From: a virus
IMG/VR virus record: IMGVR_UViG_3300046501_000558
Coordinates: 17,478 to 81,477 of that record
Reading direction: 5' to 3' (one strand)
Length of the DNA stretch: 64,000 nucleotides
A program made the position numbers and the translations under genes. Below the pieces are notes generated by a model. It had not been told where the DNA came from. It worked only from the letters and a program-made list of their open reading frames with translations, and did not search any database. This document shows positions 1 through 64,000 of this stretch, piece after piece; positions within the stretch are counted from its first letter, which is position 1; every line of letters starts with the position of its first letter.

Positions 1-199
1 CGTAACGTAAATCTTGAACTCGATATACACGGCGACCTTCTTCAGCAGAGATTTCATTCAGGCCAATAACTTGAAAATTGTCTTGTTTAAAATATTCAAA
101 AGTCCCCATCTTTTCCAAACAAGTCAAGATCGTTGAAGCATTAACTAAATCGCCGAGTGTATCGATCAGCAAGAGGCCCGTTAAAAATCTGCGTTCCAT
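1..199 (-). CDS. Hypothetical phage protein, 3' end outside window
   Basis: Open reading frame of 66 codons that runs off the left edge, so only its N-terminus is seen. The ATG follows directly on the stop codon of the upstream gene with no gap, and a GGGG box lies in the end of that gene, which indicates translational coupling. The visible part starts MERRFLTGLLLIDTLGD. I do not recognise the family. Its place at the end of a minus-strand phage operon suggests a virion or assembly gene, but this is only context. Confidence 0.6.
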   Translation of the reverse strand, partial: MERRFLTGLLLIDTLGDLVNASTILTCLEKMGTFEYFKQDNFQVIGLNEISAEEGRRVYRVQDLRY

Positions 200-562
200 T
201 TATTTCCCCTTAATAATTAGTTCGCCACGAACACGGCGAGCTAAATACAAATGTTTTGCTAACTTAAAAACCCGCATAGGGGTATTGATATATTCAATGT
301 CAGAAAACGAACGCGTATATCCGTAAAAAACCAAATGCAATTCGTCTTGTAAGTAAATTTGAAGCTCTTCAAAAGCTGGTGTTGTATCCCACCCTATTGC
401 ATACCACTCAACTGAACGGAACCAAAACATAAGATTTGGACCACCATCACGGGCAAAATCTTCAGGAAGGGCGTAACCCAACTTGATAAGCATTTCAGCA
501 GCGCGAACATGCAATTTCTTTGTAATACGCGGCTTTCTTTTGTTCTTCACTTTCAATGCCAT
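200..562 (-). CDS. Hypothetical phage protein, 120 aa
   Basis: Small protein with a very basic N-terminus (KVKNKRKPRITKK) and a mixed, aromatic-rich remainder. No membrane segment or known motif is visible. It lies 2 bp downstream of the 565-1041 gene and directly abuts the next gene at 199, so all three are probably one transcript. Function unknown. Confidence 0.7.
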   Translation of the reverse strand: MALKVKNKRKPRITKKLHVRAAEMLIKLGYALPEDFARDGGPNLMFWFRSVEWYAIGWDTTPAFEELQIYLQDELHLVFYGYTRSFSDIEYINTPMRVFKLAKHLYLARRVRGELIIKGK

Positions 563-564
563 CT

Positions 565-1041
565 TTATGCAACCGCAGTAACACCACGGATAATATGAAG
601 GACTGCTTCATATGCTTCACGTTGAGCCTTCCAATATTCCGTATTGTTGCTTTGTCCCATACGTAAAGCACACGTATCAATATGGCCTTTAATTTGATCC
701 GATATTTCTTTAATAGGATTTGCGAAAGTACTGTCTGATAAGTTCAAGAGCTTCAATTCAAGCTCTAATAATTTGGCATTAACAATTAAGTAACCCGCGA
801 TTTGTAAATCACTTTTTAGATCATAGAAATCTTTATATCGAGTAAAAGTAAAACCTGCGCCGTCCAGATAGTCTACTTTGATCTGTTTACCTGATGTGTC
901 ATAAACAATTGAGCCTGCTCGATCTTTATGAAAAGCGACAAAAATAGATTCTGTTTTTGAATCATTTTGAATAATTTTGGATAGTGTGGTTGTAATCCGT
1001 TTTGGATCTACAAGCTCAATAATCAATTTTGCATTAGACAT
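565..1041 (-). CDS. Hypothetical phage protein, 158 aa
   Basis: I chose the internal ATG at 1041 (MSNAKLIIEL), because the longer frame to 1110 starts inside an operator-like palindrome. The protein is alternating alpha/beta in look and ends in a helical segment. No family is recognised. It is the first gene of a three-gene minus-strand unit and its promoter region carries two 14-bp operator-like palindromes, so it may belong to a repressor-controlled set. The start at 1110 remains possible. Confidence 0.65.
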   Translation of the reverse strand: MSNAKLIIELVDPKRITTTLSKIIQNDSKTESIFVAFHKDRAGSIVYDTSGKQIKVDYLDGAGFTFTRYKDFYDLKSDLQIAGYLIVNAKLLELELKLLNLSDSTFANPIKEISDQIKGHIDTCALRMGQSNNTEYWKAQREAYEAVLHIIRGVTAVA

Positions 1042-1073
1042 GGGTTTGATTCTCAATAAAACCCGTGCATTAT

Positions 1074-1118
1074 ATACATTTGTGTATATTTTTAAATACA
1101 ATTTATGCATTAATGTAT
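1074..1118. promoter_or_regulatory. Two 14-bp operator-like palindromes
   Basis: ATACATTTGTGTAT at 1074-1087 and ATGCATTAATGTAT at 1105-1118 both fit the pattern ATRCA-N4-TGYAT that recurs in many intergenic regions here. They lie just upstream of the gene starting at 1041. A related copy, ATGCACTTATGCAT, is at 1167-1180 over the end of the next gene. The binding protein is inferred to be the phage repressor or Cro. Confidence 0.55.
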
Positions 1119-1128
1119 TTTTATGCTT

Positions 1129-1163
1129 AAAAAAACCCTCTAGTGATTAAACTAAAGGGTTTA
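1129..1163 (-). terminator. Rho-independent terminator after the tail-lysozyme gene
   Basis: Stem AAACCCT (1133-1139) pairs with AGGGTTT (1156-1162). Read on the minus strand, a run of T follows the stem, and it lies 10 bp beyond the stop of the gene at 1173-3209. Confidence 0.7.
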
Positions 1164-1172
1164 TTTATGCAC

Positions 1173-3209
1173 TTATGCATTATAACTAGAGCCTAAACCT
1201 CCCGTTATGACATGAGCTAAATTACGGTCAGAAATATTTTGAGCAATCATTCCATCTTGCTTATTAATTACTACCTGCGCTTGTTGAGGTGCCGGGCTAT
1301 TCACTTTTGATAATTGATTAACTTGAGGTACTTGGAGTTTTTGACCCTTTGACGCTTGTGGGCTTGGTTTTGAATTAATTATGCCTCTTTGTTCTGGTAG
1401 CGCATAAGGGACTTTCACATCAGTTCGAACGTTTTTACTTGAGATGTTTGAATTGTTTTTATCTTGTAGTTGAGCATCAATGCTATCTCGATAGTTATAT
1501 TCCTTAGCAAGATGTTTTCGATAATCGAATGATTTCCCATTTCTTAATCTCGTTTGGCCGTATGCCCACTTCACAAAACGTTTACCCATCACCCGTGCAA
1601 TATCTTCCTCTGAAGCATTAGGGTTATTCTTTATATATTCTCTTACATCTGCATACTCGGGTTTTGTATCAATTTCTTGTTTCAAGTAAGCGCCTTGGGC
1701 ATTTAAAGCGGCTTGACCTCTAATAATATTACCATTGCCATCAATCAAGCCCCGTTGACTCATATAGTTGGCTAAACCCTGTCTACGCGGACCCTGCCAT
1801 GAAATCATGCCCATGTTTGTACCGCCAGCTTTATCCTGGTGTTTACCAAAAAGGTACTTATCTTGATAATCATTTTCTCGACCAATCGTCGCCGTAATAC
1901 CAGCGGCCCAATTTTCATTAAACCCTGCACCTTTCATGGCATTAAATACGGCCATCTGCTTTTCTTTGGTTTTGCGACCGATAGGAGAATTAGAAGCAGC
2001 AACGTCTGTGCCTATTGCACCACCAGAAAGGTTGTATGCTCCTTGGCTGGTTTTTTCCCATAGTGACTTCCCCCATCCCGCAATTGATTGAAATGGATGA
2101 GCCGCAAATTCTTTTGTACTTTTTCTAATTGATGAAATGGCATCGGTAAAGAGTTGACCAAAGTCGATTTTTTTCAGGTCATCAGTCCATTCACCAACTT
2201 TTTGACCAAATATACCGCCTAAATAAACCCCCAAACCGCCGCCAGCAATAGTTCCAACTGGTCCGAAAAAAGTACCTAAGGCAGATCCTACTAATCCCCC
2301 TACAATTTCCCCAATACCTTTCCCTTTCCCGCCTGAATTTAGCGTATTCCAATCTTTAGCCAGTAACCCTCCACCAATTAAGGCACCAAGCAAAGGTAAG
2401 CGTTTAAGCACGCCACGACCTAATTTAAGTAATCCTTTGCCTCTTCCTACACCTCCACCTAACAAACTAGATAATAGATCCGTTGGCTTTAAATGACTCT
2501 TAGCACCTCGCACCACATCAATTAACCGTTTAAGAAGCTTATTACGCTCCTTATCACTGGCTTCTTCACGGCGGTTAGATTTCGCTTGCTCATCAGGAAG
2601 TATTTCATCAGAACGTCGTTTACGCATACGACCACGAAATAAGCCTACCGCTTTACCTGTCATTTTAGAGAAAACAGACCCGACCGGTGATACAACATCT
2701 TTTAATTCTGTTAGCGCGTCTATTGTTGGATCATACCCATGTACATCACCATCGATACGACCAAAATTAACAATGTCTTTTACTTGGTTAATCAGGTTTC
2801 CATTGTCTTTGTTCTGCCCAATAAAACGACCTTTCTCGTCTCGTTGTCTCTCGCGTGAAGCTTGTGCCCGGTCTGAGGCGCTATTTGTTACCCGTGGTCG
2901 CTCAGAGGCATCCTGAGGTATAACAATTGTAGTTTTGCTTTCTTTATTGCTGTCTCTTACAGGTACTCTTCGCTGTGTAGGTTCATCACTTAGCTTGTTA
3001 TTATTCTCAGTGCTGTCAATCGCATCAATGACTCTGTTTATTACTCTATTAAAGCCCTGTCGGTCACTATCTACTGCCTCTTTTAAATTACTTACTAAGA
3101 CATTGAGAATGTTCTCTGTATTGTCACGTGTCTGATCAATACTCGCTGCCATTTCCTTGAATTGTTTTTCACCAACGATAAAACCTAAATCATCTGATTG
3201 AATTGCCAT
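1173..3209 (-). CDS. Virion-associated tail lysozyme / tape-measure-like protein
   Basis: 678 aa protein with a layered architecture. Residues about 1-90 look coiled-coil. Residues 90-250 are charged and low complexity. Residues about 265-345 are glycine-rich and hydrophobic with a glycine-zipper look (LVGSALGTFFGPVG), as in membrane-penetrating tape-measure proteins. Around residues 420-560 a domain resembles the phage tail lysozyme family (Phage_lysozyme2), with the features AAGITATIGRENDYQ and MGMISWQGPRRQG. The C-terminus is Gln/Pro-rich. I infer a virion protein that helps DNA pass the envelope and digests peptidoglycan locally at injection. It is a single-gene unit with its own late-promoter-like box upstream and its own terminator. 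Domain naming is from memory of the family. Confidence 0.65.
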   Translation of the reverse strand: MAIQSDDLGFIVGEKQFKEMAASIDQTRDNTENILNVLVSNLKEAVDSDRQGFNRVINRVIDAIDSTENNNKLSDEPTQRRVPVRDSNKESKTTIVIPQDASERPRVTNSASDRAQASRERQRDEKGRFIGQNKDNGNLINQVKDIVNFGRIDGDVHGYDPTIDALTELKDVVSPVGSVFSKMTGKAVGLFRGRMRKRRSDEILPDEQAKSNRREEASDKERNKLLKRLIDVVRGAKSHLKPTDLLSSLLGGGVGRGKGLLKLGRGVLKRLPLLGALIGGGLLAKDWNTLNSGGKGKGIGEIVGGLVGSALGTFFGPVGTIAGGGLGVYLGGIFGQKVGEWTDDLKKIDFGQLFTDAISSIRKSTKEFAAHPFQSIAGWGKSLWEKTSQGAYNLSGGAIGTDVAASNSPIGRKTKEKQMAVFNAMKGAGFNENWAAGITATIGRENDYQDKYLFGKHQDKAGGTNMGMISWQGPRRQGLANYMSQRGLIDGNGNIIRGQAALNAQGAYLKQEIDTKPEYADVREYIKNNPNASEEDIARVMGKRFVKWAYGQTRLRNGKSFDYRKHLAKEYNYRDSIDAQLQDKNNSNISSKNVRTDVKVPYALPEQRGIINSKPSPQASKGQKLQVPQVNQLSKVNSPAPQQAQVVINKQDGMIAQNISDRNLAHVITGGLGSSYNA

Positions 3210-3257
3210 AAATCTAGAACCACTTTTACTGATATAGGCATTATCAGTCTTTAAAAT

Positions 3258-3280
3258 TATGTGGCTTTTTCTAAGTTCCA
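3258..3280 (-). promoter_or_regulatory. Late-promoter-like TGGAAC element
   Basis: On the minus strand TGGAAC (3275-3280) is followed by an A-rich stretch, GCCAC and a TTTT block. It lies between the terminator of the upstream operon and the gene starting at 3209, exactly where a promoter is needed. The same box occurs upstream of at least seven other structural units. Confidence 0.5.
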
Positions 3281-3283
3281 GAC

Positions 3284-3321
3284 AAAAAAAAGCCTCACTA
3301 AAAAATTGGAGTGAGGCTTAC
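3284..3321 (-). terminator. Strong rho-independent terminator
   Basis: Ten-bp perfect stem AAGCCTCACT (3290-3299) / AGTGAGGCTT (3310-3319) with a long T-run when read on the minus strand. It closes the operon that runs from 5783 to 3439. Confidence 0.85.
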
Positions 3322-3438
3322 TTTAAAACGTAAATTGGATATAGCCATGACCAAATGGCTATGATGCAATTTTACTAAACTTTATATAAATATAAAACGT
3401 ATTTTTTTACTTAACCCAAAGAAATAAAACAATTTTTA

Positions 3439-4392
3439 CTATTCCTCTAAATCTTCATCACTTACATCAGCGCCGTCGTCCATGGCTGCCATTTGCGCCC
3501 TTACATCTGCCATGACTTCCTCCTCCATCTGACCAGACTCAATGTACTCACGCCGTGTACGGACCATCCTTACTTGTTCGTCTAATTTACGTTTTTGGGC
3601 TTCATATGCTTCGTCGTCGTTTAGATCTTGCATACGATTACCTGTTTCGGGTTCTTTCAGATCTTCAGGTGTAAGACCGTAGAGAGCGAAATCAGACTTA
3701 TGCAGTTTTTCAATACTTGCGACCGTTAAATTGATTTTATCCAAAAATGACATATTGAGGTTTAAAGTCATTTCTAGATTCGATTTATCAATATCATTGC
3801 TTAATAGTCTGTATTGAACATTCGTCATAAGCTCTTTGGACAAAACAATATTGTCCAATGTATGAGCAAGAATAAGATGCGCTCTATCTGACAAATTACG
3901 AGCGCGTTTTATGACTTCGGCTTTATTTTTTTTACGATGTGTGTAGTTAGACAGTAACTTTTTGACTCCATCACCAGCAGCATTAATAATGTTCTGCCTC
4001 TTCTCATGATAGAGCGTGTCTGAGTTATACGCATCTAGCGCCATTTGCTGTTCATAATGTTGATTATCTTCGTGATTTTCCTCTTGCTCAGGTTCATTGC
4101 TTACACCGATCAAATCAAAGTACCCCCTACATCTTTGAATGATTTTTTCCAGTTTGGCCGTAGATAATTGCACTAAACTATCGGGGCGCAGCCATTTTTC
4201 ACGCTTTGCCCGAGCGACTACAGTAGATCTTGAGGGTAAATCGAAGATTTGGGTTGTATTTCGTACAATATCGAGTATTCGCTCAACACTACTTCCCCCA
4301 TCAGCTTCATAAACGGCGCGTATACATGCCCAAACATCATCTGAATAACGCTCTGTATTACTCTTCTTTGTCTTAGCTTGTACTTTTTGCAT
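3439..4392 (-). CDS. Putative terminase small subunit
   Basis: 317 aa. The N-terminal 60 residues form a likely helix-turn-helix of the type seen in phage small terminases (FDLPSRSTVVARAKREKW). The middle is helical and charged, and the C-terminus is strongly acidic. Small terminase subunits recognise the packaging site and regulate the large ATPase/nuclease subunit. No large subunit is visible in the window, so it may lie outside. The gene is last in an operon with an XRE regulator and a VRR-NUC nuclease, which is unusual company for a late packaging gene. Another DNA-binding role is possible. Confidence 0.45.
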   Translation of the reverse strand: MQKVQAKTKKSNTERYSDDVWACIRAVYEADGGSSVERILDIVRNTTQIFDLPSRSTVVARAKREKWLRPDSLVQLSTAKLEKIIQRCRGYFDLIGVSNEPEQEENHEDNQHYEQQMALDAYNSDTLYHEKRQNIINAAGDGVKKLLSNYTHRKKNKAEVIKRARNLSDRAHLILAHTLDNIVLSKELMTNVQYRLLSNDIDKSNLEMTLNLNMSFLDKINLTVASIEKLHKSDFALYGLTPEDLKEPETGNRMQDLNDDEAYEAQKRKLDEQVRMVRTRREYIESGQMEEEVMADVRAQMAAMDDGADVSDEDLEE

Positions 4393-4416
4393 TGGATTAG
4401 TCAGTATCGGTTAAAG

Positions 4417-5085
4417 TTATATTTGCTCAAGCTGAGCAGGTACGGGCTTGTTAAGCTGATCTCTTGTTATCGAGAGATTCATTTTTTCATAACCTTCAAC
4501 ATGCTCAACCATATTCAGTTCTATGGCTCGTTGATATTTAGCCATCATCGTTTCAAAAGCAATTACATGTGTTTGAAGTTCATGAGCGCCTTCAATTAAA
4601 TCGCCATATACACCCGAAAATGCTAAATCATTGGTATGCATTAATATTTCTTTTACCAAGTTCTTAGCAGCCATATGAAGCATTGCGCCCTGAAATCTAG
4701 GCAAGTTCTGCATCGTTTTTGACATAGAGTGGCTAATAACATCAGCAACTTCTAAGGCTGTACTTCTCATTGTTTCGAGTATTAGGCCATTGTGAGAAGC
4801 CGCTAGATTTGGCTCAATTTCATTACTGATTCCAAAGAGGAAATCGATACTGCATTTATATGCAAGACTTACTTTATAAAGTGTATGAGTCGAAATAGGT
4901 TTAGATCCTTTCTCAAGCTCAACAATTCGATTGAGTTGCTTTTCATCTTTATAACCAAAGATCAAATGCATTGCTTCAAATCGCGTCATGCCATGCCATA
5001 AACGTGCTCGCTTACAGTTTTCACCAATTAAGCGCTGTAAACGTTCTTTATCTACTGAGTCTCTATAAGTGATTGCTACAGTCAT
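4417..5085 (-). CDS. XRE-family regulator with helical C-terminal domain
   Basis: 222 aa. Residues about 12-87 carry an XRE-type helix-turn-helix that ends in the typical YKCSIDFLFGIS. The rest (90-222) is all-helical and may mediate oligomerisation. It does not contain an S24 peptidase domain, so it is not a LexA-like repressor. The gene starts directly at the stop of the VRR-NUC gene. Its promoter is shared with the whole operon and carries three operator-like palindromes. A role as a second regulator of phage development is inferred from context. Confidence 0.65.
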   Translation of the reverse strand: MTVAITYRDSVDKERLQRLIGENCKRARLWHGMTRFEAMHLIFGYKDEKQLNRIVELEKGSKPISTHTLYKVSLAYKCSIDFLFGISNEIEPNLAASHNGLILETMRSTALEVADVISHSMSKTMQNLPRFQGAMLHMAAKNLVKEILMHTNDLAFSGVYGDLIEGAHELQTHVIAFETMMAKYQRAIELNMVEHVEGYEKMNLSITRDQLNKPVPAQLEQI

Positions 5086-5568
5086 TTAGATTTCCAAATA
5101 AGCCTTAATTGTATCGATCGCATCTGCCACTGAGCGGCATACAACTACTTTGTTTCCTAACATTTGTAGTAAAGGAATTTGTTCAATTTGAGAGTCCAGA
5201 AAATCACCATCCTCTGTTTTACATTCCATCCATAGAGCGATAAAACCATGTTTACCGACTGGAAGTAGTAAATCTGGCGTGCCTGCTTTAACCCCCATTC
5301 TTTTGAGCCTAGCCGCTTCTGATTTACTTCTAAGGCCACCATTAGGAATATGCCTAATAATTTCAGATACTCGAAAACCCTTATATTTAAGGTATTGGCA
5401 CTCATTAATGATTTGAGTCTGAATTTCATCTTCAGACGGTTTCAAGCCTAACGCTGCACGCTCCTTAGGAGTAAGGCGTTTCTTTTTAGTTGTCCTTTTT
5501 AATTGATCCATGGGCTTTTTAAATGGGTCCAATTTGAAGCGTGGTTTTGAGTTCAATCTAACGCTCAT
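5086..5568 (-). CDS. VRR-NUC domain nuclease
   Basis: 160 aa with the hallmarks of the VRR-NUC branch of PD-(D/E)XK nucleases: HIPNGGLRSKSEAARLK, then GTPDLLL (catalytic Asp) and WMECKTEDG (E-x-K) around residues 85-120. The N-terminal 50 residues are basic and may bind DNA. Phage VRR-NUC proteins are stand-alone Holliday-junction or structure-specific nucleases. The frame abuts the XRE gene and overlaps the upstream membrane gene by 4 bp, so the operon is tightly coupled. Resolution of branched DNA before packaging is a reasonable inference. Confidence 0.8.
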   Translation of the reverse strand: MSVRLNSKPRFKLDPFKKPMDQLKRTTKKKRLTPKERAALGLKPSEDEIQTQIINECQYLKYKGFRVSEIIRHIPNGGLRSKSEAARLKRMGVKAGTPDLLLPVGKHGFIALWMECKTEDGDFLDSQIEQIPLLQMLGNKVVVCRSVADAIDTIKAYLEI

Positions 5569-5783
5569 GATTGACCTGTCTTTTCTAAGTTTTGTTCTGA
5601 ACGGCGAAAAGCTAAATCATTCATTTTCTTGATCTGCTTTGGACTAAATTTTCTTTTTTGTTTAATTCTATGGGCTTTATATAACAATCCACAAATTATG
5701 ATGCGCCCAATATAGAAAAGAGCTTTAAGCCCTAGAACCCCCAACACAATTCCGAAGAAAAGAATGAATAAATTATCTTTCAT
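5565..5783 (-). CDS. Small membrane protein, 72 aa
   Basis: Residues about 4-36 form one long or two short hydrophobic segments (LFILFFGIVLGVLGL), followed by a basic cytoplasmic tail. It is the first gene of the 5783-3439 operon and overlaps the nuclease gene by 4 bp. Function unknown. Confidence 0.6.
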   Translation of the reverse strand: MKDNLFILFFGIVLGVLGLKALFYIGRIIICGLLYKAHRIKQKRKFSPKQIKKMNDLAFRRSEQNLEKTGQS

Positions 5784-5794
5784 ATATCGCCTAT

Positions 5795-5860
5795 ATACAC
5801 TTATGTATAAATTATTTAATAATTATACATTAATGCATTTAAAATCATACATAATTGTAT
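5795..5860. promoter_or_regulatory. Cluster of three operator palindromes
   Basis: ATACACTTATGTAT (5795-5808), ATACATTAATGCAT (5825-5838) and ATACATAATTGTAT (5847-5860) lie in the promoter region of the minus-strand operon starting at 5783. All fit ATRCA-N4-TGYAT. Spacings of 30 and 22 bp between the starts recall a multi-site phage operator. Confidence 0.65.
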
Positions 5861-5870
5861 TTTATAGCGC

Positions 5871-5903
5871 AAAAAAAAGGCTACCCATTTGAGTAGCCTT
5901 TTT
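5871..5903. terminator. Bidirectional hairpin terminator
   Basis: GGCTAC (5879-5884) pairs with GTAGCC (5893-5898), flanked by A-run and T-run. It can work in either direction and insulates the operator region from the DNA to its right. Confidence 0.65.
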
Positions 5904-6165
5904 CTGAATCTTTTTTAACGATGCCGTCAATGATAGCCGATTCATACTATCCATCGCACTTCAAGCCTTGCTTAATCTCAGCTTGCCCGAAGTTTTCACC
6001 GATGCAAGCTACATATGGTAATAGCTTGCAAAGCCAATAATATACAATAATGCATATTAGTCAATACACAAATGCATAATTTTGCGATTCTGATAATTAA
6101 TTTAATAGATTGCTTAATTAAAAGAATTCTAATAATTTCTCAAAAGTAACAGAGGTCCTTAGCAT
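5904..6165. other. Non-coding stretch with alternative hairpins and two operators
   Basis: No credible reading frame is seen here. AGCTTGC (5980-5986), GCAAGCT (6004-6010) and AGCTTGC (6023-6029) can form two mutually exclusive stems. TGCAAGCTA (6003-6011) / TAGCTTGCA (6022-6030) is the stronger, with 9 bp. Operator-like palindromes ATACAATAATGCAT (6042-6055) and ATACACAAATGCAT (6064-6077) follow, upstream of the plus-strand gene at 6166. Confidence 0.5.
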
Positions 6166-6777
6166 ATGCATACTTTTTATCATGTAAGTTATTCAAAACC
6201 CTACAATCATTTTCCTGATTTTATAGAAAACACACAAATTAAAATTGGTGAACAAATTAATCCTTTTTTTAATTATTTTTATAATACTAATGATATGCGA
6301 ATTGTACCCGCAGGTGGTCAGCAGCAAGAAGTACATTACTCGACTCTCCTAGAACATTTAGCAAAGGGTGAAGGAATTATTCAATATCCCCGTCCTGACG
6401 TAATTCTCCCTTATATGTACGGAAAATTCTTGGATTTATATAATTTAAATCGAGAGATGATTTTAGAAAATATTCGTTTGCAAGATTATCCTCATATGCC
6501 TTCACGAACGAAATGCTTGTGGGTAACTACAACGCCTGAAGAATGTGCGGTTTGGTATAGTCTTTTTTCTGATGAGGTTGATAAAAAACTCATAACTTTT
6601 GAAAGTGAAAATGAACCCAAGATTGTTGATAGTAAATTTGTACCTAATAAAAATGATTCATTAGCTGAAAAAGAAAGAAAAGCTCATGCCTATTGGTCTG
6701 GTGAAATGAGTGAATCACCTATGATTGAACATCTTTTTGTTGGAACTGCTACAGTTAAACGTATCGAAGCAGCGTGA
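6166..6777 (+). CDS. Accessory phage protein, 203 aa, unknown
   Basis: Plus-strand gene among minus-strand operons, with an AGAGGT ribosome site before the ATG and its own two operator-like palindromes. The protein begins FYHVSYSKPYN and has a central PSRTKCLW motif followed by an aromatic segment. That layout reminds me of DUF2441-like proteins with an ADP-ribosyltransferase-like fold, but I cannot confirm it. Its isolated orientation and own control region suggest a moron, possibly acting on the host after infection. Confidence 0.6.
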   Translation: MHTFYHVSYSKPYNHFPDFIENTQIKIGEQINPFFNYFYNTNDMRIVPAGGQQQEVHYSTLLEHLAKGEGIIQYPRPDVILPYMYGKFLDLYNLNREMILENIRLQDYPHMPSRTKCLWVTTTPEECAVWYSLFSDEVDKKLITFESENEPKIVDSKFVPNKNDSLAEKERKAHAYWSGEMSESPMIEHLFVGTATVKRIEAA

Positions 6778-6784
6778 AAAGTAT

Positions 6785-6814
6785 GAGGAATAAGGTTTAA
6801 GTCCTTATTCCCTC
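6785..6814. terminator. Hairpin between convergent genes
   Basis: GAGGAATAAG (6785-6794) pairs with CTTATTC-CCTC (6804-6814) with one bulged base. There is no clear T-run on either strand, but its position between two converging genes fits a transcription end. Confidence 0.45.
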
Positions 6815-6818
6815 ACCT

Positions 6819-7265
6819 CTAACGAGTAGCTTCTAATATTGATTGAGGGATACTCTTATCAACTTCTTGATTAGGTATTTCCTCACTTTGAACTAAATGC
6901 AATCCTTTAATAGTCATCCTCAATAATGCCATTTGTTCATTAGCTTGCTGTAATTTAGCCTCAGATGAGCTACACCTCAGCTTAAAAGAATCAATTTCTG
7001 ACTGCATTTGTGTCTTATATTCAGCTATAGCGCGTTTCTCAGCCTTAGCGACCGCTAAGCGTACCTTAGGATGCCAACTTAAATCATGATCTGACCAAGC
7101 ATATTTAGAGAATAGATCAAAAACACTTTTCTCATTTGTTTTGTTCAAGTACAAGATCTGAAAAAACAAAAAGCTAATACACCAAAACTTAGGCATATCC
7201 CGCAAATTAAACTCATGTTTCAGTTCAACACGTATACCCGTCCACCCGAAAAAGATAAGAAACAT
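6819..7265 (-). CDS. Hypothetical protein with one membrane segment and coiled coil
   Basis: 148 aa. A hydrophobic segment lies near residues 26-42. A charged helical region around 70-120 (AKAEKRAIAEYKTQ) is likely coiled-coil. It starts 3 bp downstream of the secreted-protein gene at 7269, so both are probably cotranscribed. This pairing of a secreted Ser/Pro-rich protein with a membrane coiled-coil protein could be a spanin-like or envelope pair, but nothing in the sequence proves it. Confidence 0.55.
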   Translation of the reverse strand: MFLIFFGWTGIRVELKHEFNLRDMPKFWCISFLFFQILYLNKTNEKSVFDLFSKYAWSDHDLSWHPKVRLAVAKAEKRAIAEYKTQMQSEIDSFKLRCSSSEAKLQQANEQMALLRMTIKGLHLVQSEEIPNQEVDKSIPQSILEATR

Positions 7266-7268
7266 GTA

Positions 7269-7667
7269 TTAATCCCGATCTATACAACGCCAGCCATTAA
7301 AATTCATCGTTCTATATGGGATACAGTCATTAAATGGATAGTATTCATATTCAATGCCTTTTCGTCTTAATAAGTTACTTCTTGAACTTGGTTTACGATT
7401 GGCTGAAAGGTTGTTACTGACAGGTTTTGAAGGTAGTTTGCTTACTGGTTTTAAAGGAAGGTTTTTAGGGCCAGAACTTACAGGTAAAGGGCTAATACTA
7501 CGGATAGTTGAGGGTTTAATTACTGTTACAGTAGGTCGGGAGGTTGAGACGGATGCCCGCGAAAAAGAACTAGATGCCCGTGATACTGAAACGGCTGCCA
7601 TTGCGGTCGTTGGTACTGCGACAAGTACAGCAAGAATTAAAGGTGTTAAACGATATAAACGGCGCAT
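7269..7667 (-). CDS. Secreted Ser/Pro-rich small protein
   Basis: 132 aa with a clear Sec signal peptide: basic start MRRLYR, a hydrophobic core, and likely cleavage after AMA near residue 24. The mature part is rich in Ser, Pro and Lys with low complexity. It ends in a compact segment with two cysteines (NDCIPY and WRCIDRD) that may form a disulfide. Periplasmic or exported location is inferred. No family recognised. Confidence 0.6.
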   Translation of the reverse strand: MRRLYRLTPLILAVLVAVPTTAMAAVSVSRASSSFSRASVSTSRPTVTVIKPSTIRSISPLPVSSGPKNLPLKPVSKLPSKPVSNNLSANRKPSSRSNLLRRKGIEYEYYPFNDCIPYRTMNFNGWRCIDRD

Positions 7668-7782
7668 ATTAGTCCTATTTAACGAATGTGATAAACAGGA
7701 CCTAATATATTTTCAGTTCAAATATAAAATTTAATGTAATTCCACGTATGAAATTCAGATTAATCAAAACATTTTTAAATTT

Positions 7783-7826
7783 ATAACTCTGGGGTTATTG
7801 CATTAATATAACTCTGGGGTTATACT
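7783..7826 (+). promoter_or_regulatory. hicAB promoter with two operator copies
   Basis: ATAACTCTGGGGTTAT occurs twice, at 7783-7798 and 7808-7823. Each copy is an inverted repeat (ATAAC-N6-GTTAT) and they are spaced 25 bp apart. A -35 TTGCAT (7799-7804) and a -10 TATACT (7821-7826) are separated by 16 bp, and the second operator covers the spacer and -10. This is a typical layout for autorepression by the HicB antitoxin. Confidence 0.75.
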
Positions 7827-7855
7827 AGCTACATCATGATTGATATGGTGATGTT

Positions 7856-8038
7856 GTGAAAAGCCAAGATTTGATCAAGATGATCGAAGCCGATGGTTGG
7901 TATCAAGTTAGAGTGAATGGTAGTCACCACCACTTCAAACACCCTTCAAAGTCTGGACTGGTAACGGTTCCACACCCAAAGAAGGATTTACCGCCAAAGA
8001 CTAGAGATAGTATCTTGAAGCAGGCAGGTCTTAAATGA
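7856..8038 (+). CDS. hicA: HicA toxin (mRNA interferase)
   Basis: 60 aa, the normal HicA size, with the family pattern: an N-terminal helix, then GSHHHFKHP with the catalytic histidine, then a basic C-terminus. It starts at GTG 30 bp after the -10. HicA is a small double-stranded-RNA-binding-fold ribonuclease that cleaves mRNA and arrests growth when HicB is lost. On a plasmid this gives post-segregational stabilisation and may also resist other phages. Confidence 0.9.
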   Translation: MKSQDLIKMIEADGWYQVRVNGSHHHFKHPSKSGLVTVPHPKKDLPPKTRDSILKQAGLK

Positions 8039-8088
8039 CCTGCCCTTTTAGGCTAGGCACTTCAAAGCCAATTTCGGAGATTAGAGAT

Positions 8089-8493
8089 ATGTATTATCCT
8101 GTTGCCATTGAAAAAGGTGATGAAAATAATGCTTTTGGTGTAACCGTACCTGATATACCAGGATGCTTCTCTGCAGGAGATACTTTTGAAGAAGCCATCA
8201 AAGGTGTTAAAGAGGCCATCGCAGGGCATTTAGAGCTACTTGCTGAAGAAGGTGATGAGATTCCTCTTGCATCGAATGCAAGTAAATTTATAGATCTTGA
8301 AGAGTACCAAGGCTATATATGGGCTGTTGTTGATATAGATGTTGGACGTTACTTAGGTAAAGCTGAAAAAATCAATGTCACTTTACCAAGTCGCCTCATT
8401 CATATGATCGATGACAAAGTAAAAGCAGATGCTCGCTTTAAAAGCAGATCAGCTTTTTTAGCGGCTAGTGCTGAGCAACTATTAAAAGCATAA
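8089..8493 (+). CDS. hicB: HicB antitoxin
   Basis: 134 aa. The start chosen at 8089 (MYYPVAIEKG) has a GGAG box upstream and gives the usual HicB N-terminus. A longer frame from 8035 overlaps hicA by 4 bp and is possible. Residues 1-70 show the partially degraded RNase H-like fold (FGVTVPDIPGCFSAGD). The C-terminus (LPSRLIHMIDDKVKAD) is a ribbon-helix-helix DNA-binding domain. HicB neutralises HicA and binds the operators at 7783-7823. Confidence 0.9.
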   Translation: MYYPVAIEKGDENNAFGVTVPDIPGCFSAGDTFEEAIKGVKEAIAGHLELLAEEGDEIPLASNASKFIDLEEYQGYIWAVVDIDVGRYLGKAEKINVTLPSRLIHMIDDKVKADARFKSRSAFLAASAEQLLKA

Positions 8494-8496
8494 AAA

Positions 8497-8519
8497 ATGC
8501 CCTAACAGGGGCATTTTTA
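8497..8519 (+). terminator. hicAB terminator
   Basis: AATGCCCT pairs with GGGGCATT over an AACA loop, followed by a T-run, directly after hicB. Confidence 0.75.
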
Positions 8520-8542
8520 TGTTTCTGATCCAAAGTACTGAA

Positions 8543-8578
8543 TTGCTGTCTATCACAATCTTAGACAGCAATTTTTTT
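8543..8578 (+). terminator. Second hairpin terminator after hicAB
   Basis: Perfect 10-bp stem TTGCTGTCTA (8543-8552) / TAGACAGCAA (8562-8571) followed by seven T. It lies in front of the end of the opposing gene at 8581. Confidence 0.75.
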
Positions 8579-8580
8579 GG

Positions 8581-8955
8581 TTAAACTATGTCAAAATTAT
8601 TCATAATTTCCTTAATTTCACGTTTAACAAACTCTGTTGCCCATACCATAGGCTGATTACCCGTCTTTAAAGCATTCTGATACTTATCTGCCATCATAAG
8701 AAAATTACCCTTCAACCTTGACACCATCAACGTTTCACGCATTTTAAGATTTGATATTTCCTCTTCTAATTCTGTGATTTTTGCTAGTGCTTTTTCTGGA
8801 TCTGTCCAAGGATTAGTAAAGCAAACACCGTCATACACACAAACTTTTTGCTCGGCACATACCCACGGCGCACCTGATGAACATTTACCTATAGCTTTGC
8901 CCCATGTTTCATGATCTTCACTATGTAAATCTGCCTCACAAGGTTTTAAGCTCAT
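8581..8955 (-). CDS. Hypothetical phage protein, 124 aa
   Basis: The N-terminal half holds several cysteines (KPCEAD, GKCSSG, WVCAEQKVC). The second half is a leucine-rich charged helix likely to form a coiled coil (ITELEEEISNLKM). It is last in a minus-strand cluster of small phage genes. Function unknown. Confidence 0.6.
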   Translation of the reverse strand: MSLKPCEADLHSEDHETWGKAIGKCSSGAPWVCAEQKVCVYDGVCFTNPWTDPEKALAKITELEEEISNLKMRETLMVSRLKGNFLMMADKYQNALKTGNQPMVWATEFVKREIKEIMNNFDIV

Positions 8956-8973
8956 TTCAAAGTTCTCTATATT

Positions 8974-9186
8974 TCATAGGAGGCTCACAGGTATTTTAAA
9001 AAAGACGTTAGATGATCCGGTATATACTTTGTCTTTAGAATCCTTAGCACTAATGACCGTTGCATATTTGCCTTCTTTCAAAGCAACAACCTTTAATGTA
9101 CCGCATGGGTTCCATGCTTTATTCGTTGTTCCTACGCGATCCCCGACTTTCCAAGCACGTGATTGATTTATAACTTCAAGATTCAT
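8974..9186 (-). CDS. Small SH3/KOW-like protein, 70 aa
   Basis: Compact beta-rich pattern with KVGDRVGTTNKAWNP and a following GTLKVV strand, which resembles small SH3-like or KOW-type folds. It overlaps the upstream gene by 4 bp (ATGA), so the two are translationally coupled. The fold is a guess. Confidence 0.55.
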   Translation of the reverse strand: MNLEVINQSRAWKVGDRVGTTNKAWNPCGTLKVVALKEGKYATVISAKDSKDKVYTGSSNVFFKIPVSLL

Positions 9187-9620
9187 TCTTTGCTCAACTC
9201 TGGCTGTGTTAAACGTGCTTTAAGTTCTTCAAGCTTTGTGGGGTTTTCTATACGCCAATCACTCCAACTTTCATGAGTTTCTACATGATTAACCCATGTC
9301 GGATGCTCTTTATATTCGATTTCCCCATGTTGACAGCGAATAATGCCATCGTCTTCCTGAGCTTGCTCATCACGATCAAGTTTTAATGATTGAAGTTCCT
9401 CATCGCCCATATCCTCAAGTTCATCTTCAAAGATATAATTATAACGATGCTCTTCACAGTAAAAGCCTCCGCAATGTTGGGTATGGCTTGGATTTTCACA
9501 GCATGCATACCCCATACCCCGATCAATTTCGTTTAAACAACCTGAATGATCACAAAATGCAGGCACGCTGTATCCTTGAAAACGTCCGTTCTGTTCGTAA
9601 ACCCCATAACCCATATACAA
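9183..9620 (-). CDS. Cys/His-rich putative zinc-binding protein
   Basis: 145 aa. Residues about 22-62 carry a dense set of metal ligands: CDHSGC, YACCENPSHTQHC and FYCEEH, which look like a treble-clef or binuclear zinc site. A second possible ligand set is CQHGEIEYKEH near residue 95. The rest is acidic. Such proteins are often accessory in phage early regions. Function not recognised. Confidence 0.6.
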   Translation of the reverse strand: MYMGYGVYEQNGRFQGYSVPAFCDHSGCLNEIDRGMGYACCENPSHTQHCGGFYCEEHRYNYIFEDELEDMGDEELQSLKLDRDEQAQEDDGIIRCQHGEIEYKEHPTWVNHVETHESWSDWRIENPTKLEELKARLTQPELSKE

Positions 9621-9649
9621 ACCTATTAAATTGAAATAAAAACCATGGC

Positions 9650-9690
9650 AAAAAAATAATAAGGTGGTATCTCACTTGAAATACCACCTC
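9650..9690 (-). terminator. Terminator after the 9705-10274 gene
   Basis: AGGTGGTAT (9662-9670) pairs with ATACCACCT (9681-9689). Read on the minus strand the stem is followed by TATTATTTTTTT. Confidence 0.7.
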
Positions 9691-9704
9691 TCAGAAACTA
9701 AATG

Positions 9705-10274
9705 TTAAGAATCCATCCCTACGCCGTAACCCTTGAGCATTTTTGTAGATTTAAACTCTCGTTCATGTGCAAAACTTTTAAAACTTGTGAAGCAAGTTAA
9801 ACAGCAATGATTAGTTAGTAGTCTTAGCTGTTTACCGCCACTTACTTCATCAAGAAACGCAAATAACTCGCCGTGAAAACCAAGCCACTGCTCACCGTTT
9901 TCTAAGAAAATTTCAGCATCCTCATCCCCTAAAAATTCCCAAAGCTCTAAATGGGCAGGTGAAGCCACTTGAATTTCATAATCCGATGTTTCGCCTGTAA
10001 CCTCATCTATCGCATGCACTCGACTAACTATATGAAAGCTTTGGGCCGAACTGATAGTTTCTGTTTTTAATGCAAGAGCCAAATCGCCTTTATAAGCGTT
10101 CATCCATACATTCAACGGCGTCACAACATCCTCGGTTGCATTAAAACCACCAAGTAAGTGATGAAGCTCAATTACTCGATTTGCATTATTAGCTTCCCAA
10201 GTCATTTGCAGTTTATGAACCTTTTGCTTAACGACCTGCTTAGGATCATATTTTTTATTTCGCTTTTTCTGCAT
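9705..10274 (-). CDS. Hypothetical phage protein, 189 aa
   Basis: Basic N-terminus (MQKKRNKKYDPKQ), an acidic middle, and two close cysteines (NHCCLTCF) near residue 155. No known motif. It is downstream of the cytosine methyltransferase gene with a 44-bp gap and ends at its own terminator, so it may be cotranscribed with the methyltransferases. Confidence 0.55.
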   Translation of the reverse strand: MQKKRNKKYDPKQVVKQKVHKLQMTWEANNANRVIELHHLLGGFNATEDVVTPLNVWMNAYKGDLALALKTETISSAQSFHIVSRVHAIDEVTGETSDYEIQVASPAHLELWEFLGDEDAEIFLENGEQWLGFHGELFAFLDEVSGGKQLRLLTNHCCLTCFTSFKSFAHEREFKSTKMLKGYGVGMDS

Positions 10275-10318
10275 TTACTTAAACACCCAATGAAAATATG
10301 GATTTAACGAAATTAAAG

Positions 10319-11980
10319 TCATGCTACAGCTCTCATTTGTGAATCTGATTTATCAAAAGGATTATTTGCACGTGCGATCGACATCATTGGGTACGGCGAA
10401 ACACTATTACCGACCATATTGACTTGATCCTTTTTAGAAAATGGCTTCCCATCATGGCCGTGCTCGATGATGTAAGAATCAGGAAAGCCTTGAGCCTTAT
10501 ACAGCTCTCGCGGGTGAAGCATTCGCATTCGAATATCGACTATTAGCCATGGCTCCCCTTTTATCCAAACCGTTACTAACGCTAAGCGGTCTTTTGTAGT
10601 AACTGTATCCATTGGTTGCGTAAGGTCCCGTGCATCCCCATTACCGTAAAAATTGATAAGAAAAGATGCGACACGCAAAGCGCCGTCTAAATTTTCTTTA
10701 CTTAACGTTGCAGAGACTAGCTGCTGCTGACTCCCTGAATTTGTTATTGTTGTTAAAGGTTCATTTAAAGTGCGCCCATCTATTTCATTAAAACCACCGT
10801 TAGCCTGCATCATGTATGCCGCTACTACAGCATGATGCCCCCCTTTAACTTGAGCGCATATAGTCGAAAGAGGGTCTTCAACTGACCAATTTCTTTGCTG
10901 TGAAGCGTTAGCAAACTCGGTTAGATACGGAGCCAAAATTGGACTAACCAAAGCACTATGCCCGCCGTATGCGGATGTCGTTGTAGCTAATGGATCCTTA
11001 ATACTGTGACCTACACCAGTTCTAAAGTCTCTACTGATAAACGGCGCTGCTGTATTAACAAAAAAAGGATCTTTTGCATCAATCACAAACTTCTGCAAGC
11101 CGCGTGCAATGCGTTTCATAGTGGCATCAGCTAAATGCTTTGGCCTACCGAATATTGATTTTCCGAGATCTGAAAAATCTATACATTCCGCTGCCGCTTT
11201 CCATTTCGTTTGACCACGTTTCGGATCCTTATGTAAAAGTGGATCTTCCCAATTAATAGGCTGGCCGTCACAGCGTGCAACCAAGAAAAGGCGGTCCCGA
11301 GTTGTTGGCGCACCAAAGTCCGAAGCTTTTAATCGTTTCCAATCGACCACGTAGCCAAGTTTTTCAAGACTTTTGACAAAATGACGCCATGTTTTGCCTT
11401 TTAATTTTGGATTAGGTACTAAAAATTGATTATGTCGCGGTACTCGCTCTCCTGGTTCTGCAACCCGATTAATGAGTTTGTTATTCACTTTTATTTTTTC
11501 GAGTGTGACAACGCGACCTGTATCTTTATCTCTTTTTGCTATTAAAGGCCCCCAATTAAGGATCTGTCTTACATTTTCCATGCTAATCAGATCTGGCTTA
11601 ACCTTACCCGCAAACTTAATGACTACCCAACTAAGATCCCTTATTTCTTTCTTACGTGGTTGCCCACCTGCAGCTTGAGAGTGATGAGTGCAATCAGGAC
11701 TTGCATGGAACCAGCCAACGGGGTAGCCGTCACATATTGCAATGGGATCTACTGCAAAAACATCTTGTACGTAATGCTTTGTGTGTGGATGGTTCGCCGC
11801 ATGCATCGAAATGGCTTTGGGATTATGGTTTACCGCTGCATATACTGTACGGTTTAAGCCCATTTCAAGGCCTGTGCTTGCTCCACCACCACCAGCAAAG
11901 TAGTCGATGATAATCTTTTCACCAAAATTTAAAGCAAACTGAGTTTTAAAGGTTTTCGAGCAATCTACAAAACTGGTCAT
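10319..11980 (-). CDS. DNA cytosine-C5 methyltransferase with divergent motif IV
   Basis: 553 aa. Motif I is DYFAGGGGAS (residues 26-35). Motif IV reads SPDC with the probable catalytic Cys97, instead of the usual PPCQ. Motif VI is MENV (134-137). Motif VIII is TTRDRLF around residue 228. Motif X is NSVSP near the C-terminus. A long region between VIII and X would hold the target-recognition part. The enzyme would put a methyl group on C5 of cytosine in a specific sequence. No partner restriction enzyme is visible, so self-protection of phage DNA against host restriction is the likely role. It overlaps the upstream small gene by 4 bp. Confidence 0.85.
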   Translation of the reverse strand: MTSFVDCSKTFKTQFALNFGEKIIIDYFAGGGGASTGLEMGLNRTVYAAVNHNPKAISMHAANHPHTKHYVQDVFAVDPIAICDGYPVGWFHASPDCTHHSQAAGGQPRKKEIRDLSWVVIKFAGKVKPDLISMENVRQILNWGPLIAKRDKDTGRVVTLEKIKVNNKLINRVAEPGERVPRHNQFLVPNPKLKGKTWRHFVKSLEKLGYVVDWKRLKASDFGAPTTRDRLFLVARCDGQPINWEDPLLHKDPKRGQTKWKAAAECIDFSDLGKSIFGRPKHLADATMKRIARGLQKFVIDAKDPFFVNTAAPFISRDFRTGVGHSIKDPLATTTSAYGGHSALVSPILAPYLTEFANASQQRNWSVEDPLSTICAQVKGGHHAVVAAYMMQANGGFNEIDGRTLNEPLTTITNSGSQQQLVSATLSKENLDGALRVASFLINFYGNGDARDLTQPMDTVTTKDRLALVTVWIKGEPWLIVDIRMRMLHPRELYKAQGFPDSYIIEHGHDGKPFSKKDQVNMVGNSVSPYPMMSIARANNPFDKSDSQMRAVA

Positions 11981-12231
11981 ATTGAGAACCCACCAATAAG
12001 AACAGCATTACTTGGGCATTTCTTTAAAAAAAATATTTGGTCCCGAACCCACTGATCAAGATGCCTTTCTATTTGCTCATTGCTTTGAAAAGTTGGTCGC
12101 TTAAACGTTATAGCAACGTTATCAAATTGGTTTTTAACTGATAGAACGGCGTTACTATATTTTGATAAAACTAAGTAACGAATATCTTGTGAAACACTTT
12201 CATTATTGAAAATTAACGGTTTTTCTTTCAT
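11977..12231 (-). CDS. Hypothetical protein, 84 aa
   Basis: Small protein coupled by a 4-bp ATGA overlap to the methyltransferase gene. It starts 30 bp downstream of a pair of AAATGATCATTT palindromes. No motif recognised. Confidence 0.55.
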   Translation of the reverse strand: MKEKPLIFNNESVSQDIRYLVLSKYSNAVLSVKNQFDNVAITFKRPTFQSNEQIERHLDQWVRDQIFFLKKCPSNAVLIGGFSI

Positions 12232-12247
12232 AAAAGCCTCTTAAAAT

Positions 12248-12296
12248 TGATCAATCAACCAAATGATCATTTATACATATGTGCAAATGATCATTT
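12248..12296. promoter_or_regulatory. Paired AAATGATCATTT palindromes upstream of 12231 gene
   Basis: Perfect 12-bp palindromes at 12261-12272 and 12285-12296, 24 bp apart, flank a TATACATATGTGC core. A looser TTGATCAA site precedes them. The same arrangement recurs at 16972-17015 and 21991-22026, each time at the start of an early gene. The palindrome centre is the Dam site GATC. Confidence 0.5.
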
Positions 12297-12311
12297 GTAC
12301 CTATTTTTAAT

Positions 12312-12350
12312 ACCTTGATTTGTGGATCAAGCTCCCTAAACTTGATCCTT
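12312..12350 (-). terminator. Possible terminator/alternative hairpin after second methyltransferase
   Basis: GGATCAAG (12324-12331) can pair with CTTGATCC (12341-12348) or with CTTGAT (12314-12319). It lies just past the end of the gene at 12367. No good T-run. Confidence 0.3.
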
Positions 12351-12366
12351 AATCTTGCTTAGGCTA

Positions 12367-13719
12367 TTAATCCATCACTTCATTTAAGTAACTTACAATT
12401 TGCTCACCAATCCATTTCATAACTGGTACAGCCATGGAGTTACCTAACGCCGCATATCTTCGAGTGTCTGGACAATCACACTCTTTCTTTCCGCGGTAAG
12501 GTATCTGTGTGTAATTATCAGGGAAACCCTGAAGCCGCTCGCATTCGAGCGGAGTTAAACGCCGTACAACACCTTCATGAATAAAATTCTGACAGTGCGT
12601 ACCTTGTGAAGCAGTTAAAGCACCAGCAATATTTCCATCGCCTCCGACTGGTCTAACTTCATCACGGCTATTCTGTTGATAGCTCACCCCATGAACGTCA
12701 GTTCTTGTTAAACAAGCTGTTCTCTCCAAAGTTGGCGTAACAGAGTTACCGCCATTTTCAGCTTTACGGCCAATCCAATTACCAGGAAAACCAAAAACAT
12801 TAGAAATTGGTTTTGTGCCTGTTGAAGCCCTTAATGTTGGTGCTCTTTCAAGCGCCACATCATCTGCAGCATTACTATTACTGCAAAAAATAAGATCTTC
12901 ATTAAACAAAATCTTTCCGTCTTCAACGGATTGATTGCCTAAACCTTTCTCATCGGACTTACATAAAGTACCAATAGGATCTTTATGGCTTATCCAGCTA
13001 TTTGTGCTTGAATTTTTAGCGCTTGCTCGAATGGCTCGGGCAATCTCTTTCCGCGTTTTGCGGACCGGCGCAGAATCCCGTCGCACGCCGTTGAACTCAA
13101 ATAATATTTTCTCGGCACGGAACTCTTCTCTAGCACTTCCGACAACAAAGAGACGCCGCCTACGTTGGGGAACTCCGAAATATTGGGCATCGAGGATCCG
13201 CCAAGATGCTGACCTTTGGGGTCCAAACAAAAAACCTGCGTTTTTCCACTTCTTCCCTGCTGGTTGAAGCTCAATATCTTCTCCGGCAAGTGCTCCCAGA
13301 AAGCACCCGTATGCATTGTCTTTTGTAGACAAGACTCCGGGGACGTTTTCCCACACAACAATAACGGGTTCTTTTCCATTCTTAATTCTCACTTCATCAA
13401 TTGCATTAGCGATATCAATAAACACAAGTGACAGCTGTCCTCTTGAGTCATTTAACGAGTTTCTAAGTCCCGCAACACTAAAAGCTTGGCACGGCGTGCC
13501 ACCTATTAAAATGTCAGGAGCTTCGATTTCCTCATTCCTAATTTTCTCCGCAATACTTGTCATATCACCGAGATTAGGCACATTAGGGTAGTGATGATCT
13601 AAAACAGCACTTGGAAATTGTTCAATTTCCGCAAACCATATCGGATCCCACCCAAGGCTATGCCACGCAACCGTCGGAGCTTCAATTCCCGAACAGACAG
13701 AGCCATACGTCAAAACCAT
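12367..13719 (-). CDS. DNA cytosine-C5 methyltransferase
   Basis: 450 aa, canonical Dcm-type enzyme. Motif I is GSVCSGIEAP (6-15). Motif IV is GGTPCQAFS with catalytic Cys77. Motif VI is WENVPG (123-128). Motif VIII is QRRRRLFVVG (185-194). Motif X is LGNSMAVPV near the C-terminus. The target-recognition region lies about residues 200-390. As with the other two DNA methyltransferases here, no restriction endonuclease is next to it. Its promoter region (13720-13890) has degenerate operator-like palindromes. Confidence 0.92.
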   Translation of the reverse strand: MVLTYGSVCSGIEAPTVAWHSLGWDPIWFAEIEQFPSAVLDHHYPNVPNLGDMTSIAEKIRNEEIEAPDILIGGTPCQAFSVAGLRNSLNDSRGQLSLVFIDIANAIDEVRIKNGKEPVIVVWENVPGVLSTKDNAYGCFLGALAGEDIELQPAGKKWKNAGFLFGPQRSASWRILDAQYFGVPQRRRRLFVVGSAREEFRAEKILFEFNGVRRDSAPVRKTRKEIARAIRASAKNSSTNSWISHKDPIGTLCKSDEKGLGNQSVEDGKILFNEDLIFCSNSNAADDVALERAPTLRASTGTKPISNVFGFPGNWIGRKAENGGNSVTPTLERTACLTRTDVHGVSYQQNSRDEVRPVGGDGNIAGALTASQGTHCQNFIHEGVVRRLTPLECERLQGFPDNYTQIPYRGKKECDCPDTRRYAALGNSMAVPVMKWIGEQIVSYLNEVMD

Positions 13720-13805
13720 GAGTTTTCTATCCTAAAATTTGGGGCGGGGATCGTGCTCCAACTCCAAATATTCAAGAAATGAAAATTCCATGCTATTTCA
13801 ACTCT

Positions 13806-13873
13806 AAAAATGCATTAATTGCATAATTATGCATTTAAGTATATTACATAATACGCATTATGCAATATCGCAT
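13806..13873. promoter_or_regulatory. Degenerate operator-like palindromes before the methyltransferase
   Basis: ATGCATTAATTGCAT (13810-13824, one base longer than the consensus), a perfect TGCATAATTATGCA, and ATGCAATATCGCAT (13860-13873) lie in the leader of the gene starting at 13719. They resemble the 14-bp operator family but fit less well. Confidence 0.4.
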
Positions 13874-13891
13874 ATAAACTATTTTAAATAT

Positions 13892-13921
13892 AAAAAAACC
13901 TCCACTTAGGGAGGTCTTTTT
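13892..13921. terminator. Terminator after rep
   Basis: ACCTCC (13898-13903) pairs with GGAGGT (13910-13915), flanked by A and T runs, so it can act in both directions. It ends the rep transcript, whose stop codon is at 13940. Confidence 0.75.
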
Positions 13922-13939
13922 TATTTGGCATATCTTCTT

Positions 13940-15196
13940 TTAAATTTCTAACTCATTAACACTACTTTCAATGTCATCCTCTGTACCATCTCGCTCCTTC
14001 TCATTTTTCTGAAGGTTTAAAAGGCCATTGTTTAATTGACAGTGAACATAATAATCAAAGTCGATTAGCTTGATGTCATTTAACAGGCTTGGCTTACTTC
14101 TCAAAAGGGTGGCAAGAATCTCTTTTGCAAGTTTTCGATTACTTACTTCATCATCTGTTGTTGAACCTGCATAAAACTCACTGTAATCATTCAAGAATTG
14201 TGGGCATGACACCAAGAACCCGATTTGCTTAGGTGTAAAGGAATCAATACGGTTAATATACTTCTCACGATCAGGTGATTTAAAGTGAGAGCCATCGTCG
14301 TTGTAAGGTATACCCGCTTTTAACAGCTTAGTTTTGAATTCATGTAACTTATCTTCAATCTTCTTAATACGATCTGAAGCTTTGTATTCGTAATTAAATC
14401 TCAGACCAACAATACTGAGGCCACTTTTAATATTCTCGACCTTTAGAATTGTAATATTAGATAAGTCATTAATTTCTTTTATTGAAGGCTTAATAATACG
14501 GCGCTTTAAATTATCGATGTCATTGTAAGAAGGCTTATCTTCTAAATCTAATGCAAATTTTAGATCATCTAAGGAAATTTCAAGAATATTTGATTTCCAT
14601 TTATTTTCAATTAGCATTCGATAGATTCTCATTGAATAAAAGCCATCAAGTTGTGTCACTTGCTTTAATTCATGTGAAAAATATCCATCAAGCTTTTTAT
14701 CATCTGCTTGATCAACTAATACCCGATAAAAGTATTCATAAAATTCTGGCGCAAAACGAATATCGATACTTTTACTTTTGGCAATATATTTGCAATAAGT
14801 AATCATCGGTACTTTTGCTGGCACAGGTGAATCTGGTTCTTTGACTTTCATTATTAGTGGCTGGAATTTGTTATAAATTCGAAGCAATGCTTTGTCTGCA
14901 GTCTTTTCTATAAGCTTTAATTCAGCTTCTTCTAAAGCAGTTGCTTCGCCACTAATGACTTTTTTATGTGTAAGTTCAGCGTAATTACGCGCAGAGATAC
15001 GAATCTTTGAATTAGGATCAATAGGGCCTTTATTTTCAAGCTCTAACTTCCGTATAACAATCATAGCCGCAAACATTAGCTTTTCTTGGTTTGGATCGTT
15101 ACTATAGCTTGCGTAAGCCATGGTGTTGCGAGTTACTACAAGAGAGTCTTTCTTTACTCGTTTAGCTATTATTAGCTCATCTTTTTGTTCGCTCAT
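13940..15196 (-). CDS. Rep_3-family plasmid replication initiator
   Basis: 418 aa. The N-terminal part looks like a winged-helix dimerisation domain of the Rep_3 (RepB/RepE/Pi-like) superfamily: TRNTMAYASYSNDPNQEKLMFAAMI and a helical stretch. The second winged helix spans about residues 190-275 (TQLDGFYSMRIYRML, IKPSIKEIND). The C-terminal tail is acidic. It would bind the iterons at 15310-15809 and open the AT-rich DNA. The gene reads away from the iterons, which lie directly upstream of it, so autoregulation is likely. This is the strongest evidence that the phage replicates as a plasmid. It is longer than many Rep_3 proteins (about 300 aa). Confidence 0.8.
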   Translation of the reverse strand: MSEQKDELIIAKRVKKDSLVVTRNTMAYASYSNDPNQEKLMFAAMIVIRKLELENKGPIDPNSKIRISARNYAELTHKKVISGEATALEEAELKLIEKTADKALLRIYNKFQPLIMKVKEPDSPVPAKVPMITYCKYIAKSKSIDIRFAPEFYEYFYRVLVDQADDKKLDGYFSHELKQVTQLDGFYSMRIYRMLIENKWKSNILEISLDDLKFALDLEDKPSYNDIDNLKRRIIKPSIKEINDLSNITILKVENIKSGLSIVGLRFNYEYKASDRIKKIEDKLHEFKTKLLKAGIPYNDDGSHFKSPDREKYINRIDSFTPKQIGFLVSCPQFLNDYSEFYAGSTTDDEVSNRKLAKEILATLLRSKPSLLNDIKLIDFDYYVHCQLNNGLLNLQKNEKERDGTEDDIESSVNELEI

Positions 15197-15309
15197 ACAG
15201 AAAACCCCAACAAAACCTACAAATTATCATTTTGTACGTTTATAACATCTTTTTAGTTATCATACTTCATTAAGTTAGAATATTTACATACAGAAACACC
15301 GTTAATTTC

Positions 15310-15809
15310 GAGACATATTGTACGGTTTCTCTAAGAATCTCTTTTTTTAGCCCCCTCCCCTCCCGTTTTTAGCCATTTTTTGAGACATGTTGTACGGTTT
15401 CAATGTTCAGCATGGCTCTATATCCAGATAAAAAGCTTATTTTTTATTATAGTTTGTGGTGCTTTCCCCCTAAATGCAGTATTTGAGACAAGTTGTACGG
15501 TTTTAAAATAATTAAGACAAGTTGTACGGTTAATCAATTTTGAATAATTTTTATATAGAAAATGCTCTAAATCATCGATTTGATTACTTTTTATCTTAAT
15601 GTGGATAATTCTGTTGATAAAATGAGACGTTTTGTACGGAGAAAAGACAAGTTGTACGGTTTCTGAGACATGTTGTAGGGTTTCACAGACACGTTGTACG
15701 GGTTTAAAGACGTCCTGTACGGTCATCAAGACATGTTGTAGGGTTTTAAATACACCTTGTACGGTCTTTGAGACATGTTGTACGGGTTTGGAGACATGTT
15801 GTACGGAGG
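15310..15809. repeat. Iteron array of the plasmid origin
   Basis: Thirteen copies of a 19-bp repeat close to GAGACATGTTGTACGGTTT. Eight are exactly 21 bp apart, starting at 15644, 15665, 15686, 15707, 15728, 15749, 15770 and 15791; one starts at 15624. Four more are dispersed at 15310, 15382, 15485 and 15514. All have the same orientation. The 21-bp phase equals two DNA turns, so bound Rep would sit on one face. The copies vary mainly at positions 5-8 and at the end. Confidence 0.9.
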
Positions 15810-15834
15810 TTGGATTGTAAGATGTTGATTAATA

Positions 15835-15965
15835 TAAATTATTTAACACTCTAAAACCATACCTAAAACCTTCTAAAACCCTCTCTAAAACCTTTTAAAA
15901 CCCTTCTAAAAACTATTTAAAAATATATAAAACCCTCATATTTTTTTTAAATTCATTTTTAAATT
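15835..15965. other. AT-rich region with CTAAAACC repeats, probable DNA unwinding element
   Basis: Directly next to the iteron array lies a very AT-rich stretch with short direct repeats of CTAAAACC(C/T)T, at least six copies. Iteron origins usually have such an unwinding element. No DnaA box was identified with confidence. Confidence 0.6.
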
Positions 15966-16033
15966 TATTTCACACGAAAGATACACCTCGAAAGGCATAT
16001 CCATCAGATCTTAAAAAATATTGCTATGTAAGC

Positions 16034-16579
16034 TTACATACTAGTAACTGTGCTTAGCAATGAATCCAGTGATACAAATTTTTCAATTAAGTCTGTATTG
16101 CAATGTGCTGACCCTACCCAACCTGAATTTGAAAAATAAATTTCAGAATCACTAGGCCCTGCTCTGTGATAACACGATGAAAGAAAATTGAAATGAGTTG
16201 CACCAACTGGTGCTTTTTTAAGAATGGAAAGAATATTGTTTTTTGAAAAAAGTTCTTTTATCCATAATTTGAAATAAGCATGTTTAAAATCTGTAGTCTT
16301 AATGATACTTCTTCCTTTAACAAACTCATTCCATTGTTCATAAGTAAGATCTAATGCAAACCAATCATTACTCACTTTATTGAAACAATGAGGGATCTTA
16401 AATTGCCCCATTTTTTGTTCAGGATCAAATTTATAAAAATACACTCCGGTTGTATCAATACATACATCGGTCGCATCTACAGGCATGTTTTTATAAATTT
16501 GATGATCAAATAAAAATACTTTATTCATTGCTTTATTCCGCATCTGAGGTTTTAAAAATTGGTTTAAGACATTTAGCAA
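16034..16579 (-). CDS. Hypothetical protein, up to 181 aa
   Basis: The frame begins at 16579, overlapping the upstream gene by 7 bp; starts at 16543 or 16528 (MNKVFLFDHQ) are equally possible. The protein looks globular and aromatic-rich with no known motif. It is last in the early minus-strand cluster beside the origin. Function unknown. Confidence 0.55.
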   Translation of the reverse strand: MLNVLNQFLKPQMRNKAMNKVFLFDHQIYKNMPVDATDVCIDTTGVYFYKFDPEQKMGQFKIPHCFNKVSNDWFALDLTYEQWNEFVKGRSIIKTTDFKHAYFKLWIKELFSKNNILSILKKAPVGATHFNFLSSCYHRAGPSDSEIYFSNSGWVGSAHCNTDLIEKFVSLDSLLSTVTSM

Positions 16580-16935
16580 TTTTTTAACCTTTTTAACCGA
16601 GCATTTTGATATGTGGCCGTTAGGAATGTACAGATATTACATCGACAACCCACATGATAGCCATTACGCCCATGTTTAAGATTAGGTGGTAGAACCCCCT
16701 TTTCTTTAAACTCATTTTTATAGTTTTCCAATCTCTTAGAATTAGCTTGGATGGTTTTATCTTTAATTTCTTTTTTATAAAAATCTACACAGACCGAACA
16801 TCTGCATTGATAAATATTAAAAGCCGTGTAAGAGCCATGTTTTGTTCTTTTTGTGGCGAACTCTCCTGTTTCTTTAAACTTTTGTTGTAGTAAAGCCCTA
16901 GAAGCTTTTTGATTTTGTGGTTTATCATGATTCAT
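16573..16935 (-). CDS. Small protein with duplicated CRCxxC zinc-like motif
   Basis: 120 aa from the ATG at 16935, which has a GAGA box upstream; the frame extends to 16965. Two halves repeat the same pattern, KHG followed by Tyr and then CRCxxC: KHGSYTAF...CRCSVC and KHGRNGYHVGCRCNIC. Each half probably binds one metal ion. The spacing between is lysine-rich. I do not recognise a named family. The tandem design suggests a small nucleic-acid-binding protein. Confidence 0.6.
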   Translation of the reverse strand: MNHDKPQNQKASRALLQQKFKETGEFATKRTKHGSYTAFNIYQCRCSVCVDFYKKEIKDKTIQANSKRLENYKNEFKEKGVLPPNLKHGRNGYHVGCRCNICTFLTATYQNARLKRLKNC

Positions 16936-16971
16936 GATCATTTTCTCAATTGGGTAAAAGTACATTTGTGT

Positions 16972-17015
16972 AAATGATCATTTGTACATATGTTTATAAG
17001 TGCAAATGATCATTT
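16972..17015. promoter_or_regulatory. Paired AAATGATCATTT palindromes
   Basis: Perfect 12-bp palindromes at 16972-16983 and 17004-17015, 32 bp apart, lie in the gap between two early genes, just upstream of the zinc-like protein gene. They match the family at 12261, 21991 and the parA region. Confidence 0.5.
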
Positions 17016-17019
17016 TTGG

Positions 17020-17427
17020 TTAAATAAAATCTCTAATGTTTTTCTCTATTTGAAACATTCCATCACGAATATTTTGAACACCGTATTTAATAAGATTGTA
17101 TTTTCCTTCACCTTTGGCATATCCAATCTTTCTTAAAGCTACAGTAGTAATTCCCAAGTAATCAGCTAGAGCTTTTTGTCTTCCACTCCCCAATTTAATC
17201 CAGACCTTTAAACGATTATGCAAATCTATTGCCTGACGTTCTTCACGCTCAATTTTCTTGATATTTACCTTAATTTGTTGCATCAAATCATGATCAACGC
17301 GATAAGTGAAGATCCTGGTATGTAAAGTCTGCCGCTTAATATCCAAAAGGGCAGATAGTTGTGACAAACGTCCACGGCGTTTGCTGATCCATTTATTTAA
17401 AAAAATATAATCTTTAATTAAGGACAT
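17020..17427 (-). CDS. DNA-binding protein with two helix-turn-helix-like segments
   Basis: 135 aa from the ATG at 17427, which lies two bases after the stop of the Dam-type gene; the longer frame runs back inside that gene. Two segments look like helix-turn-helix units: RLSQLSALLDIKRQTLHTRI near residue 20 and RQKALADYLGITTVALRKI near residue 82. A tandem arrangement in one chain is reminiscent of small phage regulators. The position downstream of replication genes suggests an early regulator. Confidence 0.6.
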   Translation of the reverse strand: MSLIKDYIFLNKWISKRRGRLSQLSALLDIKRQTLHTRIFTYRVDHDLMQQIKVNIKKIEREERQAIDLHNRLKVWIKLGSGRQKALADYLGITTVALRKIGYAKGEGKYNLIKYGVQNIRDGMFQIEKNIRDFI

Positions 17428-17429
17428 TT

Positions 17430-18248
17430 TTAAATCCCATAAAACAAATCTTGTTGACGTTCGGCCTGAGGATTTATCCAAAGAATTTCCTCACGACCAA
17501 CTGAACCTGCTTGACTAGTAGCAGCAACATTTTTTACAGCCTTTTGCCAGCCTAACCGGTTATATAGATCATTTTCATAACCACACAAAATGACCTGTCC
17601 TTTAACATTTTTAAGAACATCTATTAATTGCTCATGCTCTGCAAAAGACATCTCATGTTTATAGGCAGTACCTGCAGTGTTGCGAACATCTAATAAATAA
17701 GGCGGATCAATAAAGAATAAAGTGTCTAGTCGGTCATGATCTTGAATGACCTGAAGGGCATCACGATTTTCAATCATGACCTTACTTAAACGTTTAGCTG
17801 CCTCAAGAATTAAGTTTGGTTGCCGTTGCCAGATAGTTACTAAGTCTGTACAACCTCGACCAGTATCCAGCCTAAACCCCGTATTACCATTTGAAGCCCC
17901 AACGCTACTGAAACCCATTTGTGCCCTAATAACTAAACGTCTTGCGCGTTCTACAGAATCTTCAGCCACTTCACGAGAAAGGTTAAATTCAGTTCTAGAA
18001 TAAGGTGTAAGTTGAATTTGACTAGCCAACGTCTTAGAAAGATTAGGATCACGAAGCACTTCAAAAAAATTAACTACTTCGTTATCTAGATCGTTATAAA
18101 CCTCGCAGCGACTTGGCGTTTTATTCAAGAGAACAGAAGCACCGCCACCAAATGGCTCAACGTAAGTGTCATGCAATGGAAAATAAGAAAGTATCCAATT
18201 AGATAATCTATATTTACCGCCATGGTAGCGAATTAGAGGATGATTCAT
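17430..18248 (-). CDS. D12-class DNA adenine-N6 methyltransferase (Dam-type)
   Basis: 272 aa. Motif X is RYHGGKYRL (7-15). Motif I is VEPFGGGAS (30-38). The catalytic motif IV is DPPY (181-184). The order and length fit the D12/Dam family, whose members commonly methylate GATC. The element carries an extraordinary cluster of GATC palindromes at 22857-23545 and near early promoters, so this enzyme could modify them. There is no partner restriction enzyme. It sits between the DnaC-like loader and a regulator in the early operon. Confidence 0.88.
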   Translation of the reverse strand: MNHPLIRYHGGKYRLSNWILSYFPLHDTYVEPFGGGASVLLNKTPSRCEVYNDLDNEVVNFFEVLRDPNLSKTLASQIQLTPYSRTEFNLSREVAEDSVERARRLVIRAQMGFSSVGASNGNTGFRLDTGRGCTDLVTIWQRQPNLILEAAKRLSKVMIENRDALQVIQDHDRLDTLFFIDPPYLLDVRNTAGTAYKHEMSFAEHEQLIDVLKNVKGQVILCGYENDLYNRLGWQKAVKNVAATSQAGSVGREEILWINPQAERQQDLFYGI

Positions 18249-18261
18249 ATTTCTTATCCTA

Positions 18262-19224
18262 CTAAATCACAGGAATTGGTTTGCGCTGGCGATAACTGCC
18301 CCAATCGCATTTAATAACAAGAATGCGATCGGACTCTAAAAATCGATCAGCTGAGCGGCTACCTATCAATTGATACAATTCATCATGAGCAACATTCGAT
18401 GTCATGATAGTCGGTAAGTGTCGTTTATATCTTTCATCAAGAATTGTTGAGTAGGCTTCAAAAAGATGAGTACTAGATTCTAGGCTGCCGATATCATCAA
18501 TGCACAATATAGGCACACTTGAGAGCCGCTGGATAATGGCTTTAACAGTGTTGTTACTTGTGTTGCTCCATGTCTCTTTGATGTCATGGATAATTTGAGC
18601 TTCTGTAATGAATAAACAGCGCAATTTATTCTTATACTTTATGTCATTTGTGTCATGACTCGTACAGGTAACAGACCGCTTTATGATGTTTTGCATAAAT
18701 ATCGAAGCCATGGCTGTTTTACCTGTTCCCATAGCACCGCCAAGATAAATATTTCGATGATTTAGAGCATCCCCTTTCCCCAACAAATTTTTAATGTCTT
18801 CGATCAATGTTGAGACAATCAGTGTTTGTTTAGAACTTTGAGATAAATCCAAATTTTCAAAAGACATATTCAAAGAGTTTTTAGGTAAATTTGCGTTTAG
18901 GTACTCATCTTGAATACGTGAATTTATTGCTGCTTCAATAGCTGGCTTCTTTTCAAGTAAACGACACTCATCACAAGTATTTTCGACTTTCTCAGAAATA
19001 CTTGAAGGAATTTGTATTTCTTTAAAGCCATGTATTAAACAACCTACTTTCACAGTTTTGATCGAAAGTAGAGATTGAATTGGGTGGTGATTTTTTAGAG
19101 TGTCAGCTTTTGCATCAGCTTGGGCACAATAAGGACAATTAGTATTTTGATCACCATCAAACTTTCTATATTCACCATGTGCAAGGCATGAAAAGTTTTT
19201 AAATAAATTATGCATAGCGCCCAT
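18262..19224 (-). CDS. DnaC/IstB-like helicase loader with N-terminal zinc motifs
   Basis: 320 aa. Residues 10-90 hold cysteine/histidine pairs (CPYC at 30-33; CLIHG at 62-66; CDEC at 84-87). An AAA+ domain follows, with Walker A GGAMGTGKT (162-170) and Walker B LCIDDIG (240-246). A sensor-like TIMTSN lies after it. Such proteins load the host DnaB helicase at phage origins, like DnaC or lambda P. The gene overlaps none but lies 2 bp from the replisome-organiser-like gene, as in phage O/P modules. This gives the element a second, phage-type replication system beside Rep_3. Confidence 0.82.
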   Translation of the reverse strand: MGAMHNLFKNFSCLAHGEYRKFDGDQNTNCPYCAQADAKADTLKNHHPIQSLLSIKTVKVGCLIHGFKEIQIPSSISEKVENTCDECRLLEKKPAIEAAINSRIQDEYLNANLPKNSLNMSFENLDLSQSSKQTLIVSTLIEDIKNLLGKGDALNHRNIYLGGAMGTGKTAMASIFMQNIIKRSVTCTSHDTNDIKYKNKLRCLFITEAQIIHDIKETWSNTSNNTVKAIIQRLSSVPILCIDDIGSLESSTHLFEAYSTILDERYKRHLPTIMTSNVAHDELYQLIGSRSADRFLESDRILVIKCDWGSYRQRKPIPVI

Positions 19225-19226
19225 TC

Positions 19227-20198
19227 TTAAAAGCCCTCAAAATTAGTGATGTTTGGAGCTGCTACAGGTTCCGGAATTTGCTGTGACATTGGAGTTTGTA
19301 TTGTTTGAGGCAAAATAAATCGATCAAAATTTTTAGTTTTTGAAGAAGTGGGTTTCTTAACATCATTATGAGCAGTACTACCAAGGGCTTTAAGTCTGGC
19401 AACATGTGCTCTTTGGCCTGATGTCGAATGATGAATTTTCAAAAGAAATTTAATGAAGTTATTCAAACGTTGATGATCAGAGATCTTTTTGTATTGATGA
19501 TGATTAACGTTGAAATCAATAAGCAAAGCATCAAGTTGCTTTTGTGTTTGAACTAACAATCCTAAACCAGCCATCTTTATGCGTGCTGCTACAATTGGAT
19601 CATCTAGTTTTAGATGGTAACGCTGCAATAGATCATTTTCGTTTTCCATATCCCCCACCCTCTTATTAAATATTAAATTACTTCTTAACTCATTGTATTT
19701 ATTAGTTAAGGATTTACCGTCAACGGGAAACCCGTTTGCGGTTTCATCTTTTGGATCATTAATCTGTGCTTCAAAGTCGAAGCCGAGTTGAGCCTTTTCA
19801 AGCAATTTTGCAGCATCATTTTCACAAGACTGGCCGTCTTCAATTACAGCCATAATTTTTCCATCTTGAGCGCTTTCAAAAATTTGATATACGACTTTGC
19901 CAAAGGTCCCATCAGAATTTTTAATTTGGGTTTTTTTGATATAACCCGCTTCATCAAGACGGTTAAGCATGCCTTGAATGGCATCTCTCCCCTCTTTACC
20001 TCGATTGATTAAAGCTTGAACACAAACCCGATGTTTATCACCCCATGAAAGGAGTTCAACCAGTAGGCCTTTATCAGACCGTTTAATATTTGGGTCCCTC
20101 AAAAGTTTGTTCGAAATTACCGTGTAAGGGTTGTCTTTACTATGTTCGGCACGAAAGATCGTCCGTTCTAGGATTTCTAGTACAGCTAAATTGGTCAT
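19227..20198 (-). CDS. Phage replisome organiser-like protein (winged helix N-terminus)
   Basis: 323 aa. Residues 22-110 have the typical phage replication-protein winged helix: NPYTVISNKLLRDPNIKRSDKGLLVELLSWGD, split here by eye, with a GRDAIQGMLNRLDEAGYI recognition segment. The middle (110-170) is a linker. The C-terminal part is helical with a short Pro/Thr-rich tail. Together with the downstream loader it resembles a lambda O/P or DnaD/DnaC pair for theta replication of the phage. The origin it would bind is not obvious. Confidence 0.7.
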   Translation of the reverse strand: MTNLAVLEILERTIFRAEHSKDNPYTVISNKLLRDPNIKRSDKGLLVELLSWGDKHRVCVQALINRGKEGRDAIQGMLNRLDEAGYIKKTQIKNSDGTFGKVVYQIFESAQDGKIMAVIEDGQSCENDAAKLLEKAQLGFDFEAQINDPKDETANGFPVDGKSLTNKYNELRSNLIFNKRVGDMENENDLLQRYHLKLDDPIVAARIKMAGLGLLVQTQKQLDALLIDFNVNHHQYKKISDHQRLNNFIKFLLKIHHSTSGQRAHVARLKALGSTAHNDVKKPTSSKTKNFDRFILPQTIQTPMSQQIPEPVAAPNITNFEGF

Positions 20199-20214
20199 GT
20201 TTATATCCGGTTGA

Positions 20215-20496
20215 TTAGCTTCTTATTAGTTGCTCTACAGTCACAGCACCTTTTGATGCTTCGGAGAGTGCTTTTGCAGCTGAATATGAAATTGCTGTTT
20301 CACCGCTTAAATATCTACTCATTGTTCCCTGAGAAACTTTTAGCTTCAAAGCTGCCTCTTCTTGGCTACGAAATAACAATCTAAAGTTAGTCTGTAAAAG
20401 CAAAAGCTTCTCTTGATTATCAGTAGAAAGCCCCATAAAAATTTTATTCAAACGAGCTTCACGTGACGCTCGTCTCACAGTATTAACATTTTGCAT
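20215..20496 (-). CDS. Cro-like XRE regulator
   Basis: 93 aa with a helix-turn-helix at about residues 44-75 (SQEEAALKLKVSQGTMSRYL). It is divergent from the repressor gene at 20725, and the gap holds operator-like palindromes. This is the classical cI/cro arrangement. Cro would shut off the repressor and allow the early operon to run towards replication genes. Confidence 0.75.
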   Translation of the reverse strand: MQNVNTVRRASREARLNKIFMGLSTDNQEKLLLLQTNFRLLFRSQEEAALKLKVSQGTMSRYLSGETAISYSAAKALSEASKGAVTVEQLIRS

Positions 20497-20653
20497 ACTT
20501 GTATTATATATACCAATTATGTATAAAACTGTTTAATAATATGCGTTTGTGTATAAATTTACAATGCCTTTAATTCTACGTACGTACTTTTCTGTCTATA
20601 TGAAAATGTGTATTAAATGCATAAAATGCGAATGTGATTATACGCTAGTGCAT
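20491..20653. promoter_or_regulatory. Switch region between cro and repressor, several operators
   Basis: TTGCATACTTGTAT (20491-20504), ATGCGTTTGTGTAT (20541-20554) and ATACGCTAGTGCAT (20640-20653) fit the 14-bp operator pattern; a 15-bp variant lies at 20510-20524. The gap between the divergent cro and repressor genes is 228 bp. This is the place expected for the lysis-lysogeny operators. Confidence 0.65.
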
Positions 20654-20724
20654 TTATATGGTTTTATAATGCCTTTTATAACGTATTGTATTAATTATAA
20701 TTCTTTGACTTTCGAGGATACAAA

Positions 20725-21444
20725 ATGTCAAATATTAACTCTCTTCCTGATAATAAAAATTTAATAGCAAATACAATTGGCGATCGTATTGAAGCACTAA
20801 TGTTAAAGAATAAAATTGATCAAGAAACATTGGCTAAAAGTGCTGGAACAACACAACCAACTATAAGCAGAATTATGTCTGGTAAGACTTCCAATAGTAG
20901 AACCATTCCTAAAATTGCGAACGTTTTAAATACAACTGTTGAGTATTTAGTCTTTGGAACGGGAATTGAATCTCTTTCTTCATCAGAAGCGTCGGAAAGT
21001 TTGCGTATAAAAGAAAATGATTTTATGCTAATTCGCATGTATGACAATGTGTCCGAGAACACAGACCTGCATACGAATAAAAATGCTGAGGACATTTTAA
21101 TGTTAGAAAAGAGTTTGATACCACTGGGGTCCTGTTCAGATGATTTACGTTATTTAAAAGTTGATGATAATTCTATGTCGCCTAAAATACCTGTGTCAGC
21201 GCGAGTATTCTTCAATATGAAAGATACTAATGTTATTGCGGGTAAAGCATATGCTATAAAATACGGACACTTACGTGAACAAGTAAGAATTTTATATCCT
21301 CTACCAGACGGTGGTTATCGAGTTAGAGTAACTACAGAAATGTCAGAAGAATTTCCAGAAATTCAAGTTAGTAAGCAAGAAATTGATAATCAAACCTTCA
21401 AAGTTTTGGGGCGGGTATTTAGTGTTACTTCCCTATGGGAATAA
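20725..21444 (+). CDS. CI-like phage repressor (XRE + S24 domain)
   Basis: 239 aa. The N-terminal helix-turn-helix (residues 27-60, DQETLAKSAGTTQPTISRIM) is joined by an acidic linker to an S24/LexA-type domain from about 135. DDNSMSP carries the nucleophile serine. The place where a catalytic Lys is expected in the following strand reads EQVRIL, with Arg. No Ala-Gly or Cys-Gly cleavage pair is seen in the linker. It may therefore not self-cleave. Its ATG has a GAGGA box. The likely targets are the 14-bp palindromes found across the window. Confidence 0.82.
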   Translation: MSNINSLPDNKNLIANTIGDRIEALMLKNKIDQETLAKSAGTTQPTISRIMSGKTSNSRTIPKIANVLNTTVEYLVFGTGIESLSSSEASESLRIKENDFMLIRMYDNVSENTDLHTNKNAEDILMLEKSLIPLGSCSDDLRYLKVDDNSMSPKIPVSARVFFNMKDTNVIAGKAYAIKYGHLREQVRILYPLPDGGYRVRVTTEMSEEFPEIQVSKQEIDNQTFKVLGRVFSVTSLWE

Positions 21445-21458
21445 TGTTTTATGAATAG

Positions 21459-21481
21459 AACGGGCGAAAGCCCGTTTTTTT
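21459..21481 (+). terminator. Repressor gene terminator
   Basis: ACGGGC pairs with GCCCGT over GAAA, followed by seven T. Confidence 0.85.
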
Positions 21482-21505
21482 ATGCATACAAAGGTGAATA
21501 ATTAA

Positions 21506-21614
21506 ATGCTTTTATGTATACAAATCAAAAATATTTACAAATTGTTACGTTTATAAATGCGCATAAAAATAAAACTATTTATGCAAGCTTGCATAAAAAT
21601 ATGCAGTTATGTAT
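21506..21614. promoter_or_regulatory. Three operator palindromes before the 21645 gene
   Basis: ATGCTTTTATGTAT (21506-21519), the perfect ATGCAAGCTTGCAT (21581-21594) and ATGCAGTTATGTAT (21601-21614) fit the 14-bp operator family. They control the plus-strand gene at 21645 and probably the following recombinase gene. Confidence 0.6.
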
Positions 21615-21644
21615 ATTTAAGACCTGTTACTTAGGAGCTTAAAT

Positions 21645-21992
21645 ATGCAAACAACCCTACATGTACAAGAACCTGTACAGGTTCATGTACAAAAATCTAA
21701 TTCTGTTAAGCTAAATTTAATTTTAGTGCAAATCATTTTATTTGTTTTAACTTGCATTATTCACCTTATTTTAGTTCTTCGTTCAATTAAGTCATTTTTT
21801 ACGTATGTATTTACTATCCCTTTAGTTGGCTACGTTTCTGTGTATGTAATTTTAAGTGCCCTCTCCTTCTTATTTGTTGTACATGTGGTCGATGCTAATG
21901 AAATCGAACAAGAAGGACGATTTCAAGCTAACCAGCATTACATTCAACTAGTTGAGACAAAGAACCCCGAAGGAATATTTATTTATAAATAA
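21645..21992 (+). CDS. Two-segment membrane protein, 115 aa
   Basis: Two hydrophobic helices at about residues 24-46 and 58-84 with a short polar N-terminus rich in Val/Gln and a polar C-terminal tail. It is preceded by a TAGGAG box. Early phage membrane proteins can act in superinfection exclusion, but there is no specific motif here. Confidence 0.6.
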   Translation: MQTTLHVQEPVQVHVQKSNSVKLNLILVQIILFVLTCIIHLILVLRSIKSFFTYVFTIPLVGYVSVYVILSALSFLFVVHVVDANEIEQEGRFQANQHYIQLVETKNPEGIFIYK

Positions 21993-22092
21993 ATGATCAT
22001 TTTTCCGTATGTGCAAATGATCATTTACACATTTGATCAAATGTTCATATGTGCAAAGGATCAATCCTAAAAACACACAAAAGATCAAATTT
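21991..22092. repeat. TGATCA palindrome cluster before the recombinase gene
   Basis: AAATGATCATTT at 21991-22002 and 22015-22026 are 24 bp apart, followed by looser TTTGATCAAA, AGGATCAATC and AGATCAAAT sites. Five GATC lie within about 95 bp. The first copy overlaps the stop of the membrane gene. Confidence 0.6.
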
Positions 22093-22117
22093 ATATTATT
22101 AATTTTAAGGAGCGTTT

Positions 22118-22861
22118 ATGAACCAATTTATACTGCAACAAGATGTCCAGCTTGAGACGAAAGGTTTCGCCGTTTTGAATGGGCTTTTGAATATTCAAAA
22201 AAAACTAGCAATCACGGGTATACCAAAAGATAGACGTACAAAAAGTACAAACCAACGTTTTCAAAACTTCAATTTCCGAAGTATTGATGATTTTTATAAT
22301 GCCATCTCACCTTTATTGGCTGAAGAAAGCATTATATGTATGCCTGATGTTCTTGAACAAACACAGACAACAATCCAAACTCCTAACGGAAGTACTCAGC
22401 GTTTTTCATTTGTAAGAGTTAAATATACTTTTATTTCCTGTATAGATGGTTCATACAAATCAGGTGTATGTGTAGGTGAAGCTATGGACTCAGCTGATAA
22501 GTCTCTTTCGAAAGCAATGAGTATTGCCCAAAAAACTTTTTTTGAACAAGCCTTTTCTATTCCTACGACGCCACAAGAAAATAATCGATTTTTTATGGGT
22601 AGCGAAATAGTTCAAATAAACAATCATCAGTTATCTGAAAACAATACAATTAGTTCAAGTAGTACCTTCCCGACCCAAGAAGAATTTGATCAATTTATAA
22701 AGCTGCTAGGTGCAATAGGAAGGTCTTATCAAGCATATTTAACAAAACGTCAGTTAAGACATGAGCAGATAACGCGAGACATTCTTAGAGTAGAAACTTC
22801 TAAGATTGAAAAATATATCAATAATCAAAATTCCAGTAATTGTGTTGCTGTGTACCAATGA
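22118..22861 (+). CDS. ERF-family single-strand annealing recombinase
   Basis: 247 aa. The family core spans residues about 45-150: FNFRSIDDFYNAISPLL is the ERF signature, followed by a beta-rich part and GEAMDSADKSLSKAMS, then QAFSIPT. ERF proteins anneal complementary single strands and serve in phage recombination and genome circularisation. The C-terminal 90 residues are polar and variable. It is preceded by a GGAG box. Its stop overlaps the first GATC of the large repeat region. No partner exonuclease is beside it, though an ExoX-like gene is at 34532. Confidence 0.8.
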   Translation: MNQFILQQDVQLETKGFAVLNGLLNIQKKLAITGIPKDRRTKSTNQRFQNFNFRSIDDFYNAISPLLAEESIICMPDVLEQTQTTIQTPNGSTQRFSFVRVKYTFISCIDGSYKSGVCVGEAMDSADKSLSKAMSIAQKTFFEQAFSIPTTPQENNRFFMGSEIVQINNHQLSENNTISSSSTFPTQEEFDQFIKLLGAIGRSYQAYLTKRQLRHEQITRDILRVETSKIEKYINNQNSSNCVAVYQ

Positions 22862-23545
22862 TCATTTTTTTATATGTGTAAATGATCATTTGCACATATG
22901 ATCATAAATACATTTGATCATTTACACGGTTGAGTGAATGATCAGTATTGGATTTGATCATTAGGAGATATGATTTTTTAGCCAATAGAGAAAATGATCA
23001 GAAGACCGAATGATCATTTAAACAAAAGATCATATGTTGTTTTGACTTAGTGATCATTATAAGAACTGATCATTTGTGGAAATGATCTTTTATCCAAAAG
23101 TTAAATTGATCAGAAGTTCGAATGATCATTTAAACAAAAGATCATAGGTAGTTTTGAGTTAGTGATCATTATAAAAACTGATCATTTGTGGAAATGATCT
23201 TTTATCCAAAAGTTAAATTGATCAGAAGTTCGAATGATCATTTAAACAAAAGATCATAGGTAGTTTTGAGTTAGTGATCATTAGTTAATTATTGGCTTTG
23301 TACAAAAGTGTAAATGATCACAAGTGTAAATGATCATTTGTATGTACTACCAAGGGATCTTTATTTAAGTGGAATTTTTTGGAAATAAGTTTAACTCCAT
23401 AAATATGGATTATTTTCCGTCTACCTTATTTGGAGGTGTAAAAGAACTAAAGATTTAGCGGTCATAAGTAGTTGTAAATTTAAATTGATCAAAAACATAA
23501 ATGATCATATGTACAAATGATCATTTGTAAAATTGATCTTTTGTG
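22857..23545. repeat. GATC-rich repeat region beside parA, candidate centromere
   Basis: No gene is seen. I count about 29 GATC in under 700 bp, nearly all as TGATCA or one base away, often as AAATGATCATTT with TACATATGTG-like spacers. By base composition about two would be expected. Two exact-looking tandem copies of a 112-bp unit start at 23047 and 23159, a third begins at 23271, and a diverged half copy precedes at about 22998. The location directly upstream of parA suggests a partition site. Confidence 0.7.
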
Positions 23546-23705
23546 TAAATGAACTATTGTACAAGTGAACATAATGAGTAAAATGATTAAACCCGATGTA
23601 CATGGCACTGCAAATACCTGTTTTAAAAATGCTTGTATTTGCCTAATTTGTAAAAACGTCAAAAGCAAATTGATAAGTGACTATGTAAACAATATGGATT
23701 TCCGC

Positions 23706-24341
23706 ATGAAAACAAAATATATCTCGTCGTTACAGCTAAAGGGTGGGGTTGGTAAATCAACTCTAGCTACTAACCTTGTTGGTTATTTCATCTCAAAAAA
23801 GAAAAAAGTATTAGGTATTGATGCAGATATGAAACAGGGGACTATGTTCGCATGGTCTAAAATGTTCTCTCATGAGAATTATAAATCTGTTGGTGTTCGC
23901 AACATTGATGAGTTATTAGAAGTTCTACGTGATGCTAACGGCGTTTACGATATCGTCATTACAGATCTACCTCCGCGTATTGAAGAACTTGCGAGTTCTG
24001 CACTTTTGTTTAGTGACTTAGTCTTATTGCCTGTCCCGATTTCTGCTCCCGATGTATGGGCTGCCTCTGATCTTGAAAAACTAATAACTGCTGCAAAGCA
24101 AGAGGGTGACGTTACTCTTCGTGTTGTTTGGAATAAATTTAAAACAACGAAACGAAATGTTGAAATGAAAGACGAAGTTAAAGATCTTTTAGGGCATGAA
24201 GAAATCAAACAAGTTATTTCTGATTATATTGCTTATAGATATGTAATAGGTATTGGCTCTTGGGTGGGTGAATATACTCACCAAAAAGCTAAAGCTGAAT
24301 TTTTAGAATTCTGTAAAGAAGTTGAAAAGTTAATTAAATAG
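23706..24341 (+). CDS. parA: ParA-type partition ATPase
   Basis: 211 aa from the ATG at 23706 (MKTKYISSLQLKGG), which gives the usual ParA start; the frame is open to 23565 and starts there or at 23694 are possible. The deviant Walker A is KGGVGKST, right after the first strand. Motif 2 is IDADMKQGT and Walker B-like VITDLPP follows. It is a small, type Ib-like ParA without an N-terminal helix-turn-helix. It would move the plasmid along the nucleoid together with the protein at 24352. The repeat region just upstream is the likely centromere and autoregulatory site. Confidence 0.88.
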   Translation: MKTKYISSLQLKGGVGKSTLATNLVGYFISKKKKVLGIDADMKQGTMFAWSKMFSHENYKSVGVRNIDELLEVLRDANGVYDIVITDLPPRIEELASSALLFSDLVLLPVPISAPDVWAASDLEKLITAAKQEGDVTLRVVWNKFKTTKRNVEMKDEVKDLLGHEEIKQVISDYIAYRYVIGIGSWVGEYTHQKAKAEFLEFCKEVEKLIK

Positions 24342-24351
24342 TGAGGTTGAT

Positions 24352-24618
24352 ATGACGACGACGAGGCCGAAGCCGCAATTTCAGAAACCAGGAGATGCTA
24401 ACGATCGTTTTTCTAGTGCAGCTCAATTTGCTAAGTCTACAAAAGAAATTGACTCTACAACTTCTATTGTTGATGAGGGGCGCGAAAGCTGGGAGTGCCC
24501 GAACGATTTGCGCAAGCAGTTGAAGCACTTTATTGTTGACTCCAGCAAGTTTAAAACCAAAAAAGAATTTTTAAATCAATGCCTCAGAGATGGTCTGGAA
24601 AAATACCAAGGCAAATAA
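24352..24618 (+). CDS. Small ParA partner, ribbon-helix-helix-like
   Basis: 88 aa, 10 bp after parA. The N-terminal 45 residues are polar and disordered-looking with basic patches, as in partners that stimulate the ATPase. The C-terminal half (CPNDLRKQLKHFIVDSS, KKEFLNQCLRDGL) looks like a ribbon-helix-helix. Type Ib partition modules have such small centromere-binding proteins. It is the best candidate to bind the TGATCA repeats. The assignment rests on position and fold impression. Confidence 0.65.
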   Translation: MTTTRPKPQFQKPGDANDRFSSAAQFAKSTKEIDSTTSIVDEGRESWECPNDLRKQLKHFIVDSSKFKTKKEFLNQCLRDGLEKYQGK

Positions 24619-24623
24619 AAAGG

Positions 24624-24652
24624 AACCTAGGCTGAAAACCTAGGTTTTTTTT
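24624..24652 (+). terminator. Terminator of the par operon
   Basis: AACCTAGG pairs with CCTAGGTT, followed by eight T. Confidence 0.85.
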
Positions 24653-24668
24653 CAATAATAGTTAATTT

Positions 24669-24700
24669 ATACAATAATGTATTATATGCGTTTTACGCAT
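24669..24700. promoter_or_regulatory. Operator-like palindromes between par and integrase
   Basis: ATACAATAATGTAT (24669-24682) fits the operator family; ATGCGTTTTACGCAT (24686-24700) is a 15-bp variant with perfect arms. They lie between converging genes, not at an evident promoter. Confidence 0.45.
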
Positions 24701-24738
24701 ATAGCCTAAGAAACATATGCAATTAAAAAAATTAAAAA

Positions 24739-24849
24739 GATCAATCGTACATATGTACTAATGATCAAATGTAAAAAAAATCATAATGAACTTTGATCAA
24801 ATGATCAAATGATCAAATGATCAAATGATCAAATGATCAAATGATCATT
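24739..24849. repeat. TGATCAAA tandem array
   Basis: Six perfect head-to-tail copies of the 8-bp unit TGATCAAA (24794-24841) followed by TGATCATT, plus two single GATC sites at 24739 and 24762. In all nine GATC lie in about 110 bp, between the par terminator and the end of the integrase gene. Confidence 0.8.
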
Positions 24850-24869
24850 AGTAAATTATTGATTATTAG

Positions 24870-26078
24870 CTAATTAATTACAGAACAAAACTTATTATCT
24901 AAGTAATCTGCCCACCATTGCATCATTTTGGAACGGTGCTCAACATACTCAGCATGGTTGTATGTGCCGCGTACTTTGTTTTCGTCGGCATGTGAAAGTT
25001 GTGCTTCGATCCATTCGCGTTTAAATAATCCTGAATCATTTAGTACTGTGCTCATGGTTGCTCGTAATCCATGGGGAGATAATTCATCGTTTGTATATCC
25101 CATTCGACGTATAAGTTGACAGAAAACATTGACGCCCATTTGCTTATTTGCTTTGTAAGGGCTATTGAAAAGGTACTTTTCGCCAGCGCTCCAAGCCTCA
25201 GCTTCCTTAATAATTTCTATAACTTGGTCTGAAAGCGGGATTAGATATTCTGGAACATTTGGATCTATAAGAGCCAGTTTTCTAAGCTGCTTTACATTCT
25301 CAGGTGGGATTCGCCAAACCTTTTTATCTAAATCAAACTGAGTTATTTGTGCTTGTCGGACTTCGGCACTTCGAACACCGGTATATGCTAAAAGTCTCAA
25401 AGCACGTTTAGTAATTGGAAATGCTTCAGCTTGTTCAAGTCGCGGACCAAAATCACTAAGCTCTGAATCTCTTAAATGCGGGTAATTACGTTTTACTGTA
25501 TTGATTGCTATAAGTGATCTTAAATTGTCTGCAAGGTTGTATTCACAGTATTCATGCAGAACGGCGAATTTATAAATATCTTTAAGATAAGTACATGTCT
25601 TTTCGACCGTATTTTTTGCTTCTCGTACTTCAATTGATCTAATTAGTTGGATTAAATCTAATTTGGTCACTTCACTAAAAGTTTTTTCTCCTAAGGCTGG
25701 CAATATGTCAAAATCAAGTGAATTCCTAGAAGTCTTTATCATTCCAGCCCGAGGAATTTCACCAAGGTATTTTTTTTGTCGGAATGCATGCCAGCTTTCT
25801 GCCACATCTCCAAAAGTTAGAATCTTTGGTTTAATAATAGGTTCAACGCTTTTGTTTTTTTGAAAATTGTCTCTTAATGTGCGGGCTTCTTTTAGGCTAA
25901 TCTCTGGGTACATGCCAATTTTAACAAGTGGTCGTTTTCCCGATGAATCTGTATATCTAACTTTCCATGTTTTTTTCCCAGAGATGTTAATGTATAGATA
26001 TAAGCCATCACCGTCATTCACACAGAAAACTTCTGTTGACGGTTTGAGCTGGCGTATCTTAGTTTCGGTAAGAGCCAT
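24870..26078 (-). CDS. Tyrosine recombinase, P4-type integrase
   Basis: 402 aa. The N-terminal domain (residues 1-70, ALTETKIRQLKPS and DGDGLYLYI) is the arm-binding DUF4102 type of P4-like integrases. The catalytic domain has Arg236 (TGVRSAEVR), His336-x2-Arg339 (HGLRAT), His363 (LSHAD) and the nucleophile Tyr373. All active-site residues are present, so the enzyme should be active. P4-type integrases normally insert at tRNA or similar sites. In an element that also has Rep and ParA it may integrate occasionally, or resolve plasmid multimers. Confidence 0.88.
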   Translation of the reverse strand: MALTETKIRQLKPSTEVFCVNDGDGLYLYINISGKKTWKVRYTDSSGKRPLVKIGMYPEISLKEARTLRDNFQKNKSVEPIIKPKILTFGDVAESWHAFRQKKYLGEIPRAGMIKTSRNSLDFDILPALGEKTFSEVTKLDLIQLIRSIEVREAKNTVEKTCTYLKDIYKFAVLHEYCEYNLADNLRSLIAINTVKRNYPHLRDSELSDFGPRLEQAEAFPITKRALRLLAYTGVRSAEVRQAQITQFDLDKKVWRIPPENVKQLRKLALIDPNVPEYLIPLSDQVIEIIKEAEAWSAGEKYLFNSPYKANKQMGVNVFCQLIRRMGYTNDELSPHGLRATMSTVLNDSGLFKREWIEAQLSHADENKVRGTYNHAEYVEHRSKMMQWWADYLDNKFCSVIN

Positions 26079-26146
26079 TTAGAAAGTAGTTAATTGTTTG
26101 ACGGTATGGCTACGATATTTTATTTTTATTCAAAATACAAGAAATC

Positions 26147-26175
26147 ATCGTGATGCTTATTATAAGCATCACGAT
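26147..26175. repeat. Perfect 14-bp-arm palindrome upstream of the integrase
   Basis: ATCGTGATGCTTAT (26147-26160), one T, then ATAAGCATCACGAT (26162-26175). The arms are perfect with a single central base. It lies 69 bp before the integrase start. It could be an attachment-site core, an integrase operator or a recombination site; nothing decides between these. Confidence 0.6.
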
Positions 26176-26223
26176 CTATAGTACGACTGTTTAATATAAA
26201 GGGTTTTGTGCTGGTGTATAAAT

Positions 26224-26269
26224 AAAAGTAGCCGCAAAAGTTGCCAATTAATCAACGGCCACTTTTTTA
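26224..26269 (-). terminator. Hairpin after the 26280 gene
   Basis: AAAAGTAGCCG at 26224-26234 can pair, with a bulge, with CGGCC-ACTTTT at 26256-26266. T-runs lie on both outer sides, so it may act in both directions. Confidence 0.5.
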
Positions 26270-26279
26270 TCAAATTACC

Positions 26280-26990
26280 TTATGACGCGGGAGCAAGACA
26301 GAATGATAAGTAAGGATAACCATTGTCATTTTGTGCAATGTAAGAAGCAGAAGGGTTTGCAGGTATTTCAAATGTTGAAGGCTCACTAGCGTCTACAATC
26401 TCAATTCGAATACGAACATATTTATCAGATGTATTTTCGAAACGGGCACCTTGGGCACCATTGTAGTAACCGTTAACGTTTGCCACTGGTTGCCATGCAG
26501 CATCTACAGCTGTAAGAACTACACCATGAACGTTCATTAGGTAATTTTTAAAATCATCACCTCTAAATATTCTAGTATTAGAGAATTGATCGTCATTCAC
26601 GTATAAGAAATAAGTACCTCCATCTGAAAGAATTTGTGCCCCCATTCTTGAAGTGGCATTAGCACAACCGATAGGTATTACCGTATCGCCATTATTACCT
26701 GTATTTCCGTTATTGATGGGTTCTCCATTTACTCGCAATACTTGAATGCTCGGTATATTGGTATCAAGTGCATCTTGTACGGCGACATAATCTAGATTTT
26801 TAGGATCAAAGCCAAGCATACCGCGAATGTTTGCTTTAGTAATAGTCATTGGTCGATCTAAGCGACCACGCTTAAACTTACCGATCAGAATATTATTAAT
26901 TGATGCGGATCCTGTAGAACCTGTTTTGTCTGTAACGCCCTGGTATTGGATACCGGGTTCGTTGCCTAAAATTGATGTGATTTGTGGCAT
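26280..26990 (-). CDS. Sheath-module protein A: conserved N-terminal anchor with variable C-terminal domain
   Basis: 236 aa. Residues 1-86 are nearly identical to the start of the protein at 59081 and clearly related to that at 27235. This part (GKFKRGRLDRPMTITK, then YVAVQDALDTNIPSIQVLRV) recalls the N-terminal domain of contractile-tail sheath proteins. Residues 90-105 are an Asn/Gly-rich linker. The C-terminal 130 residues look like a beta-rich adhesin or decoration domain, unlike that of the paralogue. I infer a virion surface or tail-attached protein. It has its own late-promoter-like box and terminator. Confidence 0.55.
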   Translation of the reverse strand: MPQITSILGNEPGIQYQGVTDKTGSTGSASINNILIGKFKRGRLDRPMTITKANIRGMLGFDPKNLDYVAVQDALDTNIPSIQVLRVNGEPINNGNTGNNGDTVIPIGCANATSRMGAQILSDGGTYFLYVNDDQFSNTRIFRGDDFKNYLMNVHGVVLTAVDAAWQPVANVNGYYNGAQGARFENTSDKYVRIRIEIVDASEPSTFEIPANPSASYIAQNDNGYPYLSFCLAPAS

Positions 26991-27027
26991 AAGTTTTACC
27001 TCTGTTTTTTTTGTATTTTGAGGTAGT

Positions 27028-27055
27028 TCTTTTGAGCTGATTTATTAAAATTCCT
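27028..27055 (-). promoter_or_regulatory. Late-promoter-like AGGAAT element
   Basis: On the minus strand AGGAAT (27050-27055) is followed by TTTAATAAATCAGC and an A-rich block. It lies between a terminator and the gene starting at 26990. Weaker match than the other copies. Confidence 0.35.
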
Positions 27056-27056
27056 T

Positions 27057-27082
27057 ATAAAAAAGAGGGTAGGACCCTCTTG
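27057..27082 (-). terminator. Terminator after the broken sheath-module copy
   Basis: AAGAGGGT (27063-27070) pairs with ACCCTCTT (27074-27081) and has a T-run on the minus strand. Confidence 0.8.
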
Positions 27083-27100
27083 AGAGATGCACAAAAAATA

Positions 27101-27528
27101 CTATATTTTAATAAGTTGCCCCATCTTATTTACCACATTAAAAGTAATTTTTCCGATCGTAGCCCCTTCGGTGCCATTAGTCATTCTATAAGTCATTGAG
27201 GTTCTGGCTCTCCTGGTTGTAGTTCAGGTTGCGGCTAGGGATCTTCTGGGAAAAATTGTTCGGTATAAATGCGTAAAACTGATATTTCAGCGATCCCATT
27301 ATCTAGAGCATCATGAACGGCAACGTAATCAGGATTCCAAGGCTCATGACCTAATACGGCGCGAACATTGGCTTTTGTCACTTTCATTGGCGTATCAAGA
27401 CGACCGCGTTTAAATTTTCCAATAAAGACATTGTTAATAGGAGCTTTAGGGGCGTTATCATCGATAACGTTTACCCCATTGTTTTGAATTCCTGATTCGT
27501 TTTGAAGATAGGTAGTTATATGAGCCAT
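27101..27528 (-). pseudogene. Broken third copy of the sheath-module protein
   Basis: The intact part (27235-27528, from MAHITTYL) repeats the 86-residue anchor module and ends at a TAG just after LRIYTEQFFPEDP. Beyond that stop the same frame continues with a Pro/Glu linker (PQPELQPGEPEPQ) to a TGA at 27195. Another frame then encodes a 31-residue tail, MTYRMTNGTEGATIGK to GQLIKI, which ends at 27101. So a linker and a C-terminal fragment remain but are split by a stop and a frame change. The short 97-aa product could still be made, as the promoterless module follows the lysozyme terminator. Confidence 0.55.
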
Positions 27529-27544
27529 GATTATCAAATAAATG

Positions 27545-27563
27545 AGCCCTGCAATTCAGGGCT
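27545..27563 (-). terminator. Hairpin after the lysozyme gene
   Basis: AGCCCTG (27545-27551) pairs with CAGGGCT (27557-27563). The T-run on the minus side is weak. Confidence 0.55.
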
Positions 27564-27573
27564 TTAAAAATAA

Positions 27574-28185
27574 TTAAGATACAAAAAGCTGTTTCTCTGC
27601 AGTACGGCGGTTTGCTAAACCTTCCACCTTTCTGCCTGCATCAAACACCCAGCGATCAAACTGTTCAGCTGCGGCGCGACCTTGATTTGCATTGATCAAG
27701 CGTAGCATCGTACTTTTGGTAAATTGGGTTTCACCCACGTTATAGACAAAGCTTGCTAGTGCATCGAATTGATTTTGTGTAATGCTTACAGTCACATATC
27801 GATCAAGACATGCATCAACCCATTTACAATCATTAATAAGCCATTGTGTCGCTTGATCTTCTGTACATGTGTCGCCCTGTTTTACTGAACGGCCATCAGG
27901 ATATTTAATAGTACCGAAGCCAATAGTCCAAACATTGCCTGTATCCAAATATGCGCTTGCTCGAAAGCCTTCTAACTTTTTGATTAGTGCATAACCTTTA
28001 GGTGAGATATCTCGAGAACCTGAAACACCGTTTAGCGTAAAGCTAATTGATTTAGCAAAAGTCTCTAAACCTACGGCTGCAATAATTTGGTCGCTTGCCG
28101 TAACCTGATCATGTGTTAATACTCCGCCAGACATGGCTTTTAACCACGAAAAAGCTGCAGCAATTTGCTCTTTATTTCCGTTCAT
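27574..28185 (-). CDS. GH24 phage lysozyme (endolysin)
   Basis: 203 aa from the ATG at 28185, which has a GGAAGG box and overlaps the upstream stop by 4 bp. After a 65-residue N-terminal extension comes a T4-lysozyme-type domain. It has KKLEGFRASAY with the catalytic Glu, then TIGFGTIKYPDG, and the helix FDALASFVYNVG. The enzyme cuts the glycan backbone of peptidoglycan. There is no signal peptide or anchor segment, so it needs a holin for export. It lies directly downstream of two small membrane genes, giving a lysis module. Confidence 0.88.
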   Translation of the reverse strand: MNGNKEQIAAAFSWLKAMSGGVLTHDQVTASDQIIAAVGLETFAKSISFTLNGVSGSRDISPKGYALIKKLEGFRASAYLDTGNVWTIGFGTIKYPDGRSVKQGDTCTEDQATQWLINDCKWVDACLDRYVTVSITQNQFDALASFVYNVGETQFTKSTMLRLINANQGRAAAEQFDRWVFDAGRKVEGLANRRTAEKQLFVS

Positions 28186-28442
28186 AAGTCGCATCCTTCC
28201 AATTTTTTAAAATAAGTAGCTAGGAAGTGAATAAATAACGTAACTAGCAGAACTAAAAATATGAAAGTTCCAAGTAGATTTTTATTTGCAATGAAGCTAC
28301 ATGAGGAAAGGATTGTTAAAACAATGATCCAACTTCTTTTACAGCTGGCCGTATATAAAATATGGTCGGGTAAAAAAGTACATATACCTGTGATGAGAAT
28401 AATCGTTAAACAAATAACGTTTTTAAGTGTGAAAAAGTCCAT
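28182..28442 (-). CDS. Small three-segment membrane protein, holin/antiholin candidate
   Basis: 86 aa with hydrophobic stretches at about residues 7-25, 38-52 and 58-76 and a short basic tail. It overlaps the lysozyme gene by 4 bp. Size, topology and position make it a holin or antiholin candidate; there is no sequence signature. Confidence 0.5.
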   Translation of the reverse strand: MDFFTLKNVICLTIILITGICTFLPDHILYTASCKRSWIIVLTILSSCSFIANKNLLGTFIFLVLLVTLFIHFLATYFKKLEGCDL

Positions 28443-28444
28443 GA

Positions 28445-28939
28445 TTAAGCCTCATCACGAAAGGTTTTTTTGATTCTTTCTAGATCTTCTTCAGTTACAC
28501 CTGTTTTCTCTTCTGCTTTTTTGATCATTGCAGCGTGGAATAAATGAATAATTGCAGGTGAAACGAAAGAAACGCCAGCTACCCAAAAAATGACACCAGT
28601 TGTAATTTCATTCTCTGAATGGATGTAATACACGAATGCAATAAAACCACAGGTGATAGAGATGAGTAATTTTATTGGCTTAGGTATTGGCTTTGCGCCG
28701 TATTGTGGCGTAGGAAAGAAGTAACCGATTGTTGAGCCTAAGATCAATACAATCACGCAAGCCACAGTCAGAATAAAATCACTATGGCTTGCGGTAGATT
28801 CTCGAAGGACTTCATTTGTTAGCAATGAAGCTGTTTTAGTGTCCTTGTTGAAGGCTGCAAAAGCAGCCTCGGTACAAGGGAGAAATAACCAGACGATGCG
28901 CCAAAGCAATGCACTGATTAGTTTTAAATTGTCGCTCAT
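28445..28939 (-). CDS. Membrane protein, second holin candidate
   Basis: 164 aa. Hydrophobic segments lie at about residues 8-30, 55-75, 88-106 and 112-135. The C-terminus is a charged cytoplasmic helix (KKAEEKTGVTEEDLERI). It ends 2 bp before the next membrane gene. The pair of membrane proteins before the lysozyme fits a lysis cassette, with one acting as holin. Confidence 0.5.
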   Translation of the reverse strand: MSDNLKLISALLWRIVWLFLPCTEAAFAAFNKDTKTASLLTNEVLRESTASHSDFILTVACVIVLILGSTIGYFFPTPQYGAKPIPKPIKLLISITCGFIAFVYYIHSENEITTGVIFWVAGVSFVSPAIIHLFHAAMIKKAEEKTGVTEEDLERIKKTFRDEA

Positions 28940-28950
28940 TATTAGCTCGC

Positions 28951-29205
28951 TTATCTGTAATTCGTTAAAAGTCGAATTAATTCAGCGTTCATTTGAGCAT
29001 TCTTCTTATCTTCCTCTTTTTTAACCTTCCACGCCTCTGACGCATAATATTCATCAATAAAGTTAAAAGGCAGATCTAAAACAGCATCTAAGTTGATATT
29101 ACTATCAATACTAAACTGTTGTATTTTCCTCCACCATGATTTCAAAAAGCCGTTTTGCTGGTCCCGTGATTGCAGAATTAATGCGAAATCGAACGGGTGC
29201 ATCAT
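28951..29205 (-). CDS. Small virion-assembly-like protein overlapping the 29111 gene
   Basis: 84 aa from the ATG at 29205, which has a GGGGG box 7 bp upstream. The frame overlaps the end of the upstream gene by 95 bp in another frame. The sequence has an aromatic helical start and the segment WWRKIQQF. Paired overlapping genes of this type occur at baseplate-hub or tail-chaperone loci. It might be an independent gene or a shift product. Confidence 0.5.
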   Translation of the reverse strand: MMHPFDFALILQSRDQQNGFLKSWWRKIQQFSIDSNINLDAVLDLPFNFIDEYYASEAWKVKKEEDKKNAQMNAELIRLLTNYR

Positions 29206-29830
29206 CTGTACCCCCATTAATCTTGTTTAATACAATTCCTTTGTAATAACTGATATTTACAAGAGTTTGCAGCTGCTCTTCTAAATTGCGAAATTTATAA
29301 ATTAATTCGTTTAAAACTGGCTGATCAAGTTCATTTAATATATCAATTCGGTTTTTGATCATCTTGCCTGTATTGCCGACATCTTTTAATAGATCTGGTC
29401 GGATTGGTGGAAGTTCATCGCAACCAATTTGCATGCTCATGGCTCCTAAGATCCAATCCGCTGAATTTTCACAGCCAATTTCTAAAGCCTCTGCTTCAAT
29501 ACCTGTTAAATGTCTAACTTGAATATTATCGTCTTCAATTGGATCTCGTTTAAAAACACTCAGATCAGAATGAAGGAATTGCTTAATATCGATCGACTCA
29601 TCAATGTTTTTATCTTCAATAGCATCTAAGTAGGTTAGAAGGATTGCGTAACGCTCTTGAGTTGTTAGAGCACGGGCATTAACGTCTGAGCCTATGATTG
29701 CACCCAAACCCCGAGTAAGCATAGCTTCGAAGTGCGTTGATTTGAGTTTTGCCATATCTTGAATGACACTATTTTTTAAGTGATTAAATTTATAGTTGCG
29801 ATTCGCAATAGACTCTTGCATGAAGCTCAT
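29111..29830 (-). CDS. Putative baseplate hub assembly protein
   Basis: 239 aa, soluble, helical, with the segment ADWILGAMSMQIGCDELP near residue 125. This reminds me of the T4-type baseplate protein family (gp26-like), though from memory only. It is second in the operon starting at 30610, followed by the small overlapping gene. A role in assembling the central baseplate is inferred. Confidence 0.4.
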   Translation of the reverse strand: MSFMQESIANRNYKFNHLKNSVIQDMAKLKSTHFEAMLTRGLGAIIGSDVNARALTTQERYAILLTYLDAIEDKNIDESIDIKQFLHSDLSVFKRDPIEDDNIQVRHLTGIEAEALEIGCENSADWILGAMSMQIGCDELPPIRPDLLKDVGNTGKMIKNRIDILNELDQPVLNELIYKFRNLEEQLQTLVNISYYKGIVLNKINGGTDDAPVRFRINSAITGPAKRLFEIMVEENTTV

Positions 29831-29833
29831 AAG

Positions 29834-30610
29834 TTACCCCAAATAAAGTTTAGAAATATTGTTTTTATCCCAAGCTTCTCGGCTCAAGAAATTGACAGGT
29901 ATCGTGACAAACATTCGATTCCCTTCAGAATCCTTGGGCATGGTTAAAGATTCTGAATAGGTCTGAATAAGTAGTGGTGCATATCTTTTACCGCCGTAAT
30001 ACAAGGCAACGAACGGTGGAACTAGAGAAGGAAATAGTGATTCAAGTGTTTTTTCTTGCGCAAAGCTTGATAAAAGCGATTGGTCACTTAGATACTCTGG
30101 TAAGGACCACTGTTTTAATACATCTAATTGATCTTCTACTTCAGCCTTTGCATCTTCCCATGTCTCAAAATACAGGGTGAATGGAATGCTCACAGGATTT
30201 GTTGATGTGTAAATTTGCGTAGAGTTTTCTTTAGTTAAGTTGCTACGGCCAGCGAGTGAATTTAATTTTTCTTTAGTCGTATCACTCATATCAAAACCAA
30301 CTGTGCCGAGTACAGTATCAAGTGTATCGGCCCAATTACCAGACTGCAGCTGTCCCATCATAGTAGGAAACTTTTGCTCGGGATTCGAGTTTTCAAATGG
30401 TGATGAGTACTGATTATCAATATTCAGTTCACCATCTAAACCCAATGCTGTTACTTGATCGGCTTCACCTTCGATTAGGTTGCCTTTGTTGTCACAACGG
30501 CGGATCCTAACTAATAGATGGTCGTTTATAGATCCAAAATTAGATGAGTTTTTATATTGGGTTGATTCTTTGGGCGTGTTTTCAGGTTCAACTGGTGGAT
30601 TATAAGCCAT
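29834..30610 (-). CDS. Putative baseplate/tail structural protein
   Basis: 258 aa. A long beta-rich core (residues 30-70 and 135-258) flanks a helical insert (ADTLDTVLGTVG, TTKEKLNSL). The C-terminal half (VPPFVALYYGGKRYAPLLIQ and MFVTIPVNFLSREAWD) looks like tube-attached baseplate proteins such as T4 gp48/gp54. It is the first gene of a unit that ends in the lysis cassette, and carries a late-promoter-like box. Confidence 0.45.
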   Translation of the reverse strand: MAYNPPVEPENTPKESTQYKNSSNFGSINDHLLVRIRRCDNKGNLIEGEADQVTALGLDGELNIDNQYSSPFENSNPEQKFPTMMGQLQSGNWADTLDTVLGTVGFDMSDTTKEKLNSLAGRSNLTKENSTQIYTSTNPVSIPFTLYFETWEDAKAEVEDQLDVLKQWSLPEYLSDQSLLSSFAQEKTLESLFPSLVPPFVALYYGGKRYAPLLIQTYSESLTMPKDSEGNRMFVTIPVNFLSREAWDKNNISKLYLG

Positions 30611-30659
30611 GATGCACCGATAAAATGAATAATTAAACCCATCTTATCGGCTAACAAAC

Positions 30660-30681
30660 TGAGGTTTTTATTAAGATTCCA
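30660..30681 (-). promoter_or_regulatory. Late-promoter-like TGGAAT element
   Basis: TGGAAT (30676-30681 on the minus strand) followed by CTTAATAAAAACCTCAG and TTTG. It lies 66 bp before the gene starting at 30610. A hairpin CCGATAA/TTATCGG (about 30619-30649) lies in the leader. Confidence 0.45.
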
Positions 30682-30683
30682 TT

Positions 30684-31019
30684 CTATTTTTTAACATAGT
30701 TTGGAAAGGCTTTTAAAATATCTTTGCATAATTGGGCTTTAGGTGTTTCATCTTCGCGTTCTTCGAACTGACTAATACCAAATTTCAAAACTTCTTCAGT
30801 GTACTTATCGCCTAGCTCATGTCTTGAACATTTACCAACATCATGCATGAATTCTTTTGAATAATACCGATATTTACATTCATATTGTGCGCGGCTTAAA
30901 AAACCATGTAGTGCTACAATTTGCTCACAATATGTTGGCTCTTCCCCGTTTTTAGGTGCCAGCGCATATACTGATGTTCCAATGAATAAAGTACAAACCA
31001 TAATTAAGAATTTACGCAT
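30684..31019 (-). CDS. Secreted small Cys-containing protein
   Basis: 111 aa with a signal peptide (MRKFLIMVCTLFIGTSVYA, cleavage near residue 20). The mature part has four cysteines (TYCEQ, YECKY, GKCSR, LCKD), likely two disulfides, and is charged. It would be periplasmic. Proteins of this kind block lysozyme-type enzymes or DNA entry in some phages, but the family is not recognised. Confidence 0.6.
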   Translation of the reverse strand: MRKFLIMVCTLFIGTSVYALAPKNGEEPTYCEQIVALHGFLSRAQYECKYRYYSKEFMHDVGKCSRHELGDKYTEEVLKFGISQFEEREDETPKAQLCKDILKAFPNYVKK

Positions 31020-31113
31020 TATTTTCCCCGATAAAATTATTAGAAAGTAATAGTGATAATGTTGCGGGGCGTATTAAATAATAATTGTTTTTAAGTGTCT
31101 ATTAATAAAAGAA

Positions 31114-31135
31114 AAAGAGGGGAATTCCCCTCTTT
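31114..31135 (-). terminator. Perfect palindrome terminator of the accessory operon
   Basis: AAAGAGGGGAA followed by TTCCCCTCTTT, 22 bp without loop, with T-rich DNA after it on the minus strand. It closes the operon that starts at 35517. Confidence 0.75.
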
Positions 31136-31159
31136 CTAATGAATACTAAGTCACAAAAT

Positions 31160-31369
31160 CTAATTTATTACCTCTGTGACATACTTCATTTCCCAAGTTG
31201 GATGAAAAAATTTTGATTTATTTTCACCATCAAGTTTTATTGTTAAATGCATTGTGCCATCTTTACGTGTGCCAGTGATAACACCCGGTTTACCTGATGC
31301 AACTACATGCATGCCGCGCTTTGCGGGTACGCCGTACATTTTACGGATTGCTTCCATTGTGCCTTTCAT
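31160..31369 (-). CDS. Small KOW/SH3-like protein, 69 aa
   Basis: Pattern RGMHVVASGKPGVITGT followed by a strand-rich LTIKLDGENKSKFFHPTWE is common in small phage and bacterial proteins of unknown function. Basic N-terminus. Last gene of the accessory operon. Confidence 0.6.
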   Translation of the reverse strand: MKGTMEAIRKMYGVPAKRGMHVVASGKPGVITGTRKDGTMHLTIKLDGENKSKFFHPTWEMKYVTEVIN

Positions 31370-31400
31370 AACATTCCCCTAATAATTTATGTCACCCTAA

Positions 31401-31691
31401 TTAATCCTTCTTTTTGGGCTTTGGTATTTCTAAAGAACTAATTGTTTCCAAAATTAAAACCACAGCTTCATACTTAAGCTTATTTAAATCGTCATGAGGG
31501 GGATTAAAAAAACTAATAAAACCCGAAAAACTTGAGCATTCATCTTCCTCTTCAAGATGTATATTGTATTGATACGCTAACTCGAAAACTTCTTTGCGAA
31601 ATCTTAACGTTGCATTTTCATGTTCTATTTCAGCACGGCGATCAAGTATTAAATCCCGCTCTTCATCAGTTAATTCCATCATTGTAGCCAT
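31401..31691 (-). CDS. Hypothetical protein, 96 aa
   Basis: Charged, helical N-terminus (DEERDLILDRRAEIEHEN) that may form a coiled coil, followed by a short Phe-rich stretch. No motif recognised. Part of the 35517-31160 accessory set. Confidence 0.55.
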   Translation of the reverse strand: MATMMELTDEERDLILDRRAEIEHENATLRFRKEVFELAYQYNIHLEEEDECSSFSGFISFFNPPHDDLNKLKYEAVVLILETISSLEIPKPKKKD

Positions 31692-31747
31692 TAAAAACTT
31701 ACTCTATTTGTAGGAAGCATAATTCCTATAATTAACATTAAATATTC

Positions 31748-31787
31748 TGGTGAAGCAGTATTAATCTTAGTTAAAACTGCTTCACCA
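31748..31787 (-). terminator. Twelve-bp inverted repeat after the 31807 gene
   Basis: TGGTGAAGCAGT (31748-31759) pairs perfectly with ACTGCTTCACCA (31776-31787) over a 16-base loop. T-run is poor, so it may be a partial terminator or an mRNA stabiliser. Confidence 0.5.
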
Positions 31788-31806
31788 ATAGAATCAATTT
31801 AAACCT

Positions 31807-32064
31807 TTATTTTTTGGTCATAACAAATTGGTTCGCATTAAAAGCCATATGAACTTTGGCTCTTGCTTGCCATGAAATCCACCCAAAATTGAAACGTTCA
31901 GCTGCTTGCATAACAATTAAGTGGTCTGCATATTGATATTTTGGCATATAAGCATTTAATGCAGCTATATACTCAACACGCTCGAATAGCAGATCAGTTT
32001 TTTGTTCCTGAGCTAATTCAAAAAGTTTTCTTTCCTGAAGCAGATCAATTTGATTACTGCTCAT
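31807..32064 (-). CDS. Hypothetical protein, 85 aa
   Basis: Helical small protein (LLQERKLFELAQEQ). It overlaps the upstream gene by 11 bp, so the two are coupled. No motif. Confidence 0.55.
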   Translation of the reverse strand: MSSNQIDLLQERKLFELAQEQKTDLLFERVEYIAALNAYMPKYQYADHLIVMQAAERFNFGWISWQARAKVHMAFNANQFVMTKK

Positions 32065-32632
32065 TTTTAGATTTCACCATTGTTTGACCTGATTCAATGA
32101 GTGCTTTATAAGCCTTTAAGTACTTTTCAGGATTACCATATTTAAAAAACCAAAGAGCATTTAATAAATTAAACCAATCATCTTGTGTTCCAAATTTCGG
32201 CAACCAATAACAAGAAATTTTCTCTTTTAACCTTTCTATGTAAACTTCTTCGCCAGCTTCCCATTTACCCTTATCACCTGTTCGCAAGTAATTTAAATAA
32301 CGTTCAACAATGACCTTAGATTTATCAGCGCAGCATGAACCGCCTTCAAAGAGGGTGCTTAGTTTTTCTATATGATCTTCGTAAAACTGAAAGTCGAGAA
32401 ATATATCTGTATATTCTTCCTTAACCCCTTTTACAGTTTTAACTGCTTCCTCAATCGCGTTATTCATCTTATATAAGAACATGAACTTGAAAGTAGTTGG
32501 TGATTCAAATAGTTCAGGTTTACCGTTTAGTAGTTTAAATAGTGGATGGGTTTGGGCCTCTAGGCTCTGATGTTCCAATAATGCCCCAAAAATTGAATTT
32601 AAGCCCTGTTCGATGTTTTCTGTTTTAGCCAT
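32054..32632 (-). CDS. Hypothetical protein, 192 aa
   Basis: All-helical acidic protein with two adjacent cysteines (GSCCADKSK) near residue 97. It is followed by an overlapping small gene. No family recognised; accessory phage gene. Confidence 0.55.
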   Translation of the reverse strand: MAKTENIEQGLNSIFGALLEHQSLEAQTHPLFKLLNGKPELFESPTTFKFMFLYKMNNAIEEAVKTVKGVKEEYTDIFLDFQFYEDHIEKLSTLFEGGSCCADKSKVIVERYLNYLRTGDKGKWEAGEEVYIERLKEKISCYWLPKFGTQDDWFNLLNALWFFKYGNPEKYLKAYKALIESGQTMVKSKNEQ

Positions 32633-32664
32633 TGCTATGATGTTCCTAATTTAAAAATAATGGT

Positions 32665-33198
32665 TTACCAAGGAAAAATTACCGCTTCATCAGCTGGGTA
32701 ATAGCAAAGAGGCGTTATACAGTTTTTGATTTTTTCGTTTAGCTCATTAAAAGCCTTTTGAATCTCTTCTGGAAGATCAATGCCATCAGGTAAATGTTCA
32801 TCGTAAATGTCTTCAGGTTTGATTTGATCAGCATATTGAGGTGTTACAAAGACAAGCATTAAATCCCTTTCGTTTTGCTGCATTTCCTCCATGTAATCAA
32901 GTAAAGCTTGGCGACTTTCAGAAAAAAACCATTTATCTGCTGCAATTGAATAAATATGCTCCCCTTCCCATACGCGCTTAGGGAACTTCTCATAATTTTC
33001 ACGCTGGTTTATAACCTGACATTCTTCACATGGGCTCTTTTTAGGAATGGTATGACCGCGGTGGCATTTACGGTGTGTAGAACCATCATAGCGAGCTAAA
33101 GACTCATCTAAATATGATTTACCGCTTCTTGATACCCAAATTGTAGTTTGAACAGGATTCGCTGAGATTTGATCCGTTGGCAATATAACTTCAGACAT
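32665..33198 (-). CDS. Hypothetical protein with CHxGH...CxxC zinc-like site
   Basis: 177 aa from ATG 33198, chosen for the GGGG box 7 bp upstream; the frame reaches 33210. Residues about 38-62 contain CHRGHTIPKKSPCEEC, a likely single zinc site. The rest is acidic and aromatic. It overlaps the upstream gene by 8 bp. Confidence 0.55.
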   Translation of the reverse strand: MSEVILPTDQISANPVQTTIWVSRSGKSYLDESLARYDGSTHRKCHRGHTIPKKSPCEECQVINQRENYEKFPKRVWEGEHIYSIAADKWFFSESRQALLDYMEEMQQNERDLMLVFVTPQYADQIKPEDIYDEHLPDGIDLPEEIQKAFNELNEKIKNCITPLCYYPADEAVIFPW

Positions 33199-33790
33199 TA
33201 GTTTCCCCATTAGTGCAATAAAATGTTTCTTTCATGGCCTTTTGAAAAGCCTTTATATATTCCTCAAGCTGAATAAACTCGGGGTTAATTTTTTTCTGGA
33301 AAACTGAACCTTCATACCAATTTGAACCAAATAATTTTTCGAAAAATTCATATGTAGATTCATTGTGATAGATGAAGTCCATGCCTAAACAATGCTCGTT
33401 ATTTATTACCGCATCATAGGCATAACGTAGGATATCGTGAAAGTTCGAGTCCTCATCTTCATCACTGAACAATAGTTCTTTAATACGATCCCGATATTCT
33501 CGATATATGAACTTTAAAAAACTTTCGAGGTCTGTATCATCAACTTGATACGGCTTTTTAAATAGCTTTTCGACTAAATATGAAGGTGTTGCGGTCGCTA
33601 GAAATTCTTTCATAGGCATACCCATATTTGCCCAAGAGTATGAACCTAGATAATCATCATCAATATTAAAAAGAACTTTTCCGCTTTTCTCACCTGTAGG
33701 CATCAGGGTTACAGTTATCGGTATATAAAGTTCACGGTCATAAAAGTTAATAACTTCTTCAGTCGTCACAGACAAATTATACTTTTTCAT
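33191..33790 (-). CDS. Hypothetical protein, paralogue of 33777 gene
   Basis: 199 aa. It shares a layout with the next gene: a beta-rich start, a MKEFLATATPSYLVEKLF segment, a long acidic helix, and a C-terminal LFGSNWYEG then helical FQKAMK. The pair probably arose by tandem duplication and diverged. It overlaps the neighbour by 14 bp. Confidence 0.55.
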   Translation of the reverse strand: MKKYNLSVTTEEVINFYDRELYIPITVTLMPTGEKSGKVLFNIDDDYLGSYSWANMGMPMKEFLATATPSYLVEKLFKKPYQVDDTDLESFLKFIYREYRDRIKELLFSDEDEDSNFHDILRYAYDAVINNEHCLGMDFIYHNESTYEFFEKLFGSNWYEGSVFQKKINPEFIQLEEYIKAFQKAMKETFYCTNGETNV

Positions 33791-34382
33791 TCATTTGCCC
33801 TTTTAAAAATTGTTGGAATGCGGCAATCATCTTGTATTGATATTTATATGCTTCGCATGGTTTTTCAGGGCTAATTGAAGACCACCAAAAATCCTCCCCA
33901 AACATTCTATTTAGGATTTCATTTGTCTCAGTGGTTAAGTCCTTACATGCAACATTGGGATCATCAAACTCGCCAACTTCCTTTAGTTCATCAAAAACAA
34001 GACGCAGCTCATTTTTAGAAATTTCGCCCGACTGTCTCGCTTCAAAAATCAATTCACGATTATTTGAATAAGCCCATTCTATTAATTCTTCACCGTTTTC
34101 AACATTTGTGGTGCCATAACTCCCAAATAATCGGGTAACTATACTGCTTGTATTGGTATCAGCAAGAAACGCTTTCAAAGTGGTGTTATCGCCGTTGGAA
34201 TAATACGTAGTACCAACATGATTAGGCAGAATGACCGTAAAATTACCGCCTCCTGTACTACCATCTTTTACAGTGGCATCATTCGGTTCAATCATGACTT
34301 TCATCCACTCTTGACCGTTTAACATTTTAGTAAGAGTGAAACACTCAATTAGCTTTAAGTTAGCTTCTAATTTAATTGTCAT
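33777..34382 (-). CDS. Hypothetical protein, paralogue of 33191 gene
   Basis: 201 aa. Corresponding features are LKAFLADTNTSSIVTRLFG, an acidic helix with ELRLVFDELKE, and MFGEDFWWSS then AAFQQFLKG at the C-terminus. Function unknown. It starts 3 bp after the small gene at 34386. Confidence 0.55.
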   Translation of the reverse strand: MTIKLEANLKLIECFTLTKMLNGQEWMKVMIEPNDATVKDGSTGGGNFTVILPNHVGTTYYSNGDNTTLKAFLADTNTSSIVTRLFGSYGTTNVENGEELIEWAYSNNRELIFEARQSGEISKNELRLVFDELKEVGEFDDPNVACKDLTTETNEILNRMFGEDFWWSSISPEKPCEAYKYQYKMIAAFQQFLKGQMNEKV

Positions 34383-34385
34383 TGA

Positions 34386-34532
34386 TTAATACCGGTATTG
34401 AGATTCTTTAAAACGTACGTGGGCGCAATATCTTTCCACTTCATGCAAAGAAACATCCTGAAAGATCCACGGTGTAGCTTTTTTACTATTTATCGTTAAA
34501 ACACGACTTTTAGAGCTATATGTAAAACCCAT
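34386..34532 (-). CDS. Very small protein, 48 aa
   Basis: A complete reading frame, ATG to TAA, fills the gap between two genes of the operon. It starts within TAATG at the stop of the exonuclease gene and ends 3 bp before the next ATG. The product runs from MGFTYSSKSRVLT through ATPWIFQDVSLHEVERY to SQYRY. The spacing is that of a real gene. It looks like a KTSC-type domain (a short sheet with a C-terminal helix), where residues like Phe-Val-Pro-His often recur, but this is uncertain. Confidence 0.65.
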   Translation of the reverse strand: MGFTYSSKSRVLTINSKKATPWIFQDVSLHEVERYCAHVRFKESQYRY

Positions 34533-35218
34533 TACGACACCTGCTCTAAAGCTTTTCTTATGAACTGATCAAGATCATTACGACCAAGCATGTAATGCAC
34601 GTAATCCTTTGGCAACTCTACAATTGGAATACCTTTATGCTTGCCAAATGGCATGATTGAAGGGGTTTGAATGGCTTCAGCTGTAATCACAAAGCTATTT
34701 AAATCTTGTACGGCTAACTTCTGGATAATCTGATTTAGTACACCAGCTGTAAGCATAATATCGACGGCGGCTGAATGAGCCCCACGGATATAATTACGTA
34801 TCTTTTCTTTGTCCTTAGCAAAGTAATATGACAATGCGCTAAGCGAGTGAGAGTCTAGCTCGGGCCACAATTTGCGGGCTAAGGCTAGTGTGCAAATTGC
34901 TTTGATTTGCTTAGTATCTGTGCCTGCACGATTTAAACTTTTAATATCATAATCAATGTTATGGCCGATCATATAAATCGTTTCAGGTGGCAGTTTAAAA
35001 GTGCTGCAGTGCGGTTGCCCTTCTATTTCCGATTCTAAAATGTGATGAACTGCCATGGCACCAAGCTCGATAGGTTCACCACAAGAATAGTATTTTTGAA
35101 ATATCTGCTCTTTTTCGGCTTTAACCTTTCGGTCAACGATGACGCAAGGCATATATGCAATTTCGATTGGCAAGCCATTAAGTTTATGCGTTTCGGTATC
35201 AAGAATGATGGCTTTCAT
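34532..35218 (-). CDS. ExoX-like 3'-5' exonuclease with DUF3820 tail
   Basis: 228 aa. DEDDh exonuclease motifs: ILDTET (residues 5-10, Asp and Glu), HNIDYD (Exo II, near 95), and HSAAVDIM (Exo III, near 146) with the His/Asp pair. The C-terminal 55 residues (MPFGKHKGIPIVELP) are the small DUF3820-type domain often joined to such enzymes. ExoX degrades single-stranded 3' ends in repair and recombination. In this element it could work with the ERF annealing protein. Confidence 0.82.
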   Translation of the reverse strand: MKAIILDTETHKLNGLPIEIAYMPCVIVDRKVKAEKEQIFQKYYSCGEPIELGAMAVHHILESEIEGQPHCSTFKLPPETIYMIGHNIDYDIKSLNRAGTDTKQIKAICTLALARKLWPELDSHSLSALSYYFAKDKEKIRNYIRGAHSAAVDIMLTAGVLNQIIQKLAVQDLNSFVITAEAIQTPSIMPFGKHKGIPIVELPKDYVHYMLGRNDLDQFIRKALEQVS

Positions 35219-35517
35219 TGCGTAACCTCAACAACTGGTGAGGCTGAATGTACTACGCAAACTTCAGCATGCAGCGTGAAGTCGTTATAAAACTCTTCAT
35301 TAATAAAAACGCTGATTGTTGAAGTAAAGCCTTTCTTTAAGCTTTCTTTATCCTGACTAGCCTTTTCGTCTGAATATAGCTGAATAGCTGCAGAAATATA
35401 TTCATCGTCTAGTCGACCAGCTTCATGAAGCAATTCCAAATACTCATTTTCAATGGCAACGGCGTCTTTAAATTCCCGTAGTCCAGAAAAATCAACGTGC
35501 AATTTTTTAATTTTCAA
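35215..35517 (-). CDS. Hypothetical protein, 100 aa
   Basis: First gene of the accessory operon, overlapping the exonuclease gene by 4 bp. The N-terminal half is helical and acidic; the C-terminus is beta-rich. Its promoter region holds operator palindromes, so the operon should be silent in lysogeny. No family recognised. Confidence 0.6.
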   Translation of the reverse strand: MKIKKLHVDFSGLREFKDAVAIENEYLELLHEAGRLDDEYISAAIQLYSDEKASQDKESLKKGFTSTISVFINEEFYNDFTLHAEVCVVHSASPVVEVTQ

Positions 35518-35559
35518 TGATTTCCCCTATTAAAGTTAAATGAAAAATTATTCAAACGA

Positions 35560-35624
35560 ATACATTAATGCATATATTATGCATTAATGTATAAAATGTA
35601 TAGATAAAAATGCATTTAATGTAT
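35560..35624. promoter_or_regulatory. Operator palindromes between divergent units
   Basis: ATACATTAATGCAT (35560-35573) and ATGCATTAATGTAT (35579-35592) are near-perfect operators; ATGCATTTAATGTAT (35610-35624) is one base longer. They lie between the minus-strand operon starting at 35517 and the plus-strand gene at 35755. Confidence 0.65.
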
Positions 35625-35754
35625 TTTTTAAGGTGGGTATTGGGTTTTATTAAGAATAATTGTTTAGAAATCACATAAGTCGTTATAAATATTTATAATA
35701 TTTTATGATTTAAAAAATTAATTCAATTATTTAGAACTTAGATAAGAGACCAAG

Positions 35755-37581
35755 ATGACTACTGACGAAAAATCAAAAAGGGATTTATTTTTAGAATGTG
35801 ATTGGACTTATGATCTTGAAAAATATAAAAACTATAACTACACATCACTTTGTTTGAGCCTTCATCAAGCTGCAACTGGTATGCAGGAATCGGGAAAGGT
35901 TAAACATTATGAAGTTCTTTTATTTCTTTCATATATTGCATCTCTATCTTTTGTTCCTGAAAGACAACATGAGCCATATAAGCATGCTTCAGAGAGTCTA
36001 AGGGAACAATTAGCGGCTTTTAGGCCAGACCATATGATAGATGAAGATTTTATATTTTTAGAGTCAATTTTAGATGATGTTAAACATCCCCTGCTAAAGG
36101 CAAGATTAGCGGATTTGCTATGGGTTTATAATAAACCTAAAAATCATCTTCATGCCCGTAAAGCAATTGATGCTTATATAGAATTACCCATAGATCACCA
36201 TTGGAATGATGGTATTGATATAGGTTGGGACCGAGCGATAACGTTAAGTTTGCAATTAAGAGATAATTCTCGTTTAGATAGGATTAAAGCAGAAATGTTT
36301 GATGCTCTTAAAAGAGAAATATCAAATCCTGAAAATCATTTTTTAAGCCTTACAATTGGGAGAATGCTTAATAGAACTGGGATAGATCAAGATTATAGAG
36401 AGCTGCTTGCAGAATTATTTTTTACTCATGGGGAATGTTTGAAAGGCAAACATAGTTATGGGTTAGCGAGACAATTCTATGATTTGGCAGTTAAGAAATA
36501 TTATCAGGTTAAAGATGAAGAGAGCTGGGCTAATTCACTATTAGCCATTGCAGAATGTTTTGAATTGGAAGCTGAAGCTTATCCAACCCCAATGCAAGCT
36601 CATGAATCATATGAAAGAGCATTACTTGCTTATAGAGCAATTCCTAACGAGAATCGAAAAAAATTAGGGATAGAAGATAAAATAGACGATATTCAGAGAA
36701 AAATAGCCCAAGCTGGTAAAGACTCCTTAGCTTATATGGTTCGAATTCCATATCCAAAGGCTGATTTCTCAGATATTGAGTTAGAGGCCAAAAACTATGT
36801 TAGTGAAAAGAGTGCGCCAATTAATGCTTTATTTTCTTTTGTAAAATTATACCAAGGTCCTAATTGTGAAGAGATTGAAAATATTGCAAAACAATCGTTA
36901 CAACAATCATTTTTTTCAGGTTTATCACCAATAAAACTTTTAGATCGAGGGGGGCGTGTTTTAGCTAGAACTCCTGCAGCTCACAAATTTGGACCATTGG
37001 ACGGTTCAATTAATGAAGAAGCATTAGAAGATAAAATATACGAATTATTTAAATTAGAAGTTTCAAGAATTGTTCAGCATTTGATTATGCCTGCTTTAGA
37101 GCAACTAACTCATGAATATAGAATTAGCAAAGATCTATTAAGGGCTATTTGTGAAGCATCACCGATTATTCCACGTGACCGGATCATGTTAATGGTTGAT
37201 GCACTTTGGTATGGGTTTGAATACGAATTTGCTGCTTCAATACACTTACTTTGCCCACAAATTGAAAATATAGTCAGAAATGAGTTAGATAAAAGAGGTG
37301 CAATAACCCTAACACGTGGTGAGGATGGCGCAACAAATGAAAATGGATTAAGTACATTAATGAAAGACCCCAAAATTGTAGATATTTTGGGTAAAAATCT
37401 TTCTTTTGAAATTGAATTTATTTTTTGTAAAGTACATGGTTTTAACTTAAGAAATAATGTTGCTCATGGTTTATTGGATGATGCTGAGGCTACAAGTTCA
37501 GTTGGATGCATATACGCTTGGTGGATGACGTTAAGAATAATTTTAAAGAACTGGCATTATAAACAAATTAACTTTGGTTGA
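35755..37581 (+). CDS. DUF4209-like large protein with HEPN-type RNxxxH motif
   Basis: 608 aa. The long N-terminal part (residues 1-400) is helical and may form TPR-like repeats. Near residues 560-580 is LRNNVAHGLL, an R-x4-H motif typical of HEPN ribonucleases and of DUF4209 proteins. Many HEPN proteins cut RNA in toxin or abortive-infection systems. It is a single plus-strand gene with separate control, AT-rich like its neighbours, and resembles cargo. I infer an anti-phage or exclusion role, not proven. Confidence 0.6.
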   Translation: MTTDEKSKRDLFLECDWTYDLEKYKNYNYTSLCLSLHQAATGMQESGKVKHYEVLLFLSYIASLSFVPERQHEPYKHASESLREQLAAFRPDHMIDEDFIFLESILDDVKHPLLKARLADLLWVYNKPKNHLHARKAIDAYIELPIDHHWNDGIDIGWDRAITLSLQLRDNSRLDRIKAEMFDALKREISNPENHFLSLTIGRMLNRTGIDQDYRELLAELFFTHGECLKGKHSYGLARQFYDLAVKKYYQVKDEESWANSLLAIAECFELEAEAYPTPMQAHESYERALLAYRAIPNENRKKLGIEDKIDDIQRKIAQAGKDSLAYMVRIPYPKADFSDIELEAKNYVSEKSAPINALFSFVKLYQGPNCEEIENIAKQSLQQSFFSGLSPIKLLDRGGRVLARTPAAHKFGPLDGSINEEALEDKIYELFKLEVSRIVQHLIMPALEQLTHEYRISKDLLRAICEASPIIPRDRIMLMVDALWYGFEYEFAASIHLLCPQIENIVRNELDKRGAITLTRGEDGATNENGLSTLMKDPKIVDILGKNLSFEIEFIFCKVHGFNLRNNVAHGLLDDAEATSSVGCIYAWWMTLRIILKNWHYKQINFG

Positions 37582-37593
37582 GTTTTGCAGTAA

Positions 37594-37614
37594 TTGCCCT
37601 CCGTAGAGGGCTTT
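37594..37614. terminator. Terminator between convergent genes
   Basis: GCCCTC (37596-37601) pairs with GAGGGC (37606-37611) over CGTA, followed by TTT. Confidence 0.6.
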
Positions 37615-38185
37615 AATCACAGCTTTTTAGCTCAAATGCAGCCACTAAAAAATATCTAAATATACTTTCTCTTTGGTCAAGGTTATCTGTACTTAGTAGT
37701 TGCGTTAAGGTTCCATCCATTATATATAACAACAATAGTGCATCATGTTTGGTTGCACTTACTTTTATCGGGCTAATCAGTTCAAAAATCTCATTTATTA
37801 ACCATTTTCTATATGAAATGATAAAATTATAAGCATCAGGAAAATCATTTTTAATTTCATAAATTCCTTTGAAGAGTAAGAAATAATCACCTTTCAAGTC
37901 GGTATGAGTAAAAAATATCTTTTTTAGTTTATCAACTTCCGAAATATCATGAGTTAAATCTTTGATATGAATGATTTGTTCGGTTAGTTTTTCTTTTTGA
38001 TATTTTACACATGCATTTATTAATTTCTCTTTGGAGGGGAAATATTTATAAAGTGTCATTTTAGAAATACTTCCCTCATTTACAATTGTATTTACGCCTA
38101 CATTATGAAATCCATATTGAGTGAAAAGCATGCAAGATGTTTGAAATAAATTTAATATTTTATTATTACTTATTTTGTTAGACAT
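37613..38185 (-). CDS. TetR-family regulator
   Basis: 190 aa from the second Met at 38185 (MSNKISNNKIL); the frame extends to 38209. The helix-turn-helix is ILNLFQTSCMLFTQYGFHNVG then ISKMTLYKYFPSKEKLI, here quoted in parts, the standard TetR N-terminus. The C-terminal ligand domain is all helical. Its target is unknown. It faces away from the folded RNA candidate and may control that or its own promoter. Confidence 0.8.
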   Translation of the reverse strand: MSNKISNNKILNLFQTSCMLFTQYGFHNVGVNTIVNEGSISKMTLYKYFPSKEKLINACVKYQKEKLTEQIIHIKDLTHDISEVDKLKKIFFTHTDLKGDYFLLFKGIYEIKNDFPDAYNFIISYRKWLINEIFELISPIKVSATKHDALLLLYIMDGTLTQLLSTDNLDQRESIFRYFLVAAFELKSCD

Positions 38186-38209
38186 ATTTAACGTCCTTGA
38201 CGAACTCAA

Positions 38210-38429
38210 TCAGTAAAAAATACATGTAGAAACTCGTTAGGTTGTGATTAAACACAACCCAAAATTAATATTGGATTTATTGAAATAAAACGACAAAAAG
38301 TTTGGCAACAATAAAATTGCCAAACAAAAAATAATTACTAAGTTGTGTTGTATTTAATGATCACGGCGGTAGTTCTCCAATACTTAAATTTGGATTTCTG
38401 CCATGACATTATGAAACTGGTGGCAGAAC
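38210..38429. other. Intergenic DNA, nothing recognised
   Basis: AT-rich DNA between the TetR gene and the RNA candidate. I see no gene, terminator or repeat that I can support. Confidence 0.5.
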
Positions 38430-38605
38430 GGAAGAAGGTTGACGGACCAGTAACTCTCTACCAGCACACCCGAAGGTGTCCCTCTCCCGTCCTACCGCTA
38501 CGAGAGGGGACGAGTGGTACATCTAAGACAAATCCTCAGAAAAGGATAAGCTCTGATGCGAGAGTTAAACAGTCCGTCAAGACTGCCTGGCAATGTGGCC
38601 AGAAT
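38430..38605 (+). ncRNA. Highly structured RNA candidate
   Basis: A GC-rich island in AT-rich DNA with nested perfect complementarity. P1 is TTGACGGAC (38439-38447) with GTCCGTCAA (38572-38580). P2 is TAACTCTC (38451-38458) with GAGAGTTA (38560-38567). P3 is TACCA (38459-38463) with TGGTA (38515-38519). P4 is ACACC-CGAA-GGTGT (38466-38479). P5 is CCCTCTC (38480-38486) with GAGAGGG (38502-38508). P6 is TCAGA/TCTGA (38536-38540 / 38552-38556). A further hairpin CTGGC/GCCAG lies at 38587-38602. The helices fit together as one multibranched fold. I do not recognise the class. Strand is uncertain because the stems read on both. Confidence 0.5.
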
Positions 38606-38694
38606 GTGAAGAATAATGATCGGTTTAACAACTGTCAATAATTCATATTTTTTAATTGTAAAAAAAAATTGACAATAAATAAATACTTAACAAT

Positions 38695-39342
38695 CTAAGT
38701 GTTCTGTATTTGGTCGTATATGGATTGATCTTTAGTCTGAAAAAACACATCAAAGCTTTGACTCATTAGCCAATCTTGTTGACTTTGTTTTTTAAAAATC
38801 GGAGCTAAGCGCTTAATATAGTAATTAATCCATTCATTATTATTATTAAAAAAAGCCCTATCTTTTAAATCTTCGTATAAATCTTGCAAATTGACTGCAA
38901 TCGTTTCAATAGAAGGATTAAATAACCATATGGTTATATCCATTGGCTCCGCTGCCGTGACCTGATACTTATCTTCAGGGTTAAATGCTTCAATCCGATA
39001 AAGCTGTGCGCCTTTTTCAGTGTACGATGAATACATAAGTTTAGTATTTGCAACTTGATAATAGCCCTTACCAATTTCAAATTCACGTAATTTTCTGGAA
39101 ACATCTAAGCAATCTGATAAATATTGAGGTGGTAGATCTTTATAATTATTAAATATTTTTACACTTCGACTAATAACATAATATTCACCTGTGCCTGTAA
39201 TTATCCCTTTTTTCCATAGAAACATTTTTGAGAGATTTCCATTAGATATATTTAAAGATCCATCATTTGATATAGTAACTTTCTTATTATCTGAAGCAAT
39301 GATAATGCTATCGTTTAATTGAATTGCAACAATAAATGTCAT
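38695..39342 (-). CDS. Ntn-hydrolase/proteasome-like hypothetical protein
   Basis: 215 aa from the Met at 39342 (MTFIVAIQLNDSIIIASDN); the frame extends to 39363. The start resembles proteasome-type Ntn-hydrolases (strand, then IIIASD), but there is no clear N-terminal Thr/Ser/Cys nucleophile next to the Met besides Thr2. Such proteins occur next to type VI effector genes in Acinetobacter in my memory. It is divergent from the VgrG-tip gene at 39439. Function uncertain. Confidence 0.5.
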   Translation of the reverse strand: MTFIVAIQLNDSIIIASDNKKVTISNDGSLNISNGNLSKMFLWKKGIITGTGEYYVISRSVKIFNNYKDLPPQYLSDCLDVSRKLREFEIGKGYYQVANTKLMYSSYTEKGAQLYRIEAFNPEDKYQVTAAEPMDITIWLFNPSIETIAVNLQDLYEDLKDRAFFNNNNEWINYYIKRLAPIFKKQSQQDWLMSQSFDVFFQTKDQSIYDQIQNT

Positions 39343-39438
39343 AAAGAAGGTGGAATTAATCACGTTTAAATACTATTATTATGCAGATTATAGTTTAATT
39401 TTAAATCTTTTTAATAAAATAATAGGTAATTCTTAATC

Positions 39439-39639
39439 ATGGCTGGTGGTTCACAGATCATTATCAATAAAAGCGGTATTACTGTTATTACGCCGTCTAA
39501 ATTCGAGGTTAAAGCAGGTCAGCATCTATTTAAGCCCGGTGCTCAAGTACAAATGCCTCAGATTGCACTTCCCCAACCTATTTGTATTGAATGCCTTGTG
39601 AAAGCGGCCAAAGAAGGTGCAGGGATCGTAAGAAGATGA
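39439..39639 (+). CDS. Orphan C-terminal piece of a VgrG-like protein
   Basis: 66 aa. GGSQIIINKSGITVITP then FEVKAGQHLFKPGAQVQMP is typical of the C-terminal beta-helix end (DUF2345) of type VI secretion VgrG proteins. The gp27/gp5-like body that should precede it is absent: there is a start codon with an AGGT box and no open frame upstream. It appears to be the end of a vgrG gene brought along with the effector cassette. It may still be expressed as a small peptide. It overlaps the next gene by about 15 bp. Confidence 0.6.
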   Translation: MAGGSQIIINKSGITVITPSKFEVKAGQHLFKPGAQVQMPQIALPQPICIECLVKAAKEGAGIVRR

Positions 39640-40133
39640 GTTTTAAGAATCAAAATTTAGAAAGTTTTATTGCTAATCATCATAAAGATGGACAATTATT
39701 TTTGCTTGTCGATGGCGCACAGATTGACCACGACCATATATCAAATTTAGAAGACTTGTACGGCGATTGTTTCTACTTATTTCAAGGTACATATGAAGAA
39801 GAAGCCTTTCAGTATGGCCCTATATTGTTCGATTTAAGTCAGTTAAATCTAAAGCAAGTAGAAAGCCAAATTAAGCTCATGAAATCCAAGGATTCTATGA
39901 TTTTGATTAAAAGTAAATTAGACATTAAGCAATTGAAAAATAAGCTTCTTGAAAAGCTCTATATTGAACTCGATGACGGCGGCATAGGTATTCTTCGTTA
40001 TTACGATCCACGTGTGTTAAATCGCCTCTCTCTCATCTTTACCAGTGAACAAAAAAAGCAATTGCTTGAAGGCTTTGAGTCCATTTCTTTTATGCTCAAC
40101 GAATTAAGCTATGAGTTGAAATACAATGATTAA
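39636..40133 (+). CDS. DUF4123 type VI effector adaptor (Tap/Tec-like)
   Basis: 165 aa from the ATG at 39636 (MSFKNQNLESF), a 4-bp overlap with the VgrG piece; the frame extends upstream to 39591. DUF4123 features are LFLLVDGAQID at the start, YLFQGTYEEEAFQYGPILFDL, and GGIGILRYYDPRVL near residue 140. Such adaptors load an effector onto the VgrG tip of the type VI spike. It sits between the VgrG piece and the toxin gene, the normal order. Confidence 0.75.
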   Translation: MSFKNQNLESFIANHHKDGQLFLLVDGAQIDHDHISNLEDLYGDCFYLFQGTYEEEAFQYGPILFDLSQLNLKQVESQIKLMKSKDSMILIKSKLDIKQLKNKLLEKLYIELDDGGIGILRYYDPRVLNRLSLIFTSEQKKQLLEGFESISFMLNELSYELKYND

Positions 40134-40470
40134 GTTAGATAAAAATCAGATTGATAGCCTTGAGAAAGTAAAAGATAGAGAAGAACTCTGTGAAAAAATT
40201 TATCAGTATTTAGTAGATAAAAAGGAATCTTTCAAAGCCTACCCGGTTAATTATGAACAGCTGAAGCCTGATATATACAAGAGCTTTGATTTATTGATAT
40301 CGCTTTTATTGACGGACAATGAGGTCATTTGTCAGTTGATTGTATGGAACACAATCATGAGAAAAGGTGTTCTAAATGATCCTGGTATTCAAAGCTTTGT
40401 TAAAGGCTCAAATGCCCGTGGAAAAGACCTAATAGCAGCTTTTGAATATTACGAACTGAGAGATAAATAA
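40126..40470 (+). CDS. Small protein in the type VI cassette, 114 aa
   Basis: Helical acidic protein overlapping the adaptor gene by 8 bp. It lies between the adaptor and the toxin. It may be an accessory chaperone of the effector (similar genes of unknown family occur there) or a diverged immunity protein. Confidence 0.6.
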   Translation: MIKLDKNQIDSLEKVKDREELCEKIYQYLVDKKESFKAYPVNYEQLKPDIYKSFDLLISLLLTDNEVICQLIVWNTIMRKGVLNDPGIQSFVKGSNARGKDLIAAFEYYELRDK

Positions 40471-40471
40471 T

Positions 40472-41110
40472 ATGTGGGGTTTGATTGCACGAGGATTAGC
40501 GACCGCTGGCGCGAGAGTTGCCGCCCCTGCTGCTGGTGAAGTTGTAGCGACTCAAGGTGGGCGGGTGATTGCTACTGAAGCTGCAAAGGGTATGGCTACG
40601 ATTGTTTTAGCGAAAGAAGTAAGTAAAGACATAACAAAACAACAGCGTTGTAATAAATGCGAGCCTTACCAAAGAGGTAATAAACATGAAATTGAACGCT
40701 CAATGGGCAATGAAATTAATACACAATATCAGTTCAAAATTGCCAACCTATCTAGCTATCCTTTAACGTTTAGAGTGTCCGAACCTTTTTTAAAAACGGG
40801 GAATAAAAAGCCAACTACAAAGGTCCAAGAATGGGTAGTTGGAGGGGTTTCATTTGATGGGTTATGGCCTATGGAATGTATTTTAGTTGAGGCAAAAGGA
40901 AGATATGCCCAATTTTTGGACCCTAAAATGAAAGAGTTCATTACAGATAATGTTTTTAAACTTATGGTTAAAGAAGCTAAGAGCCAAACGGCCGTTGTTT
41001 TGACGCTCAAGGGGGCTAAATTACAATGGTATTTTTATGAAAAAGAAACCAAGGATTATGTAGATGACCTTCTTTTTAATTCGGTTCATACAATTTTTAT
41101 GCCTATGTAA
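40472..41110 (+). CDS. Type VI effector with Tox-REase-5-like nuclease domain
   Basis: 212 aa. Residues 1-50 are Ala/Gly-rich and hydrophobic (RGLATAGARVAAPAAG), the type of leader found in spike-delivered toxins. Two cysteines follow (RCNKCEPY). The C-terminal domain has FDGLWPMECILVEAKGRY near residues 125-145, with Asp, Glu and Lys as in the PD-(D/E)xK Tox-REase-5 fold (E-x-K written EAKG). It should degrade DNA of a neighbouring cell. The preceding gene and the following immunity gene complete a cassette like TseT-TsiT of Pseudomonas. Confidence 0.7.
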   Translation: MWGLIARGLATAGARVAAPAAGEVVATQGGRVIATEAAKGMATIVLAKEVSKDITKQQRCNKCEPYQRGNKHEIERSMGNEINTQYQFKIANLSSYPLTFRVSEPFLKTGNKKPTTKVQEWVVGGVSFDGLWPMECILVEAKGRYAQFLDPKMKEFITDNVFKLMVKEAKSQTAVVLTLKGAKLQWYFYEKETKDYVDDLLFNSVHTIFMPM

Positions 41111-41124
41111 AACAGGAAATTAAA

Positions 41125-41817
41125 ATGAAAAAGTTTTTCGTTAGTACACGTATACCCAAAGCGCTTGGTAATTCATCTTCGGAAATTGAATCCCAATTAA
41201 AAATACTAGACAAAATAGTTAGAGAAATATCTGTCATTGATCCTATTTTTGCTAATTGGTATGTCAATAATTATGATGAGACTGCACCTGAAGCGCCTTT
41301 AGAATATTCGTTCCCTTCAGACCAAGGATTTCAATATCTTTTTGATAAAAAAAGTGCTGACCAATTTGAAAGCTTCTCATTATGGAATGGCTCAGAAGAA
41401 AATAATGATTATGCCAGTATAGATTTGAGTAACCTTGGCCTACTCCTGAAATTTCAGAAAGTCCTATCAGCTGATCAAATTGTTCAAATTTTTGAAGTGC
41501 TTTTAAAATATTTAAAAATTGATTATTTATATGTAAATTATAAATTTTTTAAAGATATTAATGTTTTTGAACATCGTTTACCTACGACCTCAATTTGCTA
41601 TGTCTCTTTAAATGTAGCCGCTGACTATCTCCCACATCTTTATAAAAAAGTAGATGTAGATAATGAAAATAATAAAGGTACAATCTTGGTATTTGATGAA
41701 AATTGGGTTTCTGAAACTGAAGATTTAAAGAAAAAAGTGCAAGAAAATTCTATTGCTCTAATAGAGGTCGGTGCAATTCCTGAAGCTATGATCCCTGATT
41801 CTTTTTATTTAAACTAA
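41125..41817 (+). CDS. Imm52-like immunity protein
   Basis: 230 aa, acidic, 14 bp after the toxin gene. Pattern KFFVSTRIPKALGNSSSEIE at the start and LLLKFQKVLSADQIVQIFEV in the middle resembles Imm52 immunity proteins, partners of Tox-REase-5 toxins. It should bind and neutralise the nuclease in the host. Identification is from cassette order plus general resemblance. Confidence 0.65.
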   Translation: MKKFFVSTRIPKALGNSSSEIESQLKILDKIVREISVIDPIFANWYVNNYDETAPEAPLEYSFPSDQGFQYLFDKKSADQFESFSLWNGSEENNDYASIDLSNLGLLLKFQKVLSADQIVQIFEVLLKYLKIDYLYVNYKFFKDINVFEHRLPTTSICYVSLNVAADYLPHLYKKVDVDNENNKGTILVFDENWVSETEDLKKKVQENSIALIEVGAIPEAMIPDSFYLN

Positions 41818-41868
41818 ATCATTGTAAATTAAGTCTATAATCACTTAAAAATATGCATTGGAATATAT

Positions 41869-42420
41869 ATGCTACTTCAAAATTTACATATTGATGTAAA
41901 AGTAATTGCTTTTGATCAAGCGAGACTAACAACCATTTATTCTTTAAATAAAGATAGTAACGGCGAAATTTTTAATGGTGAAATCAAAGTAGTCGATGCA
42001 GATTTGCAAAGTGAAAGCGCCGTATCTGGTTTGGTTGAATTAACACCTAAGCTTTTAGGGTTAAGTATTATTCCTTTTGATACTCATACAGATGAAGCTT
42101 ATACAAACTTTAAGAATGAATTTAGCAAAGGTCTATTAATAGCTCATAAGCACTCAATTGATGACTTTAAGATTATAGTTTCTCAAGCTGGCTATAACTT
42201 TAAGCTGAATGGAATTGAAAGCACTAAAATTCAAAGATTTAAAGCCGGCGATAAAGTGATGATGGTCGGTAGTCATGAAGCAACTTTTCCGGAAAATGAA
42301 TCTAAAGTTTGGACGTGTCTAAATGATAGTTTCATTGATAAAGGTAAAGACGAGTGTGTTCACTTAGAAGGCTTTAGTGGAGCATATTTTTGTAAATACT
42401 TAGCTTTGGTTAAAAGTTAA
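41869..42420 (+). CDS. Hypothetical protein after the immunity gene
   Basis: 183 aa, mixed alpha/beta with a late SHEATFPENESKVWTC segment. It follows the immunity gene by 51 bp and may be a second, orphan immunity protein or unrelated. No motif recognised. Confidence 0.55.
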   Translation: MLLQNLHIDVKVIAFDQARLTTIYSLNKDSNGEIFNGEIKVVDADLQSESAVSGLVELTPKLLGLSIIPFDTHTDEAYTNFKNEFSKGLLIAHKHSIDDFKIIVSQAGYNFKLNGIESTKIQRFKAGDKVMMVGSHEATFPENESKVWTCLNDSFIDKGKDECVHLEGFSGAYFCKYLALVKS

Positions 42421-42471
42421 TATTTTAGGCACTATTGCAGGCAGCACACGCTTTATTCTTCAAGTACACCA

Positions 42472-42714
42472 ATGATTGATTTAGACGAAAGTCACCCCTT
42501 AACTCCTAAGCAGCTCGAACAGATTGGAAATTAGCTATTTGGTGAGAAATATAAAATAGCTTTGGCCTACTTTTTGAGTGTAGATAGACGGCTTATCAAT
42601 CATTGGTTAGATAGGGATCGGTCGATACCTGCTGGTATAAGAGATGAAATCATTAAGCTTTTAAATCTAAAAATTGAGTATATGGCTAAGCAATTAAAAA
42701 AAGAAAATGAGTAA
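42472..42714 (+). pseudogene. Small HTH-like gene interrupted by an in-frame amber codon
   Basis: An ATG at 42472 opens a frame of 81 codons to TAA at 42712. Codon 21 is TAG (42532-42534). The translation starts MIDLDESHPLTPKQLEQ. After the stop it continues in the same frame with SVDRRLINHWLDRDRSIP and ends EYMAKQLKKENE. The second part looks like a helix-turn-helix regulator found in Acinetobacter. The frame is otherwise intact, so the loss looks recent, or the amber could be suppressed. It lies 118 bp before umuC. Confidence 0.55.
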
Positions 42715-42800
42715 ATTAACGAAAAAATGAACTTTCTTCTTAGACTGAAATACCACTCATCGGCTTAATTTGAAATCTACAAAAACACCCCTTACGATTC

Positions 42801-42825
42801 ACTTGAATATGTTACGTAATCAAGT
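42801..42825 (+). promoter_or_regulatory. UmuDAb-like SOS operator before umuC
   Basis: TTGAATATGTTACGTAATCAA (42803-42823 less one base) has inverted arms, extended to ACTTGA/TCAAGT at 42801-42825. It agrees at about 16 of 21 positions with the Acinetobacter UmuDAb site as I remember it (TTGAAAATGTAAC...TTTTTCAA). It ends 6 bp before the umuC ATG. This predicts induction by DNA damage under the host regulator. Confidence 0.6.
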
Positions 42826-42831
42826 TTTATC

Positions 42832-44127
42832 ATGGAAAAAAAGGTCTTCGCTCTCGCTGATATCAACAACGCATACTGCAGTTGTGAGAGAGTTTTTAAT
42901 CCTAAATTATTGGGTAAGCCTTTGATTATATTGAGTAATAATGATGGATGTGCAATAAGTCGTTCAGATGAGGCCAAAAAAATTGGCATAAAAATGGGGG
43001 TTCCACTCTTCAAATTAAAAGACATTATCAAAGAACATAATGTAATTGTTCATTCGAGTAATTTTCCTGTTTACGCTGAAATGTCTCGCCGTTTTATGAA
43101 TGTGTTAGCCGAATTTGTGGGCGACAAAGAAACAGAAATTTATTCTATTGATGAATGTTTTCTTGATTTAACGACCTTCCAAAATTTATATGATTTAACA
43201 GACTACACAAGAATAATGAAAAACCGAGTCTATCAGTATCTTGGTTTACCTATTTGCATTGGCATTGGCCGTACGAAAACTGAAGCAAAGCTTGCAAATT
43301 TTATTGCGAAAAAAAACAAACATTACAAAGGTATATGCAATCTACTTGATATAGATTTAACTAATCTTGAAGCTATTTACCAAAGTATACCAGTTGATGA
43401 GGTGTGGGGTATTGGCTCTCAACATGCGAAAAAATTGCACGCTATGGGGCTAAATACTGTTTATGACTTAGCTGTGAGTGCTAACCCCCAACATATACAA
43501 CAATTGTTCTCAGTCGTAGTAAAACGTACTGTTTTGGAGTTACAAGGTACTGCATGCATTGAGCTTGAACATACTAAACCTGATCAGAAACAGATTATTT
43601 GTTCCCGTGCATTTGGCCGTCCGGTTATGAACATTGATGATTTAGGTGAAGCGATATCGCTCTATACACAAATCGCAGTGAGAAGGCTTAGAAAACAAGG
43701 TCTACTTTGTGGAGCAATAACAACTTTTGCACATTCAAACCCATTCGACGAAAACGTTAAATTTTTTAGGTCCACGGCGTCGATTGGTATGCCCACACCT
43801 ACTGATAGCGCGATTATTTTGGTAAAAGCTGCAATGCATACGCTACCAAAACTTTTCAAAGATGATATTGCATTCAAAAAATGTGGTGTATTACTTACGG
43901 CGTTAGAGCCCAAGACTGGCTATATTCATGATTTACTTATTGATCTTGATTTCATTGAACAACAAGAAAACATAATGAAAGCTTTTGATAAAATTACCGA
44001 TCGTTTTGGCAAGAAGAAAATCGGAATTGGCAGCTGTGTTTTGCCTGATAGAAACTGGTCAATGAATCAACAATACAAGACTCAAAATTATTTCAGTTTG
44101 GAAGGTCTGCCGCTAATAAACAACTAA
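42832..44127 (+). CDS. umuC: Y-family DNA polymerase, UmuC-like
   Basis: 431 aa, full length for UmuC. Catalytic residues are Asp10 (FALADINNAY) and Asp107-Glu108 (SIDECFLD). The fingers motif LSNNDGCAISRSDEAK follows, and the thumb helix-hairpin-helix is at about 185-215 (VDEVWGIGSQHAKKL). It copies damaged DNA with errors. There is no umuD gene beside it, so it must use a host UmuD. Phage and plasmid umuC raise survival and mutation after damage. Confidence 0.92.
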   Translation: MEKKVFALADINNAYCSCERVFNPKLLGKPLIILSNNDGCAISRSDEAKKIGIKMGVPLFKLKDIIKEHNVIVHSSNFPVYAEMSRRFMNVLAEFVGDKETEIYSIDECFLDLTTFQNLYDLTDYTRIMKNRVYQYLGLPICIGIGRTKTEAKLANFIAKKNKHYKGICNLLDIDLTNLEAIYQSIPVDEVWGIGSQHAKKLHAMGLNTVYDLAVSANPQHIQQLFSVVVKRTVLELQGTACIELEHTKPDQKQIICSRAFGRPVMNIDDLGEAISLYTQIAVRRLRKQGLLCGAITTFAHSNPFDENVKFFRSTASIGMPTPTDSAIILVKAAMHTLPKLFKDDIAFKKCGVLLTALEPKTGYIHDLLIDLDFIEQQENIMKAFDKITDRFGKKKIGIGSCVLPDRNWSMNQQYKTQNYFSLEGLPLINN

Positions 44128-44227
44128 AAAACAGATAGTTAAATGTCATATTTGGTCAATGTAATATATTTTATTCTTAACTATATTGATCAAAAAACAT
44201 CAGCTTAATTTAGTTTTGGATAAACTC

Positions 44228-44611
44228 ATGGGAAAAAACGGTGTACCTTTGGGCCTTATTATTTTTGGTCTATTATCTGTTGCGGTAATATATTCAATTG
44301 CTCAATTTTTTCAAGATTCTTTTACTTTGAGCGATTCAATTGCTTTACTTGTCGGTCTAAAATTTAGCGTTTTTGTAGTACTGATCGGCTTACTTTCAAT
44401 AGGGTTTAACAGTGTTTTTACTGTTCTGTTTACCGTTGCCATTCCTACTTCAATTTTTTGGTATCGACCGATACTGAATGAAAAAGCATTACAAACTTTT
44501 GAAAAAACACTAGAAATGCCTTTCTACGGAACAAATAATGGTCAAATTATAATATCTTTAGTTATCGCATTAGCGTCCTATGGTTTTTGGATATATAAAA
44601 AATCTAAGTGA
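44228..44611 (+). CDS. Four-segment membrane protein, paralogue of 44739
   Basis: 127 aa from the ATG at 44228 with a GGA box; a TTG start at 44186 is possible. Hydrophobic helices lie at about 10-28, 38-60, 62-80 and 108-125. The loop between the third and fourth (FWYRPILNEKAL and MPFYGTNNGQ) aligns with that of the next gene. Function unknown. Confidence 0.55.
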   Translation: MGKNGVPLGLIIFGLLSVAVIYSIAQFFQDSFTLSDSIALLVGLKFSVFVVLIGLLSIGFNSVFTVLFTVAIPTSIFWYRPILNEKALQTFEKTLEMPFYGTNNGQIIISLVIALASYGFWIYKKSK

Positions 44612-44625
44612 GCATAAACAAGTAT

Positions 44626-44656
44626 TAAAAAAGCCCTCATTTTGAGGGCTTTTTTA
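44626..44656 (+). terminator. Terminator after first membrane gene
   Basis: AAAGCCCTCA pairs with TGAGGGCTTT over TTT or less, followed by T-run. Nearly the same hairpin recurs at 45126-45148. Confidence 0.8.
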
Positions 44657-44738
44657 TAAAGTAAAAGTTAATATTAGCCAGTGTATTATATGTTTTTATA
44701 AAGTATATTCCGCCAAAATTACTTTATACCTATTAGAA

Positions 44739-45122
44739 ATGTTAAACGTATCAAATCCAGCAAATATCATCGTTATTACTATTGTTTTACTAATGACATT
44801 AATAAATACAATAACCTTTAATTTTTGGGAATTGATAGGAATCGATATCTATACAAGCCATCAGGTCTTATTTAATACCCTCATTTATGCAGTTGTTACA
44901 GGTCTGTTCAGCTTCAAATTTCGGTATACCGTTAAAGTCCGTACATCCTTAATTCTTTCATTACCTATCTATTTTTTTTGTATACGACCAATCTTAGAAT
45001 ATAAAGAAAATCATTCGATTGGAGTGATTCCTATGTATGTGACACATCAAGGACAAGGATTAATTTTATTGAGTGTTTCTCTGTTGGCTTGTGCTTTGTG
45101 GGTTTATATAGCAGATACATGA
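44739..45122 (+). CDS. Four-segment membrane protein, paralogue of 44228
   Basis: 127 aa. Four hydrophobic helices, with FFCIRPILEYKENHS and PMYVTHQGQG in the same places as YRPILNEK and PFYGTNNGQ in the neighbour. Each gene has its own near-identical terminator, suggesting duplication of a whole gene-terminator unit. Possible envelope protein affecting superinfection; not demonstrated. Confidence 0.55.
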   Translation: MLNVSNPANIIVITIVLLMTLINTITFNFWELIGIDIYTSHQVLFNTLIYAVVTGLFSFKFRYTVKVRTSLILSLPIYFFCIRPILEYKENHSIGVIPMYVTHQGQGLILLSVSLLACALWVYIADT

Positions 45123-45125
45123 ATG

Positions 45126-45148
45126 AAAGCCCTCATTATGAGGGCTTT
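45126..45148. terminator. Bidirectional terminator between convergent genes
   Basis: AAAGCCCTCA (45126-45135) pairs with TGAGGGCTTT (45139-45148). It lies between the membrane gene and the end of the polyvalent-protein gene. Confidence 0.75.
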
Positions 45149-45157
45149 CTTATTAGG

Positions 45158-48100
45158 CTAAAGCTGCTGCATAGCTTCATCTTCAATTAGTTTGGTGATT
45201 AGAGCGCCTAAAGCTACAGGATCAACGGGATGACCTGCCAACTTAATAGCAGCATTGACTGTACTCCAACTAACCTCAGAACTTTTAAAAATAATGGCTG
45301 GTACCATTCTTTCATTACGATCTTTAGCGAGGGTTAAACGTTCAATACCGTGGACTAAAAAGTACTTACTTCCATTTTCAAGTACAACTATAGGATCTTC
45401 GAGAGAAATTCTACTTTCTTGCAATTTTGGGGCTTTGGCCGTGTTCACTTTACTCACCATGACATGTTCATAATGACCGTCTTGCGACCAGCTGTCATAG
45501 ATACCCTTTAACTGCTTATTCTCTTCAGTAATCTGGTTAAGCCATTGGACAAACTCGTCAAAGCTGTACTGTTCAATATTACCCATACCCGAAAAATTTT
45601 CATCATAATGATTTTGGTACAGTAAAGTAGCCTCAGCTTTGCTATTCGCGCCGATAATGACTTTATGTTCATCAAAGTCACCATGTTCATCATTCTGGTG
45701 AACAACAAAAATAGGTCCCGCATAATCCGATTGAGTACCAGGAACAACGAACACATCGACTTCATCACCATCATGGCCTAGAGAGTCTGTAAAGAATCCG
45801 TAGTGAGCTAACATTTTGGTTTCCCAAGTCTCGCCGTCAGCCCCTACCCCTGACCGTACGCTACCCGCAGGATTCTCTATATGAACATGTAATTCATTAA
45901 TTTTTAACTTGCCAGTAGTGTAATCACCACTCTGCAATTGTTGCTCATTTGGCTCTTGTCCTTGATTTAAACTGCTTGTAGCGGCAGATTGGGCAAGAAT
46001 GTCATTAACACCAAGCTGGTCATCGTCAGTGAAGTTATTAGTGCCAGAGCTACCAATACCATCAAGCAATTGAAAATTTTCATTAGAACCTATGACCATT
46101 TCAAAATCAGGATCATGGAATGCATGCGTAAATAATGCATCCATGAATGCTTTATTTTGACTTGCTGTTTCAAGAATTTTTTTCTCTTTAATTACATGAA
46201 AGAGCTGATCGAATGCAGCATTTACAGCTTCACGTTCAACGCCCTGCGGGTACGCAACTTCACCAACACGATTATTGCCCCCTTGTGTTGAGTAAGCTAA
46301 ATAATCATTTTTACGGCCCATAGTAGCCAAACGATCTTGTAAGTATGCAGAAAACGAACGCGCAGCCATTTCAAGTTCTTGGGACCAATATTTGCCCATT
46401 TTGCCTTGATCTAAAAGTAATGCTTTATTATAAAAATCACTATGAGAATCAAAACCCTCTATAGCGATTTGTACACCGCCGTCAGCTGTAAGAGAAACGT
46501 CGCCTTTTATAAAATGGCGAGCAATCAAATATTCACCTAGTTTATGTTGTGCAAAAGAATCAACATAGACTCTCGACTTTGCTTTAAGAGCATCAAACCA
46601 TGCTTTAAATTTTTCAACAACAATACTCAAAGGCTGTTCAAATGGTGCTTCAGGGTCTAAACCCATATCTTTAGCAAATTCTTTACCTGTTGAAGCATAG
46701 TTAGATAAATCAAACTCATCAGCTTCTTTAGATAAATCCTTATATTTATTCTTATGAACAAGTCGATTTTTATGGAAGCGTAAAGCATACGTTAAGTTTT
46801 TGAATGCTTCAGAAAGCTCTTTATCTTCAATCTTTGCGTAGTCACGTGTACCAAAAAAGCCCAACGCACCAACTTTCTGAGTTGATAAGTCATTGATTAA
46901 ATTATCAAGGGCATGGAAATATTCATGGCCTAAGGAACCTCCCCCCTTCATTTTAGTGATATTAATGACTTTGGCGCTTGGTTCATAATGAGCTAAAGCC
47001 CCACTCTTACCACGCGCACCGAAAGCTAAAGCTAAATTTCCGTTTAGACCAAGATTTTTGACATCAATGCCGAGAACGTCGGACATATCAATCATAGCCT
47101 CAGCGGTCGCTTGCATATGAAACTCAGCACTCGACTTATCTTTTAATACCCAATTGCCTGATTGAATACCACGGAAATTACAGAGTTGTTCAAGCTCTTT
47201 TGAAGATCTTACCTGTACAGCTGGGCCGCCAACACGTTCAATGTCTGCAGCTGCTTCAAGTTGAAAACTCGGGGCCTTAGGTTTTTTAGGTTTACCCTCT
47301 TCATCAGTTAATTTTGGCTCTTTATCAAGCCAAGCCCACTCTAAGCCTTTAGATTGTTGATATGTACGAGGTACGCGCCCGGTTCTGGCTTCTTGTAGAG
47401 CAGAGTTACCAGTGTTAAAAATCCAAGAATAAAATTTTTGCCCAAGCTCTGAAATTACCCGTGTTTCCCATTTATCGAAATTCATAACCTCAGCAAAAGC
47501 AGATTTATCGTAATATTTGACTAAGCCTTTAGGATTTTCAATTTCATAGCTAATATCAACAATTATTTTTTGAACTTGTTCATATTTACGGCATTTTTCA
47601 AGACGCTCACGTAGATTTGAAATAGCTAAAACATAGTTTTTACGGCTTTCAGCATTGGTTGGAACAACGGGTTGTTTCGCAACGGCGTCATAAACGCGTT
47701 TAATCAAATAAGCGACTTCAGAAGGCATTCCATCATCACGTAATTGGCTCCAATCAACCACACCAAACACATTTTTTTTGTTGATTAGTGCTTGAGCTAG
47801 ACGATCGTCTTTATTGAGTTCATCCCAATCAATATCACTAATAACAATGTTTCGGCCTTCTTTTTTCGCTACATCAAAAGTTTGGGTTAAGAATTTACGA
47901 GCACCAGCAATCACGGCGGTATCTTTCCAACGGTAATTTTCCGATGTTGTTACACTCGATAGGCCATCACCTTCATCAATAATATTTGGTTCAGCATCAG
48001 GCTCTTCCGAAGAAATTACACCATCAAGCAAAACTGTAATTTCATTAACTCGACGAGAAATTTTTACCTTTTCAAGAGGCGATAATTCACCTTCTTTCAA

Positions 48101-48160
48101 CTGAGCAACTAATTGGATACTTTCACGGGAAAGTTTGATTTTTTCTAACATCGTCAACAT
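45158..48160 (-). CDS. Polyvalent protein: zincin/LPD1-like and pyrophosphatase-like domains
   Basis: 1000 aa multidomain protein. Residues 1-60 are helical. Around 405-420 is GHEYFHALDN, an HExxH metalloprotease (zincin) motif. Around 600-640 is ELEMAARSFSAYLQDRL followed by NDYLAYST, as in LPD1 large polyvalent-protein domains. Residues about 755-860 hold HIENPAGSVRSG and GHDGDEVDVFVVPG, like the inorganic-pyrophosphatase-related domain of polyvalent proteins, with the Asp-rich metal site. The C-terminal 100 residues may be another module. Polyvalent proteins are carried by phages and conjugative elements and delivered with DNA to fend off host defence. It follows the 48172 gene by 11 bp. 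Confidence 0.7.
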   Translation of the reverse strand: MLTMLEKIKLSRESIQLVAQLKEGELSPLEKVKISRRVNEITVLLDGVISSEEPDAEPNIIDEGDGLSSVTTSENYRWKDTAVIAGARKFLTQTFDVAKKEGRNIVISDIDWDELNKDDRLAQALINKKNVFGVVDWSQLRDDGMPSEVAYLIKRVYDAVAKQPVVPTNAESRKNYVLAISNLRERLEKCRKYEQVQKIIVDISYEIENPKGLVKYYDKSAFAEVMNFDKWETRVISELGQKFYSWIFNTGNSALQEARTGRVPRTYQQSKGLEWAWLDKEPKLTDEEGKPKKPKAPSFQLEAAADIERVGGPAVQVRSSKELEQLCNFRGIQSGNWVLKDKSSAEFHMQATAEAMIDMSDVLGIDVKNLGLNGNLALAFGARGKSGALAHYEPSAKVINITKMKGGGSLGHEYFHALDNLINDLSTQKVGALGFFGTRDYAKIEDKELSEAFKNLTYALRFHKNRLVHKNKYKDLSKEADEFDLSNYASTGKEFAKDMGLDPEAPFEQPLSIVVEKFKAWFDALKAKSRVYVDSFAQHKLGEYLIARHFIKGDVSLTADGGVQIAIEGFDSHSDFYNKALLLDQGKMGKYWSQELEMAARSFSAYLQDRLATMGRKNDYLAYSTQGGNNRVGEVAYPQGVEREAVNAAFDQLFHVIKEKKILETASQNKAFMDALFTHAFHDPDFEMVIGSNENFQLLDGIGSSGTNNFTDDDQLGVNDILAQSAATSSLNQGQEPNEQQLQSGDYTTGKLKINELHVHIENPAGSVRSGVGADGETWETKMLAHYGFFTDSLGHDGDEVDVFVVPGTQSDYAGPIFVVHQNDEHGDFDEHKVIIGANSKAEATLLYQNHYDENFSGMGNIEQYSFDEFVQWLNQITEENKQLKGIYDSWSQDGHYEHVMVSKVNTAKAPKLQESRISLEDPIVVLENGSKYFLVHGIERLTLAKDRNERMVPAIIFKSSEVSWSTVNAAIKLAGHPVDPVALGALITKLIEDEAMQQL

Positions 48161-48171
48161 TTTACTTTCCC

Positions 48172-49656
48172 TTATTTTGAAGCGTTTTCAATAGCAAACT
48201 GCGCGTATGCTTCAGCGGCTTGGTTAAATAGATCTGTTAAGTCTTCGCTTAATCGCTCCCCAATTTCTTCAAGTTTTGCACCTGTTTCGTCATCGGCAAG
48301 GTTTACTGAGCCATCAATAACACCCGTTAAGAATTCCTGATCTGGATTAACGTCAGGCTTAGGCTCTTCAGGTACAACAACCGGATCTATTGAAGGGGTG
48401 CTTTCATCAATTGTTGGATCCCCTTCAGTATTATCGACGGGTTCAGCTTCTTGCTGATTTGGTTCATTACCTTCATCGGGTAAAACACCAGGTAAACCCT
48501 CTTCAGCTTCACCGTTTTCTACGGCCAGTGTGTTTTCAAACTTTTCTTGTTGTTGCTGAGCATGCTCATCAATTAACTTTTGTTGGTCGGCAATTTGTTG
48601 ATCTAACGAAGCCAAAGTATCTTGTGCAGTAGTTAAGGCTTCGTTTGCATTATCAAATTCTTGCTGAATACGTAATTTTTCGGCTTGTGCGCGGATATAG
48701 CGAGGATGAGTACTTACAAGTAATTTCATCATGCGCTGAGCAATCAAATTGAATTTCTTAGAGTCTACGGCGCGAGGTTGTAGAGCAGCTGTAACATCAC
48801 GGCGGTTTAACATCCATTTCCATGATGTGAGAACATCATCTTGTGAAAGTTTGGATGGTGTAGAGTCGGGATTATTGAGAATTACAGTAATTGTTTGAGT
48901 GTCAGACATCGTAAATACTGCAGCTACGTTTGCGACCCCTAAGCGCTTAAAAGGCTTTAGTTTGGTAACTTCTTCAACATAAAAAGTTTTGTCACTTATG
49001 GCTTGCAGCTGCTTCGCAATTTTATCAATTACTTTGTCAAATTCACGATATTGAATCACCATGGCGTCATGAATAGCCACTTCACATTGCTCATCAATCA
49101 AGATTTCGGCAATCTGTTTCGGTGTCACCGAGTCAAATAATTCTGCATGGGCATCATTTTGCACAATATCAAACATGAACTGAGCAAAATTACCGCCGTG
49201 TGATTTGATAGAGCACTCATCCCAAATGGGTTGCTCTTTGCAGATCCGGTGATTGAAATGCTCGGCATCATCTTTCAATAAGTACTGAGTGTTAGACGGG
49301 ATCTGTGCGCTATCAAGAAAGCGCTTCATACCGATATCTGTCAATGATTGAGAGCTGTGTAAACTCCCATTCATTAACGGCAATAAATAGCGCTTTACAA
49401 GCCGTTGGGCTTGATCTTCACTTACAGCACCAGCTACGGCAACTTGATCAGTACGATCAGCATTAACAACATTGAATACTGACCAGTTTGAAGATCCAGC
49501 ACTATCGCAAAGAATTGCTGGAATCTGTCTAGATTGGCCTTGTAGGTGCCCGATATTTGCAATGCAATGATCATTTTGCATTGTGCCATCGGGCATTTTT
49601 AAATTGCGCTCATCACCTGTTTGATAAAGGGCATTAAAAAGGGCATTTTTTGACAT
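48172..49656 (-). CDS. Phage protein with N-terminal polyvalent/DarA-like domain and coiled coil
   Basis: 494 aa. The N-terminal 300 residues are globular. Residues about 325-375 form a Gln-rich coiled coil (LASLDQQIADQQKLIDE). An acidic Pro/Glu linker spans about 385-440, then a short helix. The start could be related to the DarA N-terminal domain of phage P1, which is packaged with DNA and protects from restriction; this is a guess. It heads an operon with the 1000-aa protein and carries a late-promoter-like box. Confidence 0.5.
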   Translation of the reverse strand: MSKNALFNALYQTGDERNLKMPDGTMQNDHCIANIGHLQGQSRQIPAILCDSAGSSNWSVFNVVNADRTDQVAVAGAVSEDQAQRLVKRYLLPLMNGSLHSSQSLTDIGMKRFLDSAQIPSNTQYLLKDDAEHFNHRICKEQPIWDECSIKSHGGNFAQFMFDIVQNDAHAELFDSVTPKQIAEILIDEQCEVAIHDAMVIQYREFDKVIDKIAKQLQAISDKTFYVEEVTKLKPFKRLGVANVAAVFTMSDTQTITVILNNPDSTPSKLSQDDVLTSWKWMLNRRDVTAALQPRAVDSKKFNLIAQRMMKLLVSTHPRYIRAQAEKLRIQQEFDNANEALTTAQDTLASLDQQIADQQKLIDEHAQQQQEKFENTLAVENGEAEEGLPGVLPDEGNEPNQQEAEPVDNTEGDPTIDESTPSIDPVVVPEEPKPDVNPDQEFLTGVIDGSVNLADDETGAKLEEIGERLSEDLTDLFNQAAEAYAQFAIENASK

Positions 49657-49696
49657 CAGTTTCGCCTTATGAGTGTTTAACTCATTGTCGCTGATG

Positions 49697-49724
49697 TAAA
49701 TTTTGCCCTTTCTGCGTTATTCCA
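49697..49724 (-). promoter_or_regulatory. Late-promoter-like TGGAAT element
   Basis: TTTAGCTTGGAAT with the box at 49719-49724 is followed by AACGCAGAAAGGGC and AAAATTT. The box overlaps the end of the upstream gene and lies 63 bp before the start at 49656. Confidence 0.45.
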
Positions 49725-50385
49725 AGCTAAAAGGGCGTAAAACTTTCAGTGTTACAGGCACTCTAAGAGATTCAAAATTATTTGAAGCAAGGTTATCTAG
49801 AGAGGCCAAAGTTGGGGCAACTAAAAACGTACGGTCGAAAGGCTTGTCTTCAAGTCCTAGCTCACGTGAAAAAAGCCCTACTGTTATCTCCATGGCGTAA
49901 CTTGCTGGTGGGTTAAGAGTACCATCGTTATTAACCATCATTTCACGCCACTGCATAAAGCTTGTAAGGATTCGAGCGTCTTTTGTTTCAAGTAGAGTGA
50001 GTTGAATATCAGGATCTTGCACCCCGCTTAAAGTATTGAAATAAAAAGCCCCTACTTTGACTTGTTCATAATCGGCTTCGATCACAGATAGGTTTGTTTC
50101 AGTCGCCAAATAACCAGTTAATTGATCATCAAAAAATCTAAGGTCCTTAGTGTCATTGTCGTTGTAAGGATTCATTTCTACAAAGTAATGAGCACTGACT
50201 ATATCCCCCAAATCATAAAGCTCTCGATACAATTGTTGGGCTTCAGCTGCCGAGTGACCTGCCCATAATTTCTTACTTCCTGATGCTTGAACTGTGATTG
50301 TTTCTAGCTTTGCATCAACCGGTGTTGGTGAGACTTGGGGTTGTGACTGCCCGACACTTCTAACTTCATTAAAATTAAACGCCAC
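49717..50385 (-). CDS. Putative tail or neck structural protein
   Basis: 222 aa from the GTG at 50385, which has an AAGGGG box in the end of the portal gene; the frame extends to 50454. Beta-rich with the helical segment LTSFMQWREMM, ending in RVPVTLKVLRPF. This could be a tail-tube or terminator-type protein. It overlaps the portal gene by 11 bp, so it should be a head-tail joining or tail component. Confidence 0.5.
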   Translation of the reverse strand: MAFNFNEVRSVGQSQPQVSPTPVDAKLETITVQASGSKKLWAGHSAAEAQQLYRELYDLGDIVSAHYFVEMNPYNDNDTKDLRFFDDQLTGYLATETNLSVIEADYEQVKVGAFYFNTLSGVQDPDIQLTLLETKDARILTSFMQWREMMVNNDGTLNPPASYAMEITVGLFSRELGLEDKPFDRTFLVAPTLASLDNLASNNFESLRVPVTLKVLRPFSLE

Positions 50386-51994
50386 CCTGTTCCCCTTCAT
50401 CAGCGTTAGGATCTTCACTAGGATCTGAACCACCTTCGCTGCCAGTAAAACCATTTTGTTGCTGTTGCAAACGTCTTTCTTCAGCTTTTGCCTTCTCTAT
50501 AGATTCAGCAATTAGATCTGCTTTTGTTGTATCCATGCCTAGATATTCATCAAGGAGTACGGTGTTTGCTTGGCTTGGCAAATTCAGCTCTTTAAGTGAT
50601 TGAATACTTTGAGCAGTCATCATCAATGTATTTGCTCGAGTATTTTTATTATTTAAAGCTTCTGTGGCTGCTGCACTGATATCACTGTAGAACTCAATTT
50701 TAAAAGGCAAATCACTGCGCAGATAAATTTCATCATACTTGTAGGCAAAATGCAGAATGCATAAGTCAATTAAAGGTTCAGTTAAAGCTTGGCGAATTAA
50801 TGCAGAGCGTTGCATTACCTGTGCGCTTGTATGGAACGCTGCGCCATCACCTAGACCACCTGCTAACATATCAGCCCAGCCGAGCAATGATATGTCTAGG
50901 CCAAGCGCTCCGACCGCACGACGCATATGCGTCATGACCAATTCCATACTTAGAGGTGTGCTACGCTGAGCTATATCCCCCAAAGGGTTCATGACTTGTT
51001 TGTCACCCCACTGTGGAAGCACAATCCAATTTGTTGCCCAAAGCGGATCCCCGCCCATTAATGCATCTTTGGCTTTTTCATGCTGCTTTAAAATTGCATC
51101 TGTTAGACCTTCTTTATAAATTTTTCGGTTCTCAGGCGGCATGCCAGAGACATCAATAGTTAAAAATGCTGTTTTGACACTATCGACAATTTGCTGAGTA
51201 TTGAGTGCGGTGAAGTTAAGAACGACATCACGCCATGCTGTTTCAACATTTTGTAAAAAGGATCCACCAACCGGACTCGGGATCACTGGTACTTTGCTGA
51301 TGTCGTCTTCTTCTAAAAGCCGCTGAGTATAAATCTGATCAACTCGGAACTGAGGAACGGGGGCAATACGCTGCATTTTCATGCGAATCATTTGCGAACG
51401 CGTCAATTTCGTAAGAACACGATTATCAATATTGCCTTTTTCTAGAACGTGATAGCCAACGGTTTGTCCCGCTTGTTCATAAGCTTGGATATTTGGTGGC
51501 TCTACATGCTCATCACAAAGTACGTGATGTATGCCATAACCCTTTGCTGCATAAATACGTGCATAAGAATCACCGTAGGTAATCCCATTTCGAGAAAAGG
51601 CGAAAACGAATGAATTAATGAGTGATTGTAAATGCTTCGATTCTTTTTCTACGATCGCACGCAATTTTTGGGCTCTAATCCCGTCATTTCGTATGTGGTC
51701 CGCAGGTGAGATAAATACGACTTCTCCGCGGGTTTCATGCCCTCCAAGTGCTGCCGTAACTAAAAGGTTTAAAGCAGCATCAATGGTCGGATCCGTCTGC
51801 ATAATCTTATAGGTTGTATAGATCTGCTTTCGGTCACGCTGTTGTAATTCTTTTGAGGAATAAGTACCAAGTGAATACGGCGCAAAATTCTCATAAACTT
51901 TATTAATTGAATTAAGATCACTTGTTATATGTGTCTGCATTTCGGCTTGCCGTGCGCCAAACGCAGCGGACAAGAGATTGCCAAATGTACTCAT
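50375..51994 (-). CDS. Portal protein
   Basis: 539 aa. Portal features: early YKIMQTDPTIDAALNLLV; the wing strands; a long stem helix around 290-330; and ITYGDSYARIY near residue 160, common in myovirus portals. The C-terminus is Gln/Glu/Gly-rich. It would form the dodecameric DNA gate of the capsid vertex. It heads a unit with a late-promoter-like box 70 bp upstream. Confidence 0.8.
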   Translation of the reverse strand: MSTFGNLLSAAFGARQAEMQTHITSDLNSINKVYENFAPYSLGTYSSKELQQRDRKQIYTTYKIMQTDPTIDAALNLLVTAALGGHETRGEVVFISPADHIRNDGIRAQKLRAIVEKESKHLQSLINSFVFAFSRNGITYGDSYARIYAAKGYGIHHVLCDEHVEPPNIQAYEQAGQTVGYHVLEKGNIDNRVLTKLTRSQMIRMKMQRIAPVPQFRVDQIYTQRLLEEDDISKVPVIPSPVGGSFLQNVETAWRDVVLNFTALNTQQIVDSVKTAFLTIDVSGMPPENRKIYKEGLTDAILKQHEKAKDALMGGDPLWATNWIVLPQWGDKQVMNPLGDIAQRSTPLSMELVMTHMRRAVGALGLDISLLGWADMLAGGLGDGAAFHTSAQVMQRSALIRQALTEPLIDLCILHFAYKYDEIYLRSDLPFKIEFYSDISAAATEALNNKNTRANTLMMTAQSIQSLKELNLPSQANTVLLDEYLGMDTTKADLIAESIEKAKAEERRLQQQQNGFTGSEGGSDPSEDPNADEGEQGGV

Positions 51995-52037
51995 TTTTAA
52001 CCAACTATTTAAATCATTGGCCGTATTGTCAAATGAT

Positions 52038-52066
52038 TTAAAAATCAGCCATTTTGGTTATTCCAC
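52038..52066 (-). promoter_or_regulatory. Late-promoter-like TGGAAT element
   Basis: AGGGTGGAAT (box at 52060-52065) followed by AACCAAAATGGCTGA and TTTTTAAA. It lies between the spike gene and the portal gene. Together with the copy at 54645 it is the best match in the set. Confidence 0.55.
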
Positions 52067-52067
52067 C

Positions 52068-52583
52068 CTAACTTGGACCAGGACTATTTCCGTGTTTATG
52101 AACATCAAATTCAATGCCATTTATCGTTGCACCGCCCACTAAATTAGATTTTCCTACAACTTCATGTTTACCTGTTGTTTTAGAATCACCTTCATTAATA
52201 ATATTTGTGGCCTTAAAGCGTATGGTTTCAGCTTCAAGAATTATTTCGTTATTAGCTTTCAATGAAATATTTGCTTCGGCAAGCAGCTCTATGTTTTCTT
52301 GGCGGATCCGACGATGGCCCACTTCAGCACCTTCCCCACGTGAACGATAGCCACTGATTACAGGACTATAGGGATCACCTTGCAAGAAAAAGACATAGAC
52401 ATCAGCACCTTCTAATATTTGTACTTCGGTGTCAAAGTCGTCCTCTCCAATTGCATATTGAAAGGTCGCCTTAATGCCAGTTTCTAAACCATCTGTGATA
52501 GGTGATATCTGAACGTTTGCAGTTCGTCCCTTACGATCGACTGAGACAATTTTTGCAGGCCAAAAACCATTGTAATTATTCAT
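52068..52583 (-). CDS. Baseplate spike protein (gpV/gp5-like)
   Basis: 171 aa from the ATG at 52583, a 4-bp overlap with the hub gene. An OB-fold (residues 1-90) has ADVYVFFLQGDPYSPVISGY, the classical gp5/gpV segment. Then a repetitive beta-helix-like part (LLAEANISLKANNEIILEAE) leads to a C-terminal apex FDVHKHGNSPGPS, with a HxH metal-binding tip as in P2 gpV. It forms the membrane-piercing spike. Confidence 0.82.
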   Translation of the reverse strand: MNNYNGFWPAKIVSVDRKGRTANVQISPITDGLETGIKATFQYAIGEDDFDTEVQILEGADVYVFFLQGDPYSPVISGYRSRGEGAEVGHRRIRQENIELLAEANISLKANNEIILEAETIRFKATNIINEGDSKTTGKHEVVGKSNLVGGATINGIEFDVHKHGNSPGPS

Positions 52584-53476
52584 AATGAAACAACCTGAGC
52601 AATCCAAAATTTTGAGGCTGAAGCAGTCGCGTCGCCTAAGGCTCCAGAGTCAAATCTATGTGCCGCCGTTAAAATGACATACTTCTCTTTATTGATCAGG
52701 ACAACATCACCTGCGTTAAGTGTTGGGCTCAATGAACGCTGAATAGTGCCTTTCACTACCAACGCAGTACTTAAATTCTTCAAACGGCGTGGATCTAAAG
52801 ATGGCTGAAACTTGGCAAGTTGACCGGGTTTAATCTCGCCTTCAATCGTTTTACCGTCAGTATTGACTGTTATATAGGAAGGTATTGAGTGTGTGATTTG
52901 ATGCTGGTTATTAACCCAGCTTACAGCTGAAGCATCGAGTTTAAGTTTAGGATCACTCTGCATTACATTCGCTAAGCGCCGAATAGCAATTTTTCCATCT
53001 GAATTTATAAACATTATCGCAGCTTCTTCAGCACAAGCTCGGGCAATCAAATAAGTCGGGATGGCTCCATTTGGCACAAAAAACTTCATCAGTGGCACAT
53101 CTTCAGATATAGCAGCTTTGATACCGCTTGCACGTAATGCAGCCCCGATTGAAGTACTTTCTAAATATATCGCTTTGGATGCGGGCTTAATTAATTTCTC
53201 ACAGCCAGCCAATACAGCAATAAATGAGCCGATAACTTGACGCTCATCACCGCGAATAATTGAAGTTCTATTGATTACTGCTTTGATGATTTTCATTTCT
53301 ACATAATCATCGGTCATATAGATAATGCTATCTTCTTTTAACTGTGCTTCCAGATCCGCATTTAAAGAAGCCTGAAACTCAACGGTTAAAGGCACAGGAA
53401 CACAATCAGAGCGAAGTACTACCGATACCAGCCGATTTAAAGGGATTGTTGACGAGTCTGAAAGCACAATACGCAA
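52580..53476 (-). CDS. Baseplate hub protein (gp27/gpD-like)
   Basis: 298 aa, beta-rich with the tubular-hub impression: RIVLSDSSTIPLNRLVSVVLRSD at the start and SYITVNTDGKTIEGEI in the middle. It directly precedes the spike, as in other contractile tails. It would sit at the centre of the baseplate below the tube. Confidence 0.65.
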   Translation of the reverse strand: MRIVLSDSSTIPLNRLVSVVLRSDCVPVPLTVEFQASLNADLEAQLKEDSIIYMTDDYVEMKIIKAVINRTSIIRGDERQVIGSFIAVLAGCEKLIKPASKAIYLESTSIGAALRASGIKAAISEDVPLMKFFVPNGAIPTYLIARACAEEAAIMFINSDGKIAIRRLANVMQSDPKLKLDASAVSWVNNQHQITHSIPSYITVNTDGKTIEGEIKPGQLAKFQPSLDPRRLKNLSTALVVKGTIQRSLSPTLNAGDVVLINKEKYVILTAAHRFDSGALGDATASASKFWIAQVVSL

Positions 53477-53490
53477 GGTCTTAACTCACT

Positions 53491-53943
53491 CTACATAAAG
53501 CGCTGAGGCTTGTGATAGTCGTAATCAATGGTAAAAGGCTTTTCTAAAAAAGCTTCTTTTTTCATTGTTTCTTTTGCTAATGAGTAGGCTTGTTCAGCTT
53601 CACTTGAAGTTAGACCAAAACGATCCCCACCCATGGCCCCACTTGCTTCCATTCGTTGAGCTTGAATGAAATTAATGTGAGCACGCACAATGGGCTCTAA
53701 AATGCCCCATTCGCCAACGGAAATTACTGAGTTTTGATCGATCGGAAATGTTGTCTGCAGCTGGCCCTTTGTAACGGCCCAACCAGCATAAAATAAAAAG
53801 TTCATTTTGAGGACTTCAATAATGTCCTCTTTCACTAAGCTATAGCCGATCGCTAAGTAATGATCTGAAAGCAGCTCAGCAAGTGCATAAATTGCACCTG
53901 CTGAGCTGATTTGAAGGGTTCCATCACATTGTTTTAATAACAT
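53491..53943 (-). CDS. Structural or assembly protein, 150 aa
   Basis: Helical small protein between tube-like and hub genes. No membrane segment or motif. Neck, tail completion or assembly chaperone are possible. It begins 3 bp after the end of the tube-like gene. Confidence 0.5.
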   Translation of the reverse strand: MLLKQCDGTLQISSAGAIYALAELLSDHYLAIGYSLVKEDIIEVLKMNFLFYAGWAVTKGQLQTTFPIDQNSVISVGEWGILEPIVRAHINFIQAQRMEASGAMGGDRFGLTSSEAEQAYSLAKETMKKEAFLEKPFTIDYDYHKPQRFM

Positions 53944-53946
53944 GAT

Positions 53947-54573
53947 TTATAACTGCCCCAACGCTCGAACAAGTGAATTACCAGCTTGAACAAAGTTTAA
54001 AATGTCGTTTGCATCTCGTAGGAACTTGTCAAAAGCTGGGGTTGCATTCTGCATTTTTCCAACGGCGGGGCTTGACGAACCTAGGCTTGAGTTCATACCA
54101 AAATACATATATTTGATTGGGGCATTAATTTTCATAATTGTATTTCTGCCCTCTGCATCAATTTCACCGCCTTCAAATGTAATAGCGCAGTCAGTTAATT
54201 GGTAGGCAAGTGTAAAACGATCTCTACGGCCATCAAAAACGATACAGTCTGTACTACCGCCGTTTGCCATGAGAAGTTCAGCAAAACCCGCAATTTGACC
54301 AGTATCCGTTTCGATCATCTGCATTTGACCTTCATGACTTGTTTTCGGCACACCAGGGCGGTGAGCTTGTAGACCACCTGCAAAAACGATCTCAGCCGGT
54401 TCTGTATAAGTGGTCACAGGTCGAGGCGCTTGCGGAATTAATAGCGCAATATCAGGAGCAATAGCTGGGACAATCATGGCATTACATGCCAACATTGCTG
54501 TACCTAAGCTTTTGGCTGTTTCGTAGTCCTGACAGTAGTCTAGAAGTGTTTGCTCGAAGTTACTTGCTCGCAT
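53947..54573 (-). CDS. Putative tail tube protein
   Basis: 208 aa from the ATG at 54573 (MRASNFEQTLL), rather than the TTG start of the longer frame at 54618. Residues 60-175 are beta-rich (VFAGGLQAHRPGVPKTS, CIVFDGRRDRFTLAYQL, TIMKINAPIKYMYFG), similar in style to gp19-like tube proteins. A Ser/Gly-rich loop and a helix follow. Its leader carries a large inverted repeat and a late-promoter-like box. Confidence 0.5.
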   Translation of the reverse strand: MRASNFEQTLLDYCQDYETAKSLGTAMLACNAMIVPAIAPDIALLIPQAPRPVTTYTEPAEIVFAGGLQAHRPGVPKTSHEGQMQMIETDTGQIAGFAELLMANGGSTDCIVFDGRRDRFTLAYQLTDCAITFEGGEIDAEGRNTIMKINAPIKYMYFGMNSSLGSSSPAVGKMQNATPAFDKFLRDANDILNFVQAGNSLVRALGQL

Positions 54574-54578
54574 AGTTT

Positions 54579-54613
54579 GAATATTCCGAAAATATGAAAT
54601 GTTCGGAATATTC
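54579..54613. repeat. Twelve-bp inverted repeat in the tube gene leader
   Basis: GAATATTCCGAA (54579-54590) and TTCGGAATATTC (54602-54613) are perfect arms over 11 bases, just upstream of the ATG at 54573. In RNA it would form a hairpin close to the ribosome site. Confidence 0.65.
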
Positions 54614-54621
54614 TGCAAGCA

Positions 54622-54652
54622 TTCAAAAATGGCCTTTTAAAGCAATTCCACC
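54622..54652 (-). promoter_or_regulatory. Late-promoter-like TGGAAT element
   Basis: AGGGTGGAAT (box at 54645-54650) followed by TGCTTTAAAAGGCCA and TTTTTGAA. It matches the portal copy closely. Confidence 0.55.
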
Positions 54653-54667
54653 CTAAAACGTTGAAAT

Positions 54668-55282
54668 TTATCGATACTGAAAAGCTCCTACTTTCGCTCC
54701 AACCATAGCCGCGCCCATGTTAATGTTAATTGAATCGCCTAGATTGATACGTATTCCTACGGTCGGGTAAATGTGTGCCGGTACTAAATTTTGAAGCGTA
54801 GGCGTCAACTCAATTAATTCCTGACGGTCAACTTCATCATCCATGAGAATAAAAATACGTGACGTTAAGAAACTGTTTTCTGTTTCATACTCTGTTGCCA
54901 AAATAGGATATCGATTAATCCGTGAAATACTGTGATAGAGCCTAATAATTTTCCACTGGTTAGGCCATAGCATTTGAAGGATGAACTCCAAAAATGCGAG
55001 TCCTTGTTTTGAAGATAAAGATTTCCAATTTGCATAGATAACCCTCATGATTAAAGCGCTTACTTGAGGTCGTCTAAGTACAACTAAACCGTCCTGTTTT
55101 GTAAAACGCTCGACCACATTGGCGCTACCCAGATGAGGCATGCCGTAATAATAAATGTCGTTGAGCTGATCTTTAAAAAGTAGTTCAAATAAACGAATAA
55201 AATACTCTTTTAAGAAAGCTTCATCTTCATCGAAGGTATCTGACTGCTTGAGAGGGTAAAGTAGGTCTAGATTATCGACCAT
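54668..55282 (-). CDS. Baseplate-associated protein, 204 aa
   Basis: Helical N-terminal part with DLLYPLKQSDTFDEDEAFL, an aromatic middle and a beta-rich, glycine-rich end. It overlaps the baseplate J gene by 16 bp. In other contractile phages this position holds the tail-fibre connector or wedge protein. Confidence 0.55.
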   Translation of the reverse strand: MVDNLDLLYPLKQSDTFDEDEAFLKEYFIRLFELLFKDQLNDIYYYGMPHLGSANVVERFTKQDGLVVLRRPQVSALIMRVIYANWKSLSSKQGLAFLEFILQMLWPNQWKIIRLYHSISRINRYPILATEYETENSFLTSRIFILMDDEVDRQELIELTPTLQNLVPAHIYPTVGIRINLGDSININMGAAMVGAKVGAFQYR

Positions 55283-56718
55283 CGGCTTCCCCCTGTATTC
55301 TTAGTTTGTTTAATATCTAAAGTAATACTATTCGCCGTTAAATAGGTCCACTGATGCGGTTTTATAGGGTTATCTTCTAGATCCTCCATCATCATTTTAA
55401 AATCGCTCGTACGATCTTGAAAAGCGCTGATATTGTCACTTAAAAGTTTTCCGATTTCTTGGGAGTTAAAACCATCAGCAATATAGTAGCTCGTTGCTGT
55501 TGTTTCACGGCCATAAAACTTTAAGAGTAGGGTTTTGATCTGTTCTTTAACAGCTTCAGCATTGTGAACAGGTGATAGTAGCCCTTGAATTGTTAAATTA
55601 AAGGGTCTTTCTTCAACTGCATGAAAGATAACCTTGCCCTTATACAAGTTATTCAATAATCCAATATAGTTAGCCAAATCTTCTTGCAATAAAGATTGTT
55701 CTGCAGGTGTTTTTGCAGCTACGGCCACAAACATTTTATTAATACTTGTATAACTCGGTCCGTAATTCGCTTCTTGTTCAACTTCATTCCAAACATTCAA
55801 ATAATGTGAACGTGGTAGAAAGCTTTTTAAACATGAAGCGTTATAATTGCCCAAGAATACTGCATCATCAAAATCAGGATATGAAGAAAGTAAGCGTAGT
55901 TGCTCGATATTAAGAGAATCAGCGCCAGTACGAAATAACCCACCAGTTTTAAAGCGAATTACAGCACGTTGTTCTGTTGCTGTCTCGACCGTCTCTAAAG
56001 ATGCCTCACGCAATAACGCTGCATCAATATCCCCAAAACTTTCAATAATCTGAATAGTTAAAACCGAGCCCGCTTGTAAAGTTGTGCCAAAACGTGAGCT
56101 GTCTCCGAATTGCATGGTCATCTTACGGCGCGTATTGGTTGTAAGGACGATTGCTTTATCATTCGCGTTTGTATTCATCCAACGCTTAGCAAAGCTATAT
56201 ATGTTTCCGTCTTGGTCATTAACTGACAATTGCACTAAATCTACATCGCTTTGCAGGTCAAGCGGGTAAAAATGAAATGGTTCTGTTACGGTTGGGCTAT
56301 ATGTAACCTCTCTTAATTCAGATTGTTCAGCTAGAACAGCTACCATTTCACCTTTTGCAGCATTAACACTCTGCAGTAAACGCCATGGACGACCTTGTCC
56401 ATCGAGAATTACGCGCCCACTTGCAAGCGATAAGTTGTTGTTACCATTATTTATGACTTCTATATAGTGCTGACATGGGGTACATAAGGGCAGAATGCCT
56501 TTATTACTTGCATCAGCCAGTATGGTAGCATCACGTGTCTTCTTGAAGGGTTCAAGTTCTGAAATATCAACATCACGGCCAAACTCGCCTAAAACATGCT
56601 GAATCACTTGCAACGGTGCCGTAATAGTCGGATCCCCAGCCGCATAACGAGCTGCATAAGCTGGATAATCTTGCAGTACTTGTAAAGATAATTCCTGAAT
56701 TCTAGCCAGCGTTGGCAT
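55267..56718 (-). CDS. Baseplate J-like wedge protein
   Basis: 483 aa. J-like features: an N-terminal helix (MPTLARIQELSLQVLQDYPAY), then a beta-rich middle, the segment LLSSYPDFDDAVFLGNYNAS near residue 280 which resembles the strand-helix of gp6/gpJ, and a C-terminal helical domain. It forms the wedge ring around the hub. The frame starts 17 bp inside the upstream gene. Confidence 0.7.
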   Translation of the reverse strand: MPTLARIQELSLQVLQDYPAYAARYAAGDPTITAPLQVIQHVLGEFGRDVDISELEPFKKTRDATILADASNKGILPLCTPCQHYIEVINNGNNNLSLASGRVILDGQGRPWRLLQSVNAAKGEMVAVLAEQSELREVTYSPTVTEPFHFYPLDLQSDVDLVQLSVNDQDGNIYSFAKRWMNTNANDKAIVLTTNTRRKMTMQFGDSSRFGTTLQAGSVLTIQIIESFGDIDAALLREASLETVETATEQRAVIRFKTGGLFRTGADSLNIEQLRLLSSYPDFDDAVFLGNYNASCLKSFLPRSHYLNVWNEVEQEANYGPSYTSINKMFVAVAAKTPAEQSLLQEDLANYIGLLNNLYKGKVIFHAVEERPFNLTIQGLLSPVHNAEAVKEQIKTLLLKFYGRETTATSYYIADGFNSQEIGKLLSDNISAFQDRTSDFKMMMEDLEDNPIKPHQWTYLTANSITLDIKQTKNTGGSRWSII

Positions 56719-57043
56719 CGTAAGTGTCTCCTGTCGGATTTCTTAAATCTGCTTGTGAAGGGAGTGGTATCAAAATAGAGCCGATTGCAATAAAAAATTC
56801 TTTTTTATCAATATCGATAGGGCGACTCTTAATATTCAATGTTTCAGTAGGCAACCCTCTAAATAAAGGGATATCTTCTCGCATCCATTGCAAAATCAAA
56901 TCAGCACTATCTTCAGTCATGGGTTTAAGTAAAATTTCTTGCCAGTTTCGGCCATAGTTCACGCCGATATAGCCATTTGGCCTTGCGCTTAGCCAGTGGT
57001 TGACTATTTTCTTAATGTCTTCAACGGTTAATTGATAGCTCAT
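56702..57043 (-). CDS. Baseplate-like protein, 113 aa
   Basis: From the ATG at 57043, a 4-bp overlap with the membrane gene; the longer frame to 57145 lies inside that gene. N-terminal helix then mixed fold with WQEILLKPMTEDSAD. It could be a gp25-like wedge or another baseplate component, by position. Confidence 0.5.
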   Translation of the reverse strand: MSYQLTVEDIKKIVNHWLSARPNGYIGVNYGRNWQEILLKPMTEDSADLILQWMREDIPLFRGLPTETLNIKSRPIDIDKKEFFIAIGSILIPLPSQADLRNPTGDTYDANAG

Positions 57044-57408
57044 AAATAACGCTCTACGATGGAAAATGCTGTTTGATAAATAACAACACGCCACAAAAGC
57101 ATGAGCGCCTGAATGAATAGAAAAATCCAAATTTCGAGGGACCATAGCCCTAATATTTCTAATACTCTTGCCTCAGCGTAGAGGACGTATAAGAATGGGG
57201 TGCAGCTCGCTAGAAGTCTAAAAAAAAGATTTAATTTGTATGTCTGTAATACGGTTTCGAGTAATGCCCTGTTCTGCTTATTACAAATCACTGAAAACCG
57301 AGATAACAGTGATTGGCCCTCAGATTTTTTAAACATGAGTTGATATTGAAGAAAGCTAAACCAAAGAAAACCAAGGCAAATTACGCAGATATGAAATTTT
57401 AAAATCAT
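57040..57408 (-). CDS. Membrane protein within the structural operon
   Basis: 122 aa with hydrophobic helices at about residues 5-25, 65-82 and 90-112. It overlaps genes on both sides by 4 bp, so it belongs to the structural operon. A membrane protein there is unusual; it might act in lysis inhibition or superinfection. Confidence 0.5.
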   Translation of the reverse strand: MILKFHICVICLGFLWFSFLQYQLMFKKSEGQSLLSRFSVICNKQNRALLETVLQTYKLNLFFRLLASCTPFLYVLYAEARVLEILGLWSLEIWIFLFIQALMLLWRVVIYQTAFSIVERYL

Positions 57409-57932
57409 GGTGTACCTGCATTTATCAAAGCTGCATATTCATTTTGTTTTGATTCTAAGAGCTGCTGTTTCTCAGCAATTGTTTTATTCGCTTCATCAAC
57501 CAGCATCAAAACACTTTCCGTCTGTTTTTTGATGGATTTTTTGCGGCTTGCGGGGTCATTTGGAACTTGAACACGCTGTTTTTGGCGTGCTTGATCAAAC
57601 TTAGGCTGTTCAGCCTTTATTTTGAGGGCTAACTCTTCAATTCCAGCTTTGAAGTCATCAAGATTGTCATAGTCCATTACACGGCGTAATGGGATCTCTT
57701 TTTTATTGAGATACGTCTTAATAACGTCGCCGTCAGTTCTTAACGAAAGTGTAAGCGCTTGCCCCTCTTCTAAATTAAACAGGGCGTCTTTTGTTGCTAC
57801 ACCTGCAACCTTACGCATTTTATCGACAAGAATATACGCAATTTTTTGCTGTGTTGCTTTCTCAAGCGTATCTTTGATAAGCGTGATTAATTCATGAGTT
57901 TCTGATAATGAAGCCAGTTCAAAAGTTGCCAT
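57405..57932 (-). CDS. Phage structural/assembly protein, 175 aa
   Basis: The N-terminal half is mixed, the C-terminal half is a charged coiled coil (QTESVLMLVDEANKTIAEKQ). First gene of a unit with a late-promoter-like box. No family recognised; scaffold or chaperone is conceivable. Confidence 0.5.
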   Translation of the reverse strand: MATFELASLSETHELITLIKDTLEKATQQKIAYILVDKMRKVAGVATKDALFNLEEGQALTLSLRTDGDVIKTYLNKKEIPLRRVMDYDNLDDFKAGIEELALKIKAEQPKFDQARQKQRVQVPNDPASRKKSIKKQTESVLMLVDEANKTIAEKQQLLESKQNEYAALINAGTP

Positions 57933-57971
57933 AGCATTTAACCAAATAATCTTTAATCACTATTTTGGGCT

Positions 57972-58004
57972 ATGGCAAAAATTGAAAATTAAGGATATTC
58001 CACG
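57972..58004 (-). promoter_or_regulatory. Late-promoter-like TGGAAT element
   Basis: GCGTGGAAT (box at 57997-58002) followed by ATCCTTAATTTTCAA and TTTTTGCC, in the gap before the gene starting at 57932. Confidence 0.45.
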
Positions 58005-58007
58005 CTA

Positions 58008-58382
58008 CTAGCTGTTATTAAAATCATGCTCAAAACGTTTTGGAATGGTAGAAAGGATCTCATCAGTAAAGCCTTTCATATTTTCGAAGCAATAGTATTG
58101 GTCTGATAATGTGCTAAACGGATTCTTAGCATCTGAAGCAATGAAAAGGTTGGAAAATCTAAGGCCTTCATCAAGTCTTAAATCACTTTCCCAAATAAAA
58201 ATATATTGTTGGAAGTCTCTTGGAATGGTCCGTACAAGCCCCGCTTCAGCGCCAAACACCATGATCACAGTATCTTTTTCTATAAGACTTAGCAAAATAT
58301 CTGTGAGCCCATGTTCTAGGCCCTTTGCAGAAATAACTATTCGCTTTTCAGGCTTTCCGAACCATCCCATAAAGACACTCAT
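58008..58382 (-). CDS. Hypothetical protein, 124 aa
   Basis: Alternating alpha/beta pattern (VIMVFGAEAGLVRTI). It starts directly before the stop of the glycosyltransferase gene, so both are cotranscribed. Function unknown. Confidence 0.55.
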   Translation of the reverse strand: MSVFMGWFGKPEKRIVISAKGLEHGLTDILLSLIEKDTVIMVFGAEAGLVRTIPRDFQQYIFIWESDLRLDEGLRFSNLFIASDAKNPFSTLSDQYYCFENMKGFTDEILSTIPKRFEHDFNNS

Positions 58383-59066
58383 TTAGCCCACCTTGATCAT
58401 CTTTCCAAGACGGTCAATCACATCAGCTTTACCCCAGATTTGAGGGTAATTTACTGGTGGACTTGGCTTGTCATAATTTTTGATCTCACCGTTATTTACA
58501 TACATATCTTTTTGCTCACGCGTGTTTTGAATCGCCGGAACTCGATAAGATGCATGAATTGGATAATATTTAAATTTATGAGCCCTGACTCTAAGGTCGC
58601 CATCATCTCCTTTTAAACCGACTAAGGTTTCGTTGTAGCCCTGTAAACGGTAGAAAGCATCTCGGGTATAGCCCACTCGCCCAAGAATTCCCTCGTTTTC
58701 AATCCCTAATCTTGGCAAAAAGAGCTGATAATCTTTGAGCAAGCGCAATTCATATAAAAGCCCGTCATATATGTAATTATCGCCGTCTAAATTGAATAGA
58801 ATGTCACCAGTAGCGAGACGATGAGCTACATTTTTCGCATAAGCTGATGTATAGGCATAATCATCGACCATTTGAAAATATTTAAGTTGGCCGCTCTCTA
58901 AATAGTCTTGAAAATTATTAAAAACCCAATCTTTTAAGCCATCAGGCGACTTGTAATCTAACAAAATAATCTCTGAATGCTCATCGAGCATTTTTAAATT
59001 ACCAGGTAAGGTTTGGCTCAATTGCCACAAACGGCCTTTACACGTTGTGCAGAATGAAATACGCAT
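58383..59066 (-). CDS. GT-A-type glycosyltransferase
   Basis: 227 aa. Family-2-like start (MRISFCTTCKGRLWQL), then IILLDYKSPDG, and the DxD-type metal motif FNLDGDNYIYDG near residue 92. The C-terminal part contains GLKGDDGDLRVRA, a second acidic site. It would transfer a sugar from a nucleotide donor. Being inside the tail gene block and next to the sheath-module gene, it may glycosylate a virion protein, or modify host surface sugars or DNA. No membrane segment. Confidence 0.72.
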   Translation of the reverse strand: MRISFCTTCKGRLWQLSQTLPGNLKMLDEHSEIILLDYKSPDGLKDWVFNNFQDYLESGQLKYFQMVDDYAYTSAYAKNVAHRLATGDILFNLDGDNYIYDGLLYELRLLKDYQLFLPRLGIENEGILGRVGYTRDAFYRLQGYNETLVGLKGDDGDLRVRAHKFKYYPIHASYRVPAIQNTREQKDMYVNNGEIKNYDKPSPPVNYPQIWGKADVIDRLGKMIKVG

Positions 59067-59080
59067 CTAAAAATTCCTTT

Positions 59081-59740
59081 TTAACGTGGCTCATAAGCAC
59101 AAAGCTCTAAGTTATCGATTAATTTTATGGTGCTATAAACTGGATCATTCAAACTATTCGTACTATTACTTTGCAGAACGAGGCTCGCCGTTAAATTAAT
59201 TTTTAAACAATCATTCGTAGTGTTTTGAAGATAAATTGTTCCGTTTTCGTCTGAACTCAATGAGTAGGATACTATTTCATAAATATTGTGAGCTTCTGCA
59301 AAAATTGAATTTAAACCATCCATAATTGAATAGGATGATGTACTAGCTGTAATTCCATGAAAAACTTGATTATTTAAACTTAATGTATAAATAACCGATC
59401 CGTATTGTGTTGGATAATAAAGATTATAACTATTCGTTAATTTGTAAAAATCTGATTGGCAGTTACAACTAGGTATTGCAACTCGTAACACTTGAATACT
59501 AGGTATATTTGTATCAAGTGCATCTTGCACAGCAACATAGTCTAGATTCTTAGGATCATAGCCGAGCATTCCACGTATGTTGGCTTTGGTAATAGTCATC
59601 GGTCGATCTAAACGGCCACGCTTAAATTTTCCAACAAAGATATTATTTATCGGTGCGGATCCTGTAGATCCTGTTTTGTCTGTAACTCCGCTGTATTGAA
59701 TACCCGGTTCATTGCCTAAAATTGAAGTGATGTGTGGCAT
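59081..59740 (-). CDS. Sheath-module protein B: conserved anchor with different C-terminal domain
   Basis: 219 aa. Residues 1-86 almost match those of the 26280 protein, at DNA level as well over about 280 bp, while the rest is unrelated in sequence. The C-terminal 130 residues are polar, beta-rich and Asn/Ser-rich, with two cysteines near the joint (SCNCQSD). I infer a tail-bound surface protein. It has its own late-promoter-like box and precedes the glycosyltransferase gene by 14 bp. Confidence 0.55.
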   Translation of the reverse strand: MPHITSILGNEPGIQYSGVTDKTGSTGSAPINNIFVGKFKRGRLDRPMTITKANIRGMLGYDPKNLDYVAVQDALDTNIPSIQVLRVAIPSCNCQSDFYKLTNSYNLYYPTQYGSVIYTLSLNNQVFHGITASTSSYSIMDGLNSIFAEAHNIYEIVSYSLSSDENGTIYLQNTTNDCLKINLTASLVLQSNSTNSLNDPVYSTIKLIDNLELCAYEPR

Positions 59741-59779
59741 GGTGTTAGCTCATTAAAAGACTAACTAATTATTCAACTT

Positions 59780-59808
59780 TTAAAACTGGCCGTATTTTTA
59801 AAGTTCCA
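59780..59808 (-). promoter_or_regulatory. Late-promoter-like TGGAAC element
   Basis: TTTATGGAAC (box at 59803-59808) followed by TTTAAAAATACGGCCAG and TTTTAAA, in the gap before the gene starting at 59740. It partly overlaps the end region of the gene at 59813. Confidence 0.45.
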
Positions 59809-59812
59809 TAAA

Positions 59813-60739
59813 TTATTCGCGTGTTTTAGAAACTTTATGTACAAAAAGACCGAATTCTTTCAAGTAATGGATCTGAATATCAAATTTATCAATTCTAAGT
59901 AAATCATTTTTATTTGTTTCTAAATTGATAATCTCAACATTTGTAATTGTACAATTCGTTTCTAACTTGAACTTCTTAATATACTGATTAACCATGAAAT
60001 AAATTTCTCTGGTAGTGAGCATCATGCGATTCATATGCTCTACAGCTAACATAGAGTTTTTTCTCTTATTTGATGATCGAACAGTAACAGACCCTAATTT
60101 TGATGGCATTAAAACGGATCCATCATCGAGAGTAACTACAAATGAATAGCCAGCAGTACGAAGATTTTTTATAGTTTCTGCATCAGAATATGTGGGAGAT
60201 ACATCTTTTAGAAGTGTAGTTTTATTTCTTGCAATAAAGTGTGGCCTTTCTTCATTAAGGATTTCTAGCACACTTTTATCAGTCCATGTATAAGGGTGAT
60301 CCTTGCCATGAAGCTTAGTCTCAATAAAAAATATCTCATCAATTGTGACAAATGCTAGAGCTATAGGGCCTGTACGCTTTATATATCCACCTTTCAAAGA
60401 ACTTCCTAGATGAAAATGCACACAACCAAAATCATCTAGAAAACGATCAGAAAACATTGTTTTCTCAATCCCTTTGCTTAGGTACATATTTATATCTTCA
60501 CCATTTTTAATTTTTTCAACTAATTTTACATATCCTTCTGATAAATCTTTAGGTACTTTAAATTTTTTCGATACAGCGACTTTTCTAGGTAAAGGCTTAA
60601 TTCTTTTACTTAAATAATTACTTAACTGCATATATGCAGGAGCTTCGGGATCCAAGTCAATCCCAAGGTTAATAGCATTTTTTTTTGCGGCTAAATTTAC
60701 AGCTAATTGAACTAAGCCATATGGGTATTCTTTTATCAT
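59813..60739 (-). CDS. Accessory protein, 308 aa, possible moron
   Basis: A central segment with FGCVHFHLGSSL, then GPIALAFVTIDEIFFIETKLHG and WTDKSVLEILNEE, resembles a family of uncharacterised bacterial proteins; I cannot name it. It is flanked by intergenic DNA and AT-rich, and separates the sheath-module gene from the capsid/tail genes, so it is probably inserted cargo. No terminator is obvious at its end. Confidence 0.6.
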   Translation of the reverse strand: MIKEYPYGLVQLAVNLAAKKNAINLGIDLDPEAPAYMQLSNYLSKRIKPLPRKVAVSKKFKVPKDLSEGYVKLVEKIKNGEDINMYLSKGIEKTMFSDRFLDDFGCVHFHLGSSLKGGYIKRTGPIALAFVTIDEIFFIETKLHGKDHPYTWTDKSVLEILNEERPHFIARNKTTLLKDVSPTYSDAETIKNLRTAGYSFVVTLDDGSVLMPSKLGSVTVRSSNKRKNSMLAVEHMNRMMLTTREIYFMVNQYIKKFKLETNCTITNVEIINLETNKNDLLRIDKFDIQIHYLKEFGLFVHKVSKTRE

Positions 60740-60974
60740 TCACTAAAATATTGATCAGGGTTTATAAGCATAGCACTTATTTTTTTTAATTTAATACAAA
60801 ACTTCATCGCCTTAACTACTAAAATATAAATTATTATTTTAAATGTATTTATAATTATTAATTGAAAAAGGTGATGGAAGATAACCACTTTCATATTAAT
60901 AGTTAATCTTTCATCACACACGTTTATTATTACTTCAACTACAAAGAATTAAAGGTGTTTTTATAGGTAAACGA
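60740..60974. other. Intergenic DNA
   Basis: AT-rich, with a 61-codon frame (60736-60921) that I regard as noise. No promoter or repeat could be supported. Confidence 0.5.
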
Positions 60975-61748
60975 TTAGTACAAGCCTGCTCGTTTGCCCT
61001 TTTTAACAGAATGGAAACGGCGGTTCAAAGCAGCGCTTGAAAAGGCTTTTACACGTGCTTTAGTTAAAGCAGCCTTCTGTTTTACTGAAAGCTTCACTTT
61101 ACCGCCTACACGCTTATTTACGACCGTGATTTTACCGTTACGTACCGCTTTGATGGCTTTATAAATCACTTTGCCGAATTTACCCTGTTTTACAGTAGTT
61201 TTACCGATACCAGCAGAATCCAGAATCATACCTGAGTCATCAATATCACCATCAACGTCGCCGTAAACGAATGCTTGAACAAATGAGCTTAGCTCTTCAT
61301 CATCGGTTGGTACATTAGATTCTACGATTTCAGCAATTGACTGAAGCGCTTGATCAGCCTCTTCAACACTATCACCAAAAGCCGCATTAATCATGCCGCT
61401 GTCAGAAACGCCAAGAGATTCCATAGCATCTTTTACGTGTGCTGTAATGATGTCTAGAGTCGTTGGATCAATTTCAATATCATCCCCATCATCACTGCCA
61501 CTAAATCCAGCGAGTAAAGCAGCAAAGCGGTCCGATGGTAACTCATCTTCATCTAGATCATTACTTACAATTGAATCTGTAAAGACTAATACAAGAGATA
61601 ACGCAGATAAGCGCAACATACGGTTTTGTTGGTTTAGTTCAGCAATATCAAGGTCAGTTGTATCATCTGCGATTTTTGCGGCTGCATCAGCTGCAGCACT
61701 GTCTAAAACTGGTAAAAAAACTGGATTTAGAGAATCAAATAAATGCAT
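60975..61748 (-). CDS. Virion-associated protein with acidic body and basic tail
   Basis: 257 aa. Residues 1-185 are acidic with Asp clusters (SGSDDGDDIEID). From about 190 the protein is basic and glycine-poor (KVIYKAIKAVRNGK, KKGKRAGLY), as in DNA- or capsid-binding tails. It directly follows the sheath-like gene with 2 bp. An internal head or structural protein is likely. Confidence 0.5.
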   Translation of the reverse strand: MHLFDSLNPVFLPVLDSAAADAAAKIADDTTDLDIAELNQQNRMLRLSALSLVLVFTDSIVSNDLDEDELPSDRFAALLAGFSGSDDGDDIEIDPTTLDIITAHVKDAMESLGVSDSGMINAAFGDSVEEADQALQSIAEIVESNVPTDDEELSSFVQAFVYGDVDGDIDDSGMILDSAGIGKTTVKQGKFGKVIYKAIKAVRNGKITVVNKRVGGKVKLSVKQKAALTKARVKAFSSAALNRRFHSVKKGKRAGLY

Positions 61749-61750
61749 TT

Positions 61751-63073
61751 TTATTGTCCTGGTTTAACTACAGCAAAATTAGAGAAAGCGGCACGTGAAG
61801 CACCATTAGTACAGTAATTACAAGTTACGTCTGAAGCATCAAACGGACGATCAGAACGAGGTACAATTGAAAGCTCGTAATAACCATTGATTTCGGTTGA
61901 ACGAACTAATAATGGGCGGTCTTTTGTGACGCATGAATCAAGAAATTTGGTACATTCTTTAGTGGCATCTTCAATGTAAGTTGACATGCCTTTTAATAAA
62001 TGGCGCATGACAATCGCGTTTAATGTATTGTCAATAAACAGTGAAATATCAGAAGAGTTCACTAATTTTAAAGCAGATGAATGGTCGCCATTCGCTGTCA
62101 GCACATCACCTAGAATGAAGCGTTTACCTGTACGGAAAGTTTGGCGTTCAACCACATTAACTTGTACGTTTGCCAGACGCTTACGCGCGGTGTCATCAAG
62201 CACAATATCATCACGTTTTTTCATGCCAATGTACGTGAATGGAAAATCATAACCAGCGATCGGAGTATGATACGGCGGGATCCCCTTAACGTTCGTTTGT
62301 GCATCACGGCGAGCATTTCTACCTAACAAAGTGCCAATTGCTAAACGTGGCACTAACTTGCCCTGTAAGCCTTGCGCGTTAAGTGGGCGTGCTAAATTTG
62401 GATTCCAAATAAAAGAAACTCGATGATCAAGCGGTGATAAATCTTGGGCAACTTGCTCGACTTGATCAACGTTTAAAGTAGGATCCAATTCAACCAATAA
62501 ACGAATATTTAAATTATCTGCCACACGTAAAAGCTCGGTATATAGAGCAACATCATCAGTGAACGCATAACCTAAGCGAGTCGGCAAGTCATCTAATTGA
62601 GTTAAGATGTTGAAAACAGAATTTATGTTTGATTCAATTGGGTCACTATCCCAATTCAAATCAAGGTATTTACGATTGAGAGTGTTATAGGAATTAAATG
62701 CATCACATAGCTGAATATATTGAATCAACTGATCTACATTTGGGACTGAAACACTAAATTCTTTAAACTCTTGAGAAGCTTCTGCAATAGCCATAATTGA
62801 ATTTTTAGCAGAATCAGAAGGATCTAAAGTACCAATAAACTTATAAATCTGGTCATTAGTGGCAGTGTCAAAAAACGTCAATTCCATTTTGATATTTTCT
62901 AACGTTAATTGGGGATCAGTGGCCGTAAGCTTAACCCGGACCTTTACCCCGTCACCTAAATGACTATGGGGGTCCATCATAATGACCAATGGTGTTCCTA
63001 GAAACATCTCATCTAGTTCATTGTCTCGTTTAAGAAACAAATAACCCTGTGGACCTATATATAAGTAATGCAT
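61751..63073 (-). CDS. Putative tail sheath protein
   Basis: 440 aa. The segment SFIWNPNLARPLNAQGLQGK, then RLAIGTLLGRNARRDAQTNVKG, and RTGKRFILGDVLTAN near residue 315 recalls the conserved C-terminal domains of contractile sheaths. The N-terminus does not carry the anchor module seen in the 26280/59081 proteins. It lies 3 bp after the repeat protein gene. If it is the sheath, its missing N-terminal strand module could be provided by separate proteins. Confidence 0.5.
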   Translation of the reverse strand: MHYLYIGPQGYLFLKRDNELDEMFLGTPLVIMMDPHSHLGDGVKVRVKLTATDPQLTLENIKMELTFFDTATNDQIYKFIGTLDPSDSAKNSIMAIAEASQEFKEFSVSVPNVDQLIQYIQLCDAFNSYNTLNRKYLDLNWDSDPIESNINSVFNILTQLDDLPTRLGYAFTDDVALYTELLRVADNLNIRLLVELDPTLNVDQVEQVAQDLSPLDHRVSFIWNPNLARPLNAQGLQGKLVPRLAIGTLLGRNARRDAQTNVKGIPPYHTPIAGYDFPFTYIGMKKRDDIVLDDTARKRLANVQVNVVERQTFRTGKRFILGDVLTANGDHSSALKLVNSSDISLFIDNTLNAIVMRHLLKGMSTYIEDATKECTKFLDSCVTKDRPLLVRSTEINGYYELSIVPRSDRPFDASDVTCNYCTNGASRAAFSNFAVVKPGQ

Positions 63074-63076
63074 AAA

Positions 63077-64000
63077 TTACCCTTCCACTTTGAAACGTGT
63101 CTTTCCAGACAATGCATTTAATTGTGCAAAGTTTTTCTGAGCCAATGTTTTAGCTCCAATCGTTTTATAGGTAATAATTACACGTTTGTTTTGGCTAAGC
63201 TCTTTACGAGAAACATTACAGTGAGTATTTGCACCAAAATTGGTTACAGCTAGATCTAATGGGCCTAGAACATCCTTTTGTAAAGGTGCAGTGGTTTCAG
63301 TTTTTACAACTTCATCGACCGCAGGTGCAACGACTTCGGTTTCTACAGCTGCTTCAGCTGCAGGCGCAGCGGTTTCAGTTTCTACAGCTGCTTCGACTGC
63401 AGGCGCAACGACTTCGGTTTCTATAGCTGCTTCAGCTGCAGGCGCAGCGGTTTCAGTTTCTACAGCTGCTTCGACTGCAGGCGCAACGACTTCGGTTTCT
63501 ACAGCTGCTTCAGCTGCAGGCGCAGCGGTTTCAGTTTCTACAGCTGCTTCGACTGCAGGTGCAACGACTTCGGTTTCTACAGCTGTTTCAGCTGCAGGCG
63601 CAGCGGTTTCAGTTTCTACAGCTGCTTCGACTGCAGGTGCAACGACTTCGGTTTCTACAGCTGTTTCAGCTGCAGGCGCAGCGGTTTCAGTTTCTACAGC
63701 TGCTTCGACTGCAGGCGCAACGGCTTCAGTTTCTACGGCTGCTTCAGCTGCAGGCGCAGCGGTTTCAGTTTCTACGGCTGCTTCAGCTGCAGGCGCAGCG
63801 GTTTCGGTTTCCACAGCTGCTTCAGCTGCAGGCGCAGCGGTTTCAGTTTCTACAGCTGCTTCGACTGCAGGCGCAACGGCTTCAGTTTCTACGGCTGCTT
63901 CAGCTGCAGGCGCAGCGGTTTCAGTTTCTACGGCTGCTTCAGCTGCAGGCGCAGCGGTTTCGGTTTCCACAGCTGCTTCAGCTGCAGGCGCAGCGGTTTC
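63077..64000 (-). CDS. Repeat protein with 13-residue Val-Glu-Thr-Glu repeats, 5' end outside window
   Basis: The frame is open through the right edge, so the true start is not seen. About 18 units of 13 residues alternate between VETETAAPAAEAA and VETE(A/V)VAPAVEAA, encoded by 39-bp DNA repeats. After the array comes a folded C-terminal domain of about 65 residues (VLGPLDLAVTNFGANTH to GKTRFKVEG). The repeat is acidic, Ala/Pro-rich and probably an extended spacer. It is the first gene before the sheath-like gene. Confidence 0.75.
   Translation of the reverse strand, partial: ETAAPAAEAAVETETAAPAAEAAVETETAAPAAEAAVETEAVAPAVEAAVETETAAPAAEAAVETETAAPAAEAAVETETAAPAAEAAVETEAVAPAVEAAVETETAAPAAETAVETEVVAPAVEAAVETETAAPAAETAVETEVVAPAVEAAVETETAAPAAEAAVETEVVAPAVEAAVETETAAPAAEAAIETEVVAPAVEAAVETETAAPAAEAAVETEVVAPAVDEVVKTETTAPLQKDVLGPLDLAVTNFGANTHCNVSRKELSQNKRVIITYKTIGAKTLAQKNFAQLNALSGKTRFKVEG
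63290..64000. repeat. 39-bp tandem repeat array, runs off window
   Basis: About 18 copies within the window of a 39-bp unit, arranged as 78-bp pairs (one with gcagctgaagcagct-like, one with gcagtcgaagcagct-like sequence). Copies are highly alike, which favours unequal recombination and length variation. Confidence 0.85.

Follow-up and report, generated by a model that had tools for sequence, protein, structure and literature searches.

A compact multibranched fold at positions 38430-38605 of the window (the whole 64-kb stretch of virus DNA analyzed here) was described in the initial annotation as an unrecognised RNA with a TetR gene on one side and type VI cargo on the other. This raises the question of which RNA is folded here, from which strand it is transcribed and what it does next to a regulator gene.

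All described perfect stems could be located, namely a stem of 9 bp (38439-38447/38572-38580), a stem of 8 bp (38451-38458/38560-38567) and inner stems of 5-7 bp. The GC content at 38400-38599 was found to be 52%, compared to 25-35% around this island.

Identification of a C4 antisense RNA on the minus strand

An Rfam search and a covariation analysis had been proposed for this locus, and both were carried out. The Rfam search gave a match to the family C4 antisense RNA (RF01695) at 38502-38416 (-), which covers the full model (1-87) with 51.4 bits (E-value 5.7e-7 for the whole window) at a curated gathering cut-off of 45 bits. It is the only Rfam family above its cut-off in the 64-kb window. 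Matches to pntA, PVT1_6 and mir-H1 were below the threshold and taken as chance. By family, the folded RNA is a P1-type C4 antisense RNA. It can no longer be called unrecognised, since the score exceeds the gathering cut-off, Weiss et al. (2016, PMC5320573) have described homologues as 'Group 1' sRNAs and Weinberg et al. (2010, PMC2864571) have listed a 'c4-a1b1' motif. The name of this motif points to the a1/b1 region that precedes C4, and the main text of that study only tabulates it, for gamma-proteobacteria and phages. The earlier view that the locus is not a retron or intron is in agreement with these results: no such Rfam match was found in the window, and none among the eight window proteins scanned, which include the neighbours.

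Both strands are predicted to fold well. The energy is -61.9 kcal/mol for the plus strand (z -3.5) and -70.3 kcal/mol for the minus strand (z -4.4), and none of 200 shuffled sequences was as good in either case. Among the paired cells of 40 homologous leaders, read in minus-strand letters, 229 G-U and 10 A-C combinations were counted, and because of this asymmetry the RNA is assigned to the minus strand. The orientation of the Rfam match and the promoter also support this strand. A plus-strand RNA was ruled out by its weaker fold, the 229:10 asymmetry and the lack of an Rfam match on that strand. The only open reading frame over the fold (98 aa, 38345-38641, +) runs antisense to this RNA and was not accepted as a gene. 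The description as a structured non-coding RNA rather than a protein gene was correct.

The base pairs covary in the homologues (alignment of 40 sequences), so that with regard to covariation the refuting condition named in the initial annotation does not apply. For the three C4 stems, 98.6% (P1), 99.5% (P2) and 100% (P3) of the cells are paired, with two-sided changes in each stem. Taken together with two leader hairpins, 98.8% of the cells are paired and 17 pairs show two-sided changes, which was reached by none of 500 shuffles; at most 51% were paired when the stems were slid. A putative RNase P cut site (GGU) is located at 38496 (-), and a 3′ CCACC is also present.

Organization of the leader and the TetR gene

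The RNA is more than a neighbor of the TetR gene. It does lie between this gene and the type VI-style cargo as had been noted, but forms the leader of the TetR gene itself. The real unit is larger than the described fold and extends from the promoter at 38638 to the end of the TetR gene at 37613. On the minus strand, the order is promoter, leader hairpin, a1, b1, C4, sequestered Shine-Dalgarno sequence, leader ORF, intrinsic terminator and TetR gene. The letters a and b follow the annotated P1 record. The following features were assigned:

38610-38638 (-): sigma-70 promoter with −35 TTGACA (38638-38633), 17-nt spacer and −10 TATTCT (38615-38610); 10 of 12 consensus matches
38587-38602 (-): leader hairpin CUGGCCacauuGCCAG (CUGGCC..GCCAG), 'Region 1' of the A. 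baumannii Group 1 sRNAs; alignment of 40 sequences
38574-38580 (-): a1 site UUGACGG on the leader hairpin CAGUC..GACUG, complement of a′; covariation with a′, equivalent site marked a1 in the P1 record
38560-38567 (-): b1 site UAACUCUC, complement of the C4 P3 loop b′; 8 of 8 positions match its own b′, not the b′ of relatives
38502-38511 (-): upstream strand GUCCCCUCUC, possible alternative partner of the 5′ strand of C4 P1 in a competing hairpin; cis versus cross energies
38416-38502 (-): C4 antisense RNA with P1, P2 with a UUCG loop, and P3; RF01695 match, stems 98.6-100% paired in homologues
38451-38458 (-): b′ recognition loop (P3 loop) GAGAGUUA
38439-38445 (-): a′ recognition segment CCGUCAA at the P3-P1 junction
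38396-38403 (-): UGGCAGAA, complement of the C4 P1 3′ strand (38428-38421), competing hairpin; cis versus cross energies
38375-38394 (-): Shine-Dalgarno sequence GGAG (38378-38375) of the leader ORF, predicted to pair with the anti-SD UCCAA (38394-38390)
38338-38364 (-): leader ORF GTG..TAG, 8 codons, MIIKYNTT; shortened relative of the conserved peptide MHIHYFLAAFAKSYNDTT
38295-38325 (-): intrinsic terminator with a 10-bp stem and U5 between leader ORF and TetR gene; 1 found, 0.3 expected
37613-38185 (-): TetR-family regulator of 190 aa, ATG at 38185, presumed controlled gene; Pfam TetR_N (PF00440), 43.7 bits

The promoter scan alone is weak, with three promoter-like sites in the region compared to 2.4 expected by chance. 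A similarly placed TTGAC..TATNCT motif was identified upstream of most chromosomal homologues and of both phage-plasmid relatives. In the Region 1 hairpin, for which the loop consensus CACAUU has been described (PMC5320573), 100% of the cells are paired and two pairs show two-sided changes (40 sequences).

The predicted pairing probability of the Shine-Dalgarno sequence is 0.75 in the window and 0.91-1.0 in those homologues in which one was found. The leader ORF of the phage-plasmid relative L202 reads MHIQYKDTT (translated by eye). The chromosomal leader peptides are under purifying selection, with an N/S of 0.27 of neutral for the 18-aa type (type II) and 0.51 of neutral for the 30-aa type (type I; MRTNSS..LLAFAK..).

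Complementarity between the leader and the C4 RNA

The fold drawn in the initial annotation is real, yet it is only one of two competing folds, the other being the C4 cloverleaf. Its 9-bp stem corresponds to a1:a′ and its 8-bp stem to b1:b′, which join the upstream leader to the recognition segments of C4. Complementarity of a′ and b′ to a1 and b1 upstream in the same transcript is characteristic of the C4 family and was found here.

The a1:a′ helix is paired in 96.7% of the cells with 37 double changes (40 sequences), compared to at most 34% when slid. One of its pairs is AU in 19, GC in 11 and CG in 10 sequences, with zero exceptions. The P3 loop (b′) is highly variable among loci, yet fits its own leader: for the TetR loci, the mean energy of the duplex between P3 loop and upstream leader was -10.3 kcal/mol in cis and -6.3 kcal/mol for mismatched combinations (0 of 2,000 permutations). 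The b′ loops of the three phage-plasmid versions (window, L001 and L202) are unrelated; each has a perfect complement of 8 to 10 nt in its own leader and of at most 6 nt in the other leaders. Elsewhere in the window, no combined a1-b1 target was found besides the leader and a mirror match at C4 itself.

The strands that compete for C4 P1 are likewise matched in cis. For the alternative at 38502-38511, the energy is -18.3 kcal/mol with the own partner and -16.2 kcal/mol in cross combinations (103 loci), and for the alternative at 38396-38403 it is -14.6 and -11.5 kcal/mol, respectively (43 TetR loci); none of 2,000 permutations was as good in either case. For the 345-nt leader of the window, thermodynamic prediction gives -105.4 kcal/mol for the C4 fold and -105.1 kcal/mol for the a1b1:a′b′ fold. 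By the same kind of prediction, 26 of 40 unprocessed TetR-type leaders favor the cis fold and 12 the C4 fold.

Comparison with immI of P1 and P7 and other C4-type RNAs

The immI region of P1 and P7 (c4-icd-ant) shares with the window the family score above the cut-off (68.8 bits for C4 of P1) and the P1/P2/P3 fold. The order promoter, a1/b1, C4, short ORF and regulator gene is also the same. In the P1 record, it reads promoter-a1/b1-C4-a2/b2-icd-ant, with b2 located just before icd. Translation of both icd and ant is blocked by C4 in P1, and ant expression apparently depends on icd. The untranslated mRNA is cut short by Rho.

Several differences were found. In P1, the controlled gene encodes the antirepressor Ant, whereas the unit in the window has a TetR gene (PF00440) instead. 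The leader ORF is 8 codons long compared to the 73 codons of icd, and an intrinsic terminator precedes the regulator gene, unlike in P1. In addition, the a2/b2 sites, which in P1 and P7 cover the ribosome-binding site of the ORF that follows, are absent from the window copy: the best duplex downstream of C4 (-19.1) was equalled by 66 of 300 shuffles. Since a2/b2 are missing, the P1 route cannot run here in exactly the same way. By analogy, the unit may work like immI, but it is not immI.

The same distinction divides the TetR loci of the genus. The 18 type I loci have a1/b1 and, downstream of C4, a2/b2, with b2 adjoining the Shine-Dalgarno sequence of the leader ORF, which is the arrangement of P1. 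The 25 type II loci, including the window, are without a2/b2, while a1 is kept in 24 of them. The match of the type II P3 loops to the downstream region is no better than that of shuffled sequence. Another prophage RNA likened to this element by description is IsrK of the Salmonella prophage Gifsy-1, which is both an sRNA and an mRNA and is linked to transcription termination (reviewed in PMC12197685).

Linkage of C4 to TetR genes in Acinetobacter

A locus search based on TetR yielded one Acinetobacter contig and many unrelated TetRs, and the C4 model was used to gather loci instead. Of 60 Acinetobacter species sampled, 51 have matches to RF01695, with 1 to 24 per genome. Among 114 C4 loci from Acinetobacter, 43 are followed on the same strand by a TetR gene of the window's family at a distance of 177-629 nt; a divergent TetR gene of this family upstream of C4 was found in none of the 114. 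With the window TetR as query, the A. baumannii record W01 (NZ_CP077849) contains 13 relatives at 139-168 bits, the next best protein scoring 72, and C4 is located immediately upstream of 12 of the 13. C4 is thus tightly linked to one TetR family.

The remaining loci of the genus include 27 in which C4 precedes a small cysteine-containing, lipoprotein-like gene, and others in which it precedes phage regulators with Rha or ORF6N domains, the classical prophage setting. In the class of 27 (L093, L095, L104, L108, L111, L121, L131, L133 and others), the downstream protein has 85-97 aa, appears secreted or lipoprotein-like and has no Pfam match. On either side of C4, the non-TetR loci as a group show strong complementarity to the P3 loop of the same locus.

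A row of four C4 matches, one of which is below the cut-off, precedes a single TetR gene (907459-908042 of W01; L136). This row resembles the tandem sRNAs ABUWs066-069 of A. baumannii AB5075, an array of antisense RNAs at one locus. Two database records are also worth noting: NZ_CP077849.1, filed as the 3.66-Mb 'plasmid' pDETAB15 with 19 C4 matches, is evidently an A. baumannii chromosome, and CAKLQF02/CAKLQH02, filed as 'Acinetobacter phage MD-2021a', look like a whole bacterial assembly, with contigs of up to 378 kb, uvrB, entF and many C4 copies.

Relation to Group 1 sRNAs and the opaque/translucent switch

In A. baumannii AB5075, 21 C4-like 'Group 1' sRNAs were seen by RNA-seq (Weiss et al., 2016, PMC5320573). 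They are apparently cut at GGW, have RNase P-like 5′ ends, and processed RNAs of C4 size accumulate. They were described as phage-derived with unknown targets, and targets in trans were proposed (PMC5320573). The window element shares with them the Region 1 hairpin and C4 core, the multi-copy occurrence in Acinetobacter and the GG(W) processing site; unlike them, it is located on a phage-plasmid. A link between the Group 1 sRNAs and TetR genes is absent from the main text of that study.

The same strain has 11 related TetR regulators (TTTR) and a pseudogene (Perez-Varela et al., 2022, PMC9802203). All 11 produce translucent cells when overexpressed, and four are stochastically activated in the opaque/translucent switch. 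C4 antisense RNA is unmentioned in that study, which left the mechanism of TTTR activation open, and in 2024 the molecular events turning on the switch TetRs were called uncharacterised (PMC10845969).

The numbers of both sets are similar, with 11 genes and a pseudogene in AB5075 and 13 relatives in W01, 12 of them with C4 and all within a sharp family boundary. When the 12 TTTR gene numbers were compared with the Group 1 sRNA coordinates of AB5075, the mean distance was 12 kb and none of 100,000 random sets was as close; this mapping uses interpolated gene numbers, not sequence. Because of the 12 versus 12 count and the interpolated positions, the TTTRs and the Group 1 sRNAs are indicated to be the same loci. 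In the literature searched, no paper joining the two was found; there may be overlap with an mBio paper of 2024, which reportedly describes control of the opaque/translucent switch by Rho. Such control would fit, and that paper may already contain part of the link.

We infer from count and interpolated position, not from sequence, that the chromosomal C4-linked TetRs are equivalent to the TTTR switch regulators. The window TetR belongs to the sharply bounded subfamily of these C4-linked chromosomal TetRs, its link to the TTTRs being made through counts and interpolated positions only. It is only 37-48% identical to the related Acinetobacter chromosomal TetRs. The ABUW_1645 gene set rises under azithromycin (PMC10878099), which would fit a leader that senses translation and has other explanations as well.

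Phage-plasmid context and neighboring genes

The source virus record of 81,477 bp has portal, baseplate, Rep_3 initiator and ParA genes and is therefore a phage-plasmid. The C4-TetR unit and the adjoining DUF2345, DUF4123 and Tox-REase-5 genes are shared with the 82.6-kb A. oleivorans plasmid NZ_CP110255, and the unit was also found on an 88-kb IMG/VR contig.

The type VI-style cargo (39439-41110, +) consists of a 66-aa DUF2345/PAAR-like piece (below the cut-off), a DUF4123 adaptor and a Tox-REase-5 nuclease. Immunity genes likely come next, and the cargo is common to the A. oleivorans phage-plasmid. At 38695-39363 (-), a protein of 222 aa without a Pfam or PHROGs match is encoded, which is annotated as hypothetical in the A. 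oleivorans plasmid; its start MTFIVAIQLNDSIIIASDNK gives the impression of Ntn-hydrolase (proteasome-like) beta strands. A 608-aa DUF7380/DUF4209 protein (35755-37581, +; PHROG 31613, function unknown) is possibly a defense gene. Three minus-strand genes (26280-26990, 27235-27537 and 59081-59740) have the N-terminus ITSILGNEPGIQYxGVTDKTGSTG... in common and differ in their C-termini. Two of them adjoin a tyrosine-recombinase-like gene (24870-26078), and they are possibly exchangeable tail variants.

Proposed function of the leader

We consider it probable that the window element is an Acinetobacter 'C4-TetR' switch cassette carried on a phage-plasmid, in which the leader represses the TetR gene in a P1-like manner. 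The single promoter (38638-38610) would transcribe a1/b1, C4, the leader ORF, the terminator and then the TetR gene. The C4 part could fold into the cloverleaf, be excised by RNase P and act as an antisense RNA, or a′/b′ could pair with a1/b1 of its own leader. In the C4 family, processing by RNase P gives an RNA of about 77 nt, and in this phage it would take place at the putative GGU site. By analogy with P1, C4 would keep the leader ORF untranslated and transcription would stop before the TetR gene, so that the regulator would normally be off and on only occasionally. In type II copies, in which a1/b1 are the only target, C4 might act on nascent leaders as a feedback, or the cis folds might decide. 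Counting against the cassette are the leader ORF of just 8 codons with its GTG start, the missing a2/b2 and the interpolated mapping in AB5075.

That C4 is instead a free-standing sRNA acting in trans, either for superinfection immunity against related phage-plasmids or on host mRNAs, with TetR as a mere neighbor, appears quite improbable. C4 of P1 does work in trans (PMC12197685), trans targets were proposed for the Group 1 sRNAs (PMC5320573), and C4 precedes other genes elsewhere in the genus, the Rha and ORF6N regulators among them. On the other hand, the same-strand association with a single TetR family (43 loci; 12 of 13 relatives in one chromosome), the common promoter, the conserved leader ORF and the complementarity tuned to the own leader are not expected for a free-standing sRNA, and apart from a mirror match at C4 the combined a1-b1 target in the window is limited to the leader. 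The element is also intergenic and present in up to 24 copies per genome with 70-80% identity, as would also be true of a non-coding repeat dispersed in the DNA (MITE- or REP-like), with palindromes that only resemble an RNA. Such a repeat is almost certainly not what is seen here; it is refuted by the strand-specific tolerance of G-U (229 versus 10 A-C) and the orientation bias towards the downstream gene, besides the C4 family match and the promoter.

A cis-only attenuator, in which the antisense role was lost in type II copies and the competing leader folds alone decide on read-through into TetR, would fit the 25 of 43 TetR loci, the window among them, that have no a2/b2 after C4, the equal predicted energies of the two folds and the competing hairpins matched in cis on both strands of P1. 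We give it a low probability: the C4 cloverleaf and the GGU processing site are conserved, processed C4-sized Group 1 sRNAs accumulate in A. baumannii (PMC5320573), and the on/off state can be read in trans from promoter fusions on plasmids (PMC9802203), in line with a diffusible factor. A more speculative extension of the C4-TetR cassette, which we regard as unlikely, is that the leader works as a bistable memory at the RNA level, with self-sustaining off and on states. In the off state, free C4 would bind a1/b1 of new transcripts, which would then adopt the C4 fold and release more C4. In the on state, without C4, the leader would fold on itself (a1:a′ and b1:b′), no C4 would be formed and transcription would reach the TetR gene. 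If this were true, a dozen cassettes with private b′/b1 codes would explain a stochastic and combinatorial TTTR switch, and phage-plasmids would carry a mobile version of its cassette.

Implications for the colony switch of Acinetobacter

For the C4-TetR cassette as proposed here, a phage immunity RNA would have been reused to run a host-type regulator. The Group 1 sRNAs and the TetR switch regulators are indicated to be components of the same loci, with an individual antisense code for each. The C4-TetR unit, present in about a dozen copies per A. baumannii chromosome, probably underlies the switch between virulent and avirulent colonies, and the C4 leader on this mobile TetR switch gene is likely a key to the chromosomal switch system. 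A phase switch of clinical relevance would thereby gain a mechanism that can be tested.
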